This document shows, piece after piece, positions 1-64,000 of a DNA stretch of 64,000 nt. A model generated the notes under the pieces. It worked only from the letters and a program-made list of their open reading frames with translations, did no database searches and had not been told where the DNA came from. Position numbers and translations under genes: made by a program. The stretch comes from Akkermansiaceae bacterium (GTDB lineage: Bacteria; Verrucomicrobiota; Verrucomicrobiia; Verrucomicrobiales; Akkermansiaceae), in the NCBI GenBank assembly GCA_028822935.1, contig JAPKCM010000010.1:1-64000 (forward strand). The letters run 5' to 3'. Within the stretch, counting starts at the first letter, position 1, and each line of letters begins with the position of its first letter.

Positions 1-508
1 CTCCCGAGCCGGTCCATCCGTTGCCACGGGCTGAAAGCAACTCCTGGGTCATGGCCTTCCAGCTTCTGTTTTCGCGCACGGCCTGCCGCGTCCATTTGAT
101 GAGGGGAGCGTTGGAGCTGAAATATCCTCCCTGTAGTTTCACCCCGTCGAGTCGCAAGTGGTCGTAGAGCCAGTTGTTCATGTGGCTCTGATAGCCTTTC
201 GATTGATAGAGCCGGGAGGCGAGGTGATGGCGTTTGTCGGCGGCTGGATCGGTCGTGAACTCCTGGATTTCGGCGAGGGTGGGGATGCGTCCGCTGGCGA
301 CCAGCGAGGCGCGCCGGAGAAAGGTGGCATCGTCGACGGGAGCGGGTGCGCTTTTCCCGGAGCTTTGAAGAACGGAGCGGATGAGCTTGTCGAGATGCGC
401 GGCTTCTTGGGCCATGGTATCGGGAGTGATCTCTGCAGCAGGAAGGGCGGGAACAAGGAACAGGGCTCCGAGTGCCGCTAGGCAGGCTGCAGACAAGAAA
501 CGAATCAT
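1..508 (-). CDS. DUF1549-like (planctomycete cytochrome-associated) secreted protein, N-terminal part only, truncated by window edge
   Basis: Not in ORF track because no stop lies inside the window. Reverse complement from ATG at 508 reads MIRFLSAACLAALGALFLVPALPAAEITPDTM...VDDATFLRRASLVASGRIPTLAEIQEF...; signal peptide plus DUF1549-type motif, open to base 1. Confidence 0.75.
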   Translation of the reverse strand, partial: MIRFLSAACLAALGALFLVPALPAAEITPDTMAQEAAHLDKLIRSVLQSSGKSAPAPVDDATFLRRASLVASGRIPTLAEIQEFTTDPAADKRHHLASRLYQSKGYQSHMNNWLYDHLRLDGVKLQGGYFSSNAPLIKWTRQAVRENRSWKAMTQELLSARGNGWTGSG

Positions 509-560
509 ATTTTGGGACTACGAGAATGCGCAGTCCGAGTTTTCATGATTCGGAAACTTA

Positions 561-2948
561 GTGAGGGGAGGGGAGGGGATGCAGGATTTCTCTTCCGCCT
601 TGAACCCTGCCATGCTTCAGGGGTATCGTTGCGCCATCACTTCCTCGATCTCTCTCAACGCGCCGCAGCTGCTGGTATCAGTCATGCTGATGCTTGGAGG
701 AATTGTTCCGGCCGCCGCAAAAGATGAGACATCGCCCTCGATTGCGCACGGGGACTTCGTCCAAACATTCTTCGAATCCAATTGCGTCAAGTGCCATGGT
801 GCCAAGAAAGCAAAAGGCGGAATCCGCCTTGACCAGATGGGAGGAAAAATCGCACTCGGGCACGACTTCGAAACTTGGAATGCCATCCATGAGCAGCTGA
901 GCAGCGGTGAGATGCCGCCGGAAGATGCGAAGGTGCAACCCGCCGCTGACGATCGCGCCAAGGCGGTGGCTTGGATCGGCGGAGAGCTTGAGAAGGCGCA
1001 GTCGTCTGAGCGCGTGCAACATCTCTTGAGCCAGTTCGCCTTCGGCAACCACATCGAGCATGAGAAACTTTTCAGCGGCGAGATCAAGGATCTGCCGTTC
1101 TCGCCGCCTCGCCTGTGGCGTATCAATCCAAATATCTACGAGCGCACCAAGGATCGTATTCTCAAACACCACTGGGAGGAACTACAGCGAGTGCGACAGC
1201 CCTTCGCCCTGGAGAAGAGGCCTGGGATCAACGACTACGCGGCGGATCTCTTCGCGGACTCGGCGACGCTCGAAACGCTGATTCGCAATGCGCGCACCAT
1301 CGTTGAACACCAGCTGAGCAACGATGTCGCAGAGGCATTGCGGGCAGTTTTAGAATCGGAGAAACCGAACAACGAGCAAATCGATGCTGCGGTCCGGCAC
1401 CAATTTAAAATGCTCATATTGCGTCCGCCGACTGCTGCCGAATTGGTGCGCTACCGGACCTACATGCTGCGCACGATCGCTGAGGCGAAGAGCGTGCGCG
1501 AGGGAATGGCGGTTTGCCTGAAAGCGATCGCGCTGATACCAGAGGCAATCTATCGCATGGAGTTGGGCCTCGGCCCGGAAGATCAAGATAGTCGGCGTCG
1601 ACTGTCAAAAAACGAGCTAGCCTTCGCGATCAGTTTCGCCCTCACCGATGATCCACCAGATGCGGCGCTGTGGGAGGCGAAGCTCGAGACGACAGAGAGT
1701 GTCCGGACGCAAGTCGAACGAATCCTCGACGAGGACGAGATCGCCAAGCCGAAGATCTTGCGATTTTTCCAGGAGTTTTTTGGATACCACCGCGCCCCGG
1801 ATGTTTTCAAAGACGCCAAGCGTTACGAAAACTACGACTGGGGGAACGTTCCTTACCAGCTTGTCCACGAGGCGGATCTGCTGGTGCTGCACATTCTCGA
1901 GCGCGATCACGATGTCTTGCACGAGCTGCTGACGACGAAGAAATACTTTGTCGGGCACTTCGGTTCCGAAGGCGACCCGCAGGAACTCGAGGAACGATTG
2001 GCAGCCCTGCGCCTGCTGCACGACTATTGGAAGGACAAGCCGTGGAAGGAATTGAAATACGAGCTCAAGCCAGAAGTCCGCGCGGACATCGAGGCCTTGC
2101 ATCCCTATTTCCGCACCCAACCGGCGAAGCACCGCATGAGTGGTGGGCTCATCAAAGACTACATGGGATATCTGCCGGTTTGTTATCAGAATGGGATCCG
2201 CCCGATGCTGGCGCAGTTCACTCTCATGAAGGGCGAACGCGAGCGAAACCTGACCTCGGCCCATGACCAGCGCTTCTTCTTAAACGCTTACAATCTCAAA
2301 TTCGATCAGTTCGATTGCCCGACGGAACAGCCATTTGAGCTCAACCCGAAACAGCGTGCAGGGCTCTTGACCCACCCAGCCTGGCTGATCGCGCATTCGA
2401 AAAATACCGAGACGAACCCGATTACACGCGGCAAGTGGATCCGCGAACGGCTGCTGGCCGGCCATGTTCCCGATGTGCCGATCACGGTGAACGCGGTTGT
2501 TCCGGAAGATCCGAAGAAGACCTTGCGAGAGCGCTTTCGACCCACCCGACAGGAAGAGTGCTGGCGGTGCCACAAAAAGATGAACCCGCTGGGAATGACA
2601 TTTGAAGCCTACGATGACTTCGGGCGCTTCCGCACAACTGACAAGGTGAGCGGCAGACCAATCGACGCGAGTGGTCACCTCGATTCGACTGGCGACGACC
2701 GTCTTGATGGCGATGTTAGGAGCGCCGTGGAGTTGGTTCAGCGTCTGGGGCAGTCGGAGCGCGTGCGGCAATCGTTTGTGCGCCACGCCTTCCGTTACTG
2801 GATGGGACGCAACGAGATGCCGAGCGACTCAGCAACTCTCATCGCTGCTGATCAGGCCTATCTAAAAAATGGCGGGAGCTTTCAGGCACTGCTGGTATCA
2901 CTGATCAGCTCGGACTCATTCATTTACCGGAAACAAGCGAAACCATGA
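561..2948 (+). CDS. DUF1592/DUF1588/DUF1585-type cytochrome-like protein (true start probably downstream of 561)
   Basis: CVKCHGAKKAKGG and CWRCHKKMNPLGMTFEAYDDFGRFR heme-type motifs; signal-peptide-like N-terminus from an internal Met. Confidence 0.85.
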   Translation: MRGGEGMQDFSSALNPAMLQGYRCAITSSISLNAPQLLVSVMLMLGGIVPAAAKDETSPSIAHGDFVQTFFESNCVKCHGAKKAKGGIRLDQMGGKIALGHDFETWNAIHEQLSSGEMPPEDAKVQPAADDRAKAVAWIGGELEKAQSSERVQHLLSQFAFGNHIEHEKLFSGEIKDLPFSPPRLWRINPNIYERTKDRILKHHWEELQRVRQPFALEKRPGINDYAADLFADSATLETLIRNARTIVEHQLSNDVAEALRAVLESEKPNNEQIDAAVRHQFKMLILRPPTAAELVRYRTYMLRTIAEAKSVREGMAVCLKAIALIPEAIYRMELGLGPEDQDSRRRLSKNELAFAISFALTDDPPDAALWEAKLETTESVRTQVERILDEDEIAKPKILRFFQEFFGYHRAPDVFKDAKRYENYDWGNVPYQLVHEADLLVLHILERDHDVLHELLTTKKYFVGHFGSEGDPQELEERLAALRLLHDYWKDKPWKELKYELKPEVRADIEALHPYFRTQPAKHRMSGGLIKDYMGYLPVCYQNGIRPMLAQFTLMKGERERNLTSAHDQRFFLNAYNLKFDQFDCPTEQPFELNPKQRAGLLTHPAWLIAHSKNTETNPITRGKWIRERLLAGHVPDVPITVNAVVPEDPKKTLRERFRPTRQEECWRCHKKMNPLGMTFEAYDDFGRFRTTDKVSGRPIDASGHLDSTGDDRLDGDVRSAVELVQRLGQSERVRQSFVRHAFRYWMGRNEMPSDSATLIAADQAYLKNGGSFQALLVSLISSDSFIYRKQAKP

Positions 2949-4351
2949 CCCCGACACGCCGAACATTTCTGAAAAGTCTCTCGCTCGGTAGCGGCGGATT
3001 ACTATTGTCGCCATTAGTACGCCAGCTTGCGGCTGAGGTCACGGGATCACCCGAGGCGTTTCCACAGCGCTTCGTATTTCTGGTAAAGTCCAGCGGCCTG
3101 ACGCCTGCCGCGATCACCCCAAAAACCTTGCTCGACAAGAAACCTGTGGCGGCCACTCCACTCGTGGCATCGTTAAAGGATCACGCCCTACCGGATAGTT
3201 TGAAGGCCCTCGAACCGTTCAAGGATCAGCTCGGGATCGTGCAAGGGTTCTCCGGGAAAATGTGCCTCGCGGGACATACTTCCTACTTCGGGGCAATGGG
3301 AGTGCATGCCTCTCCCAGCGAGACTTCGAGCGGAAATCCCCTCCGGGCGACGATCGACACCCGCCTCTCGTCCAGACAGCCCAGCCCCTTCGGCCACGTC
3401 GGACTCGCCTTGCGCGGACGGGCCGTCGGTGGGGCGGGCGACCCGATCCCGCAAGGAACGATCTACCCGGGCCTTTCGGCGCTCGCTGCCGGGCGAGAAC
3501 TTCCCTTCCAGGCGAGTCCGGATCAAGCTTACGACCAGCTCTTCGGATCCGCGCTGGGATCCGCGCAGGGGCGCAAACGATACGACCTGGAGTCGGGGAT
3601 GCTCGATTTTCTCTCCGATGATATCAGGCGCCTGCAAAAAGAAGTGACAGCCCCGGAGCAGGACAAGCTCAATCACTACTTGCTCGCCTTCGAAGAACTT
3701 CAGGAGAGGCGCAAGAAACTTGCGACGATGCAGGAGGTCATCAAAAATGGCGCGCCGGAATTAACCGATACCTTCGCCTCTGAACTCGGAACTGATCGAT
3801 TGGAATCTCACTTCACGCTCGCGGCTTCATGTCTCATCACCGGTTTGAGTAACGGCGTGACGATCCGCATGGACAACCTTGAACACGTCTACCGCGGACT
3901 CGGATTGACGGAGCAAAACGTGCACGCAATTGGCCACGGGACGGGGTCGAATGGAAAGAGTTCCGAGGAGTGCCGCGACGTAATTCGTAGTTACCATATC
4001 AAGCTGATGGCAGGGCTCGCCGCAAAATTAGGCAGCGTTCCCGAGGGCGACGGGACGATGCTCGACAACACCATGATCGTCTATCTGAGCGATGCTGGCG
4101 AAGCCCACCACGGAGCCTTGCACGAGTGGCCTTTCCTCGTGCTCGGAGGCTGTGGCGGACGCTTGAACATTCCCGGGAACTATATCCGCATGCCTGACTA
4201 CGGGAATCCGGGACATGGAACCATCGGAAATTTCTACACTTCGATTCTGAATGCCTACGGCGATCCGATCGAGCACTTCGGTGATCCTGATTTTGAACTC
4301 GAACGTGAGGGGCTGCCCCAGCGTGGACCGGTATCCTCGCTAATTATCTAA
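2945..4351 (+). CDS. DUF1552 family secreted protein
   Basis: Tat-like MTPTRRTFLKSLSLGSGGLLLSPL; ATGA overlap with upstream DUF1592 gene. Confidence 0.82.
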   Translation: MTPTRRTFLKSLSLGSGGLLLSPLVRQLAAEVTGSPEAFPQRFVFLVKSSGLTPAAITPKTLLDKKPVAATPLVASLKDHALPDSLKALEPFKDQLGIVQGFSGKMCLAGHTSYFGAMGVHASPSETSSGNPLRATIDTRLSSRQPSPFGHVGLALRGRAVGGAGDPIPQGTIYPGLSALAAGRELPFQASPDQAYDQLFGSALGSAQGRKRYDLESGMLDFLSDDIRRLQKEVTAPEQDKLNHYLLAFEELQERRKKLATMQEVIKNGAPELTDTFASELGTDRLESHFTLAASCLITGLSNGVTIRMDNLEHVYRGLGLTEQNVHAIGHGTGSNGKSSEECRDVIRSYHIKLMAGLAAKLGSVPEGDGTMLDNTMIVYLSDAGEAHHGALHEWPFLVLGGCGGRLNIPGNYIRMPDYGNPGHGTIGNFYTSILNAYGDPIEHFGDPDFELEREGLPQRGPVSSLII

Positions 4352-4353
4352 CC

Positions 4354-5100
4354 TCAGCGTCCCGGCAGAAAATCGAGAATCGACCAGCTCTGTTCCTCGT
4401 CGGCGATCCTAAAGTCCTCGTCGATGGAGACCGATTTAGGGTAACCGAAAACCGGGTCGTAGGTGACGATGATCTCATCCGCCGGCTGGTCGATGAAGCG
4501 CTTGAGATGGTCGAACCATTCATCCATCGTCTTCGGCTCTGGCGGCTCGAAAAAATTGGTGGAGAGGGTTTCGGAAGATGCCACCTGGCCGGCATGGACC
4601 GTGACCGTGCCATGCCAGGTAAACCACGAGAGATTCCAGCGCACTTCCATGTTGTAGCGATTGATGCCCGAGCGACGCCAGACGTCACGCGCTGCGAGAA
4701 ATTCCCGCAATAACCGGTCATCCGACTCGAGGTGGCGTGCGCGGAAAAACTGCTGCGTGCTTCCAGCCTGTGGTATCGAAGCCTTTGCCAATTCCAGTTC
4801 AAGATCTGTCCCGGGAGCGGCAGATTTCCCAAAGAAAGCTAAATCCTCCCAGATCTCGAGATCCCCGGACGATTGCAAAACCCATGGGCCAAGGTCAGCC
4901 TCCGGGATTCCGGTGAGACGGAACGAGATCGAATTGGGCTGCTGGTTCAGATGCATCTGCGCCGGACTGGGAGCCTGCGCAGATGCCCGCCCAGCACCAA
5001 GATAGAATAGGAGAACGAGCGCAGCTAGAAAGGCGGTCAGAGAGATTGGGGGATTCATTTTTATGACGCTACAGTCTGCTGTTCCAACCGACAAAGGCAA
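4354..5100 (-). CDS. Secreted protein with DUF6174-like C-terminal domain
   Basis: C-terminal NRYNMEVRWNLSWFTWHGTVTVHAGQV...EIIVTYDPVFGYPKSVSIDEDFRIADEE pattern. Confidence 0.6.
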   Translation of the reverse strand: MPLSVGTADCSVIKMNPPISLTAFLAALVLLFYLGAGRASAQAPSPAQMHLNQQPNSISFRLTGIPEADLGPWVLQSSGDLEIWEDLAFFGKSAAPGTDLELELAKASIPQAGSTQQFFRARHLESDDRLLREFLAARDVWRRSGINRYNMEVRWNLSWFTWHGTVTVHAGQVASSETLSTNFFEPPEPKTMDEWFDHLKRFIDQPADEIIVTYDPVFGYPKSVSIDEDFRIADEEQSWSILDFLPGR

Positions 5101-5164
5101 CGCCGAAGAGCAAAACCTGAGGTCGTCCGTGAATGCTAGCCTGCGTGCCAGCGCGAGCGGAATC

Positions 5165-5448
5165 CTACCGCGAATTTCTCGCCGCCCAGATCGCCTTGAT
5201 TGACCCTTCTTGTCGCTGGCCTTTTGGCGGCGTCATGCTGGCGCTGTAGTGCTCGAAGCGCCGCAATGGGAGTTGGAAAAATCTGTTGGGATCCGTTTTA
5301 CGCACCCAACCGTAAGCGTATTCGAGCCACTGGTTGCGGTAGGCTTCTGGCTGTTTGATGAACCAACCGCTCTCATCCCAGCCCCAGACATGGAAGCGAA
5401 CCGAGGAACGGTATTCGTCCGGCCGCCCTTGCTGCGTCCGTAAATTGA
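5165..5448 (-). pseudogene. Relic of a protein-coding gene, C-terminal part only
   Basis: Minus-strand open stretch without a start codon: RTQQGRPDEYRSSVRFHVWGWDESGWFIKQPEAYRNQWLEYAYGWVRKTDPNRFFQLPLRRFEHYSASMTPPKGQRQEGSIKAIWAARNSR*. Confidence 0.5.
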
Positions 5449-5475
5449 ATCACTGACACGCCCTTTGGATTCGGC

Positions 5476-6753
5476 TCAAACGAGCAAGCCCTTCAATGGT
5501 CCGGTACTATCGGCAAACTGCGTCATGCCCGTCCCCATCAATTGTGCTTGTGACAACCACAGATTTGCCAGAGGGGTATTTTCGGGGCAATTGAGGATGC
5601 GACCTGTCTTGAGTTTACCGTTGGCAGAGCCCGCCACGATGATGGGGAGTTCATTCATGGTGTGATCCCTTCCATCACCCAATCCTGAACCCAAGGTGAC
5701 CATGGAATGATCCAGGAGCGTCCCTTCTCCCTCCGTGATCGCATCCATCTGCTCGAGAACTTCCGCGAACAACTCCACGTAAAACCGGTCCACTTGCACC
5801 AGATAGTTCTTCACACTTTTGTCGTTCTGGCCGTGCGTGAGTCCATGATGAGATTTGGAAAAGTTCAATTCATGGTAGAGCTGCGGCGAACCCCACCTCT
5901 CGGGCGCAAGCATGAAGGTGGCGACATGAGTCAGGTCGCCTTGAAATGCCACCACAAGGAGTTTTCCCATCAGTCTGATGTATTCCCCGCGGGTCATGGG
6001 CTCTTCATCGGGTTCCGTCACGTCCGCTCTCTTGTGGACACGGTAGTACTTGTTCAACTTCTCAATCTGTTGTTCGATTTCTCGCACTGAATCGAAGTAT
6101 TCATCCAACTTGTCCTTGTCGTCATGCGTCAGATTCCTCTTGAAGTTGGCGGCATCTGCCAAAATCAAATCGGTGATGTCTTTGTCCGAGTTGCTCGTCT
6201 TGAAAAGACGCTGATAGACCTGAAGGGGATCTTTCATCGCGGTCGCGACATGCTCCGGGCCATACCAGGAGATGTTGTCCAAATAGATCGATTCCTTGAG
6301 ATCTTTGAAACTATTGCAGTTCAACTCCATGGATCGAATGGGCGTCCGATGGCTCACCTGGTCTGCGATGAGATGGTCCAACGTCCGGTCCATCGGGTAG
6401 GGCGACTTGAGCTTGCCATGAGGATCGGCCGAGGAGAGGTAACAGGAACTGCATTGATTGTGAACATCGACCCCTCTCACATTGACCCGGGACAACCCGG
6501 TGATGAGGGTGACTTTGCTGCCCACTTTTTTGAGGGGGCTCAGGGTGGGCATCGAGAGAAAGTCAGGGTTGTCCTTTTCCGGGAAAAAGTGATCTCTCAC
6601 AAAGCCCATCGGCGAATAAAATGAGGCGAAACGCAATGGCGGCTCTGTCTCTTTCTTAGTTCTCGGATCCGCGGCATACATCTCCAGCCAAGGGAGAGCC
6701 ATTACGCTGCCGCTGGCCCCAAGTAGAAATTTTCGACGGTCGATAGATCTCAT
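5476..6753 (-). CDS. DUF1552 family secreted protein
   Basis: MRSIDRRKFLLGASGSVMALPWLEMYA...PPLRFASFYSPMGF; ATGA overlap with 6750-9524. Confidence 0.88.
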   Translation of the reverse strand: MRSIDRRKFLLGASGSVMALPWLEMYAADPRTKKETEPPLRFASFYSPMGFVRDHFFPEKDNPDFLSMPTLSPLKKVGSKVTLITGLSRVNVRGVDVHNQCSSCYLSSADPHGKLKSPYPMDRTLDHLIADQVSHRTPIRSMELNCNSFKDLKESIYLDNISWYGPEHVATAMKDPLQVYQRLFKTSNSDKDITDLILADAANFKRNLTHDDKDKLDEYFDSVREIEQQIEKLNKYYRVHKRADVTEPDEEPMTRGEYIRLMGKLLVVAFQGDLTHVATFMLAPERWGSPQLYHELNFSKSHHGLTHGQNDKSVKNYLVQVDRFYVELFAEVLEQMDAITEGEGTLLDHSMVTLGSGLGDGRDHTMNELPIIVAGSANGKLKTGRILNCPENTPLANLWLSQAQLMGTGMTQFADSTGPLKGLLV

Positions 6754-9524
6754 TCCTTTGTAATTTGGGTAAATATTGGATGGGCCGCAATGTTTTTGAT
6801 GACGGATCTCATTCTGTAGTGATCTTTTTCGCTCGCCTCTGCGATTTCACCGATCGCAATTCGATCAGCAAAAGTCAGTTCTCGCCCCAAGGCATACGAG
6901 AGAAGGTGCCCCACGAAGGCCTTCGCAAATACGTCTTCTTCAGCGAGGACCGCGTCCTTGAATCCAACGATATCCTTAAACTCATGTTTGCCAAACAATG
7001 TTCCGCTGGCGTCCACCTTCAAGCCGGTTCGGTAATCGTCCCTCCACCGACCCAGCAAATCGTAATTTTCCAGGACAAACCCAAGGGGATCGATCTTTTT
7101 ATGGCAGCCCGCACATTGCGTGTCACTGCTGTGCTGTTTCAGTTTTTGCCGAACCGTCAAACCTTCCCTTTGAAGCGTTTCGTCATCCGCCTTTAAGTCA
7201 GGAATATCGTCAGGCGGAGGCTCGGGAGGATCGTTGAAGATGACCGAAGAGACCCAAGCACCTCGCGTGATTGGCAGTGATCGAGACGGACTTGAGGTCA
7301 TCACCATGACAGCTCCTGTCGTGATCACGCCGCCATATTTTCGGTCGTTGAGCGGCGTCCGCGTGAACTCAATGTCGCGCAGGTTCACATTGATTCCATA
7401 GGTCGCCGCCCTGCCCTGATACCATTCGCTCAACAAGTGACTGCGGTAAGTGAAGTCGGAATCCACCAGGTCCGAAATTGGCCTATTCTCAATGAAGACC
7501 GTCTCAAAATTCAAGAGCGGCTCCAACATCATATGCATCCCTCTTTTGTAGGAGATTTTGTCGTCGCCCCCAAAGTAATATTCTCGGTGCGCTTTGAAAT
7601 CAGGTGATGCCGACACGACATTGTTTAGCTTCAACCACTGAGGGGCAAAGCTGTCGCAGAAGTTTTTCACACGACGATGATTGAGCATGCGATCCACTTG
7701 CTCGTTCAACACCGCGATCTCGTGAAGCCTCCCTTTCCCTGACAATTCCAGAAGTTCATCGTCGGGAATAGAGCTCCATAGAAACAGCGAGAGACGCGTG
7801 GCAAGATTGAATGAGGCCTGATTGGGGGACGCCTGATCTGTTTCGTTGTGAACGAAAATAAACCTCGGAGAAGCCATGGCCGCCGACACGACATCTTTCA
7901 TGCTCCGGGTGAAATCACTGCTCTTCTGGTACTGTTTGTCAAAATACCCCGTGTAGAGCTTCAGAGTCTTTTCATCGGCGGGAGATTTGAACGCCTTTAG
8001 AAGAAATTTCTCGATTCGCTGATGCGCAATTTCCTCAATCGGTTGCTTGAGTGTTGGCCTGAGCTCATCGGGCTGTTTCCAGCTGCCCACCATCTCCACT
8101 TTGGCGACGCCCTGGTCCCCTGCCGCAATGCTTTGGATTTGAAGTTTGCTCAATCCGGATCGGTAGAGGCGAATGTCGTTCAGGCTTCCATGAAAGGGCT
8201 CGCGGTCATCATACGAGCCGATCGCCATCGGCCCTGTGCTTTGCATATTGAGCTTGCCCACAATCGCCTTGCTGCCGACCTGCTTTCCGTCCACGTAGAG
8301 ATTCATCTGTTGGCCGTCGAAAGTCCCGGCAACGTGATGCCATTTGCCGTCGCCGAGCGTTTTGGGTTCCACCGAGGCGCCGAATTCTTCATAACGACCT
8401 GCGATGCCAGCGCCCATCCAGAGCCCCCAGGTGTCGCCTGTCCTTCCGATGCTCAACAGTTGGCGGCGCCATGAATCCTCCCGGCGGACGATGGTCTGCC
8501 ATTCGTCAGTCGTTTTGGATGGGCGGATCCAGGCACTGATTGTCAGTCCGGTGCTTTGCGTCGCGACCGATTTGTCGACGGCAATGGAAGCCTTTCGGGT
8601 CTTCGGTTTTGTGCTCGATGGATCATCAAACAACTCATCCCAAACCCCACAGTTCTTTTCGAAATTTTCTGCATGCACGATGGACCGACTGAGTTCCAGA
8701 AACGATTCCATGAGGACTGGAGTCAAACTCAGGTGATCGCCACGATTGTTAAAACCATTTTCTGCCGGAGGATCCTTGGGAAAGGCCACTACACCCAGCA
8801 AGCGATCTTCCAGCAATTGCTGCAGTCCCATGATTCGATTGCCGACTCTGACGACCTTGGGCATCTGGCCTGATTCCGGCCTGAAATAATCGTTGTGATT
8901 CCTGATGATGCGATCGTTGATGGAATAGACCCAGGATTTAAGATCAAAGAGATCCTTGACCGCGTTGCCATATTCAAAGCGATTCATGCGTCGCAGTCTT
9001 AAAGGGATCATCGGCTGGCCGTGCGCCACGGCATTTTTGAAGGCCTTATCCAGCTCCAATACCATGAATTTTCGTTGCTTGTCACTGGGCTGCTTTTTCT
9101 CTTCGGGAGGCATTTCGTTTTTGCCCAATGCCTCGAGCATTTTTTCGATCAGTTGGGGATTCTTCTCGAGATCTTCCCATGAGGTGTACTCGGTGAGATC
9201 GACCTTGCCCTTGGTCTTTTTTCGACCATGGCAATCGTAGCAATGCTGTTCAAGAATGGGTTGAATCCCTTTCTTAAAGTCGCCCACCCTTGTAGAAGGG
9301 TTTTCAACCTGTGCTGGCGCCGGAAAGATAAGAGTGATTGCGAAAGCAAGCTTAAGAGCAAGCTTCGTAACACGGCCTCGAATCTTCCTCGGTTTCATCT
9401 GAGTCGGTATTACCACACCCAAGGCAAACGTCCCTCGCCAAAATGCCTTTAATGAAGTGATCATGCCGTCTTTCATTATATTCTGTGTCACCTTAGGACG
9501 CAGTTGCTCCATGGTGTCTTTCAA
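6750..9524 (-). CDS. DUF1592/DUF1588/DUF1585-type cytochrome-like protein with inserted LamG/concanavalin-like domain
   Basis: CYDCHGRKKTKG and CAGCHKKIDPLGFVLENYD motifs; middle segment ISAWIRPSKTTDEWQTIV...GKWHHVAGTFDGQQMNLYVDGKQVGS is LamG-like. Confidence 0.85.
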   Translation of the reverse strand: MKDTMEQLRPKVTQNIMKDGMITSLKAFWRGTFALGVVIPTQMKPRKIRGRVTKLALKLAFAITLIFPAPAQVENPSTRVGDFKKGIQPILEQHCYDCHGRKKTKGKVDLTEYTSWEDLEKNPQLIEKMLEALGKNEMPPEEKKQPSDKQRKFMVLELDKAFKNAVAHGQPMIPLRLRRMNRFEYGNAVKDLFDLKSWVYSINDRIIRNHNDYFRPESGQMPKVVRVGNRIMGLQQLLEDRLLGVVAFPKDPPAENGFNNRGDHLSLTPVLMESFLELSRSIVHAENFEKNCGVWDELFDDPSSTKPKTRKASIAVDKSVATQSTGLTISAWIRPSKTTDEWQTIVRREDSWRRQLLSIGRTGDTWGLWMGAGIAGRYEEFGASVEPKTLGDGKWHHVAGTFDGQQMNLYVDGKQVGSKAIVGKLNMQSTGPMAIGSYDDREPFHGSLNDIRLYRSGLSKLQIQSIAAGDQGVAKVEMVGSWKQPDELRPTLKQPIEEIAHQRIEKFLLKAFKSPADEKTLKLYTGYFDKQYQKSSDFTRSMKDVVSAAMASPRFIFVHNETDQASPNQASFNLATRLSLFLWSSIPDDELLELSGKGRLHEIAVLNEQVDRMLNHRRVKNFCDSFAPQWLKLNNVVSASPDFKAHREYYFGGDDKISYKRGMHMMLEPLLNFETVFIENRPISDLVDSDFTYRSHLLSEWYQGRAATYGINVNLRDIEFTRTPLNDRKYGGVITTGAVMVMTSSPSRSLPITRGAWVSSVIFNDPPEPPPDDIPDLKADDETLQREGLTVRQKLKQHSSDTQCAGCHKKIDPLGFVLENYDLLGRWRDDYRTGLKVDASGTLFGKHEFKDIVGFKDAVLAEEDVFAKAFVGHLLSYALGRELTFADRIAIGEIAEASEKDHYRMRSVIKNIAAHPIFTQITKE

Positions 9525-9536
9525 TAGAAGGGTAGA

Positions 9537-9600
9537 TTGCAGGAATTTGCTTTTGGCGGGAGGGCTTTGAAGCCGCCTTTGGAGCGGAGCAGAGGGGGTG
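9537..9600 (+). repeat. Interspersed intergenic repeat, copy A
   Basis: TTGCAGGAATTTGCTTTTGGCGGGAGGGCTTTGAAGCCGCC...; aligns by eye with 45585-45650 and 57879-57945. Confidence 0.5.
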
Positions 9601-9615
9601 GGTATCTTCTATCTC

Positions 9616-9712
9616 CTATTGCGTTTTCGGCATCTCGAGTTTTCGAGGAAATACTATTTCTGCCCACACCGGTTTGTGATCAGACAAAGGTTTTGCGAGC
9701 TCAATGATTCTA
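9616..9712 (-). pseudogene. C-terminal relic of an endonuclease/exonuclease/phosphatase (EEP) family gene
   Basis: Minus-strand frame: RRHRIIELAKPLSDHKPVWAEIVFPRKLEMPKTQ*; SDHKPVWAEI is typical of an EEP C-terminus. Confidence 0.5.
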
Positions 9713-10663
9713 TGTCTTCTTGTCTTTGAAGATGATCTCTCTCCGATTACCGTGCTGTGTGTGTTTTCGGTTGATGCAGTGCAGCTCTAGGTCAGCGAGA
9801 GTTTCAGTGAGCTTCATATCGACCCAGCCATGGGCAAGGCCTTTTCCGAAATAGTAGCTGACTGCCGGTTGGTTAATGAGATGGAGATGATCCCGTTGAT
9901 CATGCTGCCATTCATGCGTGTGACCATAGAAATAGGCCTTGGCATGCTTTCGTTCGGCAAGAAGTTTCAACAGGGACGGTCCATCACGCATGCCCTTGAT
10001 GGGACGCACGCCGCGGTTGTTATACGGGTTGTAGTGACTAAAGATGAGGGCGGGCTTATCCGCTCGTTCGTCGAGCTGTTTGGCGACCCAGTTCAGCTGT
10101 TTGTCTCCTAGGGATCCATTTCCTGAATCCAGCAGGATGAGGTTCGCGTGTGGCAGTTCAATCACGTCCGCTTGAAGGCCCATCTGCTCTTTCTTAAGAA
10201 ACGGGATCAATTTCCACAAATTCTCACGATTGTCGTGATTGCCGATTGTCACATGAATGGTGATGCCCGCGGCACGAATCGGCTCCACAAGCTTGAGAAA
10301 CTGTTTATACTCGGCTTCACTACCCCTGCCGAAGGTGCAGTCGCCGTTGACGATCAGGTGAGCGGGTCGAGGATTGAGTGCGATTACGCTCTTGGCCGTC
10401 TGCACAAGGCAGTTCGTCATATTCACGCTTTCATGCTCGGACTCCTTGACCGGCGAACCAGGCCACTTCGTACCCGGGTAGACACGGTTTGGATCGGCAC
10501 TGATGTGCGTATCCGCAAGCAAGGCAACTCGGTTTTGGTCCACCTCAACACGTTCGCTCTCCGCGGCTGCCAACGCGCGCGAGGTCATTATCGCAGTGCT
10601 GCCAAGAGCGAGCGAGCCCTGAATGAATTGACGACGAGTGATTGGTGGGAGAATGATGGGCAT
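9710..10663 (-). CDS. Metallophosphoesterase, Tat-like secreted
   Basis: RRQFIQGSLALG signal; LLADTHIS, NGDCTFG, GNHDN and YGHTHEW metallophosphoesterase motifs. Confidence 0.85.
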   Translation of the reverse strand: MPIILPPITRRQFIQGSLALGSTAIMTSRALAAAESERVEVDQNRVALLADTHISADPNRVYPGTKWPGSPVKESEHESVNMTNCLVQTAKSVIALNPRPAHLIVNGDCTFGRGSEAEYKQFLKLVEPIRAAGITIHVTIGNHDNRENLWKLIPFLKKEQMGLQADVIELPHANLILLDSGNGSLGDKQLNWVAKQLDERADKPALIFSHYNPYNNRGVRPIKGMRDGPSLLKLLAERKHAKAYFYGHTHEWQHDQRDHLHLINQPAVSYYFGKGLAHGWVDMKLTETLADLELHCINRKHTQHGNRREIIFKDKKT

Positions 10664-10736
10664 TTTGAACTTTCTTGGGTTGAGTGGGTGAGTGGTGATT
10701 TACTCTACCGCCTGACTGCAAGGAATCTTCCCTGAG

Positions 10737-11636
10737 CTATTCCTTTTCAGCAGCCATTTTCTTCATCTCCGCGACCCGTGTGCGAACCGCTTGGTAGGGG
10801 TCCGCTTTGTGGGGGCGGTGATTCGGATCGACATACTTGGCGAGATCGCGCATCGCAATCACGGTGCAGCCCTCGTCCTTGAGATACTGCATGTCCTTTT
10901 CAAAATCTTTGAGGTCAGTATTGACCCAGGGATGCTCGATGGCGGGGATGCCGTGAAAGCAGAGCACGGTGATCTTTCCGTTCTCGGCCTGATCGACCGC
11001 CCATTTGAGGTCTTCCATTTTCCAATCGGGTCCGGCGTAGCCGGTGGTGGGAACAAGGAGAGGATCGTCGACTTTGGGATCATAGGCCGGACCTCTTGCT
11101 CCTTTGCCGGGGTCTTTGTATTCGGGCCCCACACCGCGTCGGGCAAAAAGAAAGCCATGCTTCTCCAACACTTTCACGGAGGCATGATTGTCCTGAAATC
11201 CAGGGAAGCAGAACGTCACCGGTTTGGTGATTTTATTTTCGGCACAACGCTTGTCGATGTGTGCGAGCGATGCCTCAAACTCCTCCGCTTTTAAGCGAGT
11301 GACGTTGCGGTGATGCTGGGTGTGGTTTCCAATTTCGTAGCCCATTTCGTGGAGTTGGCGAATCTGCTCCCAGGAGAGGTAGTTCTGCGGGTTCTTGAGA
11401 AAGCCTAATCCCTCGGTGACATAGAAGGTGGCGCCAAATCCGTGTTTCTTCAGCACCTTGGGCACGTTGTCGAAGTCAGACTTGTTGCCGTCGTCGAAAG
11501 TCAGGACCACGAGCTTGTCCGGGATGGGGAGCAATTTTCGGGTCGGCTTCGGCTTCCCTTTGTCAGCGGAAAGAGCGGTCAGGACGAGAGCCAATCCGAA
11601 AAGGAGGATCAGCGGAGGTAAAATTTGGTTTTTCAT
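10737..11636 (-). CDS. Polysaccharide deacetylase family protein
   Basis: LVVLTFDDGNKSDF, GFGATFYVTEG, GYEIGNHTQHH motifs of the NodB homology domain. Confidence 0.87.
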   Translation of the reverse strand: MKNQILPPLILLFGLALVLTALSADKGKPKPTRKLLPIPDKLVVLTFDDGNKSDFDNVPKVLKKHGFGATFYVTEGLGFLKNPQNYLSWEQIRQLHEMGYEIGNHTQHHRNVTRLKAEEFEASLAHIDKRCAENKITKPVTFCFPGFQDNHASVKVLEKHGFLFARRGVGPEYKDPGKGARGPAYDPKVDDPLLVPTTGYAGPDWKMEDLKWAVDQAENGKITVLCFHGIPAIEHPWVNTDLKDFEKDMQYLKDEGCTVIAMRDLAKYVDPNHRPHKADPYQAVRTRVAEMKKMAAEKE

Positions 11637-11686
11637 AATCGGTCCAGTCTACAGTTGGCAGGTCCTCAGGCCATCAAGCAAATCAC

Positions 11687-14600
11687 TTACTTCTCCTGCA
11701 GCAGTTCAATCTGATCAAACCAAACGGGACCACCCATCGCGGTTGGAGCGATGCCGGTGAGGGTGAAATCCCCGAAATCCTTCCACATGTCCCGGGTCAC
11801 CACGGTCCAGTCGGAGGGGCTTTCAGCGGCCACTTGAGTGGCTTCCCACGGGGTGGTGTTTTTGCCGCTGAAATACCGCCGCTTTGGGTTGTCCGCCGCC
11901 GGCCAGCTTCCATTGTCGGCAAGTTCGATCAGCACGCCATCCACCTTGGGTGATTTCCAGGCGAGGCGGAGATAACGATACTCTCCGGGGCCGGGATTTT
12001 CCCGGATCGCGAATGCCCAACCCGGAATTCGCACCGAGTATCTCTGTGAATGGGAAAGGCGCAGGGAGGCCGATCCGGAATACTTGTCCGAGGTGACGAT
12101 GGTGGCAGTCCCGCTTCCCTCTTTGAGCAGATCCACAAATCCCGGGGCGTCGTCAAAGAGCACCCTGCGCGATGGGAGTTTCTTCAGCCAGGAGATCACA
12201 TTGGCGACATCACCGGGACTGAGGGCCTCGCGAAGCGTCTCGGGCATGAGTGAAATCGGAAGTGATTTGAGCGAGCGAATATCCTTACGAAGAACGTCTA
12301 CTCTCTGCCCGCCTGGCAGACTCAGAGTCAGGCTTCCCGCTGATTCGTGGGCAAGGATGCCCACCGTGATTCTGCCGTCGCTGGTCTCGACGGTGTAGGT
12401 TTCATGTCCCGCCACGATTTTGTCGCTCGGCGCCAGGATATCATGCACCATCGTTTGTTCTGCCCGGCGAAACTCCGAAGTGAGATCCGGGCCAACCGCA
12501 AAGCCGATCCCATTTGCTTGATGACAGAGAGCACAGTGGAGGCTGAAGAGTTTTCGCCCGGCGACCGGGTCACGTTTTTGTGCAAGCGCCGCGAGGAATC
12601 TCTTGACGGTGCGCTCGTCTACCGAGCGCGGAACTGTGAGTATTTTCTTCGCTCGTGCCGCGATCTTTGCGTCGGGATGTTCACGCAGGGAATTTCGTTG
12701 GATGGTATTCAGCGCGGATGCCTCGAGAATCTTTTGCTCCAGGGCTTCGATCACGACGACTAAGTTATCGCGTCTGGCGAAAGCGCTCTTAAGAATCTCC
12801 CTGCGTAGAGACGGCGTGGCTGCTGGATAAGCTCGCAGCAGGGCGGCAGCGATACTGACGTCTCTTTCGGCGCTCAATCCCCTGACGGCAGCGAGGCGCT
12901 GTTCGACTGGCAATTGCAGGTCACCAACTTCCGCGAGAGCCGTTTTGAGCCGCTTGGCGCGCTCGGATGTTGATTCCAGTTGCAGCACCCGCGTCAACTC
13001 GAGCGCGGAGACCCGAACGTCGCCCTCTGTGCTGACGGTAAGCTTTGCGAGCGCTTCCCGGGCCTTCGGTGAGAGATTGATACTGGTAGTCGATTTTAAC
13101 GATGCGAGCAGCCCCTGGAGACACTTCTGTCGCAATGCACGGTCTTCGATGGCTGCGACATTCTCGATCGTTGTGGAAAGCTCTTCCGGCTCGCGTCGCG
13201 TCGCGACCGCGCGGCAGAGTCGCGCGATGAGTCCGCGTGCCTGGCCGAGTTCCCTCGGTTTTTCCAGTAGTGAAATCAGCATTTGGTCGCAACGTCCGCC
13301 GAGTGAACTGAGAATGGCACCGTCCAGCCATTTTTCGTTGCCGTGTTGTCTGGCCAAGCGTGATAGCCCGGACAGGGCGCTCTCGTCGCTGCTTTCCCCC
13401 AGAGATAATGCGAGTTGAAGGCGAACGATTGAAGATTCGTCATCCAACAAAGCGATGGCCTCTTTTAGAAGAGACGGGTTGTCATTGAATCGACTTTCCG
13501 CAAGACGCAAAGCGTGTCGGCGGACACCTGGTTCACCGTGATTGAGTCCAGATTTGAGGACTTGGTCGGTGAGGCCACGAAGCCCATCCAGGGTGTAGAG
13601 CACGTTGATCGCGGCCGCCGAACTGTCGGCTTTCATCGAGTGCCCGAGCGCGCGAAGCGTTGGGGCATCGATCTGGTCTGCGCGTTTTTCGAGCAGGAGG
13701 CGGCGGGCGGTTTGACGTCTCCAGAAATGGGGGCTGGTCACTTCACCTGCCAAGGCAAGGGGATCGAGCGTTGACATATCGACGGGGCCCGCTTTTGGCA
13801 TGCTCTCATGAACCAAGCGCCAGACCCGACCGTGGTCTTTCCCATTATCGAGGCCATATTGCTGTTGCAGATAGCGTGGAATTGCCGAGTAGTCTTCAAT
13901 GATTTCTCGATAATAGTCGGCCACCCACACTCCGCCGAACGGGCCGATGGAAAGGTGAATGGGATGAAACCAGATGTCACGGGAAGCCAAAAATTCCGAT
14001 TGCTCCTCGCCAGGTGGGCGGCGCAGTTTCAGGAGTGAACCCTCCCGCGACACGGTGGCGCGATGAACAAAATTTTGGGCCGGAGCGCAAGCGAGCAACT
14101 GTCCCTCCAGACCGGGCAGGGCGATATCCTGATAAAAAAGAGGCGAGCAAGCCGAGGTGAAATATCCATTGGGCTTCGATTCCGTCGCGCCATAACGGTC
14201 CTTGTAGTATTTGTTGAACCCGGGATCGGCGGCGCGTCTTGTGCGCCAGGGATGGGCCTCGCTGATGGGATAGCATTGATTGTAGTTTGCCGCTCCAACT
14301 CGCCCTGCTCCTACCGCGACGTCCGGATTCCGGGACAGGGAATTCCAGGGGAGTGGCGCGATCTGGATGCCGGGGGTTTGAGTGGAAATGACAAAGCGGT
14401 CGCCTTCCCCGGTAAAGGTGAATCCGTAGGTCCCCGTGTGACCGCTGACCGCTTCAATGGCCGAACCATCCGCCTTGAAGCGAAACCCGCTGACCGGGAG
14501 ATCGACCTCTTGCTCTAGCTTGGGTCCGGAAATTCGGCCTCCCTGTCCGCCATCAACATAGATCCAGTTGTCCGGGCCCCACTGTGGAGAGTTGATACGG

Positions 14601-15178
14601 CGCTCGATAATGCCAGTCTTGAACCCGGTAAACAATCTCTTCCGAATCCTGGCCTTTCCGTCGCCGTCGGGGTCCGCAAGAAACACGATGTGGGGAGCAC
14701 AAACGGCGATGATGCCACCGTTGGCCGGACAGATCCCCATGCAGGCAGGGAGCTTGTCAGCCAGCACCTGAGCCTTGTCCATGACGCCATCACCGTTGGT
14801 ATCGATGAGCCGCTTCACCGTTCCGGTCTGCTCTTTCTCCGCCTTCCGAATCGCTTCGGCGGGAGCGGCAAGGCGCCTGACTACCTTGTCCAATTGACCG
14901 GTCTTGTTCAGTTCCTCGATGTCGTATTGGCCCTCCAGATTGTAGCCGTGCAATTCAGAGACAAAAAGGTGGCCCTTTTCATCCCAACACATTCCGGAGG
15001 GTTGGCGGATCAATGGCTCAGAGGCAACCAACTCCAACCGAAACCCCTCCGGAACTTCGAAGAGCTTTGCGCTCTCGGCCGGTGGCAATGGCTTCGGTGC
15101 GTCGCTGGGCTTTGTGATTTGCCCAATCGATATTTCTACGCTCCCGAGGATTGAGGCAATAAGAAGGAACTTTTTCAT
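11687..15178 (-). CDS. PVC-type CxxCH heme-binding protein: beta-propeller dehydrogenase-like, helical repeats, cytochrome c, extra C-terminal beta-rich domain
   Basis: LFEVPEGFRLELVASEPLIRQPSGMCWDEKGHLFVSELHGYN; CALCHQANGIGFAVGPDLTS. Start reassigned to MKKFLLIASILGSVEISIGQ at 15178; the ORF-track extension to 15529 overlaps the neighbouring gene and is not signal-like. Confidence 0.85.
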   Translation of the reverse strand: MKKFLLIASILGSVEISIGQITKPSDAPKPLPPAESAKLFEVPEGFRLELVASEPLIRQPSGMCWDEKGHLFVSELHGYNLEGQYDIEELNKTGQLDKVVRRLAAPAEAIRKAEKEQTGTVKRLIDTNGDGVMDKAQVLADKLPACMGICPANGGIIAVCAPHIVFLADPDGDGKARIRKRLFTGFKTGIIERRINSPQWGPDNWIYVDGGQGGRISGPKLEQEVDLPVSGFRFKADGSAIEAVSGHTGTYGFTFTGEGDRFVISTQTPGIQIAPLPWNSLSRNPDVAVGAGRVGAANYNQCYPISEAHPWRTRRAADPGFNKYYKDRYGATESKPNGYFTSACSPLFYQDIALPGLEGQLLACAPAQNFVHRATVSREGSLLKLRRPPGEEQSEFLASRDIWFHPIHLSIGPFGGVWVADYYREIIEDYSAIPRYLQQQYGLDNGKDHGRVWRLVHESMPKAGPVDMSTLDPLALAGEVTSPHFWRRQTARRLLLEKRADQIDAPTLRALGHSMKADSSAAAINVLYTLDGLRGLTDQVLKSGLNHGEPGVRRHALRLAESRFNDNPSLLKEAIALLDDESSIVRLQLALSLGESSDESALSGLSRLARQHGNEKWLDGAILSSLGGRCDQMLISLLEKPRELGQARGLIARLCRAVATRREPEELSTTIENVAAIEDRALRQKCLQGLLASLKSTTSINLSPKAREALAKLTVSTEGDVRVSALELTRVLQLESTSERAKRLKTALAEVGDLQLPVEQRLAAVRGLSAERDVSIAAALLRAYPAATPSLRREILKSAFARRDNLVVVIEALEQKILEASALNTIQRNSLREHPDAKIAARAKKILTVPRSVDERTVKRFLAALAQKRDPVAGRKLFSLHCALCHQANGIGFAVGPDLTSEFRRAEQTMVHDILAPSDKIVAGHETYTVETSDGRITVGILAHESAGSLTLSLPGGQRVDVLRKDIRSLKSLPISLMPETLREALSPGDVANVISWLKKLPSRRVLFDDAPGFVDLLKEGSGTATIVTSDKYSGSASLRLSHSQRYSVRIPGWAFAIRENPGPGEYRYLRLAWKSPKVDGVLIELADNGSWPAADNPKRRYFSGKNTTPWEATQVAAESPSDWTVVTRDMWKDFGDFTLTGIAPTAMGGPVWFDQIELLQEK

Positions 15179-15350
15179 TTTTTCTTTTTTCAGGAAATGC
15201 TTGTGATCAGTGAGCCCGATCGACTCCGATAACGGAGGGCCGATCTTACCAGGATGAACCACGATTTCAAGATCATCGTTCCGTGAGGTGCTTGTCTGCA
15301 AAGTTGAGAGACTGCTTCCAGGTATTTCACGGGGACGCAGCGTAGCGCGT

Positions 15351-18300
15351 CTATTCCCCATTGAGCCCGAAAAGGTAAGCCAACAAATCCACCACCTCCT
15401 TCTGCGACAGCCCTTGCGCAGTCGGCGGCATGAGGCTTCCGATGTTGTCGCGCTTGGCGATGGCGTCGGCTCGGAGCTCATGCATTGCCCCCGTCGCGAA
15501 ATCGCGCACCAGCACCACGCCTTCGTCACGGCTCTTCTGCTCGTAGCCCTGCAAGACCGTGCCGTCCTTCTTCGTAAAACGCCGCAGGGCGAATCCCTCC
15601 TTCACCTGCTTGCTTGGCCACAGTAATTCTGTCACGATGCGCTCGGGCGGCACGCCGCTACCGACAGCCGACAAATCGGGGCCGATCCTGCCGCCGGCAT
15701 CACCGACTTTGTGGCACGATGCACAGGCCATCACGACCGCTTTGAAATGTCTTTCGCCCTTCGCCGCATCGCCCACGCGCGCGGCCGCGACGAGTTGATC
15801 GATCAATGCCTCGCTATATTCGTAGCCGCCAGGACCCACACCCGCGAGCCGGTCGAGCGCCGCGCCGAGGTGTTTGTCGACGAGCCCGGTGGCGATCCAT
15901 TTGGTGCGCAGAATCGTCCCCTGCAGTTCATCAATCGGCCTCCCCTCCAGCTGCTCCGCCAACTTCTCGGCCGCGCCTTGCTTGGCGGCAAACGCCGCAA
16001 AGATCTCGCCGACGGCACCGGTGTGCCGGACGTGCTCCAGTAGTTCTGCGGCGCGCGCGACCGCCGTGTCGGGATCGATGTCGAGCATCGACGCGAAGGC
16101 CGCTGGCTCGTACGCTCCCGCATATTGATTGAGTTCCTCCATCGCCTCCTCGCCCCAAAGCGCGCCATAGGCGAGGATCGCTGCCGCGCGCAGTTCACTG
16201 CCGGGCTTTCCAGTCGAGGCAGCTGTCCGCGCTGCCCCGCGCAGCTGCTCCACCTTCCAGACGCGCGCCAAATCCCAACCCGCCGCCTTCGCGGCATCGT
16301 CACCGACGTCGAGCGCCTTCTCGAGCAGATCGACATGCGCAAACTCCGGACGGTCGAGCTTGGCGAGTTCGCGCAGCAATCCGGCGGCCGGCGGATCCAG
16401 CGCCAGCGCAAAGCCGACGTCCCTCGGCTCGCCAACGGCGAGCAACACACGCGCGAGAGCCACTCTCGCCCCGCCCTCGATACCCCCGCCCTCGAGCACC
16501 CCGCGGATCTCGCCTAACAACTCGTTGGAATCAGCCTCGCCGAGCACCCGCGCCAGGCCTCTGCTGCGACCGCCGAAGTCGAGCTCACCCCGTTTAAAGG
16601 CCGAGACCCAATGCGGCTTGAGGTGGTGGACGGCCTGTTTGAAGCCATACTTGATCCAGCGGTCCATCGGGCGTCCGGCGACCGAGGCCGCCACCAGCAC
16701 CGATTTGGCCTCGGGGATCTGCCCGGCGGCGAGCACCGCCTCCATGCGCACGCGCGGGTGGTCGTCGTCGGCGGCAATTTCGAGGAGATCGTGATGCCCC
16801 CAGCGGCCGGCAATGCGGGCCGCGTAGGCACGGCAGCGATGATCGTCGGACCCGAGCAGACGCTCCAGCAGCGGGCGATCTTCAAAACCACACCACACCG
16901 CAAGCCCGACCGCTTCGAGCAGGTCACGCCCCTCCCACTCCCGCACCGTATCGGGCAGTTTCTTGAGACTGCGTGCGGCGAGCACCTGCTTGGCTTTCTC
17001 GCGCCGCCACTGGTTGTCGGACTTGAGTTCAGCAATCAGGTCAACCTCCGACGCCTTGGTGAGCTTCGGCGTCTTCGCCGAGCTGCCCTTCTTCGCGACC
17101 CGCCAGATTCGCCCGTGGGTTTTGTCGCGTTCCGGGTGACGGTAGAAGTCGTCCTGGTGGCAGGTGATCGGATTGTACCAATCAACGACGTAGATTGCGC
17201 CGTCCGGGCCAAGTTTGACATCGATCGGACGGAAGTTGCGGTGCTTTGAACGCAGCAGCGGATCGACAAAGTCCACTTTGAATCCAGCGCCGTCTTCCAG
17301 CGTTCGAAAGCGCGTGACCTGGTTCTTCTTGTAGTCGCCCACCCCAAAGCTGCCGTCGCCGAGCTCGTCGATCCCCGCGTAGCCGCCCGGGTCGCCGATA
17401 CGTGGTAGGCGCAGGCGACGGTGAACTGGCACCGAAGCCGGTGTCAGGTAGGAAATACCGCCGGCGCCATCGATGACGAAGCTCTGCCCGTAGTCGTCAA
17501 AGCCGATGCCCCACGGATTGCCCGGCCCCATGAAATCGTCGAGCAGCGGGTCGAGCTTCAGCTCGCGCGGGCGCAGGCGGTAGACGCCGGCCTGGAAGAG
17601 CGACGACACGCCGAAGGGCGTCTCGACGCGTGATTCGATGCCGTCGCCTTGACTGAACCACAATTCGCCGCCGGGGCTCCACGCGAATCCGTTGCTCGTC
17701 TGGTGCGAGTCACCGTTGCCAAAGCCGCTGAGCAACAGCTTGCGCTTGCCCTCCCAGTCGAAGTGCACCAGCTCGGTGTTGTGGCCGATGTAGACCCCGT
17801 CGCCGCCGACCTCCATGCCGGTCGGGACGCTCAAGCCCTCCGCGAACACGCTCGACTCGTCGGCCACCCCGTCGCCATCAAGGTCGCGCAGGGCGATGAC
17901 TTTGTCGTTCGGCATCACTCCGGGCTCGATCTGCGGGTAGACCTCGGAGCAGGCAACAAACATGCGCCCGTCCGCGTCCCAGCGAACTGCCAGCGGGTTA
18001 GCGACGCCGTGCCGCTCGTCGGCGAACAGGTTCACTTCGTAGCCGTCGAGCACCTCGAACTGGGCGATTTCTTTGACGATGTCCGCATCGCCTGATCCGG
18101 TGTATTTTGGTGCCGGCTTCGGCTTGGGCACCTCGCCTTTGAAGATCATCTCCTCGGCGGCCGCGATCAGCGCCGGGAAGGTCTCCCACTCCTGTTTGAA
18201 TGACGGTAGGCCCTCGGCCGCATTGGAGAAGATACGTTTCGAATCGTCGCCGAAGAGGCACTTCCAATTCGCCGGTCGCCAGTAGTCATACCAGAGTCGG

Positions 18301-18899
18301 TGCTTCTCTTTGACCGCCGCGGTGAGATTCGCGGGTGCCTCCATCTGCATCGCCTTGATTTCGTCTTGGGACACGAACGGGATCGCGCGCTTTTCAGCCA
18401 ACGCGCGCACGGCGGCGCGGTAGTCCTCGAGTGCCGCGTCATCGGCATGCGCCCATTCAAAATCGGAGGGCTCGAGCAAGGTCAGCCGTCGACCGTTGGC
18501 GCCGAGCTGATCGAGAAGCTTTCGGTAATTCGTGACGAACTCGCTGAGACCCTCCTTGCCAGCGAGCGATTCGATCTTGCCGAACTGGACGATCACCATG
18601 GTGACGCTGAATCGCTTCAGCTGATCATCCCAGCTCCCGAACGCGTCCGAACGCCAGCGCCCGCGCACGGTGGCTTGGAAGCTCACCGTGTCGCCGTCCC
18701 ATGCGAAATCGCGAAACTTCGGCTCGGCCGCTTTAAATTTCCCGGTGAGCGCGGCTTCGAAGCGACCGTCGTTTTGCAGACGGACCAGGTCCGTGCCACC
18801 CGCGAAGGCAACGACCTCGCCCTCCATGAGTTCGATGGGAGCCGCAAGAGCCGCGCAAGGAATTGCGATAGATACGAAGGCTATCCTGAAGACATTCAT
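15351..18899 (-). CDS. PVC-type CxxCH heme-binding protein with N-terminal SGNH-like region, beta-propeller, helical repeats and cytochrome c
   Basis: FEVLDGYEVNLFADERHGVANPLAVRWDADGRMFVACSEVYPQ; CASCHKVGDAGGRIGPDLSAVG; signal peptide MNVFRIAFVSIAIPCAALAA. Confidence 0.87.
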   Translation of the reverse strand: MNVFRIAFVSIAIPCAALAAPIELMEGEVVAFAGGTDLVRLQNDGRFEAALTGKFKAAEPKFRDFAWDGDTVSFQATVRGRWRSDAFGSWDDQLKRFSVTMVIVQFGKIESLAGKEGLSEFVTNYRKLLDQLGANGRRLTLLEPSDFEWAHADDAALEDYRAAVRALAEKRAIPFVSQDEIKAMQMEAPANLTAAVKEKHRLWYDYWRPANWKCLFGDDSKRIFSNAAEGLPSFKQEWETFPALIAAAEEMIFKGEVPKPKPAPKYTGSGDADIVKEIAQFEVLDGYEVNLFADERHGVANPLAVRWDADGRMFVACSEVYPQIEPGVMPNDKVIALRDLDGDGVADESSVFAEGLSVPTGMEVGGDGVYIGHNTELVHFDWEGKRKLLLSGFGNGDSHQTSNGFAWSPGGELWFSQGDGIESRVETPFGVSSLFQAGVYRLRPRELKLDPLLDDFMGPGNPWGIGFDDYGQSFVIDGAGGISYLTPASVPVHRRLRLPRIGDPGGYAGIDELGDGSFGVGDYKKNQVTRFRTLEDGAGFKVDFVDPLLRSKHRNFRPIDVKLGPDGAIYVVDWYNPITCHQDDFYRHPERDKTHGRIWRVAKKGSSAKTPKLTKASEVDLIAELKSDNQWRREKAKQVLAARSLKKLPDTVREWEGRDLLEAVGLAVWCGFEDRPLLERLLGSDDHRCRAYAARIAGRWGHHDLLEIAADDDHPRVRMEAVLAAGQIPEAKSVLVAASVAGRPMDRWIKYGFKQAVHHLKPHWVSAFKRGELDFGGRSRGLARVLGEADSNELLGEIRGVLEGGGIEGGARVALARVLLAVGEPRDVGFALALDPPAAGLLRELAKLDRPEFAHVDLLEKALDVGDDAAKAAGWDLARVWKVEQLRGAARTAASTGKPGSELRAAAILAYGALWGEEAMEELNQYAGAYEPAAFASMLDIDPDTAVARAAELLEHVRHTGAVGEIFAAFAAKQGAAEKLAEQLEGRPIDELQGTILRTKWIATGLVDKHLGAALDRLAGVGPGGYEYSEALIDQLVAAARVGDAAKGERHFKAVVMACASCHKVGDAGGRIGPDLSAVGSGVPPERIVTELLWPSKQVKEGFALRRFTKKDGTVLQGYEQKSRDEGVVLVRDFATGAMHELRADAIAKRDNIGSLMPPTAQGLSQKEVVDLLAYLFGLNGE

Positions 18900-18934
18900 G
18901 CGGGGAAACTAGCAAAGTGGCGCTCGCGTAAAAC

Positions 18935-19150
18935 CTAAATCTGGCTCCACGATTTGCAGTCCTCTGCGCCAGCGAGATAAACGATCTCGGGTCGATACCG
19001 CCGCCAGTCCTCGAGATGAGAGGAGCGGGTGCTGGAGCAACTCGAGAGCGGCGCGATCCGCACACCACCTGATTGCTGGAAAATAACTTTTTTGACCTCG
19101 GCGCCTCTCGGATGGGGATTTGCACCTACAAGGATCGGCAGATCGTTCAA
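18935..19150 (-). CDS. Small ORF of unknown function or gene relic, TTG start overlapping the PhoD stop
   Basis: Reads (M)NDLPILVGANPHPRGAEVKKVIFQQSGGVRIAPLSSCSSTRSSHLEDWRRYRPEIVYLAGAEDCKSWSQI*; AGGAG lies just upstream of the TTG. Confidence 0.25.
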   Translation of the reverse strand: MNDLPILVGANPHPRGAEVKKVIFQQSGGVRIAPLSSCSSTRSSHLEDWRRYRPEIVYLAGAEDCKSWSQI

Positions 19151-20397
19151 TTCTCCTGTGTGATTTTCTCAAGACCATTAATCTGCTTCCAGGAAAAATT
19201 CATCGTTCGAATTAGACCTGTGCCGGCCCGGTAGACTTCCAATGTAATTTTTGGAGTTTTCGTCTGCGTATCAATTTCGAAAATGCTAAACATTTTTCCT
19301 TTGGTCTCCTTGAAAAACATGTCCGGAGTTTTCTTTGGGGTCACGGTTCCACTACCTAAGGGACCACTGGTGATCTCAATTGTTTTTTCACCGATATGAT
19401 ATCCGGCGGTAAAATGACGATCGCCAGAAAGGAGAATCACGCCCTCCGTTTTCTGAAACAGGTCCAGAATCCTTTTCTGCTCAACTTTAAATCCTTTGAA
19501 ACCATCGTTAGATCCCTCCAACTCGAAGTTACTCCCACCGGAGACAATTTTGACTCTTGCGGTTGATTCAGAGAGCGTTTTCTCCAGCCACTGGAGTTGT
19601 TTTTCTCCAAACAAAGTTTTGGCCGGATCGGTAGAATCCATGCTCTTGTTCGGTGTTCTGTGATAGCGACTATCCAACATGATAAATTGGATGTCTCCGA
19701 TGCTATAGGTGAAGTAGATTCCCGGATTTCCTTTCTCTCCATAGGAAGGATTGGCCCAATGCGCTTTGAAAACTTCAAGGGAATCTTCTTTCCCCTTGGT
19801 TTGTCCGTCTGAGTTATTGGGTCCATAATCATGGTCATCCCAAATGCCATAAGTCGGGATTCTCGAGGTCGCTCGTTTAAAACCTCCAATGGAACGATGG
19901 CTCAAATAGTGCTTTGTGATGACCTCGGGGTTTGTTGAATCAGCATAGTGATTGTCGCCGAGCATCAGAATGAGATCAACGTCGTTCAGCTGAGAGATGT
20001 CGTCCCAAGTTGCCTCTTCATCAGATCCGGTTTTCCCGGAACAGGAAGAGAACAAAAATCTGAGTTTTAGACTTTTGCCCAATGGCTTCATCGTCTGGAA
20101 ATGAGAACGAGCCGATTTGGAATACTGATGGGCTTCAATTTGATAATAGTAGAGGGTGTCGGCCTTCAGTCCATCGATCGAAATTGAACCCATCTCGAAG
20201 TCTTTCTTGGCAATGACCTGAGCGTCTTTTAGGTTGGGATCTTCACTGATCCTTATTTTAACTTCTCCTTTCTCATCCAAGGCACACCAGATTTTGGCGC
20301 TTTGATCATCGACATGTCCAACCATTGGCCCCTGAAGAAGTGAAGCGGCGGTTAGGGTGTTGCAGGTAAAAATAAGGAGCAGGTAAATAATTTTCAT
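19147..20397 (-). CDS. Alkaline phosphatase D (PhoD-like) family protein
   Basis: QGPMVGHVDDQSAKIWCALDEKGEVKIRISEDP; SSCSGKTGSDEEATWDDISQLNDVDLILMLGDNHYAD; YGIWDDHDYGPNNSDG. Confidence 0.88.
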   Translation of the reverse strand: MKIIYLLLIFTCNTLTAASLLQGPMVGHVDDQSAKIWCALDEKGEVKIRISEDPNLKDAQVIAKKDFEMGSISIDGLKADTLYYYQIEAHQYSKSARSHFQTMKPLGKSLKLRFLFSSCSGKTGSDEEATWDDISQLNDVDLILMLGDNHYADSTNPEVITKHYLSHRSIGGFKRATSRIPTYGIWDDHDYGPNNSDGQTKGKEDSLEVFKAHWANPSYGEKGNPGIYFTYSIGDIQFIMLDSRYHRTPNKSMDSTDPAKTLFGEKQLQWLEKTLSESTARVKIVSGGSNFELEGSNDGFKGFKVEQKRILDLFQKTEGVILLSGDRHFTAGYHIGEKTIEITSGPLGSGTVTPKKTPDMFFKETKGKMFSIFEIDTQTKTPKITLEVYRAGTGLIRTMNFSWKQINGLEKITQEN

Positions 20398-20410
20398 AGA
20401 TTTTTTTTGC

Positions 20411-21403
20411 TTAGGCGTTCACGTCGACCACGATGCGGCCCTTGATCCGGCCTTTCAATATTTGGTCCCCCAACGCGGGCACCTCAACTAAATTGACAAC
20501 GTGAATCATGGCATCGAGTTTCTCCAGCGGTAGATCATTGGCAAGACGTCGCCACGCTCTCTCGCGTTGTTCAAAAGGTTGCATCACGCTGTCGATCCCC
20601 AGCAAGTTGACTCCACGAAGCAGAAAGGGAATGACACTTGATGGAAGGGCTGCTCCGCCAGCGAGTCCAATTGCGGCAACCGAGGCGCCGTATTTCAGCT
20701 GTCCGATCACCCGTGCGAGCATCGCTCCGCCGACGGCATCGAGACAGCCGGACCATCTTTCAGCTTCGAGAGGTCTCTTCGACACGGTGTCGATTTCATC
20801 GCGAGCGACGATTCGACTTGCACCGAGCGACTTCAAATAATCCGTGGTCTCGGGGCGGCCCGTCACCGCTGCAACTTGATAGCCGAGATTAGCAAGGATC
20901 GCCGTGGCGATCGAACCGACACCGCCCGCCGCTCCGGTGACCAGCACTTCTCCCTGATCCGGTTTCAAACCGTGATCTTCCAGCGCGATAATCGCGAGGA
21001 TCGCGGCAAAGCCAGCCGTCCCGATGGCCATCGTCTGTCTGGTCGTCAGCCCTTCAGGCAGCGGCACCAACCAGTCCGCCTTGACGCGCGCTTTTTGCGA
21101 ATAGCCTCCCCAATGCCTCTCGCCGACACGCCAACCGGTCAACACGACTTTGTCACCGGGCCGATAACGCGAATCCTCAGACGATTCGACGGTTCCCGCA
21201 AAATCGATTCCCGGGACGTGAGGATAGTTGCGCACAAGACCGCCGCCCGCCCGCATGCAAAGGCCATCCTTGTAGTTGACGGTGCTGTACTCGATCGCGA
21301 CGGTGACATTGCCCGCCGGCAATTGATCTTCGGTCAACGATTGCACTACAGCTGAGACTTCGGATTCGCCGTTCTTTTCGACAACTAAGGCATGGAATGT
21401 CAT
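20411..21403 (-). CDS. acuI: YhdH/AcuI-type acrylyl-CoA reductase (MDR family quinone oxidoreductase-like)
   Basis: NYKDGLCMRAGGGLVRNYPHVPGIDFAGTV, GWRVGERHWGGYSQKARV, VLVTGAAGGVGSIA typical of YhdH/AcuI. Confidence 0.87.
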   Translation of the reverse strand: MTFHALVVEKNGESEVSAVVQSLTEDQLPAGNVTVAIEYSTVNYKDGLCMRAGGGLVRNYPHVPGIDFAGTVESSEDSRYRPGDKVVLTGWRVGERHWGGYSQKARVKADWLVPLPEGLTTRQTMAIGTAGFAAILAIIALEDHGLKPDQGEVLVTGAAGGVGSIATAILANLGYQVAAVTGRPETTDYLKSLGASRIVARDEIDTVSKRPLEAERWSGCLDAVGGAMLARVIGQLKYGASVAAIGLAGGAALPSSVIPFLLRGVNLLGIDSVMQPFEQRERAWRRLANDLPLEKLDAMIHVVNLVEVPALGDQILKGRIKGRIVVDVNA

Positions 21404-21591
21404 GGATCGTTTTCTGTGAGTGTGAGGGGCGTCCTCTACGTGCTGTCAGCGAGCAACAGCTAGCGTGTGTTTGAGACTCCCGATGCTGCGAGAATAAGTC
21501 ATTGTTCTCGTAATTCAAGAGCGCTCGGGAAAGGAATCAGTCAGATAGGATGTCATCAATCCAAATCAGCCGGGGATCATAAGTCCCTCAA

Positions 21592-21835
21592 TCACTGCGG
21601 CGCTCCCACCGTCCCGCCATCGACGAACTCCGCCTTGGTGAGGGTCTGACGGCGGTCGTCCTTGCCGCGGGCCACCTTAATCGCCCAGCGCACGATGTGG
21701 CGGATCCGCTTGGTCTATGCCCAGTTCTGCAGCCAGTTCCGGCACTCCGGGCATCGTCCCGTTCCAGCGCCCCCGCAAGACCTCCCCGCGCAGATGCGCG
21801 GCCACCTATTCGGAGGGAATGAGAATGGTGAAACC
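21592..21835 (-). pseudogene. Relic of a GntR-type HTH transcriptional regulator: N-terminal HTH fragment and C-terminal tail with middle deleted
   Basis: Minus strand: GFTILIPSE*VAAHLRGEVLRGRWNGTMPGVPELAAELGID, then in a shifted frame KRIRHIVRWAIKVARGKDDRRQTLTKAEFVDGGTVGAPQ*. In-frame TAG sits where CAG is expected (SEQVAAHLRGE). Confidence 0.6.
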
Positions 21836-21973
21836 AAGGGTAAGATAAACCTGTCCAATCAAAGCATAGGAGTCCATCGAGAAAGCTCTCGCGCTGGAGA
21901 TGGGATGAAGTCGCAATTGTCCTAATTCAAATTATCTGACATTTAGAAGAGCGAGCCATAGAACCTTCGACCC

Positions 21974-22885
21974 ATGCCAAGAACTCAAGCAAACTTAATC
22001 CTGCTTTTCGCAGGAGCAATCTGGGGGATGGGCTTCGTCGCCCAATCCAGCGCGATGAAAGCCATCGGCCCCTTTCTCTTCATCGGGCTCCGCTTTGCTC
22101 TCGCTACCGTCGTCGTCCTCCCCTTCGCTCTGCGCGAGGCCCGCCGCACCGACCGACCGCTCGACAAACAGGGCCTGAAGGGACTTCTGTGGATCGGAGT
22201 GATTCTGTTTCTTGGCATGGCCTCGCAGCAGACGGGATTGCTGACCACCACTGTGACCAATTCCGGCTTCCTCACCGGCCTGTATGTCGTCTTCACCCCG
22301 ATTATCGCCGTCCTTTTCTTGCGGGAAATGCCCCACGTCATCGTCTGGCCCGGTGCTCTGCTCTCCTTGACGGGTATCTTTCTTCTCAGTGGGGGCGATC
22401 TCTTGACACTTAGTAAAGGTGATCTCCTGACGATCCTCTGCGCCGTGTTCTGGGCGATCCAAGTCATCCTGATCGGAAAATTCGGCAAGCGAACCGGACG
22501 ACCGCTCGCACTCTCCGCAATCCAGTTCGCCGTCTGCGCCGTTTTAGCTCTCGCCGTCGCCTTGGTGTTCGAGCCATTCGATTGGGTTGCAATCCGGGTA
22601 GCGACCAATGAGATCCTGTTCGCCGGTATCTTCTCGAGCGGCGTTGCCTTCACGCTCCAAGCAATCGCTCAGCGCCACACCACCTCCTCACAGGCTGCGA
22701 TCTTCCTCTCCTCGGAAGCCTTTTTCGCAGCCCTGTTTGGAGCCCTGATCCTCAGCGAACGCATCGGATTCGTTGGCTACCTCGGCTGCGCCCTGATGTT
22801 ATCCGCCATGCTGCTAGTCGAGATCGTGCCCGAGCTTCGGAAGAATAAAGGCAGAGCTCAAACTGAACGGGACCGTAAAGCCTGA
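21974..22885 (+). CDS. DMT (EamA) family transporter
   Basis: Repeated hydrophobic helices; LLFAGAIWGMGFVAQSSAM and SGGDLLTLSKGDLLTILCAVFWAIQVILIGKF; start-site ATGCCAAGAACT. Confidence 0.85.
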   Translation: MPRTQANLILLFAGAIWGMGFVAQSSAMKAIGPFLFIGLRFALATVVVLPFALREARRTDRPLDKQGLKGLLWIGVILFLGMASQQTGLLTTTVTNSGFLTGLYVVFTPIIAVLFLREMPHVIVWPGALLSLTGIFLLSGGDLLTLSKGDLLTILCAVFWAIQVILIGKFGKRTGRPLALSAIQFAVCAVLALAVALVFEPFDWVAIRVATNEILFAGIFSSGVAFTLQAIAQRHTTSSQAAIFLSSEAFFAALFGALILSERIGFVGYLGCALMLSAMLLVEIVPELRKNKGRAQTERDRKA

Positions 22886-22904
22886 CACATCGGCACCCTT
22901 GAAG

Positions 22905-22965
22905 CGCATCCCATGTCGTCGAGCAGGATGAAGAAAATGTTAGGTTTCCTGGATTCGGTCCCGTA
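22905..22965 (-). pseudogene. Very short relic of a sulfatase N-terminus
   Basis: Minus frame ESRKPNIFFILLDDMG resembles the sulfatase KPNI(L/F)FILxDDMG metal-binding start; continuation is not sulfatase-like. Confidence 0.35.
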
Positions 22966-23072
22966 TTCCTGCACCCGGAGCAGATCCGAAGGAAAAAGAA
23001 GCATAATAGGGTAATACGCCCTGTTTTTGGTCTGTATTTGAAAGGTCACCGATTCTCCAACAAATCCAACAA

Positions 23073-24269
23073 ATGAAAACAAAAGGTAATATTCTCGCAT
23101 TAGCAGGCCTGTTTGCCGGCGCCCTCACGGTGTCGGCGGCCGACACCCTCAAGGTGTTCATCCTGGCCGGTCAGTCCAATATGGTGGGCCATTCCAGGGG
23201 CCATACCACTGCGACCTTGTTCAATGCAGACGGTCCTAAAGACAAGGAACTCATCCAATTGGTCTTCAAAAAAGATTCGAAGGCGTCCAAGGCCATGCTG
23301 GACGAGCAACTGGTCCGCGCAAGAAAAGGCGATGAACTGAAGAAGAAAATAGAGACCATGACAGATGCCGATGCAAAAGCGGCCGCTGAAGCTGAAGTGG
23401 AAAAAATCAAAGCGGCCGGTGAGGCCTACAAAAAAGGGATTGAGGATTCCCTCCTTGTCTCGGATCGGGTTTACATCAATTCGATTTCAGATGGCAACCG
23501 AAAGTCAGGCAAACTCAGCATCGGTCATGCGGGTCATGGCCCCACCTCAATCGGACCGGAATACAGTTTTGGTCTTTCCATCGCAGAAAAAATTGAGGGC
23601 CCCATTTTATTGATCAAAACCTCGTGGGGCGGCAAGTCACTAAACTATAATTTTCGTCCGCCTTCAGCCGGAGAATACCAATTGGATGACAAACAGAAGG
23701 CCAGTGGCAAAGCGGATGAGATCAAGAAGAATGCCAGTCTCAATTATCGCATGATGAATGAAGCCGTCCATCAAGTTCTTGATAATCTCAAGGACAATCA
23801 CCCGGCTTATGACTCGAAAGCGGGTTACGAGATCGGCGGGTTTGTCTGGTTCCAGGGCTACAACGATCAGTTTTCGGACGCCTTTCGCGACAACTATAAG
23901 GACAATATGGTCCACTTCATCAACGACGTGCGGAAAGAGTATGAGACTCCGAAAATGCCCTTCATCATTGGGGTCTTAGGCACGGGCCAGACCAAGGAGA
24001 AAGTTGCTGAAAACGCGGTTTCGCTTGGCCAACGTGAAGCAGCCAAAGCTCCTGAATTTAAAGACAACGTCCTGGCGGTTGAGAGTTACACCCAATATGC
24101 CCTCGATTCCCTCGAGGTTTACAACAAGGGTTGGGCCAAGCATTTCCTTGAGTGGGACACCGTTGGCAGCGACCGCCCCTATCACTACCTGGGCAGTGGT
24201 AAATTCTTCGTTCGGCTAGGCGATTCCTTCGCAAGCTCGATGGCCGAACTGATCGAAAAACAAAAGTAA
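23073..24269 (+). CDS. SASA (sialate O-acetylesterase-like) domain secreted protein
   Basis: LKVFILAGQSNMVGHSRGH; LLIKTSWGGKSL; GFVWFQGYND motifs. Confidence 0.83.
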   Translation: MKTKGNILALAGLFAGALTVSAADTLKVFILAGQSNMVGHSRGHTTATLFNADGPKDKELIQLVFKKDSKASKAMLDEQLVRARKGDELKKKIETMTDADAKAAAEAEVEKIKAAGEAYKKGIEDSLLVSDRVYINSISDGNRKSGKLSIGHAGHGPTSIGPEYSFGLSIAEKIEGPILLIKTSWGGKSLNYNFRPPSAGEYQLDDKQKASGKADEIKKNASLNYRMMNEAVHQVLDNLKDNHPAYDSKAGYEIGGFVWFQGYNDQFSDAFRDNYKDNMVHFINDVRKEYETPKMPFIIGVLGTGQTKEKVAENAVSLGQREAAKAPEFKDNVLAVESYTQYALDSLEVYNKGWAKHFLEWDTVGSDRPYHYLGSGKFFVRLGDSFASSMAELIEKQK

Positions 24270-24283
24270 GAGCAGGTGAAATC

Positions 24284-26776
24284 ATGTCTATCATGAAACG
24301 ATTTGCAATTGCGATCCTGATCCTGGCTCTGCCCATGGGCGCGTCAGCCAACACCCTGCCGGCTGGTAAAGACACCAAGGACATCATGATTGGCGTGACC
24401 GGAATGTTTGTCGCCCTCAAGGGCGGGGAACTGCAGGTGACACAGATCACCCCGGACACCCCGGCGGCCGACACCCTTGAGAAGGGAGACGTGCTCCTGG
24501 CGGTCGACGGAAATTCGCTCGAAATCCAGGATCCGCGCCACCCGCTCGGCGTTGCGATCAATGCGGCCGAGGGTCGCGACGGGAAGATGAAGTTCTCGAT
24601 CGAGCGCGGCGGGGCGAAGAAGATGGTCGTGGTCCAACTCGACCCGCTCGGCAGCTACGGCACGACCTATCCGGTCGAGTGCAAGAAGTCGCAGAAGATC
24701 GTGGACGAGACCGCGGCGTTTATCCTGAAGCACGGCGGGCCGGGCGGTGGGATCAACGGGAACCTCGAGGCCTTGTTTCTGCTATCGACGGGCGAGAAGA
24801 AATACTTGCCTGCAGTCGAGAAATACGCAGTCGGTTTGGCCTCGAAGGGGCCCGGGACGAGCACGTGGTCGATTGGCTACAGCGGAATTTTCCTGGGCGA
24901 ATACTATCTCGCCACCGGCGACAAGCGGGTCCTGCCCGCACTAGAGGCCAGGTGCAAAACCCTCAGCGCCGGCCAGTATTTCGGCGGTTGGGGGCACGGG
25001 ACAAGCAACTGCGGGCCGGGCTATGTCACCGGCGGATTGTTGCATGCCGCAGGCGACCAGGCCCTAACGACCCTGGTCTTGGCCCGCGAGTGCGGGGTGA
25101 AGGTCAATGAGAAGACCTATGATGACGCGCTGAGTCTCTTCTTCCGCTATGCCGGTCGGGGCGGCGTGCCTTACGGTGATCATCACCCCGAATTGTGGTG
25201 GTCGTCGAATGGCAAGAACGGTGGCTTGGCCTCGGCCCTGACTCTCCTTCCGGACAAGAAATTTCAGGCAGGCGCCCAGTTATTGGCCTTGGCCGAGACC
25301 GACACCTATTTCGGTTGCGAAGGCGGACATGGCTCGTGCTTCGGCAACCAGACGTGGCGGAACATCGTCGATGCGCTGGTCCCCGAGCAGCACAAGAATT
25401 CCTATTGGCGCCACAAGGACGAGATGATCTGGTTCTACGAACTGTCCCGCATGCCGGGTGGAGGGTTCCGGACACCCTGGTTCCCGGGGCACGGCACGAT
25501 TGGCAAGGCGCCGCTCTACCAGACCGGCCTGATTGCAATGACCTACACCTCGTATCTCAAGAAGCTCCGGATCTGTGGCAAGCCGCGCACCGAGTTCAGC
25601 GTCCCGCACAGGCCGACCGCGGTCGAGCTGGCCCTAGAAACGGACGACTTCCATCGGGTTGACTTCATCGACGGGATCGTGATCAAGGAGCAACCGCACG
25701 AAATCGCGGCGGTCTTCCAGACTCTCTACAATGAAGACGGCACGATCAAGTCGAGCAATGCCAAGGCATCCATCAACGACAAGCGGAAGAAACAGATGCC
25801 GGTCGAGTGGTATGCAAAATTGATGCGCCACTACTCGCCGACGGTACGCGACTGGGCCGCCCACGGACTAGGTTTCCAGGGTGAAAAGGCTCTTTCGGAA
25901 ATCAAGAAGGCCCTGGCCAGCGACGACGGGCGCCTCCGCGTGGCAGGCCTCGATGCGATCAGTTGCGCGACCGGCTGGGGCATCGGCAAGACGACCTCGA
26001 ACATCACCCCGGAGATGATTAAGGCGCACTTCCTACCTCAAATTCTCAAGCCGCTCAAGAATCCCAAGGCACCGATGTGGGAGAAGCGGCACGCCCTCAT
26101 GGCGCTGAGTTGCTGTGACCCTGCTGCAATCAAGGATCACATAAACGTGGTCACGCCCTACCTCAGAAACCAGGAATGGTGGCTGCGTGCCGCAGCCTTT
26201 ACGGCATTGCTTCCGCTGATCCCGGAAACCGAGACCTTCCGCTCCGCTTTGCCCGCGATGCTTGCGAGCTACGACGCCGACAGCAACCTGCCCAGCCGCC
26301 GCTGGGGCGCGACGAGCCTTTTCAAAACCGCCATCGCGAAAAATCCCGAACTCAAGGACGAACTTGTCGAGGGCATGGCCAAATCGGTCAACCGCATCAA
26401 GCTCCGCGAGGGCTTCAAGCAGCCCATCGACCGGAACAACATTTTCGAGACGCTGCGCTACATCGACATGCAGAAGCATCCGGAACACGCGATTCCGTTT
26501 CTGCCGGCGATCGAACGAACTTATCCGTCCATGGAGGCTCTGCCGGCGAGCTGGACGATCATCGGCGCCCGCTGGGGAAATATCGGCCTGGCCAAGGCCG
26601 CCGCACAACTGGGCAAAGACGGCAAGCCCTTTGTCGCCAGCATGAAGCGGATCCAGCCGAACCTCGAGGCCCGCTGTGCCAAGAAGGACCATCAGGGTGC
26701 CACCCTGCAGAAGGCCCTGGATGCCCTCAAGATGGCTGTTAAGGACTGGGAGGAAGAATTCGGAGAAGTTCGTTGA
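24284..26776 (+). CDS. DUF6288-like protein with PDZ-like domain
   Basis: GVTGMFVALKGGELQVTQITPDTPAADTLEKGDVLLAVDGNSL (PDZ-like) followed by a long alpha/alpha-type region. Confidence 0.65.
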   Translation: MSIMKRFAIAILILALPMGASANTLPAGKDTKDIMIGVTGMFVALKGGELQVTQITPDTPAADTLEKGDVLLAVDGNSLEIQDPRHPLGVAINAAEGRDGKMKFSIERGGAKKMVVVQLDPLGSYGTTYPVECKKSQKIVDETAAFILKHGGPGGGINGNLEALFLLSTGEKKYLPAVEKYAVGLASKGPGTSTWSIGYSGIFLGEYYLATGDKRVLPALEARCKTLSAGQYFGGWGHGTSNCGPGYVTGGLLHAAGDQALTTLVLARECGVKVNEKTYDDALSLFFRYAGRGGVPYGDHHPELWWSSNGKNGGLASALTLLPDKKFQAGAQLLALAETDTYFGCEGGHGSCFGNQTWRNIVDALVPEQHKNSYWRHKDEMIWFYELSRMPGGGFRTPWFPGHGTIGKAPLYQTGLIAMTYTSYLKKLRICGKPRTEFSVPHRPTAVELALETDDFHRVDFIDGIVIKEQPHEIAAVFQTLYNEDGTIKSSNAKASINDKRKKQMPVEWYAKLMRHYSPTVRDWAAHGLGFQGEKALSEIKKALASDDGRLRVAGLDAISCATGWGIGKTTSNITPEMIKAHFLPQILKPLKNPKAPMWEKRHALMALSCCDPAAIKDHINVVTPYLRNQEWWLRAAAFTALLPLIPETETFRSALPAMLASYDADSNLPSRRWGATSLFKTAIAKNPELKDELVEGMAKSVNRIKLREGFKQPIDRNNIFETLRYIDMQKHPEHAIPFLPAIERTYPSMEALPASWTIIGARWGNIGLAKAAAQLGKDGKPFVASMKRIQPNLEARCAKKDHQGATLQKALDALKMAVKDWEEEFGEVR

Positions 26777-26779
26777 ATC

Positions 26780-27697
26780 ATGAAACAACCGGTCCGTCTT
26801 TTACTGCTGTCTCTCATCTTCTGCGCTCCCGCCTTCGCGATCGAGCCGGAGGTGCCGGGTGACTCTGGTGCGAAGCCCGCTGCCGAAAACGTGCGCGTGC
26901 TCAGCTACAATATTCACATGTGGCAAATCGGGGTCGATGATCTCGCTGCCGTCATCCGCAAATCCGAGGCTGACATTATTGGTCTGAACGAGGCTTGGGA
27001 CGAGAAGCGAAACGAAGAAATTGCCAAGAAGCTTGGATACAATTCCGTCTTCGGTGGTCGCTCTCCGACCGAAAAACACCCGGCGAAAGCGCACACCATC
27101 AATGGGTTTTATATGCCGCAGGTCCTGCTAACGAAGCACAAGATCATCCGCTCCGAGGTCTTCAATGCGATGGCAGCAAAGGATCATGAACGCTTCGACC
27201 CGGATGTTCCGATCTATCGTGGTGGAACCATGGCACTGCTGGAAACCGCGAAGGGGAACCGCTTGGTGGTATTCGTTCTGCACCTTCATCCGTGGGGTGA
27301 CGGGAGCAACGAGAAGATGACCTCAATGCGACTCAAGGAGATCGAGGGAATTCACAAAAAACTCGAACCCTACCGCGGTCTCCCGACTCTGATCATGGGC
27401 GACTTCAACACGCGTTCGCATGTCGATGTTCGTGGAGGATGGAAGGTGACACCTTACTTGGCCGATCACTGCTACAAGGATCTCTATCGCACGGCTCACC
27501 CAGACAAAAAGATCAGTCCAGGATTGACCTGTGGCGACAGCCGGATCGACTACATCTTTTACAACAAACACTGTTCGGCAGTCAGTAGTCAGGTCGTCAA
27601 ACACGGTGTTTTCGGATCGCTGGGCTACGATCACTCGGATCATCTCGCAGTTTCCGGCATCTTGGAAATCAAAGGCTCAAAAACGAAGACGAGATAG
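26780..27697 (+). CDS. Endonuclease/exonuclease/phosphatase family protein
   Basis: VRVLSYNIHMWQIG, IIGLNEAWD, LIMGDFNTRS, RIDYIFY, YDHSDHLAV motifs. Confidence 0.87.
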   Translation: MKQPVRLLLLSLIFCAPAFAIEPEVPGDSGAKPAAENVRVLSYNIHMWQIGVDDLAAVIRKSEADIIGLNEAWDEKRNEEIAKKLGYNSVFGGRSPTEKHPAKAHTINGFYMPQVLLTKHKIIRSEVFNAMAAKDHERFDPDVPIYRGGTMALLETAKGNRLVVFVLHLHPWGDGSNEKMTSMRLKEIEGIHKKLEPYRGLPTLIMGDFNTRSHVDVRGGWKVTPYLADHCYKDLYRTAHPDKKISPGLTCGDSRIDYIFYNKHCSAVSSQVVKHGVFGSLGYDHSDHLAVSGILEIKGSKTKTR

Positions 27698-27708
27698 ACT
27701 GGAGCTTT

Positions 27709-27825
27709 ATGATGCACCGATTGCTCAACCCGATCCAATACGCGGGACTGGCAATCCTCCTCGCGACCAGCGATCCACGCAAAGCACAAGACGATCACCA
27801 GAAAGAAAAAACGAAACATGACTAA
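27709..27825 (+). CDS. Possible 38-aa small ORF, perhaps a truncated signal-peptide relic
   Basis: MMHRLLNPIQYAGLAILLATSDPRKAQDDHQKEKTKHD*, ending across the start codon of the next gene. Confidence 0.2.
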   Translation: MMHRLLNPIQYAGLAILLATSDPRKAQDDHQKEKTKHD

Positions 27826-29977
27826 AATCAATCAAGGGGAAAACGGCGCCGGAGGTCTCATTAATCTGCGATGTTTTGGGCTGGCTCTCATCTTATGTGC
27901 CGTGATCGGCGCGGCTCATGCCAAGCAGGAAGAGAAGCCGGGATTCCGCTTTGCGGCGATTCTCAACGACGGGATGGTTCTCCAACAGGAGAAGCCGATC
28001 AAGATCTGGGGCTGGGCCAAACCGGACACGCAGGTGTCCGTGACCCTGACGCAGGACGCCGCCACCGGAACCCCCGCCGTGGAGGCAGCGGTCCAGTCTG
28101 GCACCCGAAAGGGAGTCGCCGGAAAAACCAGCGACGATCACTCGGTGACGATGCGTTACGAGGAGAAAAACCCCCCGAAATTCGTCCCGCAAACCGTCAA
28201 GGCGACTGCCGGAGCGGACGGAGCGTGGACCGTGACACTCGCTCCGGCCAAGGCGAGTTTCCAGGAAACCTGGATCATTGCAAAAAGCAGTGAGAACACC
28301 CTTGCGGTGGAGAATGTCCTGATCGGCGAAGTCTGGGTCTGCGCGGGGCAGAGCAACATGGGGTGGGGGAATTTCAACCGCAAGGATCGCGTCGCCGCTT
28401 CGTCGGATTTCCCCGGCATGCGCTACGTGGCGTGGCACGATTCGTGGTATAAGCCGCTCGACGATGTCCGCAGCAAGATCCGCTGGCAGGAGTGTTCGCC
28501 GGAGGCCGCGAAAGGTTTCTCTTCGGTGCCTTATCTCTACGGAATGTTCCTGCACCGTTACCTAAAGGTGCCGGTGGGGATCATCAACGTCGCGCGCGGT
28601 GGAACGACCGGCGACACCTGGTGCCTGCGTGAGGAACTCGACGGCCTGCAGCACGTCACGGTAAAAGAAAGTCTCCGCAAGTACGACGCCGAGACGGCCA
28701 TCTGGGACAACCCGACCGAGGTGAAGCGCATCATGGCCGAATGGGAGCAGGCCAAAGTCACCGCTAAAATCGAACACGAAGGGAAACTCGCAAAGGCAAA
28801 GGCTGAAGGGAAAAAGGAGCCACGCTTGCGTTTGCCAAAACAGCCTGCCGATCCCCGCAGCGGGTGGAGTCCGCCGGCGGCCCTGTTCAATGCCACCGTG
28901 GTCCCCATTCGACACCTCGGAGTGCGCGGGGTGCTCTACTATCAGGGCGAGAATAACGTCTTCGGGCGCTGGACGCGCTACGAGCATACCTTTGCCAAAG
29001 TTCCGCTTTCCTTCCGCAAGGCCTTCGGCGATGAGAACCTTCCCTTCGGCTGCATCAGCCAGCCGGGATGGGGAGCCTTCGGCACCGACCCGGAGGTCGA
29101 AACCGTGACGGGTGGCTACGCTATGATCCGCGACATCCAAAGGCGCGCGCTGAAAGACGACCCGAACGCCGCAATGATCGCGACTTACCCGACCGGGAAT
29201 TCCTACATCCATCCGGGAGAAAAATTCCCGGTGGCCGAGTATGCCTCGCTCTGGTCGCTCGCCAAGGTCTACGGCCAAGCGATTGTGCACCGCGGCAACC
29301 ACTTCGAAAAGATGGTGATCAAGGACGGCAAGGCGCAGGTCTACTTCGATTCCGATCCGGTGGTCTACGAGCGGTGGAAGCACATCGAGAACAACGCCTC
29401 GTGGCAGGTCCTGCCTCAACCCCGCCAGGGCAAGGCAGCCATCAAGGGTTTCATCATCGCAGGGAAGGACCGCCGCTGGTATCCCGCCCAGGCACAGGAG
29501 AAGCGCGTCGAGGGCACCTGGACGATCGAGGTCCGGAGCGATCTCGTGGCCGAACCGGTGGCCGTCCGCTACGGCTGGGCCAACTGGCCGACCGGCAATC
29601 TGGTGGGACGCGAGCGCCTCCCCGTCCCTACCTTCCGCACCGACGACTGGCCGATCGTCGAGGGCGTGAGCTACTCGGAAGCGGCCAAGAAGGCTTCCAC
29701 CGACAAGATCAAGGCGATGGAGAAAGAAGGAAAGACCTTCGCTCTCGATCGCAAGCTCCGACAACTTCAGCTCGACCTGCCCAAGCTGGAAACGGACCTC
29801 TACAAAGGCGACGCCAAGAAGCAGTTAGAGAGCAAACTCGCCAGGATCGAGACCATTCTGGATGAGCTACAGAAGGATCCGTGGCTTTCGAAGAATCTAG
29901 AAAAAGATTTCCCCACAGCGGTCGAACAGCTCAATGCCATACGCAATGCCTTGCGTCATCATGAAGCACACGAATAA
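27818..29977 (+). CDS. Sialate O-acetylesterase family protein
   Basis: ILNDGMVLQQEKPIKIWGWAKP; IGEVWVCAGQSNMGWG; INVARGGTTGDTW; GVLYYQGENNV. Confidence 0.87.
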   Translation: MTKINQGENGAGGLINLRCFGLALILCAVIGAAHAKQEEKPGFRFAAILNDGMVLQQEKPIKIWGWAKPDTQVSVTLTQDAATGTPAVEAAVQSGTRKGVAGKTSDDHSVTMRYEEKNPPKFVPQTVKATAGADGAWTVTLAPAKASFQETWIIAKSSENTLAVENVLIGEVWVCAGQSNMGWGNFNRKDRVAASSDFPGMRYVAWHDSWYKPLDDVRSKIRWQECSPEAAKGFSSVPYLYGMFLHRYLKVPVGIINVARGGTTGDTWCLREELDGLQHVTVKESLRKYDAETAIWDNPTEVKRIMAEWEQAKVTAKIEHEGKLAKAKAEGKKEPRLRLPKQPADPRSGWSPPAALFNATVVPIRHLGVRGVLYYQGENNVFGRWTRYEHTFAKVPLSFRKAFGDENLPFGCISQPGWGAFGTDPEVETVTGGYAMIRDIQRRALKDDPNAAMIATYPTGNSYIHPGEKFPVAEYASLWSLAKVYGQAIVHRGNHFEKMVIKDGKAQVYFDSDPVVYERWKHIENNASWQVLPQPRQGKAAIKGFIIAGKDRRWYPAQAQEKRVEGTWTIEVRSDLVAEPVAVRYGWANWPTGNLVGRERLPVPTFRTDDWPIVEGVSYSEAAKKASTDKIKAMEKEGKTFALDRKLRQLQLDLPKLETDLYKGDAKKQLESKLARIETILDELQKDPWLSKNLEKDFPTAVEQLNAIRNALRHHEAHE

Positions 29978-30062
29978 GAACGAATCATGAATGCGACTCA
30001 TTTTTTACTGCTGTCTCGCGTCTTCACGTGAGATCAAGCACGCACGCTTTAAAAGGTCCGGA

Positions 30063-31658
30063 ATGAATCCCTTAAAATCGAAATATGATGTCGCAATCAT
30101 CGGAGGCGGCCATAACGGGCTTGTTGCAGCCTGTTATTTAGCTAAGGCGGGGATGTCCGTTTTGGTGTTGGAGCGTAATGACGTCCTTGGGGGGGCAACC
30201 CTTTCCCGGCAAGTGTTCCCCGGAGTGGATGCCAGGCTTTCTGTTTATTCATATCTTGTCAGTCTCCTGCCTCAAAAGATCATCGATGATCTTGATCTTA
30301 AGTTCCAACTCCGTTCGCGCAAAACCGCCTCTTGGACTCCTAGTTTTCACGATGGAAGACTCCGTGAACTCCTGATTCAAAATAATTCATCCAGTGCTAA
30401 CCGGGAGGCCTTTGCCGAACTCACCGGAAGTGACAAAGATTACGAGGGCTACCTCAAACTCCAGGAATTGGAAGAATCAGTCACCAAAGCAATCTGGCCC
30501 GGCCTCATTAGCCCCATGGTCTCCCGGGAAGAATTGCGAAGCCGTCTCGACAAGGACACCCGCATTGCGTGGCAGGCACTGATTGAGGAACCGCTGGGCG
30601 ATGTCATCGAGCAACACATCTCCGATGACCTGATTCGCGGACTCGTATTCACCGATGGCAGAATCGGCGTTTCGACCTATCCTCACGACCCGTCCTTACT
30701 GCAAAACAAATCCTTTCTTTATCACATCATCGGAGGTGGCACCGGCGAATGGAAAGTTCCCGTTGGCGGAATGGGTGTGCTCGTCGAACAACTGCACAAA
30801 GTGGCACATGCTACCGGCAACACGACATTCCAAACGAACGCGAAAGTCATCCGAATCGACAACGGAGCAAGAGATTCTACGGTCACATTTGAGCACGATG
30901 AAAAGGAACACCAAGTTGACGCACGATTCGTTCTTTGCAACGCCTCGGCCCATGTCCTGAATCAACTGACAGAGGAAAAGAGTGTCCCCTCGGACAAAGT
31001 CGTCGAAGGCGCCGGATTCAAAATCAACATGCTCCTCAAGAAGCTTCCCAAATTGTTGTCAGATCGCCACACGGCAGAGGATGCTTTTGCCGGAACCGTT
31101 CATATCGCCGAAGGGTATCAGCAAATGATGACCAGCTATCAGGAAAGTATGAAGGGAAACATCCCAACCAGACCGCCGGGAGAAATCTACTGCCATACTC
31201 TGACCGACGATTCGATTCTCTCGCATGATTTAAATCAACGCGGATACCACACGCTCACTTTCTTTGGCCTGGATATGCCATATCGATTATTTGAAAAAGA
31301 TAATGACCGGGTTCGCGACGAAGTTCTCTCCCGCTACCTCACCGGCATCAACCAATTCCTCCGTGATCCGATCGAAGATTGTCTCGCAAGTGATGGCAAT
31401 GGAGATCCCTGTGTCGAAGCGATGAGCGCCTTTGATCTCGAACAAAAAGTGCATCTTCCCAAAGGCAACATTTTCCATGGAGGTCTCTCCTGGCCTTTTG
31501 CCGAATCAGATGAGGAAGTGGGCCAATGGGGAGTCGAAACGAAAAACCCGAATATTTTCCTCTGTGGCTCTGCCGCCAAACGGGGCGGGGCGGTCAGCGG
31601 AATTCCCGGTCACAACGCTGCCATGAAAGTAATGGAATTGAGCAAAAATAATCGCTGA
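30063..31658 (+). CDS. NAD(P)/FAD-dependent oxidoreductase (phytoene desaturase/PYROXD2-like)
   Basis: YDVAIIGGGHNGLVAACYLAKAGMSVLVLERNDVLGGATLS; start moved from 29991 to 30063 on the FAD-binding N-terminus. Confidence 0.82.
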   Translation: MNPLKSKYDVAIIGGGHNGLVAACYLAKAGMSVLVLERNDVLGGATLSRQVFPGVDARLSVYSYLVSLLPQKIIDDLDLKFQLRSRKTASWTPSFHDGRLRELLIQNNSSSANREAFAELTGSDKDYEGYLKLQELEESVTKAIWPGLISPMVSREELRSRLDKDTRIAWQALIEEPLGDVIEQHISDDLIRGLVFTDGRIGVSTYPHDPSLLQNKSFLYHIIGGGTGEWKVPVGGMGVLVEQLHKVAHATGNTTFQTNAKVIRIDNGARDSTVTFEHDEKEHQVDARFVLCNASAHVLNQLTEEKSVPSDKVVEGAGFKINMLLKKLPKLLSDRHTAEDAFAGTVHIAEGYQQMMTSYQESMKGNIPTRPPGEIYCHTLTDDSILSHDLNQRGYHTLTFFGLDMPYRLFEKDNDRVRDEVLSRYLTGINQFLRDPIEDCLASDGNGDPCVEAMSAFDLEQKVHLPKGNIFHGGLSWPFAESDEEVGQWGVETKNPNIFLCGSAAKRGGAVSGIPGHNAAMKVMELSKNNR

Positions 31659-31684
31659 CCCTCAATCAAATTAATCGCCAGAAC

Positions 31685-34600
31685 ATGACCCACCGCATAT
31701 TTCGAAAACTTCTTTCGCTCCTTAAGGGCATGGTCGTGATGGGCCTCGCGCTGATGTTGCAGGTCCCCACTGCCAGGGCCACCAATTGGCAGGCCAATAT
31801 CAAGCCGGGCTCGGACATCGTGATGAACGATCTGCGCTGGCCCGTTTGGGACGCGGGCACCTACTACTGCTTTTGGTATATGAGTTTCTATCCCAAATTT
31901 TCCTCCTTGTATGGCGGAGTGGCAGTCCATGGACCTGACAAAACACCGGGGATGTTCACCTCTTATTGGTGTGTCACGGAGGCCGTCTATGAGGGGCCGG
32001 AATTCTATGGCAAGGGATTCGGAGCAGAAGGCTCGAAGGGCGGGGCAAACGGGGCGCCCACTTTTCAGCGGCCCAACTCGTGGTATCGCATGGTGATGCG
32101 AACCTTTCCGCCCACCCGGGGTGCTGAAGGAAAAACCAATGTCGGCTGGTGGGTCAAAGATGTGGAGCAGAATAAATGGTATACCCACAGCGTGCTGCGC
32201 ATTCCCAAGGCGGTGACTGGATTTCAGGCAAACAGCGGATTTGTGGAAGCTCTCGCGCCCGAGTCCACCGCGCGCGCCTTCGAACGTCGACGCGGATACT
32301 GTCGTCTCAACGGTGAATGGCACGCCTCGCCCCTCAGTGCGAATGACGACAGGAAATTCAAATTGATCGCGAACGATACCGTTGTCCGCTTCGATCGTTC
32401 GGGACCCGATGGCGGAGCGAAGAAAGAACAAACCTTCTTCCCAACCAAACAGCCGGCGACACCGGCCTTGGACCAACCTGCGATCGATCAAGCGGAAGCG
32501 CACGCTTGGGGCAAGCAGGTGAGCGTGAAGTGGAAGATTCCGCAAGGCGCGTCGCCGCAACTCGCCTACAAGATCGAGGTCTTTACTGATCGCGAGGCAA
32601 AGGGCGAGCCCATTACCACCTGGGGAGATGCCGCTCCCCACATCATCAATAAACGGCTGGATTTGAAGGATCCCGCGAAATCGGTGAGGCTGACGCTCAC
32701 TGATATTTTTGATCAGGAAATCGCGGTAGTGATCCCCGTGAAGTATCCCACGATTCCACGTGTTCCCTCCACTGCGAGCAATACCCAGACCGGACTCAGC
32801 TACCTATACTACGAAAATAAAAACGGGGACGCATGGGAGAAGTTGCCCGATTTTCCGTCTCTTAAACCGGTCAAGCAAGGCTACCTCAAGACGCTCGACG
32901 ACACCGTGCGAGAGGATCGTGCCACCGGCTATGCGATCCATTACAAAGGCTACCTTCGAGTTCCTTCCGATGGCTTGTATGTCATTTCGGCAGGCACCAG
33001 TGACGGCAGCCGCCTTCATATCGACGGCAAACTGGTGGCAGAAAATGACGGTATCCACAGCACCTCCCAAACGCTCTACGCGCTCCCGTTGAGCAAGGGA
33101 CTGCGTGCTTTTGAGCTGGAGTATTTCAAAGGAGAGAATGACGGGAACAGCAGACAATCGACCACCGCAAAGATCGCTATTTCTTGGGAAGGTCCCGGCT
33201 TCGAAATGCGCAAGCTGACAAGAAGCGACTTCATGTGTGATTTCGGCGCTGACGTCCCTTTGGCAACTCTCACATTGAAGAGCGCCATTTCCGGCGGCGT
33301 GCTGGAGGACAACTTGGCGGAGATTCAAGTAGGAATCGAGCGGCGTGGACAGGCGATTCACAAATTGCAGCTCTTTGCCGGAAAAGTGCTCCTGGCGAGC
33401 AAATTGGGCAGCGAGATCGATGACAATGGCAAGGTCGATATTAGCGTCTTGCTTCCCGAAGGGAGGAATCAAATTTGGGCGCGACTCTGGTTCGGTGACG
33501 GCCATTCGATCGATTCCGCCAACGAACTCGAACTCGAAGCAAGAAACCGAATCGCCGAACCATGGCAGTTTAATAGCATGTTGGAAGGGGGCTTCCCACT
33601 CGCGGTCCGGGGCGAGGCCGATAGCGCATCCTTCAGGGGAGAGGGCTACGGTTTTGTGCACCAGACAGTCGCTGGGGATTTCACGCTCACCGCGCGGATT
33701 GCGGACATGCCGCTGACCTCGAAAGAGAATGGATTGTGGCCCTCGAACTGGTTGGGGCTTTCGATCTTGAGCAAGCACTCAAATCCCAAAGTGCGCATCG
33801 CCGACAAGGGACCTTACAATTCTGAAATCAGCCTCTTCCTGACCGCCGAAGGAAAAATGAAAGGCGGCAAGGATTTTCCTGACTTGGCCGGAAGCAACAA
33901 AAGCATCGCCTCATTCGAAGAGGATCACCGCTGGCTGAGATTGGTTCGGCGTGGGCGACGTTATCAATCATTCACCTCGGCGGACGGAAAGGCATGGCAG
34001 CTGGCCGATGAACGTTTTTTCACTCATGTGCCCAAGGAGGTTTATGCCGGGGTCTGTTTCCGCTCGGGGCCGAACAAGAGCCGCAGCTTGTTTCAGGGCG
34101 CCGTCGATCAAATCAAGCTGGAAAACAGCGTCCCTCCGGAGCTGCGTGAAAAGCCCAGAAAAGAAGATCTGATTCTCAAAAATCGCATTACCGCATTGGT
34201 GCAAGCCGCAAAAGATCCCCAAGTCTTGTATGCTAGGAGCGCGGGTCAGGGACTGCTCAAATCTGACGACGGTGGAGAAACCTGGACCGCTGCAAACGGC
34301 GAGCTAAATAATCCTGATGCCCTGGCCGTCCGCTCTGTGGCAGTGCATCCCGAGAACAGTTCTATCGTTCTGCGCGCGGGCGGCAGTGTGGTAGACGGAG
34401 AATTAAAGAGCGGGCTCTGGCGAAGTGCAGATGGCGGAGAATCCTGGAAACTGGTGACGCGCGAGATCGATTTCGATGGCCGTGGCCCCACTACCCTGTT
34501 TGGTGAAGTGCTGAAGTTCTGCCCCCAAGACCCCAACATCGTGGTGGCCGGCGGGGAGACTAAAGGCCTCTTCATCAGCCGCGATGCCGGCGATACGTGG

Positions 34601-35257
34601 ACCACGATTGCACTGGCCGGAGAACGGATCACGAGCATGGCCTTCAGTCCGCAACGCGACAAAAATTCCAAAGCAGCAATACTCGTAGTAGGGACCTTTG
34701 CCGACAGCGAGTTTCAAACCCTTGGCCTGGGAAGACCGATCTCAAAGGTCGAGGCACCTGGACGAATCTATTGGCTCAAACTCACCAACGATGAAAAACC
34801 GATCAAGCCCAGCAAAGCTGCCGAGCTGGAAGACATAGGTATCACCAACATGGTTTTCGACACCCAGATGAATTTCGTGAATTTGGCCACCACGCGAGGC
34901 ATCTATTACACTTGGGGCCACGGCGCCATGCATGCCCGGCGCAAGGTTGGCACGTCGAACGATCGGCTCTTCACCGCCATCGGGGCGCGACCGTTTGACA
35001 AGTGGAGCAAGCTCACCTGCGCCGCGCCGTTCTCGGGAGAGGAGCAAAACCCGATCTACTTCACCAAGGAACGAAGCCGCAACTGGTCCGCACTTTCTGA
35101 CAGTCAAAACGGTCCGCCAGTTTTGAATGAGGGCATCTCCTGCCTGCTCCCGGACGCCGTGGAAGAGAACACACTTTACCTCTGCAATCGCCACGGTCTT
35201 TTTAAGACCACCGACAGCGGGAAATCCTATACGCTCGTTTTGCGGACTAGGAAATGA
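31685..35257 (+). CDS. Multidomain secreted protein: DUF3472-like, PA14-like, DUF1349-like and BNR/sortilin-like repeats
   Basis: YCFWYMSFYPKFSSLYGGVAVHG...MFTSYW (DUF3472-like); YKGYLRVPSDGLYVISAGTSDGSRLHIDGKLVAEND (PA14-like); LLKSDDGGETWTAAN, LWRSADGGESWKLV, LFISRDAGDTWTTI (BNR). Confidence 0.75.
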   Translation: MTHRIFRKLLSLLKGMVVMGLALMLQVPTARATNWQANIKPGSDIVMNDLRWPVWDAGTYYCFWYMSFYPKFSSLYGGVAVHGPDKTPGMFTSYWCVTEAVYEGPEFYGKGFGAEGSKGGANGAPTFQRPNSWYRMVMRTFPPTRGAEGKTNVGWWVKDVEQNKWYTHSVLRIPKAVTGFQANSGFVEALAPESTARAFERRRGYCRLNGEWHASPLSANDDRKFKLIANDTVVRFDRSGPDGGAKKEQTFFPTKQPATPALDQPAIDQAEAHAWGKQVSVKWKIPQGASPQLAYKIEVFTDREAKGEPITTWGDAAPHIINKRLDLKDPAKSVRLTLTDIFDQEIAVVIPVKYPTIPRVPSTASNTQTGLSYLYYENKNGDAWEKLPDFPSLKPVKQGYLKTLDDTVREDRATGYAIHYKGYLRVPSDGLYVISAGTSDGSRLHIDGKLVAENDGIHSTSQTLYALPLSKGLRAFELEYFKGENDGNSRQSTTAKIAISWEGPGFEMRKLTRSDFMCDFGADVPLATLTLKSAISGGVLEDNLAEIQVGIERRGQAIHKLQLFAGKVLLASKLGSEIDDNGKVDISVLLPEGRNQIWARLWFGDGHSIDSANELELEARNRIAEPWQFNSMLEGGFPLAVRGEADSASFRGEGYGFVHQTVAGDFTLTARIADMPLTSKENGLWPSNWLGLSILSKHSNPKVRIADKGPYNSEISLFLTAEGKMKGGKDFPDLAGSNKSIASFEEDHRWLRLVRRGRRYQSFTSADGKAWQLADERFFTHVPKEVYAGVCFRSGPNKSRSLFQGAVDQIKLENSVPPELREKPRKEDLILKNRITALVQAAKDPQVLYARSAGQGLLKSDDGGETWTAANGELNNPDALAVRSVAVHPENSSIVLRAGGSVVDGELKSGLWRSADGGESWKLVTREIDFDGRGPTTLFGEVLKFCPQDPNIVVAGGETKGLFISRDAGDTWTTIALAGERITSMAFSPQRDKNSKAAILVVGTFADSEFQTLGLGRPISKVEAPGRIYWLKLTNDEKPIKPSKAAELEDIGITNMVFDTQMNFVNLATTRGIYYTWGHGAMHARRKVGTSNDRLFTAIGARPFDKWSKLTCAAPFSGEEQNPIYFTKERSRNWSALSDSQNGPPVLNEGISCLLPDAVEENTLYLCNRHGLFKTTDSGKSYTLVLRTRK

Positions 35258-35351
35258 AGATCAAATCAAAGCGCGGCACAAAAAATCTTAAACCAACGAG
35301 CCATCCTCGCCCGTGAACTCGTTTGATGGGGATGGAAAACCACAGAAGAAG

Positions 35352-36827
35352 CTACGCTAGAACTTCTTTGATGACATTTCCTTCGACGTTCGTGAGTCGC
35401 CTCTCGATGCCATTGTGATAGAAGGTCAGCCTCTCGTGATCGAGGCCGAGGAGGTGCAGGATGGTGGCGTTGAAATCGTAGAGTGGATGAATGTCTTCGA
35501 CAGCCTTTCGCCCGAGTTCGTCGGTGAGACCATGGCTGACGCCGGGTTTGACTCCGGCACCGGTCATCCAGCAGGTGAAGCCATCGGGATTGTGATCACG
35601 GCCTTGCGCGCCTTTCTGGAACATCGGCATGCGCCCGAACTCGGTGCACCAGACGACGAGAGTATCTTCTAACAGGCCGCGTGCTTTCAAATCTTTGATG
35701 AGGGCGGCAGCTGGTTGGTCGAGAATTTCGGAATGGACATCATACTGACCCTTGAGATCGCTGTGGCCGTCCCAGTTCAATTTTCCTCCACTGGCGTAGG
35801 CCCCGTTGAACAACTGAACGAAGCGCACGCCGTTCTCAAGCAAGCGCCGGGCGAGGATGCAGTTCTTGGCAAAGCCCGCCTTGGTTGGGTTGGCGTCGTC
35901 GTCAGCACCGTAACTCTTCATGATGTGCGCTGGCTCAGTGCTCAGGTCGCTGATTTCAGGAACGCTGAGTTGCATTCTTGCGGCAAGTTCGTAGCTGGCA
36001 ATGCGCGCGGCGAGCTGGCCGTCTCCGGGATGTTGTTTGAGGTGACGCGCATTCATCCGCTGCAGAAGTGAGCGGGCAGCTCGATCATTTTCAGGAGAAA
36101 CTCCGAGCGGTGATTTCAGATGGCGCACGGGCTTGGATGCACTGAAGGGCGTGCCCTGAAATTCGGCCGGTAGAAATCCCGGTCCCCAGTTGTTGACGCT
36201 GGCCTGCGGAACACCACGAGGATCAGGGATCGATACGAAGGCAGGTAGATTTTGGTTTTCACTCCCGAGCGCGTAGCTCGCCCAGCCGCCCATGCTTGGG
36301 AAGCCGTCCTGGACGAAGCCCGTAGAGAGAAAGTTCTCAGCAGGACCATGGGTGTTTGATTTACTGGTGAGCGAGTGGATGAAGGCAATGTCGTCGGTGA
36401 GTTCCGCGAGGTGCGGGATCATGTCCGAGACCATCTTGCCGGTCTGCCCACGCGGTCGGAATTCATACTGGGGCCGCGCTAGATTTCCAGCTGGTCCCTG
36501 AAACGTCACCGCTGGGCCGCCTTCCAAAGGTTTGCCATCCTGCTTGATCAACTCGGGTTTGTAGTCCCAGGTTTCAAGCTGGCTGACCGCCCCGGCACAG
36601 AAGATCACGAGGACCTTTTTCGCCTTGGGGGCGAAGTGGGGCACTCGCGGCGCATAGGGTTGGGAGGGATCGATGACGGGGCGATCACCCGCCAGCAATC
36701 CTTCCTGACCGAGCAAGCTGGTGAGGGCAATCGAACTCAAGGCCGTCGCGTTGTTTCCCAGGAAGGCCCGTCTATTGAGAAAGCCACGCCCGCCTAGGGA
36801 AAGATGTTCTGCTTGGTGATCAATCAT
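35352..36827 (-). CDS. DUF1501 family secreted protein
   Basis: [81 protein letters not shown]. Confidence 0.92.
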
Positions 36828-39556
36828 GGGATGAAAAGAAATTCGCTGCTGTTGAAAATCGCCCGGCAGAGTGTCGGCAGGCCATTTTGGCGCACGACCG
36901 ATTTTGCGTCAGTCAGCTCGTCCGGTTCTGGAGTGCGGCCGTAGGCGAGTTCATAGGTGTATGTGATTTGTGCCCTCACTTCTTGACCGACCTTGTCGCG
37001 CACGCGCTGTGCGAATGCCTCTGATTCGTCGATGGTTAACTGGCTATTGAAAAGGTTGAGTGCTTGAATCGGGGTCGTGCTTTGTCTGCGACGCGACACG
37101 CTCTGGCCTGCATCCGGGCAATCGAAGGCTCCAAAAACCGAATCAGGTTCCATGCGAATCTTATGCGCGTAGATCATGCGCCGTAGGCCGTCGTCTTTGA
37201 ACTTCGTGATCGGGGGGAAGCCGCTGAGCCCGCCACGCGAGGTGAAGAGATCAAACCCGGGGCCGCCGGTTTTAAGATCGAGCCGACCGCTGACCGCGAG
37301 CATCGTATCGCGGATGCTTTCAGCTTCGAGGCGACGAGAGGGATATCTCCACAAGAGGCGCACATCGGCATCTTTGGCCTGTGCGATCGAGTTGATTTGT
37401 TCCGACTGGCGGTAGGTCTCTGATCGCACGATTAATCGGTGGAGGTGTTTCACCGACCACCCCGATCGAATAAATTCAGAGGCAAGCCAGTCGAGAAGCT
37501 TTGGGTGGGATGGTGCGGTGCCAGCCCGACCGAAATCATTCGCGGTTTCGACCAAGCCGATGCCGAAATGTCCCTGCCAGATCCGGTTGATCGCCACGCG
37601 TGCGGTGAGAGGGTTTTTGGGAGTGGTGATCCAATTTGCCAGCGCCAAACGGCGCTCCGGATCCGGCGCGTCTTTCGCCAAGGTGACGTCGCCGAGCGCA
37701 CTCAAGACCGCAGGCACGACGGCCTCCATTGGTTGCTCGGCATCGCCACGGTTCAACAAGTGCATCGGTTCCGGTTTCCCAAAAATGCCACCGAATATTT
37801 TCTGCGAATTTGTCAGCTCTGCCAGTCGAATTTCGACCTGCTTTTTCTCCTCTAAGAGAGATTTGGTCTTCGTTTGTTGCTTGGGATCGAGAGTGGAGAG
37901 GTCCCTCTGGATTTTCGGATCACCGCTGCGTCGATCGGTCGAATCGGCCACGACGACCCAATCATCTGAATCATTTGCCACTTCGATGACATACTCAACA
38001 GCAAGCCGGTCCGCATATTTCCCGTTGCGGTCACGTGCCCAGACGATTCGCTCGATGGTGTGTTCGTGGGGGAATTTGAGCATAATCCAACCGGTGGTCT
38101 GGCCGCACATCCAGCTTCGTTCGTTACCGAATCTGCCGTCGTTGATGAACTCAATTTGATGTTGGTTTGCCGAAACCTTAGTGGTGGAAGCGCTTCGCTC
38201 AACGCCCAGCGATGCGAGCGCGATGTTGTTGCCCTGCGAATCAAAGACCTCCAACTCGTCGATGCAGGGTTCATAGAGATTCGTCTTCTTGATGGTAAAA
38301 CGCACCTTGCGTGCTTTCACCGGAGTGAATCGGTCGATGTTGAGCAATGCGTTGACTGGCGGTCGCTCCACGCCGGGACTCACGCGTGGGACGAGATTTT
38401 CGAACGCTCGATCAATCTCACGAATACGGGACTTTAGCTTCTCTGCCTGTTCTAGCTCAGTCTCTGATTTTGATGATTGGATTGGGCGTTCGCCGTAGGA
38501 TACTCCGGCGAAGAACGCCTGCATGGAATAGTAATCCTTCGCCGAGATGGCATCGAACTTGTGATTGTGACAGCGAGCACAACCAACGCTGAGCCCGAGG
38601 AATGCCTCGCTGGTATTGATGACGATTTCTCCCAGCTCATCCTGGCGTGCCAGACGAAGTGATGCGGCGTCCTTGCCGATCTGCCCCGGTAGTAGACGGG
38701 CGGCAGTGACCAGGAATCCGGTTGCAGCATCTTTGCCGAACTGGTCTCCCGCTAATTGCTCGCGGATGAATTTATCAAAGGGGGTATCGTTGTTGAAGGC
38801 CTCGATCACGTAATCTCGATACGGCCACGCGTTCGCCCGCGGTGTGTTCACTTCGAAACCGTGGGTGTCGGCATAGCGCACCACATCCAGCCAGTGCTGC
38901 GCCCAGCGTTCGCCATAGCGTGGCGAAGAGAGCAGTCGATCGACGACACGTGCGTGCGCACCGGGATCAGTATCGACAAGGAATGCCGCAATCTGTTCCG
39001 GGGTTGGTGGTAGCCCGGTCAGATCGAAGGAGACACGTCTCAGCCAGGTCAGACGATCTGCCGGTGGCGACATCACGAGGCCATTACTGGTTAGTTTCTC
39101 TCTCACGAAAAAATCGATATTCTGGTCGCCATCGAACGGTTTGAGCGGCTTGAACGACCAGTGATCGGTGCGGTCGACTGGTTTCACAAGGTCGACCTCC
39201 TCTGGCCAAATTGCCCCTTGCTCGATCCACGCGGTCAATGTCGCGATCTCATCTTTCGTCAAGCGCTCGCCCTTCGGTGGCATGCGCATCTCTTCATCGT
39301 CGCCACGCACGAAACGGATCAGGTTGCTCTCATCAGCTTTCCCCGGGATAATCGTCGGCTGGTGGAATTCACCAGCGTCAAAGGCACCGGAACGCATATC
39401 GAGCCGCAGACCGGATTTCTGCTTGTCTGCGCCATGGCAGTCATAGCAGTTTCCCTCGAATATTGGCCGTATGTCGCGGACGAAATCTATCGATCCTGCA
39501 CTGAGTTTTCCTCCGGCCGAGAATAGGATGAACGCGATTGTGAATTGGAGTTTCAA
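36824..39556 (-). CDS. DUF1549/DUF1553 planctomycete-type cytochrome protein (PSCyt1)
   Basis: [63 protein letters not shown] overlaps partner DUF1501. Confidence 0.92.
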
Positions 39557-39735
39557 TTGAGCTTAGGGTAGAGATTGCCAGCGTCGAAGAGGGTTTGAAA
39601 TTCTGTATCATCTATCGAGACCTACGAGGAAAACTCGGCGACTGGCGTATTGTCTCGTCGAACTCATCTAATGGAACACCCATGCGCTGCTGCATCTTTC
39701 AACCCGGTGATGAACGCCTCAAATTTTAGACTCAT

Positions 39736-39939
39736 ATGTTGAACGCAAAATATCTCGTCTTCGCCCTGGCACTATTGACCTGTGTCTTCGCGACTAAATC
39801 AAGTGCTAGCGATCCCCACCCGGATCTTCTGCGAGTGATGACTTACAATACGTGGTATGTCTTCAATGAACGTAAAGAGGAGACTGCCGGACAGGCGTTC
39901 GTAAAGTCACAGAGCCCCGACGTCGTGCCTCTATTTTAG
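39736..39939 (+). pseudogene. Truncated N-terminus of an endonuclease/exonuclease/phosphatase family gene
   Basis: MLNAKYLVFALALLTCVFATKSSASDPHPDLLRVMTYNTWYVFNERKEETAGQAFVKSQSPDVVPLF*; EEP start (RVMTYNTWY...PDVV) cut off and running into the 3' end of the convergent metallophosphoesterase. Confidence 0.65.
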
Positions 39940-40854
39940 TGCGATGTTACGTTCGCTAATGGCAGGATCACCTTTGACACCATCAGGGCGTTCCTTCCAA
40001 GTGGTCTTAATTCCAGTAAACGAGAGCGCCCCATTCTTGATCTCCATGAAGGTGAAGAGTGACTCTGTGTAGGGCCATGGTTTCCCATCTTTCCAAAGAT
40101 AGGAGGCGCTGTTGATGCAAATGTGATGAACGCCATCACGCTCGAGATGCCAGTCCTTGTGCTGATGGCCACAGATGACCGCCCGGGTTTTTGATCGATT
40201 TCGTTGGGTCGTGTGCTTCTTGATAATATCCAGAATCGGCCGCTGCTGGGGAGAATCGGGGCGATGCCCAATCGGCTGGTGAGTGTAAATGATGATCGGC
40301 AGTTTTGACTCTGCCAGAGTCGTGTCCAGCCAGGTGAGTTGTTCTGGATCGGCCCAGGCGCGCATGCTTGAATCGAGGTAGAAATTTGCGTTTCCGTAAG
40401 GGATATATTCGGCACCTTTCTTGAGATGATTCATGTCGAGGACAATGAATCTCCAGCCGCTCTGATCAAAGTGGTAGTAACGGCTCTTCATTCCCCAGAA
40501 TTTCTGGATCTCAGCCTTGGTGTCTTTGTCCATGTCGTGATTTCCAAGGACGTGGTATTTATCAGTTTGAATGGCATTCCACTCATCCATCAGCTTTTTG
40601 GCTGGTTCTTCACCAAAACAAAAATCACCCAGTTGGATCACGTGGTCAGGTCGTTCTCTTTCCACTGCTTTTTTAAAGACCTTAAATCGCTCGATTCCGT
40701 CGGGAGCGAGATTGCCAAAGTGGAGATCGGTAATCAGGCCAACTTTGATCTCGTTTTTTTGATCTTTGGGCTCCAGTGCAAGCGCGTATTTGGAGGTCCA
40801 GATACTGCCGAGGGTCGCGCCCGTGAGGCGATTGATCAGTTTACGTCTTTTCAT
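39931..40854 (-). CDS. Metallophosphoesterase
   Basis: VGLITDLHFGN, QLGDFCFG, LGNHDMD, ICGHQHKDW motifs; Tat-like N-terminus MKRRKLINRLTGATLGS. Confidence 0.85.
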   Translation of the reverse strand: MKRRKLINRLTGATLGSIWTSKYALALEPKDQKNEIKVGLITDLHFGNLAPDGIERFKVFKKAVERERPDHVIQLGDFCFGEEPAKKLMDEWNAIQTDKYHVLGNHDMDKDTKAEIQKFWGMKSRYYHFDQSGWRFIVLDMNHLKKGAEYIPYGNANFYLDSSMRAWADPEQLTWLDTTLAESKLPIIIYTHQPIGHRPDSPQQRPILDIIKKHTTQRNRSKTRAVICGHQHKDWHLERDGVHHICINSASYLWKDGKPWPYTESLFTFMEIKNGALSFTGIKTTWKERPDGVKGDPAISERNIALK

Positions 40855-40959
40855 TTGCGAGCTAATTCCAAGATTCGGTTACCTCCTCAGAGGGAGAACC
40901 CGCCGGCGATCATGCCAACTGGGGTAACGCTTTTTTCATCAAGGAATTGAGTGAGTTTT

Positions 40960-42450
40960 CTAGAGCTTTGGAGGGGTCCAATTTGGGATGCCGCTTTCTT
41001 CGAGTTGTTTTTTGTAGCGGACTGGGAAGGGTTGGGTGGGGGACATGGTCGCGCTTTCGTTGACCATGAGGGGGCGGGCTTCCTTCCAGAATTGATCGTA
41101 GGCGGCACGCATCTTTTTGATGACCTCAGGATGCCTGGCGGCGATATCGCTGAGTTGGCCGGGGTCCTTGGTCATGTCGTAGAGTTTGTTTTCGACGAGG
41201 CGGTATTGATGGTTACGGACTGAGAAACCGGTCCACTGGTGGTCGTTGGGCTCCGAGCCTGTTTTCCAGCGTGCCTTCTGGGTGAAGAGGTAGCGGTCGG
41301 GCCATGCCGACTTGGGATCGCGGAGGAGCGGGAGGAGGTTGCGGCCTTCGACTTGATCTTCGGGACCGGAGGTTCCGGCGAGGGAGGCGAGGGTTGGGAA
41401 GAGGTCGATGTGGGCGGCGACGTTTGGAATGTCACGGTTGGGAGGAAGGGTGCCTTTCCAGCGCACGAAAAACGGGACGCGCACGCCGCCTTCGTCGGTA
41501 GTGCCCTTGAGGCCCTTTTGGCCGGCATTGAACATCATCATGGGCTTGCCGTCCTTGGATTTACCAAGAGGCTTGTTGGCGCGGCTCGCTCCGGCTCCTG
41601 CACCGGTCATGCCGTTGTCGGACATGAAGATGAGAACGGTGTTTTCTTCGAGGTCCCACTCGGCGAGTTTCTCCATGAGGCGGCCCATGTTCTCGTCGAT
41701 GTTCTCGATCATGCCGTAGAAGCCGGCGGTCTTTGGGATGAAGCCGAGGTCGGTGAAGCGCTTGGTGTTTGAGGGAGGGGCGATGAAGGGGCCGTGGGGT
41801 GCGTTGGTGGTGATGTATGCGAAGAAAGGTTCTTTCGTTTCCTTCTGCTCTTTGATCCAACCCATCGCGGCAGTGAAGAAAAGGTTGGTGCAGTAGCCCT
41901 TGGTTTTGACGAAGGAGCCATTGTGGCGGACGACGGGATCGAAGTATTTGTTTCCGGGGACGTCGGCGCAGGAGCATTTGTAGCCTTGTCCGATGCCGCC
42001 GGCGCCGTGGATGAAGACTTCATCGAAGCCGCGTTTGTGGGGTTGATGGGTCTCTTCGTCGCCGAGGTGCCACTTGCCAAAGATGCCGGAGGTGTAGCCG
42101 CCTTTTTTGAGGGTCTGGGGAAGAGTGGTGGCCTTGAGGGCCATGCGTTCGCGCTCGAGGATGGTGTGGGTGATCCCGTTTTTGAGCGGGTGCCGACCGG
42201 TCATGAGCGAGGAACGGGTGGGTGAGCAGGTCGGGCTGACGAGAAAACGGGTCAGGCGCGTGCTTTGATCGTAGAGCGCGTCGAGGTTCGGAGTCTTAAT
42301 CCAAGGGTGCCCGTGTTTTCCCACCGGGCCGTAGCCTTGGTCGTCGGTCATGACGACAATGATGTTGGGAGGGGTTGAACTCTGAACAGCGAACAGTGAG
42401 CACGAACTTTGAACGATGAGGGCGAGGAGAAGGTGGACTGGGCGGATCAT
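40960..42450 (-). CDS. Sulfatase (arylsulfatase family)
   Basis: PPNIIVVMTDDQGYGPVGKHGHPWIKTPNLD; CSPTRSSLMTGRHP (CxPxR type, formylglycine-dependent); FGKWHLGD. Confidence 0.93.
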   Translation of the reverse strand: MIRPVHLLLALIVQSSCSLFAVQSSTPPNIIVVMTDDQGYGPVGKHGHPWIKTPNLDALYDQSTRLTRFLVSPTCSPTRSSLMTGRHPLKNGITHTILERERMALKATTLPQTLKKGGYTSGIFGKWHLGDEETHQPHKRGFDEVFIHGAGGIGQGYKCSCADVPGNKYFDPVVRHNGSFVKTKGYCTNLFFTAAMGWIKEQKETKEPFFAYITTNAPHGPFIAPPSNTKRFTDLGFIPKTAGFYGMIENIDENMGRLMEKLAEWDLEENTVLIFMSDNGMTGAGAGASRANKPLGKSKDGKPMMMFNAGQKGLKGTTDEGGVRVPFFVRWKGTLPPNRDIPNVAAHIDLFPTLASLAGTSGPEDQVEGRNLLPLLRDPKSAWPDRYLFTQKARWKTGSEPNDHQWTGFSVRNHQYRLVENKLYDMTKDPGQLSDIAARHPEVIKKMRAAYDQFWKEARPLMVNESATMSPTQPFPVRYKKQLEESGIPNWTPPKL

Positions 42451-42695
42451 GGGAGAGGGATACAGTTGGTGAGCGATGGTTCTTTCTGTCTGTGCGGTCC
42501 GGCATCTGAAATGAATTGCGAGGTCATCCCAAGATTATGAATCCGTGGGCTGAGTGAGTGGGATTTTATTCGAAGGTGCCCGTGCTCTCCGACGGGGCCG
42601 TAGCCCTGGTCATCCGTCATGATGATGTTGGGTTTCTCGGCAGCTGAGGAGAGGTTAATGAAGAAGAGTGAGCCGATCTTGAGGTGAAAGGCCAT
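42447..42695 (-). pseudogene. Truncated duplicate of a sulfatase N-terminus
   Basis: MAFHLKIGSLFFINLSSAAEKPNIIMTDDQGYGPVGEHGHLRIKSHS...; near-duplicate of the adjacent sulfatase start, then degenerates. Confidence 0.65.
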
Positions 42696-42898
42696 GCAGG
42701 ATTTGGTGGAGTAAGGTTTGTCGAGCTGGTCGCTGATGGAGACGCCCCGCCGCGGATGTTGGGCTCGACGGCGGGGAAGGCCTGTTCAATAACATTGTGA
42801 CCTTTGTTTGGTGACTCGTAGGAGTGAGAGAAACCTTTGTCGAATCAAGTGACGTTCCGCATTCCCCTCATTCAAGGAGTTCTCTACAAGCAACCATC

Positions 42899-43969
42899 AT
42901 GACGACCATGCCCCGCCGCCGGTTTCTGAAAGGCTCAAGCTTCGCTCTGCTATCATCCCATCTGACATTTGCGCAAGATCCAGCAAGGGTTCCGATCAAG
43001 GCGGGGCAGATTGGAACGAAGCATGCGCACGCTGCGGGCAAACTCGCAACGATGCTCGACCTGAGTGACCTCTATGAGGTGGTCGGGGTCGCTGAAGCTG
43101 ATGAGAAGCGACGAGCACAAGTGGCTCAGGGTAAGCCCTATCAAGGGTGCACTTGGGTCTCTGAAGACGCACTTCTCTCAGATCCCGGCATTCAGGTCAT
43201 TGCGATCGAGACCGAGATCGATGAGCTGGTTCCTACTGCCTTGCGATGCCTTCGAGCAGGCAAAGACATTCATCTCGATAAGCCGGCCGGGCAAACTCTG
43301 GCGCCCTGCCGTGCGCTGCATGCCGAGGCGAAGAAGCGCGGACTGACGATCCAGATGGGATATATGCTGCGCTACAATCCCGCGTTTGAATTCCTTTTCA
43401 AGGCGGTGAAGGCAGGTTGGTTGGGCGAGATCACCGAAGTTCACGGGCACATCGGGAAACGGGCCTCGGCGTCCCTGCGTGAAGAACTCGCGGCCTACCC
43501 AGGGGGTGGTCTCTTCGAGTTGGCGTGTCATTTGATCGATGCCCTCGTCACGGTGTTGGGGAAACCGGTGGAAGTGACATCCATTGCGCTCACCTCCCAG
43601 GACGATGGCTTCAAGGACAATCAGATTGCGACCTTCCGCTATCCGAATGCTCTCGCAACGATTGGAAGCAATCACAACGATCCCTTTGGCGGTCCGCGGC
43701 GGCAATTCGCGGTCATTGGCACCGAAGGCTCGATTGAGATTCGCCCTCTCGAACCGGCCAAGCTTCGGCTTTCTCTCACCAAACCACAGGGCTCTTTCGC
43801 TAAAGGAATCCATGAGGTCGATCTCCCCAAATCCGAGGGACGCTACCACGGTGAATTTCGTGACCTAGCCAAAGTTGTCCGTGGTGAGAAAGCCTTCGCT
43901 TGGCCCGCAGCTCACGACATTGCGGTGCAGGAAACACTTCTCCGCGCCAGCGGCATGCCGCTGGATTGA
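42899..43969 (+). CDS. Gfo/Idh/MocA family oxidoreductase, Tat-like signal
   Basis: MTTMPRRRFLKGSSFALLSSHLTFA; GKDIHLDKPAGQTL; MGYMLRYNPAFEFL; GGGLFELACHLIDALVTVLG. Confidence 0.83.
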   Translation: MTTMPRRRFLKGSSFALLSSHLTFAQDPARVPIKAGQIGTKHAHAAGKLATMLDLSDLYEVVGVAEADEKRRAQVAQGKPYQGCTWVSEDALLSDPGIQVIAIETEIDELVPTALRCLRAGKDIHLDKPAGQTLAPCRALHAEAKKRGLTIQMGYMLRYNPAFEFLFKAVKAGWLGEITEVHGHIGKRASASLREELAAYPGGGLFELACHLIDALVTVLGKPVEVTSIALTSQDDGFKDNQIATFRYPNALATIGSNHNDPFGGPRRQFAVIGTEGSIEIRPLEPAKLRLSLTKPQGSFAKGIHEVDLPKSEGRYHGEFRDLAKVVRGEKAFAWPAAHDIAVQETLLRASGMPLD

Positions 43970-43986
43970 TTTCAGTCTCACGAGAT

Positions 43987-45522
43987 TCAATCCGCAGTGC
44001 CGAGGCAGATCAACTCCTTCATCGTCCGGGCGTAGATCCGGCCATCGCTGTAGGACAAACTCGACAAGGACCAGGTTTCGCCCGCAGGTCCGAGATCGCT
44101 GATCGAGACCAGGGCGCGTTCATCGAGGACTGTCGCATTCCACTTCAATACGTAGACCATGCCGATCATCGTCGGGATGTAGAGATGCTCGCCGATCACC
44201 GTCGGGCTGGCTGCGGAACAATGCCCCCAGCCGCTGCCGGCATTGCGCTTGTCCCGGGTGGCGAGAAATCCTTGCGCGTTGCGCATGTCGTTGGGGATCG
44301 CTTTGCGCCAGAGCGTTTTATCTTTGCTGTTCTTCGCACGCACCACCTGCACTGGAACTTCGAGATACTCGACCTTGCCCGTCTTCACCTGAACCCGTCC
44401 GATGCGGAATCCGGCGAAGGAGCGGAAGTAGTGGTAGTTGCCGACCAAAAGATTGGTCTGATAGGTAATCGGTTTTTTGGAGGTAGCCAGTTTTTGATCA
44501 GATTCGGTAAGGTATTTCCCGTCGATCTGACGGCAGATTTGCACCCCTTCCGACAACGAAACCTTGTCACGAATCTTCCCGGTCTTGAGATCGACCGTCT
44601 CGTGATTCTTGCCAACAAAGAGCGCCGCAAGCTCGGAATTCGAGCAGGCATTTTGGTGCGATGCGTAGCCTTTGATTCCGAGATCCCAGATTGTTTTTCC
44701 ATCGGCGGCATCAAGCAGCGAGATCCCGTAAGGCTCCTCCGGCGGTTGGTGCCCGCCGCCGCGAGCTGTGAGAATCGCAGCGGAGCCACCGGCGCGATGG
44801 CCGGGCAGTGGGGTGCCATGGATGCCCGTCCCGGATTCACCGGTCCACACGAGCTTGCCGGTCTTCAGGTCATAGGCATGCAACCAGGTCCAGTAGGCGC
44901 GTTCCCGCCCGAACGATTTTGCCCCTGCCTTGGTCGTGACTTTCGGATCGAGGTCGGATGATTTGACGCGCACGACAATCACTTTTCCATCGTGAAGGAT
45001 CGGTTCGTGCTGGCGGGAGTGATGCCTGCCGAACGGAACCCACTGCTTCGACCAGAGCTCCTTGCCATTGAAATCGAAACATTTCATCGACCCACCGACA
45101 TTGGTGAAACAGACCCGTTCGCCATCGGCCACCGGCGAGGCCGCTGTGTTGTCGCTGAAGAGACTCGACAAATCAGTCAATCGGGCGCCGGGGAGCTCGC
45201 GACGCCAGAGCTCTTTTCCCGTCGCCCCGTCAAAACACTGTCCGACGATCAGCGAACCCGTTTCGGCATCCCCGTCCGTCGGCGCATGCGAAGCGACGAA
45301 GACGCGCCCGCCCGAGACGACGACACTCCCTTGCCCGGTATTCGGCATGGGAACGCGCCACAGAACGCCCTCGTTGCGCGCGACGCTGAAGCTTAATGGA
45401 GCATTGCCCTCGACAACAAAATTGCCTCGGGGACCGGCTGCCTGGGGCCAATCATCGCATCGGGCAGGGCTGATCAGCAGGTGGCCTACGAGCAGCCCGG
45501 TAAGAGAAGTTAAGAATCGCAT
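43987..45522 (-). CDS. PQQ-like beta-propeller secreted protein
   Basis: DWPQAAGPRGNFVVEG; VVSGGRVFVASH; GQCFDGATGKELWRRELPG repeat pattern. Confidence 0.83.
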   Translation of the reverse strand: MRFLTSLTGLLVGHLLISPARCDDWPQAAGPRGNFVVEGNAPLSFSVARNEGVLWRVPMPNTGQGSVVVSGGRVFVASHAPTDGDAETGSLIVGQCFDGATGKELWRRELPGARLTDLSSLFSDNTAASPVADGERVCFTNVGGSMKCFDFNGKELWSKQWVPFGRHHSRQHEPILHDGKVIVVRVKSSDLDPKVTTKAGAKSFGRERAYWTWLHAYDLKTGKLVWTGESGTGIHGTPLPGHRAGGSAAILTARGGGHQPPEEPYGISLLDAADGKTIWDLGIKGYASHQNACSNSELAALFVGKNHETVDLKTGKIRDKVSLSEGVQICRQIDGKYLTESDQKLATSKKPITYQTNLLVGNYHYFRSFAGFRIGRVQVKTGKVEYLEVPVQVVRAKNSKDKTLWRKAIPNDMRNAQGFLATRDKRNAGSGWGHCSAASPTVIGEHLYIPTMIGMVYVLKWNATVLDERALVSISDLGPAGETWSLSSLSYSDGRIYARTMKELICLGTAD

Positions 45523-45584
45523 GAGGTTAAATCATCTACAAAGCGGAAACCAATCATACCCGCGAGTGCGTTGTGTGGCAATGA

Positions 45585-45650
45585 CTGCAGGGATTTGCTT
45601 TTGGGATGGGCTGCTTGTGAGCGCCGTTGAGGGGAGAAAGGGGATTATCT
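45585..45650 (+). repeat. Interspersed intergenic repeat, copy B
   Basis: CTGCAGGGATTTGCTTTTGGGATGGGCTGCTTGTGAGCGCCGTTGAGGGGAGAAAGGGGATTATCTC. Confidence 0.5.
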
Positions 45651-48600
45651 CTTCTCGAAGATGAATTCGAGCATTCGGATGAAGGAGTTGCCACGGTTCT
45701 TCATGTCAGGATCGAGACGCCGTTTCTCTTTCCAGAGGAAGCCGAGGCGTGCGTGCTGGGCAGGAGTCATGGCCGCGATTCGCTTGTCGACATATTCTTG
45801 ATGTTTGGCGACGACATAAGCGGTTGGAATTTTAGTGCTCTCGATCTGATTCAGAAGGTCTCGGGTGTTTTCGATCTGCACCTTCGGCTTGGAGGGGGAT
45901 GCTTGTGAGGATTCGTCGCCCCAGGTTGGAGCATCGGCTAATACGCTCGCGTTGATGGATAGAAGCTGCGCCTTCATTCGCTCGAGGATCTTTGGCTCTG
46001 CGTCAGCGATATTGCTTCGTTGATTGGGATCGTTGGCTAGATTGTAGAGCTCGAATTTTCGGAACCCGCCTGAGCCAGCTTTGATTATGGGAGTCCAGGA
46101 TTCCTGGAACTGGTGGTGGCGTACAAATTCGTTTCGGAGGCGCTCCATATCCGGGTTCTTGAAACTGCTGTTGAAGCACTTTGAAAACAACTCTGAGCGT
46201 TCAATCTCGCGGCCAAGTTCGGTTTCGAGCAATGGTTCGATCTGTTTGAGCAGCGCGTTGATCCGCTCGGAGTCCTTCTCGAACTTGTGGACGCGATAGC
46301 CCATGAGGGTGTAGTTCCCGTCCCGCAGAGCAACGTTGGGTTGTCCGGCGGGGCTGTGCCAGAAGAGTGGTTGATGGCGCTTGAACGTTCCGCTTTTTTT
46401 AAGCAAAGGAGACAAGTCTGAGCCGTCCAGATGGACGTGGCGGGGAGGGGTGATTCCTGTCAGGCCGCAGATCGTTGGCAGGAGATCGACTGCTCCACTA
46501 GGCTCCTTTTCAATCCGTCCGGCAGGGATGCCCTTTGGCCAGAAGAAGATTCCGGGGGTTCGGAGGCCGCCTTCGAAATTTGATCCTTTGTCGCCGCGAA
46601 GATTGCCGTTGCGTTCTGTCAGGTAACTCCCGTGATCCGAGGCGTAGATGATGATGGTGTTGTCCAACTCGCCCATCGCTTTCAATTTGGCGATGAGTCG
46701 GGCGATGGCGCGATCCGTGTTGTCGATGGTTGCGGAATAGATCGCGGCGGGGTCGTCGAGCTCTCCATATTGCGAGACGATTTCATCTGGTGCTGCGATT
46801 GGGGCGTGCGGTTCCTGGAACCAGATGTTGAGAAAGAAGGGCTGGTTGGATTTGCGGTCTTTCTCCAGCCAGTTGATGGCTTCATCGGCGATGATCTGGC
46901 AGGCGTAGCCTTCTATTTCACCTACTTTCTTTCCGTTGCGGAAAAAGTTTGTCGGGTTCCGGTGACTCGGGGCGGCGTTGTTGTCGGTGGCGAACCAGTA
47001 GTCGAATCCGTGGTCGTTCAAGGTCGGCTTGTCTCGTCCCCGGAAAGGCGCGCCGACGTGCCACTTACCGAGGTGCACCGTCTGGTAACCGTTGCCTTTT
47101 AGAGCCTCCGCAATGGTGATCTCCCGCTCGAGAAGGTGCATGTCATGCGCATGGTCTTGGACCACGGTGTAAACGCCGGTGCGGAGATGCTGGCGTCCAG
47201 TCAGAAGGGTGGCGCGCGATGGTGAACAGACTGAGGCTCCGGAATGGAAATCAGTAAATCTTACCCCGTTTGCAGCCATCGCATCGAGGGCAGGTGTCTT
47301 TACGGGGCCTCCATAACAGCCGATGTCTTTGGAACCGAGATCGTCTGCCAGTAAGATCACGACATTCGGGCGCTTGGTGGTGAGCGCAGAATCTAAGAGG
47401 GCTTTCACCTTCGGCTGCTCTCTCAGATAGCGATCATGGTCGAGGGTGAGGTTTGCGTTGTAGGGCGCGTGGTATTTTTTGAAATTTTCTTTCTGCCGGA
47501 AGTGTCCAACGAGAGCAACAGGAAGTCTGCCATTGTTGTTGCGGGCCGAAGGATAGGCGCCGGCGGCGAGCAGTTTCTGGCAAATCTCCAATCGGCCCAT
47601 GTGAGCGGCGCGGTGCAAGGCGGTCTCGCCGTTCTTCGTTTGAATGTTAGGATCAGCACCGCGTTTTAGGAGGTCTTCTAAAATGTCGATTCGCCCGTAA
47701 TGGGCCGCGATGATCAGCGGCGGTCTTTCTTTTTCGAAATGCTGGTGGGGCATGTTGAGGTCCGCTCCTGCCTCTATCGCGACGCGTGCTTCCTCGGGAT
47801 GGTCGTTGATGATTGCGGAATTCAGGATGGTGGTGAGGAGGTAGGCCGGCTCTTTTTTGTAGCGCTGAATCGCTTCTGCCTCGGTCTCGACGAAAAAGAT
47901 GAACTCGTTGCTGAGATAGCCTTGGGGGTTTTGGACCTGAAGCATGCGCATCCCTTTTGCGGGCAACTTGCTCAACTTGATCTCGATCGAGTCCTTGCCG
48001 AGATCGCGGATTGATCCCTCGACGCGTTCGCCATCGATCAGAAGGTGAGCCCCTTTTTGCACGTGCCTGCCACTAATTCTCATCGTGGGCTTGTCGCGGT
48101 TGATTCTCGGAAACAGCTGTGCGCCCCGCTGTTCATGGAGAGAACCCGCGGTCCAGAGCGCGGGTGGGGGTGAGATTGCGTCGGAACCGTGGTAACCGGT
48201 GAAGGTGCCTACGAATTCGCCCTTCGCCGCCTCTTCGAGGAATTGCCGTCTGCTGAAGCTTCGCCCGCCCGTCGGGAGTTCGGAGTAGGTGTTGCTTTTT
48301 GAGTCGAAACGGAAACGGGTGAGTCTCGCGGATGGGTCGGCCGGGAAAATCCCACTCACCTCGAGGGTGATGCTTTCTTTGATGGCACCTTTTTCGAGCG
48401 CCGCGATGATATCAAGAGTCACGGTATCTTTGACGGTGCTCTTGCTTAAGGTTACCTGTCTACCGAAGGCTCCGGAGAAGCCCGCGCTGGACTCTTTGAA
48501 CATGTCCAGGACCGGCCATAGCCTTCCGTGTTCCCCCATCCCGAGCATGCGTTTCCAAACTTTCTCTTCCGGGAATCCTTCCTCGGCCAATTGCTTTACC

Positions 48601-50603
48601 CCGCCGAGATCGATGAGGCTGTTTCTGCCTTGAGCCTGGGTGACCCAGCGGTCGAGTGCGCCGCGAAAGCTTGGGACGTTCATTGAGAGAGCGTCAGTCG
48701 TCAGGTAAGGAAGGGTGTGGCAACTTCCACAAACGTTGGTGTTGAGGTTTTTAAAATCGCGCGCGCCAGTGATGTGGAAACGTTCGAATCCGATCCGAGC
48801 CTCTTTCGACAGACGATCAGAATAAGCGCGTCCGGGTGTCGGCATGTGGGAGAGGTTCAGAAGAAATTCCGCCATCGCGTCACGTTCCGCTTTGCCAAGA
48901 TATCCCTCTTTTTCTTCATCGTTTTCGACTTTGCTGCCATGCGCGAGCATCGTTGAGGCCATACTTCCGTCGATGACATGACGTACCGAACTTTCGGGTT
49001 TGTTGAGGTCCGAATTTGGCAGGAGGAATTCTTTGGTCGCGGCGTTGCGACCGCCGTAAGGGTCTCCCGGAACTCCGTCCCAGTGATAGGGGGCCGTTCC
49101 CCGCAGGCCACGAAGGGTTTGTGAAAGACGAGGTTCAATCTGGTCGTCGCCCACCATGTGAGGCGTGTCGAGAACCCAGAGCAGTTGGTCGGTGTGGCCA
49201 TCGGCGTGGCAGCTGGCACAGGAAAAGGTGCCGTTGGACGATGCTCGTGCGGTGTTGAAGGCGATGCGTCCTTCTTTGTAAATCTTTGGAGTCGGGTCGA
49301 TCAGCGGGATTGTCTTTTGCACCTTTGGTGAGTCGGGCGAGCTGACATCGACTTTCGAGACCGTGTTGGCCACCGCGTTCAACACCCAGGCAGTTTGGGC
49401 CCTTCCACTGGAATTTTGCTCTAACGCAATCCCGCGTGGAACGGCGCCGACTTTGGCTCGACCGAGCATCTTTCCGGTGGTGGCGTCAATGGTGAGTAAT
49501 TGATCGGATCCGGCGGCGGTAAGAAATACCGTTTTATTGTCGCCGCTGATCTTGATGCCGAAGGGTGTCGCGATTGCCGATTTGCGACGGGGCTGCTCAG
49601 GTGGGAGGGGATTCAGGTGGATGAACTTCGTTTCGCCCTTGGAGGATACTTTCGTGATCCGGTTCAGATAGGGTCTGTTCTGCAACTCCTTCAACCCATG
49701 CTTCTTCGTGCCGGCTCTGCCGTTGACGTGATTCCTGGCATCAGTGTTGGCCACGAAGACCTTGCCAAAGTCATCCACCGCCAAACCAAAGAGAGAGGTG
49801 CCGAGGGAGTTGACGGATTGAATCAACCTGTCGGTCTTGGTATCGAAAATGAACAGATCGCGATCCGGAACCTTGGGGTTCTTGACAACATCCACGGTGA
49901 AACCAACGGAGTCGAAAGCCTCGGCCAGCTTCTTGGCTTCGAAGGTGACGAGTTTCCCGTCAATCTCTTCCTCTTTGCCCCCGGAGAGTTGTGTCTGGTT
50001 ATTGGATTCAAATGGCAGGACGTAGAGTTTGCCATTATTGACCGAAATCGCTCTCGGCTCCTGTGCCGGGATTTTCAGATGATTCACGACCCGGCGGGAT
50101 CTGACGTTGATCACTGCGATCTCGTTGCTGGAAGAGAGGGCAACGTAGGCTTTCTCGTTGTTCGCGAAGGCGATGCCGACGGGTTCGTTAAAGCGCGTCG
50201 ATTTCTTCTGAAGATCTATATCCTGGATCGTGGCAATCACGGAAAGGTAAGTTGCGCTCTTTGGTCTGTTGTCGATCACGCTGACGGAATCGGAGATGTG
50301 ATTGGAGACCCAAACCTCTTGCCCGTCTGGTCTTATGCTCACCGAAACGGGATCGATACCGGTTGGGATGCGCATGAAAATTCGATCTGTGTCCGCGTCG
50401 ATGACGTCGAGGGTGTCGGCGGCGGTATTGGTGACGAATACCTTTCGCCCGTGAATAGCGAGCGGATCGGAGTGAGGGCTGAGGAGAGTTGGATGACCAG
50501 TCTCCGCCGCGTGTCCAATGTTGGGAGAGACCGAGAGAAGACCTATGAGCAAGACGTGCATACGCCTGATCTGAGCAAGGGGATATTTCTCTCGAAATTT
50601 CAT
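45645..50603 (-). CDS. Giant fusion: YVTN-type beta-propeller, di-heme cytochrome, IPT/TIG-like segment, ankyrin repeats, C-terminal sulfatase
   Basis: CASCHADGHTDQ (49206-49220) and CGSCHTLPYL (48717-48731) heme motifs; ankyrin PLIIAAHYGRIDILEDLLKRGADPNIQTKNGETALHRAAHMGRLEICQKLLAAGA; sulfatase RPNVVILLADDLGSKDIGCYGG...CSPSRATLLTGRQ...LGKWHVG. Start taken as ATG 50603 (ATGA overlap) rather than 50663. Confidence 0.85.
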   Translation of the reverse strand: MKFREKYPLAQIRRMHVLLIGLLSVSPNIGHAAETGHPTLLSPHSDPLAIHGRKVFVTNTAADTLDVIDADTDRIFMRIPTGIDPVSVSIRPDGQEVWVSNHISDSVSVIDNRPKSATYLSVIATIQDIDLQKKSTRFNEPVGIAFANNEKAYVALSSSNEIAVINVRSRRVVNHLKIPAQEPRAISVNNGKLYVLPFESNNQTQLSGGKEEEIDGKLVTFEAKKLAEAFDSVGFTVDVVKNPKVPDRDLFIFDTKTDRLIQSVNSLGTSLFGLAVDDFGKVFVANTDARNHVNGRAGTKKHGLKELQNRPYLNRITKVSSKGETKFIHLNPLPPEQPRRKSAIATPFGIKISGDNKTVFLTAAGSDQLLTIDATTGKMLGRAKVGAVPRGIALEQNSSGRAQTAWVLNAVANTVSKVDVSSPDSPKVQKTIPLIDPTPKIYKEGRIAFNTARASSNGTFSCASCHADGHTDQLLWVLDTPHMVGDDQIEPRLSQTLRGLRGTAPYHWDGVPGDPYGGRNAATKEFLLPNSDLNKPESSVRHVIDGSMASTMLAHGSKVENDEEKEGYLGKAERDAMAEFLLNLSHMPTPGRAYSDRLSKEARIGFERFHITGARDFKNLNTNVCGSCHTLPYLTTDALSMNVPSFRGALDRWVTQAQGRNSLIDLGGVKQLAEEGFPEEKVWKRMLGMGEHGRLWPVLDMFKESSAGFSGAFGRQVTLSKSTVKDTVTLDIIAALEKGAIKESITLEVSGIFPADPSARLTRFRFDSKSNTYSELPTGGRSFSRRQFLEEAAKGEFVGTFTGYHGSDAISPPPALWTAGSLHEQRGAQLFPRINRDKPTMRISGRHVQKGAHLLIDGERVEGSIRDLGKDSIEIKLSKLPAKGMRMLQVQNPQGYLSNEFIFFVETEAEAIQRYKKEPAYLLTTILNSAIINDHPEEARVAIEAGADLNMPHQHFEKERPPLIIAAHYGRIDILEDLLKRGADPNIQTKNGETALHRAAHMGRLEICQKLLAAGAYPSARNNNGRLPVALVGHFRQKENFKKYHAPYNANLTLDHDRYLREQPKVKALLDSALTTKRPNVVILLADDLGSKDIGCYGGPVKTPALDAMAANGVRFTDFHSGASVCSPSRATLLTGRQHLRTGVYTVVQDHAHDMHLLEREITIAEALKGNGYQTVHLGKWHVGAPFRGRDKPTLNDHGFDYWFATDNNAAPSHRNPTNFFRNGKKVGEIEGYACQIIADEAINWLEKDRKSNQPFFLNIWFQEPHAPIAAPDEIVSQYGELDDPAAIYSATIDNTDRAIARLIAKLKAMGELDNTIIIYASDHGSYLTERNGNLRGDKGSNFEGGLRTPGIFFWPKGIPAGRIEKEPSGAVDLLPTICGLTGITPPRHVHLDGSDLSPLLKKSGTFKRHQPLFWHSPAGQPNVALRDGNYTLMGYRVHKFEKDSERINALLKQIEPLLETELGREIERSELFSKCFNSSFKNPDMERLRNEFVRHHQFQESWTPIIKAGSGGFRKFELYNLANDPNQRSNIADAEPKILERMKAQLLSINASVLADAPTWGDESSQASPSKPKVQIENTRDLLNQIESTKIPTAYVVAKHQEYVDKRIAAMTPAQHARLGFLWKEKRRLDPDMKNRGNSFIRMLEFIFEKR

Positions 50604-51718
50604 TTGTTTGAAGTCGTTAATTGTTCCCAGGCCGATTGGGGAAGTCCGCTGGAAGCAAACCATTGTGTCGCGGCCTCTTGATCCTGCGCTAAGTATTGAC
50701 GGCCCGCGCGGATCATGGCGGCTTCCCGCAGTCCCGGGCTCGTGATCTGTGCGGCCCAGTCCGTTGCCAGGTCCCCGTCTTCGTGGGCATAGGCGCTGAT
50801 GAAGCCATTGATCGCTTGGTCTCGGTCGCTTGATTGAGGTATTTCAGTGATCGATTTCACAGCGGTTTGTGGATCCTGGCCCGCCCATACCGCATAGGCT
50901 GCGCTCCAGGCGTTGCTGCGGAGAGCCCCCTTGGGTAAATCGGCAGCCCACGCGAGGGCCGAGTCGAGGCCTTGATCCTTCTCGATCTCTCGAGCCAGGG
51001 TGTCCATCGGTCGCCAGTCGTGGTTTTCGAGATTACTCGATTGGTAGAGATGATTGGTGGCCAAGGTGATGTCATTGTCAACGAGCCCTTCCAGGAAACG
51101 TGGTCTGATTGTTCCCTGTAATTCGGGCTCCAGAGAATTGAAAAGCGCGATGGCCGCTGTTGGGTTTTCGCTCGCAAGACCTGGAATCATGTTTGCGAGG
51201 TAAGCGTCGTACTGATCGGGGGAGATCTCGTCGAGATGTGCAAGGGCAGCCTCGGGCTGACTCGCTCCCCACGCGTAATCAAAAAGTCGCAAGTGCTCGC
51301 CAGTTGCCTTAGACTCGATCATTGAGGTTCGAATATTTTTCACCTGCTCCGTGGTGAGAGACGATGATTGCATTGCCTGTAGGATCCGGTCGAAAGCGCG
51401 ACGGCCTGCAATCGGACCACGTGACTTGATCGCGGATCGAACGAGGAAATTTAGCTCCTCCGTAGTCAGTGATGCCACGCTCGCTACGCTATTCTCACGA
51501 TCACGACTGCCGGGCAGTGCTGACTTGGAGCGAGTTTTCCCAGTGAAACCTGGCGGGCGCAATCTAATTTTTTGGTTGCCCGGAAACTCACCCGCTGAAC
51601 TGGATTCCATCTCGTGCGCTTCACGATCCTTTTGATGACGCGCCCATTGTGAACCCATTACATAGGTTGAGATCGTGACCACCACCCAGGCCATATGAAT
51701 AAGATTTGATTGTTTCAT
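50600..51718 (-). CDS. Secreted or membrane-anchored helical-repeat protein of unknown function
   Basis: MKQSNLIHMAWVVVTISTYVMGSQW N-terminal hydrophobic segment; repeats such as WGASQPEAALAHLDEI, WAADLPKGALRSNAWSAAYAVWAGQDPQTAVKSI. Start moved from 51772. Confidence 0.65.
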   Translation of the reverse strand: MKQSNLIHMAWVVVTISTYVMGSQWARHQKDREAHEMESSSAGEFPGNQKIRLRPPGFTGKTRSKSALPGSRDRENSVASVASLTTEELNFLVRSAIKSRGPIAGRRAFDRILQAMQSSSLTTEQVKNIRTSMIESKATGEHLRLFDYAWGASQPEAALAHLDEISPDQYDAYLANMIPGLASENPTAAIALFNSLEPELQGTIRPRFLEGLVDNDITLATNHLYQSSNLENHDWRPMDTLAREIEKDQGLDSALAWAADLPKGALRSNAWSAAYAVWAGQDPQTAVKSITEIPQSSDRDQAINGFISAYAHEDGDLATDWAAQITSPGLREAAMIRAGRQYLAQDQEAATQWFASSGLPQSAWEQLTTSNK

Positions 51719-51728
51719 TATTGGGAGA

Positions 51729-53042
51729 TTATTCTGCCGCGAGGAGTTCGACACTGAAGATCTCCAGGCCAAGGTCTTCTTTGACTGTTTGAACCCAGAA
51801 CCAGATCAGTTCGTGGCCGGAAGGGGATGCTGGAAAGCGCTTGTTTTTTCGGGGGAATTTTTCAAGCGCGAGTTCCAGATCAAAGCGACCGTCTTCTCCG
51901 GGATCAATTTCGATCGCACGTTCCAAAGAGTATTTCCCTGCGAAGCCACCACGCGAAAAATGAGTTCCGAAACCGACGCTCACTTTGAAGCTGTGATCGA
52001 GCCGACCGCGAATTCGAAAACGTGCTTTATCCGAAAGAATTACCGGGCCATCTGTGGGACCAACCACCGCACTATGGAGGAGGATGGGGACAATTTTTAT
52101 TCCGTGATCACCCTGAAAGAGATGCGCTGCGGCTTTCAAGATGCCTGAGTTGTCCCTGTCGCCAGCCATCCAGTGACCTTGCCTGACATCGAGCGGGAAG
52201 GCACTTTTCCAAAGATAGGTAGAGTCACCGCGTTGAAGAGCTTTGAATTCCGATTCCTGCTCGAGCGCCGCGATCACACGATGGTTCGCTGCGACTTCCT
52301 GCACGCTGCCGTCGGCGAGACGCGTGACCTGGACGCTCCCTTCGTTGACGGTGAAGCTGGTCGAGCTTGAACCAGCGCTGACGTTAAACTGCGTCCCTAA
52401 GACAACCGCTTCGGCTGAGGGGGTGATCAGGCGGAGTGGTCGGCCGGAAGGTTGAGGGGTGACGTCCAGGGAGAGGTTGCCTTCCCGCACCCGGATCATC
52501 TTGCCGGCTTCTCCGTCGGAAATCGTCAACGCTGCCGGGCCTGAGGCCCACACGCTCGAGCCGTCCAAAAAAACGATTTTGGCCCAGGAATTCAAAGAGC
52601 GGATTTCCAGGGTGCCGCCGGTAAGAGAACGACCTTCCTGTAAGTTTTCATCCGCTTCACCACCGTCGCCAATCCATACCATCGAGCCACTCACGTTGGA
52701 GATCGATGCAATGTGAATATGGGACTGTGGGTCGTGTTGATTGGATTTCTCGGGGCCGAAGATGAAAAACAAGACCATGCTCAGAAGCATGACTGCGGCT
52801 GAGGCCAAACCAACAGTGGTTTGATACCGCGAACTTCGACGAGGTCTTTCCAATTCGGCCCCCAGTCTCGGAACGCTCGAAGCCGCGTCACGCAGGTTTG
52901 TATCCAATCGTGCCGCAGCGCAAAACTCAGCGCGAAGAGACGCGTCTTTTTTTAATCGCTCATCCAGTTTTCCCATCTCGCTTTCGGAGATCGTTCCAAG
53001 AAAGTAGCGCTGGATGAGTTCGCGGTTTTGATCTTCGTTCAT
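51729..53042 (-). CDS. FecR-like anti-sigma/regulator protein with LamG-like C-terminal part
   Basis: N-terminal LIQRYFLGTISESEMGKLDERLKKDASLRAEF; single TM; FecR-type GRPLRLITPSAEAVVLGTQFNVSAGSSSTSFTVNEGSVQV. Confidence 0.83.
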   Translation of the reverse strand: MNEDQNRELIQRYFLGTISESEMGKLDERLKKDASLRAEFCAAARLDTNLRDAASSVPRLGAELERPRRSSRYQTTVGLASAAVMLLSMVLFFIFGPEKSNQHDPQSHIHIASISNVSGSMVWIGDGGEADENLQEGRSLTGGTLEIRSLNSWAKIVFLDGSSVWASGPAALTISDGEAGKMIRVREGNLSLDVTPQPSGRPLRLITPSAEAVVLGTQFNVSAGSSSTSFTVNEGSVQVTRLADGSVQEVAANHRVIAALEQESEFKALQRGDSTYLWKSAFPLDVRQGHWMAGDRDNSGILKAAAHLFQGDHGIKIVPILLHSAVVGPTDGPVILSDKARFRIRGRLDHSFKVSVGFGTHFSRGGFAGKYSLERAIEIDPGEDGRFDLELALEKFPRKNKRFPASPSGHELIWFWVQTVKEDLGLEIFSVELLAAE

Positions 53043-53575
53043 GGGCGATTTCCTTTTGGGCTGAGTTCACGTTCGACACAGAGTCGAAGTTTTTCGCGCA
53101 GTCGGCCCAGCAATTTATAGAGGCTGTTCGCTGAACGCTTCGTTTGCTCCGCGAATTGCTTGACTCCACCTGATTCGCGGTAGGGAAGCAGGACGATCTC
53201 CCGGTGTTCCTCGGAGAGCTTCCGAAGGCATGCTTCGAGAGCTCGGTGTTCGTGGCGGAGTAAATCAAGAGGAAGGTCGAGCGATTCCTCGGCAAGTAAT
53301 GTTACCGTTTCCTCGCTCAGGACAAGTCGGTCCCGTGCTGCCGTCCGCCGAGCGTGTAGTGCTTCGAAACGCGCGATGACCTTGGCCCAGGGGAGAAAGC
53401 TCTCTTCGTTTTCCAACTGATCAAGCTTTTTCCACATCACGACACTGGCCTCCTGCAGAACATCGTCCACCGCTTCCCAGGTCGGCAACAAGGTGCGCAA
53501 AAAACAGCGTAGTTCAGACTCATGGGCCATGAAAAGGCGCATGAATTCCGGTTCCTTGTTGCTTTCTGTCGTCAT
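53039..53575 (-). CDS. ECF RNA polymerase sigma-70 factor, Rhodopirellula/Verrucomicrobium-type
   Basis: FMAHESELRCFLRTLLPTWEAVDDVLQEASVVMWKKLDQLE...FLPWAKVIARFEALHARR; LRKLSEEHREIVLLPYRES. Confidence 0.85.
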   Translation of the reverse strand: MTTESNKEPEFMRLFMAHESELRCFLRTLLPTWEAVDDVLQEASVVMWKKLDQLENEESFLPWAKVIARFEALHARRTAARDRLVLSEETVTLLAEESLDLPLDLLRHEHRALEACLRKLSEEHREIVLLPYRESGGVKQFAEQTKRSANSLYKLLGRLREKLRLCVERELSPKGNRP

Positions 53576-53795
53576 TCGCTCGGCCCGTCGGAGTCGTTGG
53601 GATACTTATTAACTCCCGCACTTCAGCGTACCTGCCGAAAAAATGCGAAGTTTTTGACGTCTGGTTGGATGTGGCCCTTGATCTCGCGAGCGGCTTCCAT
53701 ATATCTCGCTTCCTTGTCACCGATAGCACGGTCCTGTCTTCAGTGACATCCATCAGCGTGGCATCGCTGCTCTCGAGAGTTGATCGAGGCGTTCA

Positions 53796-54119
53796 TCAGA
53801 AGAGGCCAATTGAAGCCAGCCAGGATCGTGTCCGGTGTCTTCCAAGAGACTGGCAAAGATTTCTGTCGAAGCTTTGTTCACCTTGGTCTGAGCCGAACTC
53901 GCCCGGAGTTGTCCAACCTGTCCTGCCGAGTGCCACGTCGTCCCCCCGAGGCCAATGACGATTGCTCCAGTAAAACGACATCATTCCATCGTAGCCGGTT
54001 GCCGTGAATGGCCTCCGAAAGGCATACATACTGGCGTATGCGGCAAAGGCCGCTACCATGGCATAGAATGTCATGACGGCCCGTGAGCTTTCTGATAGCC
54101 ACCTTTCAATTCGACTCAT
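53796..54119 (-). pseudogene. Truncated DUF5690/MFS-like membrane protein N-terminus, degenerate after ~45 aa
   Basis: MSRIERWLSESSRAVMTFYAMVAAFAAYASMYAFRRPFTATGYDGM is membrane-protein-like; remainder is not. Confidence 0.45.
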
Positions 54120-54340
54120 TCTCTATTTTTTTCAATACATCCTATTATCTGCTCCAATCCCAACGCCCTCAATGAGTCGGAAACCTGCTTCACATCAATG
54201 GGAAGAGGGGAGTTTCCTTTTTGTATGCCTAGTAGGAATGGCACGCTTCGTGATCAAGCAGCCTGAGAAACGAGCAAATCAGAAAGGTAGACAACAAAGA
54301 AATAAATCCCACACTCAAGAACGTCTAGATCTAGAACACG

Positions 54341-55357
54341 ATGAAAAAACTCACTCTCCTCCTCCTCGCGTGCAGCCTATCAAGCGGACTCAGCGCAGAA
54401 ACCAAGAAGCTCAAAATCTTCATCTTGGCCGGGCAATCCAATATGCAAGGCCATTGCACGAACTCTGTGATTGAGAACCGCTTAAAGGATCCAAAGCTCA
54501 AAGCGGGTTTCGAAAAATACCACCAAGGTGGATCTTTCGTCAAAAGGGAGGATGTCTTTATCAATCATATCGAAAAGGAAATGCATGGCGCCTTGAGCGT
54601 GGGCTATGGCGCCACCAAGGATAAGATCGGCCCCGAATTATCCTTCGGATGGACCATCGGCGACCAACTGGATGAAGGTGTGCTCATCATCAAGGCGGCT
54701 TGGGGAGGTAAGTCACTCTTTCGCGATTTCCTATCACCCAGCGGCAAGAAGCCGGACGCTGCCTTTGTTCAAGCGCTGGAAGAGAGAGCGAAAAAGAAAA
54801 AGAAGCCCTTTTCAAAAGAAGAATACCTGGAGGAGTTCGGACACTATTATCGAATGATGATGACGGGCGTTGATGAGACACTCGGCAATCTCAAAACCTA
54901 CGCTCCCAACTACAAGGGCCAGGGCTATGAGATTGCAGGATTCGTGTGGTTCCAGGGCTTCAACGATAAGTTTTCCGATCATTCAACAGGCACCTATCAG
55001 GAGAACATGGCGCATTTCATCAGAGATGTCCGCAAAGACCTGAAGTCACCCAAGCTGCCCTTTGTGATTGGAGCGATGGGCCATAATGGCACCGCTCAAA
55101 AAGGAACGACCAAGATCCTGGCTGACGCGCAAATAGCGACCGCTCAAATGCCTGAATTCAAGGGCAATGTCATCACCGTGAAGACCGCCGATTTTTGGGA
55201 TTACGATGCGGCGATCGCTTTCAAAAACAAAAAGGAAGATGCCGACACCTGGGCAAAACTTGGCAGCAACCAAGGGTATCATTATTTTGGCAGCGCTGCT
55301 TTCTTCGAAAAGACAGGAGCCGCGTTCGCCGAAGCGATCGTTGAATTAAGGAAGTAG
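54341..55357 (+). CDS. SASA (sialate O-acetylesterase-like) domain secreted protein, paralogue of 23073-24269
   Basis: LKIFILAGQSNMQGHC; LIIKAAWGGKSL; YEIAGFVWFQGFNDKFSD. Confidence 0.82.
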   Translation: MKKLTLLLLACSLSSGLSAETKKLKIFILAGQSNMQGHCTNSVIENRLKDPKLKAGFEKYHQGGSFVKREDVFINHIEKEMHGALSVGYGATKDKIGPELSFGWTIGDQLDEGVLIIKAAWGGKSLFRDFLSPSGKKPDAAFVQALEERAKKKKKPFSKEEYLEEFGHYYRMMMTGVDETLGNLKTYAPNYKGQGYEIAGFVWFQGFNDKFSDHSTGTYQENMAHFIRDVRKDLKSPKLPFVIGAMGHNGTAQKGTTKILADAQIATAQMPEFKGNVITVKTADFWDYDAAIAFKNKKEDADTWAKLGSNQGYHYFGSAAFFEKTGAAFAEAIVELRK

Positions 55358-55389
55358 AGGGTCGGCGTTGCTCGCGTTGATCTAGTCAA

Positions 55390-55480
55390 AACACGGATTA
55401 CTCACCACCTTCGCCCTGGCTCTCGGCCTGCTGTCATTCAGCGCGGCCTCTTCGGAGAAATTCTGGCTCGGAAAATAGAG
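55390..55480 (+). pseudogene. Relic of a signal-peptide-encoding 5' gene end
   Basis: Frame reads *SKHGLLTTFALALGLLSFSAASSEKFWLGK*; start codon missing. Confidence 0.25.
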
Positions 55481-55532
55481 GTGGGCATTACGCATTGCCA
55501 TCTCTCTTCGTGTTGCCAAAGTTACCGGACCC

Positions 55533-56801
55533 ATGAATGACCAGGACTCGACCGACCGGAGGCAATTTCTCCAAAACTCTCTTCTCGGAACCACGGGGCT
55601 TGGCTTGGCACTGGGGTCGACTATGGAAGTCAGAGCGGAGTCGGTGGCGGATGCTGCCGAGCCGGCAATCACCAACGAGGTTGATGTCCTAGTTGTTGGT
55701 GGTGGGACCACGGGGAACATCGCAGCCATTCAGGCGGGAAGAGCCGGAGGCAAGACGCTCATCGTTGAGCGCGGGGCTCAACTTGGAGGCACTACGACTA
55801 CTGGCGGGGTTTCCTTCCCGGGGCTCTTCGATGCCTGGGGTAAGCAGGTCATTGCCGGAATCGGCTGGGAGTTGGTTAAGGAATGCGTTGAGATTGACGG
55901 CGGCACTCTTCCTAATTTTGCCAAGGTTCCGAAACGACACTGGATGAACCAAGTCTACGTGAATCAGTTCCTCTACGCCATTCTCGCCGAGGAGAAGTGC
56001 GAGCAGGCCGGGGTTCAAATTGCCTTCCATGAATTTCCCCAGACCATCAGCAAAACGGCCGATGGTTGGCAGGTTGACTGCGTTGGATTCGGCACCCGCC
56101 GCCGGGTCCTTTGTAAACAGATCATCGATTGCACCGGCGGTGCCGAGGTGGTCGGGATGCTCGGGTTCCCGCGCATGCGCGAGGAGGAAACCCAGCCCGG
56201 CTCGATGTTGTTTCACATGGGCGAGGCCAACAATCCGGGCCGTCACCAACTTCATCGCCTCTATGTGCATGGGGCCGATTCGACCAACTCCCGCACCGTC
56301 ACGAAGGCCAACATGACCGGCCGTCGATCGGTGCTCAACAAGCTCCGCAAGGACAAGAAACGCCTGATGCATCTCCAACCGGAGACCGGCTTTCGCGAAA
56401 GCTATCGCATCGTGGGCGAGACCATGATCACAGTGAACGACTACACCAGTGGTCGCCTCTTTGATGATGCCATTTCCAACGCCTTTTACCCGGTCGACCT
56501 TCACACCAAGAGCGGGGTGAAGCCCAAACCGCTTAAGCCCGGGACCGTTCCGACGATTCCTCTGCGGGCGCTGATCCCGAAAGAGAGTCGCAATATTTTG
56601 GTGGCGGGTCGCTGCCTCAGCAGCGACCGCTTGGCGAATTCCGGTCTGCGCGTTCAGGCGTCCTGCATGGGTATGGGGCAAGCAGCCGGAGTGGCCGCCA
56701 CTCTCGCGGCCAAGACGGGGAAGACTCCGCTCGAAGTGCCCATGGCCGAGATCCACAAACTTCTCCGTGAACACGGGGCGATCATTCCAGGAAAGGCATG
56801 A
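55533..56801 (+). CDS. FAD-dependent oxidoreductase, Tat-like secreted
   Basis: STDRRQFLQNSLLGTTGLGLALGS; VDVLVVGGGTTGNIAAIQAGRAGGKTLIVERGAQLGGTTTTGGVSFPG. Confidence 0.87.
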   Translation: MNDQDSTDRRQFLQNSLLGTTGLGLALGSTMEVRAESVADAAEPAITNEVDVLVVGGGTTGNIAAIQAGRAGGKTLIVERGAQLGGTTTTGGVSFPGLFDAWGKQVIAGIGWELVKECVEIDGGTLPNFAKVPKRHWMNQVYVNQFLYAILAEEKCEQAGVQIAFHEFPQTISKTADGWQVDCVGFGTRRRVLCKQIIDCTGGAEVVGMLGFPRMREEETQPGSMLFHMGEANNPGRHQLHRLYVHGADSTNSRTVTKANMTGRRSVLNKLRKDKKRLMHLQPETGFRESYRIVGETMITVNDYTSGRLFDDAISNAFYPVDLHTKSGVKPKPLKPGTVPTIPLRALIPKESRNILVAGRCLSSDRLANSGLRVQASCMGMGQAAGVAATLAAKTGKTPLEVPMAEIHKLLREHGAIIPGKA

Positions 56802-57727
56802 AGAAAGTAAATCTCGGAACCTTGCGGCGACGGGTGACTTCGCTATTCAACGTCCTCACTTTTCTGGTGTTGGCGGTGAGCGGGGTGATTGCTTTTTTTC
56901 GTCCTTTCGACATCGGGATCGTGGGCCTGCATGCGCTCATGGGCTTTGTCTTCATTGCCCTCGTAGTGCTTCATATCGTCAATAATATCCGCCCTTTGAA
57001 AGGCTACCTGCACAGCCGGGCCTTGTGGGTTACTCTTGCGATTACGACCGCGCTCACTGCTCTGTTCTTCTGGCAACCGGCTCCCGTGAAAGCGGTGCTC
57101 GGCCTCAGCGGAAACCTCGGCCCGGCTCTCGATCGTTTTGAGATGAAGGAGGACAGCATGGTATTCCAATATAGCCCGTCGCTGGACTACCAAATGCAAC
57201 TCACCGTCAAGACCGGCCCGGCCTACGATCTTGATTTCCCACCGCAGGTTGCGATTTGGTTGGAGAACCAGGGAGCTTATCACATCAAGACCTTGCTCAA
57301 GCCCGATGACGGGCAGCGTGAAGGGCTTCCTTACTGGAACTTCAAAAGAGCAGGGTGGGAAGATGCGAAAAAAGAGGCCGCAGCAGAGGGCTCCGATGCC
57401 ATCTCCCAACCCACTCCGAATGGCTCATTCGATCCAGCCGACTACATTCTGCCTGTCGACCCGGATACTTCCACTCCCTACAAACTCCTCATTGAGATCA
57501 ATCAACCCGGCGACGCCCACGGCACTTATGCCGACCAGCCGTCGCTCGTTTATGCTGTCGAAATCGACAACCTCTCGCCGGTGACATTCCAACTCCTCGA
57601 TATTGTTGGTTATCCGAAACAAGAAGATGAGGACGGGAAAGAAGCATGGGGACTTTATTTCGTGGATGAGAGTTTTGGGTCTTCCCTGGAATTGATCGAT
57701 AGTGCACTGCTGACGATTGAGCGCTGA
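56798..57727 (+). CDS. DUF4405 (cytochrome b-like) membrane protein with DUF2271-like C-terminal domain
   Basis: LTFLVLAVSGVIAFF...GLHALMGFVFIALVVLHIVNN; ATGA overlap with preceding flavoprotein gene. Confidence 0.65.
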   Translation: MKKVNLGTLRRRVTSLFNVLTFLVLAVSGVIAFFRPFDIGIVGLHALMGFVFIALVVLHIVNNIRPLKGYLHSRALWVTLAITTALTALFFWQPAPVKAVLGLSGNLGPALDRFEMKEDSMVFQYSPSLDYQMQLTVKTGPAYDLDFPPQVAIWLENQGAYHIKTLLKPDDGQREGLPYWNFKRAGWEDAKKEAAAEGSDAISQPTPNGSFDPADYILPVDPDTSTPYKLLIEINQPGDAHGTYADQPSLVYAVEIDNLSPVTFQLLDIVGYPKQEDEDGKEAWGLYFVDESFGSSLELIDSALLTIER

Positions 57728-57878
57728 CTGATTGTGGGCAGTGGGCTCTTAAGCTTTCGTTTCCGGAGTCTAGTTTGTAGAGTGTGAGCATGACTGATGA
57801 GGATATCAGGTTGGAGGCGAACGGAGTGAGGCTACGTCAGGTGTTAAGCTCGGTTCCGTCTGCTAGGGATTTACTTTG

Positions 57879-57945
57879 TTGCTAGGAATTTTCTTTTGGA
57901 GTGGGATGCTTGTAGGTGCCGAAGAGGGGAGGAAGAGCGGGGGAG
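57879..57945 (+). repeat. Interspersed intergenic repeat, copy C
   Basis: TTGCTAGGAATTTTCTTTTGGAGTGGGATGCTTGTAGGTGCCGAAGAGGGGAGGAAGAGCGGGGG. Confidence 0.5.
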
Positions 57946-57950
57946 GGGGG

Positions 57951-58010
57951 CAGACTCTCACTCCCGAAGACTTTGCCAACCTCATCGAATGGCTACGGTC
58001 CCAAAGCTAG
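57951..58010 (+). pseudogene. C-terminal tail relic of a PVC-type CxxCH cytochrome/dehydrogenase protein
   Basis: QTLTPEDFANLIEWLRSQS*; compare SPGDVANVISWLKKL in the 11687-15178 gene. Confidence 0.4.
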
Positions 58011-60349
58011 CGGGGATAGAGTAGGAAGGGCGCACGCCGCTTCTGAAAGTCTGCAAGCATTCGGTCGGAAATGACTCCGATCTCGGCAGGTGCCTTCCCG
58101 TCGAGGATGGCCTGCAGGGTTTCTTGATCGCCCAGCAAACGAGCCATCTTGGGGAGATTCAATTTCTCGCCATACAATCGATGCAGCGTCGTCGCCAAAT
58201 GAATATTGAGTGCACTACTGCGATACTGATCCCGATTGGTCAGGATGAGTTGCACCCCGCGACACTCCTTCCCGGCAAAGACACTGGCATCCGGAGTGAA
58301 GCGGGTGGGCATAAATCGCACCCCCGTGGGAGCCCCTTGATTGAGCGCCGCAGCCAGCTTCATGTCATCGATGTAGGGCGCACCCAGTAGTTCGAAAGGC
58401 GTGCCCGTTCCGCGTCCCACACTGAGCTTGCAAAACTCCAGCAGGCCCACCGCCGGATAGAGCGTGGCAGCGTTCAAACTACGCATGTTGGGAGAGGGAT
58501 TCACCCAGGGTTGGCCCACCGCATCGAACCACTGCAGCGGTGAGCCATCTTGGCAACGAATGACCCCCAGATCCGCTCCGAATTTGCGCTCCGAATTGAT
58601 CAGCCGAGCCAACTCTCCCACCGTCATTCCGTGGCGCACCGGAATTTCGTGGACTCCCACGAAGCTTCGCTCACTTGTGAGAACCGGTCCATCGACCGCT
58701 GGGCCCAGTGGATTGGGGCGATCCAGAACGACAAAGCGAAGCCCCTCCTCACCGGCTACTTCTAGGCAATAGGTCATCGTGGAAATGTAGGTGTAGAATC
58801 GGCAGCCGATGTCTTGAATATCGAAAACCAAAGTATCAATCCCCGCCAGTTGCGCCTTTGTGGGACGTCGTGTCTTTCCATAGAGACTATGGATTGGCAA
58901 TCCGGTGGAGCCATCGAGGCCATCTTTAATGGTCCCCTGATCCAGCGTTCCACGGATGCCATGCTCCGGAGAAAAGAGAGCGACGAGTTTGAGTCCGGGC
59001 GCAGTGTGGAGGAGATCAATGGTGGGAATTCTCTCATGATTAATCCCGGTATGATTGGTGATTAGGCCGATTCGACGTCCCCGAAGTTGACGGAAATTTT
59101 CGCGCGTTAAGACATCGATCCCCGTTTGCACCTCGTCCCTTATGGGTGCGGCAGGCTTCGGAGCAAACTTCGTCACTAAGGGCGGGAGAGCATCCGGCAC
59201 CTTGGTGAAATCGAAGTCAGAAACGGCGAGAGCGGCGAGGGTCCCCAATTCCCACTGGAGATCAATGACACTTCCTTTTTCACTCGGGTGATTTCGATTG
59301 GAGAGAAAAATGATAAAGGTCCGCGAGAAGGGGTCGATCCAAAGTCGCGTCCCGGTCCAACCGGTGTGTCCATAGCTCCCCACCGGAAAGAGGATACCCC
59401 GGGGACCGGCATAGGGGGAATCGATATCCCAGCCCAAGCCCCGCCGGGGAAGTCCTTCGGGCGATTGCACACTCGTCATCAACTTCACCGTTTCCACCTT
59501 GAAAATTCGTTTACCATCCAGCTCTCCACCGCCGAGAAACATGCGCGCATATTGGGCAAGATCACGGGTCGTCAGAAAGAGACCAGCATGCCCCGCCACG
59601 CCCCCCATCCGGCGGGCGGTCGGATCGTGCACGACACCTTGTAGAACACTCCCGTCGGGCATTTCCGTGGTGGGCGCAATTCGATCCATCTTCTTCAAGC
59701 CCTTCGCCGCAAGCGGACGAAAATGGCAGTCTGTCATCCCCAGAGGGGCAAAGATTTCGCGCTGGCAGAATTGCTCAAGCGGCTCCCCGGTAATCCGTTC
59801 CACGAGGAGACCGAGGAGGATGAAATTGATATCGCTATATCGATAAGTTTTCCCCGGCTCTCCCCTTAAGGGTTCTGCGCAGGCCGCCTCGAAAGCTCCC
59901 TTCTTTCCCGACCATTCATTGCTTTTCGGGAGGCCTGCCCGCAGGGCTGAGGTGTGGGTCATCAGTTGCCTGATTGTGAGCAACTCCTTTCCCTGTCCTT
60001 TGAACTCCGGGAGATAGCGACTCACCCGGGCGTCCAATTCCAAGCGCCCGGCCTCGATCAACTTCATGACCGCCGGTGTAGTCGCGACAACTTTGGTGAG
60101 GGAAGCCGCGTCGAAAATCGTCGCCGTGGTCATCTTCTCGATCCCTGGAACCAACGCCCGGGAACCGTAGGCTTTCTTGTAAACGGTCCCTTCTCGTTCG
60201 AGATGAAAGACCCCTCCCGGAGTGCGGGCATCGGTGATCGCCTGCTCGATGGCATCATCAATCTCCGCCAATCGATCCGGTGAAAAATCAGCGGAATACA
60301 AGGGCGACACAATCACGGTAAGCCACAGCACAAACAGATGAATCTTCAT
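58007..60349 (-). CDS. Fusion of a beta-lactamase-family serine hydrolase and a DUF1343/NamZ-like exo-beta-N-acetylmuramidase
   Basis: DAASLTKVVATTPAVMKLIEAG and YRYSDINFILLGLLVE (serine hydrolase); RRIGLITNHTGINHERIPTIDLLHTAPGLKLVALFSPEHGIRG and DIQDIGCRFYTYISTM (DUF1343/NamZ). Confidence 0.87.
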   Translation of the reverse strand: MKIHLFVLWLTVIVSPLYSADFSPDRLAEIDDAIEQAITDARTPGGVFHLEREGTVYKKAYGSRALVPGIEKMTTATIFDAASLTKVVATTPAVMKLIEAGRLELDARVSRYLPEFKGQGKELLTIRQLMTHTSALRAGLPKSNEWSGKKGAFEAACAEPLRGEPGKTYRYSDINFILLGLLVERITGEPLEQFCQREIFAPLGMTDCHFRPLAAKGLKKMDRIAPTTEMPDGSVLQGVVHDPTARRMGGVAGHAGLFLTTRDLAQYARMFLGGGELDGKRIFKVETVKLMTSVQSPEGLPRRGLGWDIDSPYAGPRGILFPVGSYGHTGWTGTRLWIDPFSRTFIIFLSNRNHPSEKGSVIDLQWELGTLAALAVSDFDFTKVPDALPPLVTKFAPKPAAPIRDEVQTGIDVLTRENFRQLRGRRIGLITNHTGINHERIPTIDLLHTAPGLKLVALFSPEHGIRGTLDQGTIKDGLDGSTGLPIHSLYGKTRRPTKAQLAGIDTLVFDIQDIGCRFYTYISTMTYCLEVAGEEGLRFVVLDRPNPLGPAVDGPVLTSERSFVGVHEIPVRHGMTVGELARLINSERKFGADLGVIRCQDGSPLQWFDAVGQPWVNPSPNMRSLNAATLYPAVGLLEFCKLSVGRGTGTPFELLGAPYIDDMKLAAALNQGAPTGVRFMPTRFTPDASVFAGKECRGVQLILTNRDQYRSSALNIHLATTLHRLYGEKLNLPKMARLLGDQETLQAILDGKAPAEIGVISDRMLADFQKRRAPFLLYPR

Positions 60350-60532
60350 AAAACGACCATCCCACTAGGGCCTCAAAAAGCCAACACCTTTGCGGTCTGA
60401 CTGGATTCTCATCAGGAAGAAATCCCTCAATCTTTTGAACCACAACGATTATTGATGTTTAGGATCCGGTGATCTTGGTGCAAATGCTCCGATCTTCCCC
60501 GACTGCGGCCCCAAACCGCAATAGCCAGCCAC

Positions 60533-60573
60533 AAAAAAATGCCGGAAACCCATGAAAGGGGATTCCGGCATTT
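60533..60573 (-). terminator. Rho-independent terminator downstream of the PEP-CTERM gene
   Basis: AATGCCGGAA ... TTCCGGCATT inverted repeat; read on the minus strand it is followed by TTTTTTT. Confidence 0.85.
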
Positions 60574-60589
60574 GAAAAGTTGTAATTGC

Positions 60590-61342
60590 TTACTTGCGAC
60601 GACGAATGAGGCTAAGACCGGCAATGCTCAAAAGAGCAAGTCCAGTGGAGGAAGGCTCGGGAACACCCGCAACGTCCATCTGGATGTAGTCGAAGTTTGA
60701 CCAGCGGGAGGTCGAACCAACGTTATCCGAGGTCAACTGCACGTAGTTGTCGTCATTTGCACCTGCAGTGCCGTTGACGTCAGCGAGGGTGAATGCATTA
60801 CTTGTGAACTGCGTGCCAATCGTTCCATTGGTGTGGCTGACATTACCCATGGCAATGCCGTTGACGGAAATGGCGAAGTCGTATTGCCCGGTTCCAGTGT
60901 TGTTGTCATTAAGGTCGAGCATTGCGAATGAGACCGTGAAGACGTCAGTTGCGGTGTGGCTTCCATCAAAGTTGAAGTGGAAGCGGTTGGTGGTGTCGCC
61001 GCCGGTGACCGCACGCTCGACGCCAGCTTCCGCGGCTGCAACGATACCTACAGTGCTATAGACCGTTCCACCGTCCACCTGATTGGCGTAGTTTCCGGGG
61101 AAATAAAAGTCGTCATCTGCCTGCTGGTTGGTGGCTGGGCTGGCCGGATTGCCTGGGAGCACGTTCGTAGGGCCATTGCCTTCCTGAACGAAAGTGGTGG
61201 TGCCGGAGGAGCCGGAGTTGCTCCAGATTTCTGGCCCTTGTCGGCCTGCTACGGTACTATCGCCAACCGTCCAAACTAAGGCGGAGAAGCTGTTGGCTGC
61301 GCCCAAAGCGAGGACGCTGAGAGCAAGTTTTGTGGTTTGCAT
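60590..61342 (-). CDS. PEP-CTERM sorting domain protein
   Basis: Signal peptide MQTTKLALSVLALGAANSFS; C-terminus VPEPSSTGLALLSIAGLSLIRRRK. Confidence 0.92.
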   Translation of the reverse strand: MQTTKLALSVLALGAANSFSALVWTVGDSTVAGRQGPEIWSNSGSSGTTTFVQEGNGPTNVLPGNPASPATNQQADDDFYFPGNYANQVDGGTVYSTVGIVAAAEAGVERAVTGGDTTNRFHFNFDGSHTATDVFTVSFAMLDLNDNNTGTGQYDFAISVNGIAMGNVSHTNGTIGTQFTSNAFTLADVNGTAGANDDNYVQLTSDNVGSTSRWSNFDYIQMDVAGVPEPSSTGLALLSIAGLSLIRRRK

Positions 61343-61415
61343 GTTTTTAGGTTGTTTTGTTGTGGCAGCCTTAAAACAAGGCAGCGAGGGACAGCCCTAC
61401 CCAATTGAAACCTCC

Positions 61416-61436
61416 AAGGCAAACTTTTTTTGCCTT
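61416..61436. promoter_or_regulatory. Perfect 8-bp inverted repeat in the divergent PEP-CTERM/CRTAC1 intergenic region
   Basis: AAGGCAAA-CTTTT-TTTGCCTT. Confidence 0.4.
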
Positions 61437-61557
61437 GATCCCGATTAGGATTTCCCTTCAGCCCACCCCCTTGAGCTTGATTTTCAAGGTGTTCTGAGGA
61501 ATGAATGATATAGGCGCTCGGCACCGATCGGCTTCTTTTCGTCAAACTCCCACTCAA

Positions 61558-64000
61558 ATGCGTAGATACAAGCTCCCTCTCCTTGCCGTCGCAATTCTCG
61601 GCATAGCGGCCTTTTTCTTTTTCAAATCCCGTCAGAAAGGCCAGGAAACCGACACCTTGGTCAGCGAGGTGGTCGGCGGTGAGGAATTGATCCTCAAACT
61701 CACCCCGATGTTGGGCGAAATCTCTCGAGACCTGTTGAATCTACAACTTCACGGATCGGGTAATGAATTCGCGGATTCCGTCACTGTAAGAGACCTTGAG
61801 GGAGAAGTAAGCTTTGAAGCCAAGCCGCTTGCCGGACAGCTGATCATCGGGCAAGAGCTCAACTTGGCGAAAGCCTCTCGGCAAATCCCCGGGGCGGAAC
61901 TTTACCTCTGGGCCCCCCTCCTCGAAAAGATCGACTACTTCGAGCACGCCAAGCTCAAGATCATCAGCGGGTCATTCCTGTCCGACGAACACGCCGAATT
62001 TGAAGGCCTCGTCAAATTCAGTGGCTTGGCTCGAAATAAAGGAGGTTCGTGGTCCAGCCTCTCGGGAAAACAATCACTCACCTGGAGCAAACAAACTGAG
62101 GGCGACTGGAAGATCTCAAAGTGGGAAACCAAAATCTTTTCGACTGCGACCAGCGCTCATCAGTTTTTCTCAGACCGGCTTGATGAGGCTCTCCCCGATT
62201 TCACCGACCGGGCCAAAGCCCGACTCTCCATTCACGAGGAAGAACTTATCAAATATTACAAAAGCGGAAAAACCCGCGCCCGCTCTTACGATTTCGCACC
62301 CATCGCCATGAACCAAAAGCCGGGCATCTCGGTCGTCGACATTGACCAGGACGGATACGACGACCTCTACCTCATGGTCCGGATGGGGAAAAACCTCCTT
62401 CTCCGGAACCGTGGCGATGGCACCTTCGAAGAAATCGCCAATACTCTGGAACTCGCCATCGAGGGGAATTCGACCTGCGGCATCTTCGCTGATTTTGACA
62501 ACGACGGTGACTCCGATTTCATTCTGGGACGAAGTGTCGAAGGCAGCCTCTATTTCGAAAATACCGGCTCTTGGTTCGAGGAGATCAAACAAGAGACCGA
62601 ACTCCCCGCCCTCGTCGTCTCCATCTCCGCAGCGGACTACAATCGTGACGGCCTTCTCGATCTGTATTTTTCGACATACCGAATGGGCCAGCTGGGAGGC
62701 GGGAATTCCGGTCTGGCTCCGGAAAACGATAGCAGCAAATGGCCGGAACGATTTCTATCTGCCGAAAATGCCGCGGAATTCCGCAAAAGATATCGAGACG
62801 AAACAAGCACAGGTGGTGATATCGATTTCCTCAATCAAGTGGGCCCGCCCAATGTGCTCATGGTTAATCTGGGAGGCGGAAAATTTGGCCCGGCTCCGGA
62901 AGGGTCTCAAATTAACGTCTGGAAGAACACCCTCCAGGCCACGTGGTCCGATATTGACGAAGACGGCGATCCTGATCTTTATCTCTCCAACGATTTCTCG
63001 TCCGACCATCTTTTTCGCAACGATGGAAAAGACGGCTTCGTCGATGTGACCAAAGAATCCGGCCTCACCACTTATGGATTTGGCATGGGAGCCAGCTTCG
63101 GGGACTACGACAACAACGGACATCAGGATCTCTACGTTTCCAATATGTTCAGCAAGGCCGGCCGACGCATTCTCTCAAGTTTCGACGGAATCGATCCCAA
63201 TTATCTCCATTCGGTTAATGGCAACATCCTCTACAAAAAGCTCGATGGCAAAACCTTCGAACGCGTCTCCGGTTTGGAACCGCCCTCTCTCCTCGTCGCT
63301 GAGGCCGGATGGTCCTGGGGAGGCCAGTTTGTCGATTTCGATAATGACGGAGATCTCGATATCCACGCCCTCAGCGGGTATTTCACCGCACCCAAGGAAC
63401 TGGCCTCGGAGGTCGACTTGTGAAGTGACCTCTGGCGCACGGTCGTGCGCACCGACGATGACCTCGCCGGCGGAGCCGTTCGCAATTCGGAAAAATGGAA
63501 CACCGACGAGATCAACAGTGGAAGTAATTCCCGAATGAATTCCAGGCTGGAGGCTGGCGATGAGATCATCGACGGAAAGCTCTTCGTTCACTCGTTATCC
63601 GGCAACGAACGCAATCGACTTTTCCTGAACGAAAATGCCGGGAAACATTTCAGTGACCACTCCTCTCTATCGGGATTGGACAGCAATTCCGACAGCCGCG
63701 GCTTCGCTCTCTTGGACTACGACCGCGACGGCTGGCAAGACATCGCCTTAGTCAACGCCAACCAACCATTGAGCCAACTTTTCCACAACGAGCTGGGGAA
63801 TTTTCCCGACATGAAAGGCGGAATGATTGCGATCCGCTTCAGAGGAGGAAGCACGACAATGACCGCCTCAAATTTAAGCAACCGTGACGGATACGGAGCG
63901 ATCGTCGAAGCCGTCCTCAACGATGGCACTCTTCTCAAAAGAGAACACCGCTGTGGTGATGGTTACGCTTCTCAAAATAGCGCCACCATGATCATCGGCA
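61558..64000 (+). CDS. CRTAC1/ASPIC-UnbV family FG-GAP repeat protein with in-frame TGA at 63421-63423 (candidate selenocysteine), continuing past window end
   Basis: Start MRRYKLPLLAVAILGIAAFFFF; FG-GAP motifs (DIDQDGYDDLYLMVRMG, DFDNDGDSDFILGR). After the TGA the same frame has no stop for 192 codons and reads ...NRLFLNENAGKHFSDHSSLSGLDSNSDSRGFALLDYDRDGWQDIALVNANQPLSQLFHNELG.... Confidence 0.85.
63435..63450 (+). promoter_or_regulatory. Candidate bacterial SECIS hairpin
   Basis: GCGCAC-GGTC-GTGCGC perfect 6-bp stem, 4-nt GGUC loop starting 17 nt after the in-frame TGA. Confidence 0.5.

Follow-up and report, generated by a model that had tools for sequence, protein, structure and literature searches.

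The locus considered here raises the question of whether an in-frame TGA in a gene of the CRTAC1/ASPIC-UnbV type, from an Akkermansiaceae bacterium, ends translation or is read as selenocysteine (Sec). The gene reaches the end of the window (the whole stretch of DNA that was analysed, 64,000 nucleotides) and continues beyond it. According to the original prediction, a single TGA interrupts the frame, which then remains open to the window end with its constraint apparently intact. The frame is indeed uninterrupted from this TGA to the window end, and at contig level it is closed by a TGA at C86:64570-64572, 382 codons past the in-frame UGA. Two start codons can be considered, of which ATG 61561 is more likely than ATG 61501. 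Pfam matches to the product lie above the cut-offs (FG-GAP_3, 6.3e-38; FG-GAP, 4e-16; UnbV_ASPIC, 9.8e-14), and, if the UGA is read through, the protein would have an N-terminal anchor and an FG-GAP propeller, together with an ASPIC/UnbV domain and a thioredoxin domain of the ResA-like type that contains the motif WCSAC. The features are collected in Table 1.

Table 1. Features of the CRTAC1/ASPIC-UnbV locus (window positions unless a contig is named)
Feature	Position	Strand	Remarks
CRTAC1/ASPIC-UnbV gene, predicted selenoprotein	61561..64000 in the window, to C86:64572 beyond it	+	1003 aa from ATG 61561
N-terminal hydrophobic anchor/signal segment (MRRYKLPLLAVAILGIAAFFFFKS)	61561..61632	+	inferred from sequence reading alone
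Peptide motif D-L-U-S-x-x-W-R-T-V-V	63415..63447	+	conserved in relatives
UGA codon, predicted to be read as selenocysteine	63421..63423	+	residue 621 of the 1003-aa form; conserved in 86 distinct homologues; Cys/Ser/Asp alternatives
Putative bacterial SECIS hairpin	63435..63450	+	6-bp stem GCGCAC/GUGCGC, GGUC apical loop 63441-63444; starts 11 nt after the UGA
Start of the ASPIC/UnbV domain	63889..64000, continuing beyond the window	+	residues 777-840; Pfam PF07593

The simplest explanation would be that the UGA is an ordinary stop, brought about by a nonsense mutation, pseudogene formation or a sequencing error, so that the downstream half is either dead or translated on its own from GTG 63445. 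A GTG-started ORF of at least 185 codons does begin there, and UGA also serves as the normal stop of this gene, as it does in 28 of the 80 long ORFs in the genome stretches examined. However, pN/pS past the UGA (propeller/ASPIC part) is 0.23-0.40 compared with 0.16-0.40 ahead of it; because these values are close, the downstream half is translated and constrained, as had been foreseen, and such purifying selection is difficult to reconcile with an ordinary stop. The same is true of S-x-x-W-R, which is conserved between the UGA and GTG 63445. The local context of the codon is VDLUSDLWR, and five residues (D619, U621, S622, W625, and V628) are invariant across 30 full-length relatives.

Another objection to an ordinary stop comes from the spread of the UGA. 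Homologue searches covered one genome per species, together with 58 relatives, and nearly all of the homologues had this TGA at the corresponding column. Among the matches listed for these 58 relatives, each one that spans the column has exactly one stop, which is TGA and never TAA or TAG. In a tree of 100 rows, 86 distinct rows carry Sec and 6 carry Cys, the Sec rows being from Verrucomicrobiota, Planctomycetota, Acidobacteriota, Latescibacterota, Gemmatimonadota, and Rokubacteria (at least five phyla). Genomes that were assembled independently and come from several phyla share this UGA, which rules out a read error, so that the possibility of a sequencing error, named in the original prediction, can be set aside. 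Together with a covarying hairpin tied to the UGA (see below), this leaves hardly any room for an ordinary stop. The source genome itself contains 11 UGA-containing family genes, every one with a GGU(C) hairpin at equal spacing. Thus, the reading as a selenoprotein is supported, but its restriction to a single gene is not, and the locus instead belongs to a widespread multi-copy family, whose genes occur in several copies in the genus of this bacterium.

In this family, the Sec column lies within D-[LT]-U-S-x-x-W-R-x-V, and a second version of the motif, D-L-U-L-P-[FY], is found in Acidobacteriota and Latescibacterota. The latter marks a divergent subgroup (L046, L050, and L051), mostly with a hairpin of its own, GCGCGGU(A/C)GCGC; UGA genes of this subgroup stand in tandem pairs (L050 and L051). 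The DNA motif search also matched unrelated sites on C61, C85, and C121, which were not assigned to the family, and plasmid records yielded only distant CRTAC1 relatives (25-36% identity).

Further evidence comes from the RNA. A GGUC loop closed by GCGCAC/GTGCGC had been proposed 17 nt after the TGA; it is present at this position, at a UGA-to-loop distance of exactly 17 nt. The isolated hairpin has an MFE of -10.8 kcal/mol (z -2.8). However, the 40-nt stretch is no more stable than shuffled sequences (z 0.03), so that stability is no proof by itself and the case has to be built on comparison. At least five of the six stem pairs are formed at 75 of 82 UGA sites versus 6.6% of control windows (1556 in-frame windows taken from the same genes; Fisher p 4e-71). 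Covariation was counted in two independent hairpin groups: 92.9% of cells are paired in the WRTVVR group and 98.6% in the WRQVVS/WRHV group, the latter with 18 double changes, and in each group the covariation score was matched by 0 of 500 shuffles. One paired change alters the protein (Arg..Arg to Ser..Leu, with CG replaced by AU at one stem pair), and the third base of an Arg codon covaries with the first base of a Ser/Thr/Ala codon such that RNA pairing is kept. The contrast with control windows and the covariation in both groups therefore tie the hairpin to the UGA beyond chance. The hairpin is absent in Cys and Asp homologues and damaged in the Ser homologue. In the latter (L047, Bryobacterales), a Ser codon stands in place of the UGA and a degraded hairpin remnant is still visible, which likely represents a loss of Sec.

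The SECIS element of E. coli fdhF has a GGUC-type apical loop at a distance from its UGA similar to that seen here. Compared with the fdhF type, the stem of the family gene is shorter (6 bp) and a bulged U is not obvious; a 5-nt loop is found in roughly half of the family members, and an Rfam search gave 0 matches. With its GGUC loop, 6 bp, 17 nt, and -10.8 kcal/mol, the hairpin at 63435-63450 meets the published bacterial SECIS model (loop of 3-9 nt, stem of 4-16 bp, early G, spacing of 16-37 nt, and MFE <= -7.5; PMC13188914).

Another conceivable reading is that the UGA is decoded as Trp, Gly or another residue, either because the code is reassigned or by generic readthrough, the hairpin being merely a readthrough stimulator. 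RNA structures that stimulate readthrough do exist in general. However, since UGA also terminates this gene, 382 codons later, and the other long ORFs counted above, the code is not reassigned. In addition, the hairpin fits the SECIS model, the main sense replacement at the column is Cys and not Trp, and the full Sec machinery is present and SelA co-occurs with the family. The presence of selA, selB, selC, and selD in the same genome had been set as a check, and all four are found in this assembly (4.59 Mb, 96% complete): SelA (7.8e-121), SelB (wing domain, 7.3e-18), a tRNA-Sec above the gathering score to which ARAGORN assigns the anticodon tca, i.e., UCA, and SelD (1.3e-115), which has an in-frame UGA of its own in the context ASCGG-U-ASK. 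Decoding as another amino acid is therefore extremely improbable. At selD (L174, G000:C53:6429-7358), a hairpin of the GGUC type, as in the CRTAC1 genes, was not seen downstream.

Alignment of CRTAC1 homologues at the TGA, the second check proposed, revealed alternation between Cys and UGA. Two paralogues in the source genome have Cys at the Sec column (KDYCSQFWRHD and KDYCSHYWTQD), and Cys-bearing homologues (L145, L146, L119, L178, L179, and L185) were identified. The caveat that the residue is not in a canonical CxxU motif stands, as Sec is found in neither CxxU nor UxxC, there is no Cys within three residues of it, and the criterion for thioredoxin-type selenoproteins is thus unmet; it should be corrected, however, in that homologues do carry Cys, within the motif DYCSxxW. 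When 384 Verrucomicrobiota genomes were surveyed for strong relatives without TGA, these were found in six genomes, all of which lack selA; the Sec column is occupied by Cys in two of them (G374 and G405) and by Asp in two others (G313 and G388). Both genomes with TGA members in this survey carry selA. Among the 58 close relatives, SelA is encoded in all 29 genomes with strong family matches versus 8 of the 29 others (p 2.6e-9), although this value is uncorrected for relatedness and kinship inflates p-values. Of the 27 UGA genomes from other phyla, 24 have full-length SelA, two have a fragment, and none was detected in G076 (home of L041), which is a MAG. In the family tree, the Cys rows form a separate group, and the Ser (L047) and Glu (L040) rows are placed among Sec rows, which suggests that there were a few losses of Sec. 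It should be noted that the tree is unrooted and that a Sec protein was the starting point of its sampling; the direction of change is not proven.

Three outcomes had been named that would refute the prediction, i.e., no selABCD in the genome, homologues with an unrelated sense codon and neither Cys nor TGA, and reads exposing the TGA as an error. Since all three came out opposite, the reading of the UGA at 63421 as a selenocysteine codon is well supported and almost certainly correct, although Sec insertion is inferred in the absence of protein or selenium data. At the level of sequence, the evidence demonstrates a coding frame, conservation of the UGA, a covarying SECIS element, the full Sec machinery, and a Cys/Sec pair. 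Readthrough, a code change, and a pseudogene were rejected on the grounds of UGA serving as a normal stop elsewhere, conservation, the Sec machinery, and the covarying hairpin. In the proposed mechanism, SelB with Sec-tRNA-Sec (anticodon UCA) would recognise the GGUC hairpin, and Sec would be inserted instead of termination, giving an envelope protein of approx. 1003 residues with an anchor, a CRTAC1-fold FG-GAP propeller, ASPIC/UnbV, and a ResA-like thioredoxin domain.

What such a protein might do is less certain. In the AlphaFold2 model (pLDDT 87.6, pTM 0.88), residue 621, with Sec modelled as Cys, is the first residue of a helix directly following a propeller strand. The best PDB match found by Foldseek is murine CRTAC1 (9etn, E 3.7e-24, TM 0.71 by target length), and the C-terminal WCSAC domain matches ResA (1st9) in structure. 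A WCxxC tail domain is found in 41 of 72 complete family genes, being missing in a sizeable minority, and several family members have Pfam AhpC-TSA/Redoxin domains. In thioredoxin folds, the active-site Cys is likewise at a helix start after a strand. A redox enzyme is inferred from the position of Sec at the helix start, its invariant neighbours, the WCxxC tails, the AhpC-TSA/Redoxin fusions, and the ResA match. Sec would most likely be a redox nucleophile, either of a selenol peroxidase or of a thiol/disulfide oxidoreductase, and may be re-reduced by a fused or separate thioredoxin-like domain. A redox role in the periplasm or envelope is thus probable, but the chemistry, reaction, substrate, and cell location are inferred and have not been shown. 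The catalytic cycle remains guesswork, as there is no second conserved Cys or CxxU and the thioredoxin tail is not universal.

It is also possible, though unlikely, that Sec is inserted for a purpose other than redox chemistry, as a structural residue, a metal ligand in the Asp-rich propeller, or a selenium store. FG-GAP propellers bind Ca2+, no conserved partner Cys of the Sec domain was found among the invariant columns, some members have no thioredoxin domain at all, and the copy number is high. However, most members are fused to ResA/AhpC-like domains, Sec is replaced by Cys, and the position at a helix start resembles that of the active-site Cys mentioned above. The redox reading therefore remains preferred, and the role of a selenol in a secreted calcium-type propeller becomes a question in its own right.

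The family shares its propeller plus ASPIC/UnbV architecture with CRTAC1/ASPIC-UnbV proteins (PF07593 and FG-GAP PF13517) but differs from them in a helical segment that carries Sec and the motif DLUSxxWR and lies between propeller strands, and in the frequent presence of a C-terminal ResA-like domain. With ResA/TlpA-type extracytoplasmic thiol-disulfide oxidoreductases, it has the WCSAC domain in common; whereas ResA takes part in cytochrome c maturation as a stand-alone protein, the domain here is the fused tail of a selenoprotein. As in catalogued prokaryotic selenoproteins, there is UGA-coded Sec, SelABCD, an in-frame SECIS just downstream, and Cys homologues, although most characterised selenoprotein families are thioredoxin-like or metalloenzymes, unlike the CRTAC1-type family. 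A 2026 catalogue comprises 119 prokaryotic selenoprotein families/subfamilies, and its table contains no FG-GAP, ASPIC/UnbV or CRTAC1 family and no DxUSxxW motif (PMC13188914 Table 1). Selenoproteins of planctomycetes have been described, and the main text of that report, as far as it was available, names none of these domains (PMC4807772). NCBIfam gave 0 model matches to the gene product, and no pairing of these domain names with selenocysteine was found in full-text literature, although an earlier listing in a supplement or a recent paper is not excluded. The suggestion that this is a selenoprotein in a family not generally known for one is thus borne out, as no Sec has been reported for CRTAC1 proteins in the searchable literature, and the family is apparently undescribed so far.

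The locus would then represent a selenoprotein family that appears to be unlisted, is widespread and highly multiplied, and uses a fold that is apparently not known for Sec. We lean, with some reserve, towards a new class of secreted selenoenzymes on an integrin/CRTAC1-like propeller, in which Sec is ancestral, which has expanded in Verrucomicrobiota to about a dozen copies in each genome and extends to several further phyla (Planctomycetota, Acidobacteriota, Latescibacterota, Gemmatimonadota, and Rokubacteria), and which has been overlooked because its members are annotated as truncated genes. Indeed, standard gene callers would cut each such gene in two. The host bacteria (marine Verrucomicrobiota, Planctomycetota, and Acidobacteriota) are not mentioned in the 2026 selenoproteome review, and with its 11 genes and selD, this genome of 4.6 Mb counts as selenium-rich.

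As regards the surroundings of the family genes, no conserved operon partner was seen in those listed, save for a convergent pair on contig C8. There (L168, G000:C8, 5307-10601), two UGA family genes are convergent and nearly touching, a pattern that recurs in G004, G010, G016, G023, G025, and G026. The next gene downstream of the present locus, on the same strand and just outside the window (C86:64981-68556; L167:4981-8556), encodes an FG-GAP/ASPIC protein of approx. 1191 aa; no UGA interrupts it, and its residue at the Sec column is Thr. Upstream, a divergent gene (window 60590-61342, minus strand) codes for an exported protein of PEP-CTERM-like type (C-terminal VPEPSSTGLALLSIAGLSLIRRRK), and it is followed on the minus strand by a gene for a 780-aa fusion of serine beta-lactamase-like and DUF1343-like domains (window 58007-60349), as judged from a reading of the sequence only.
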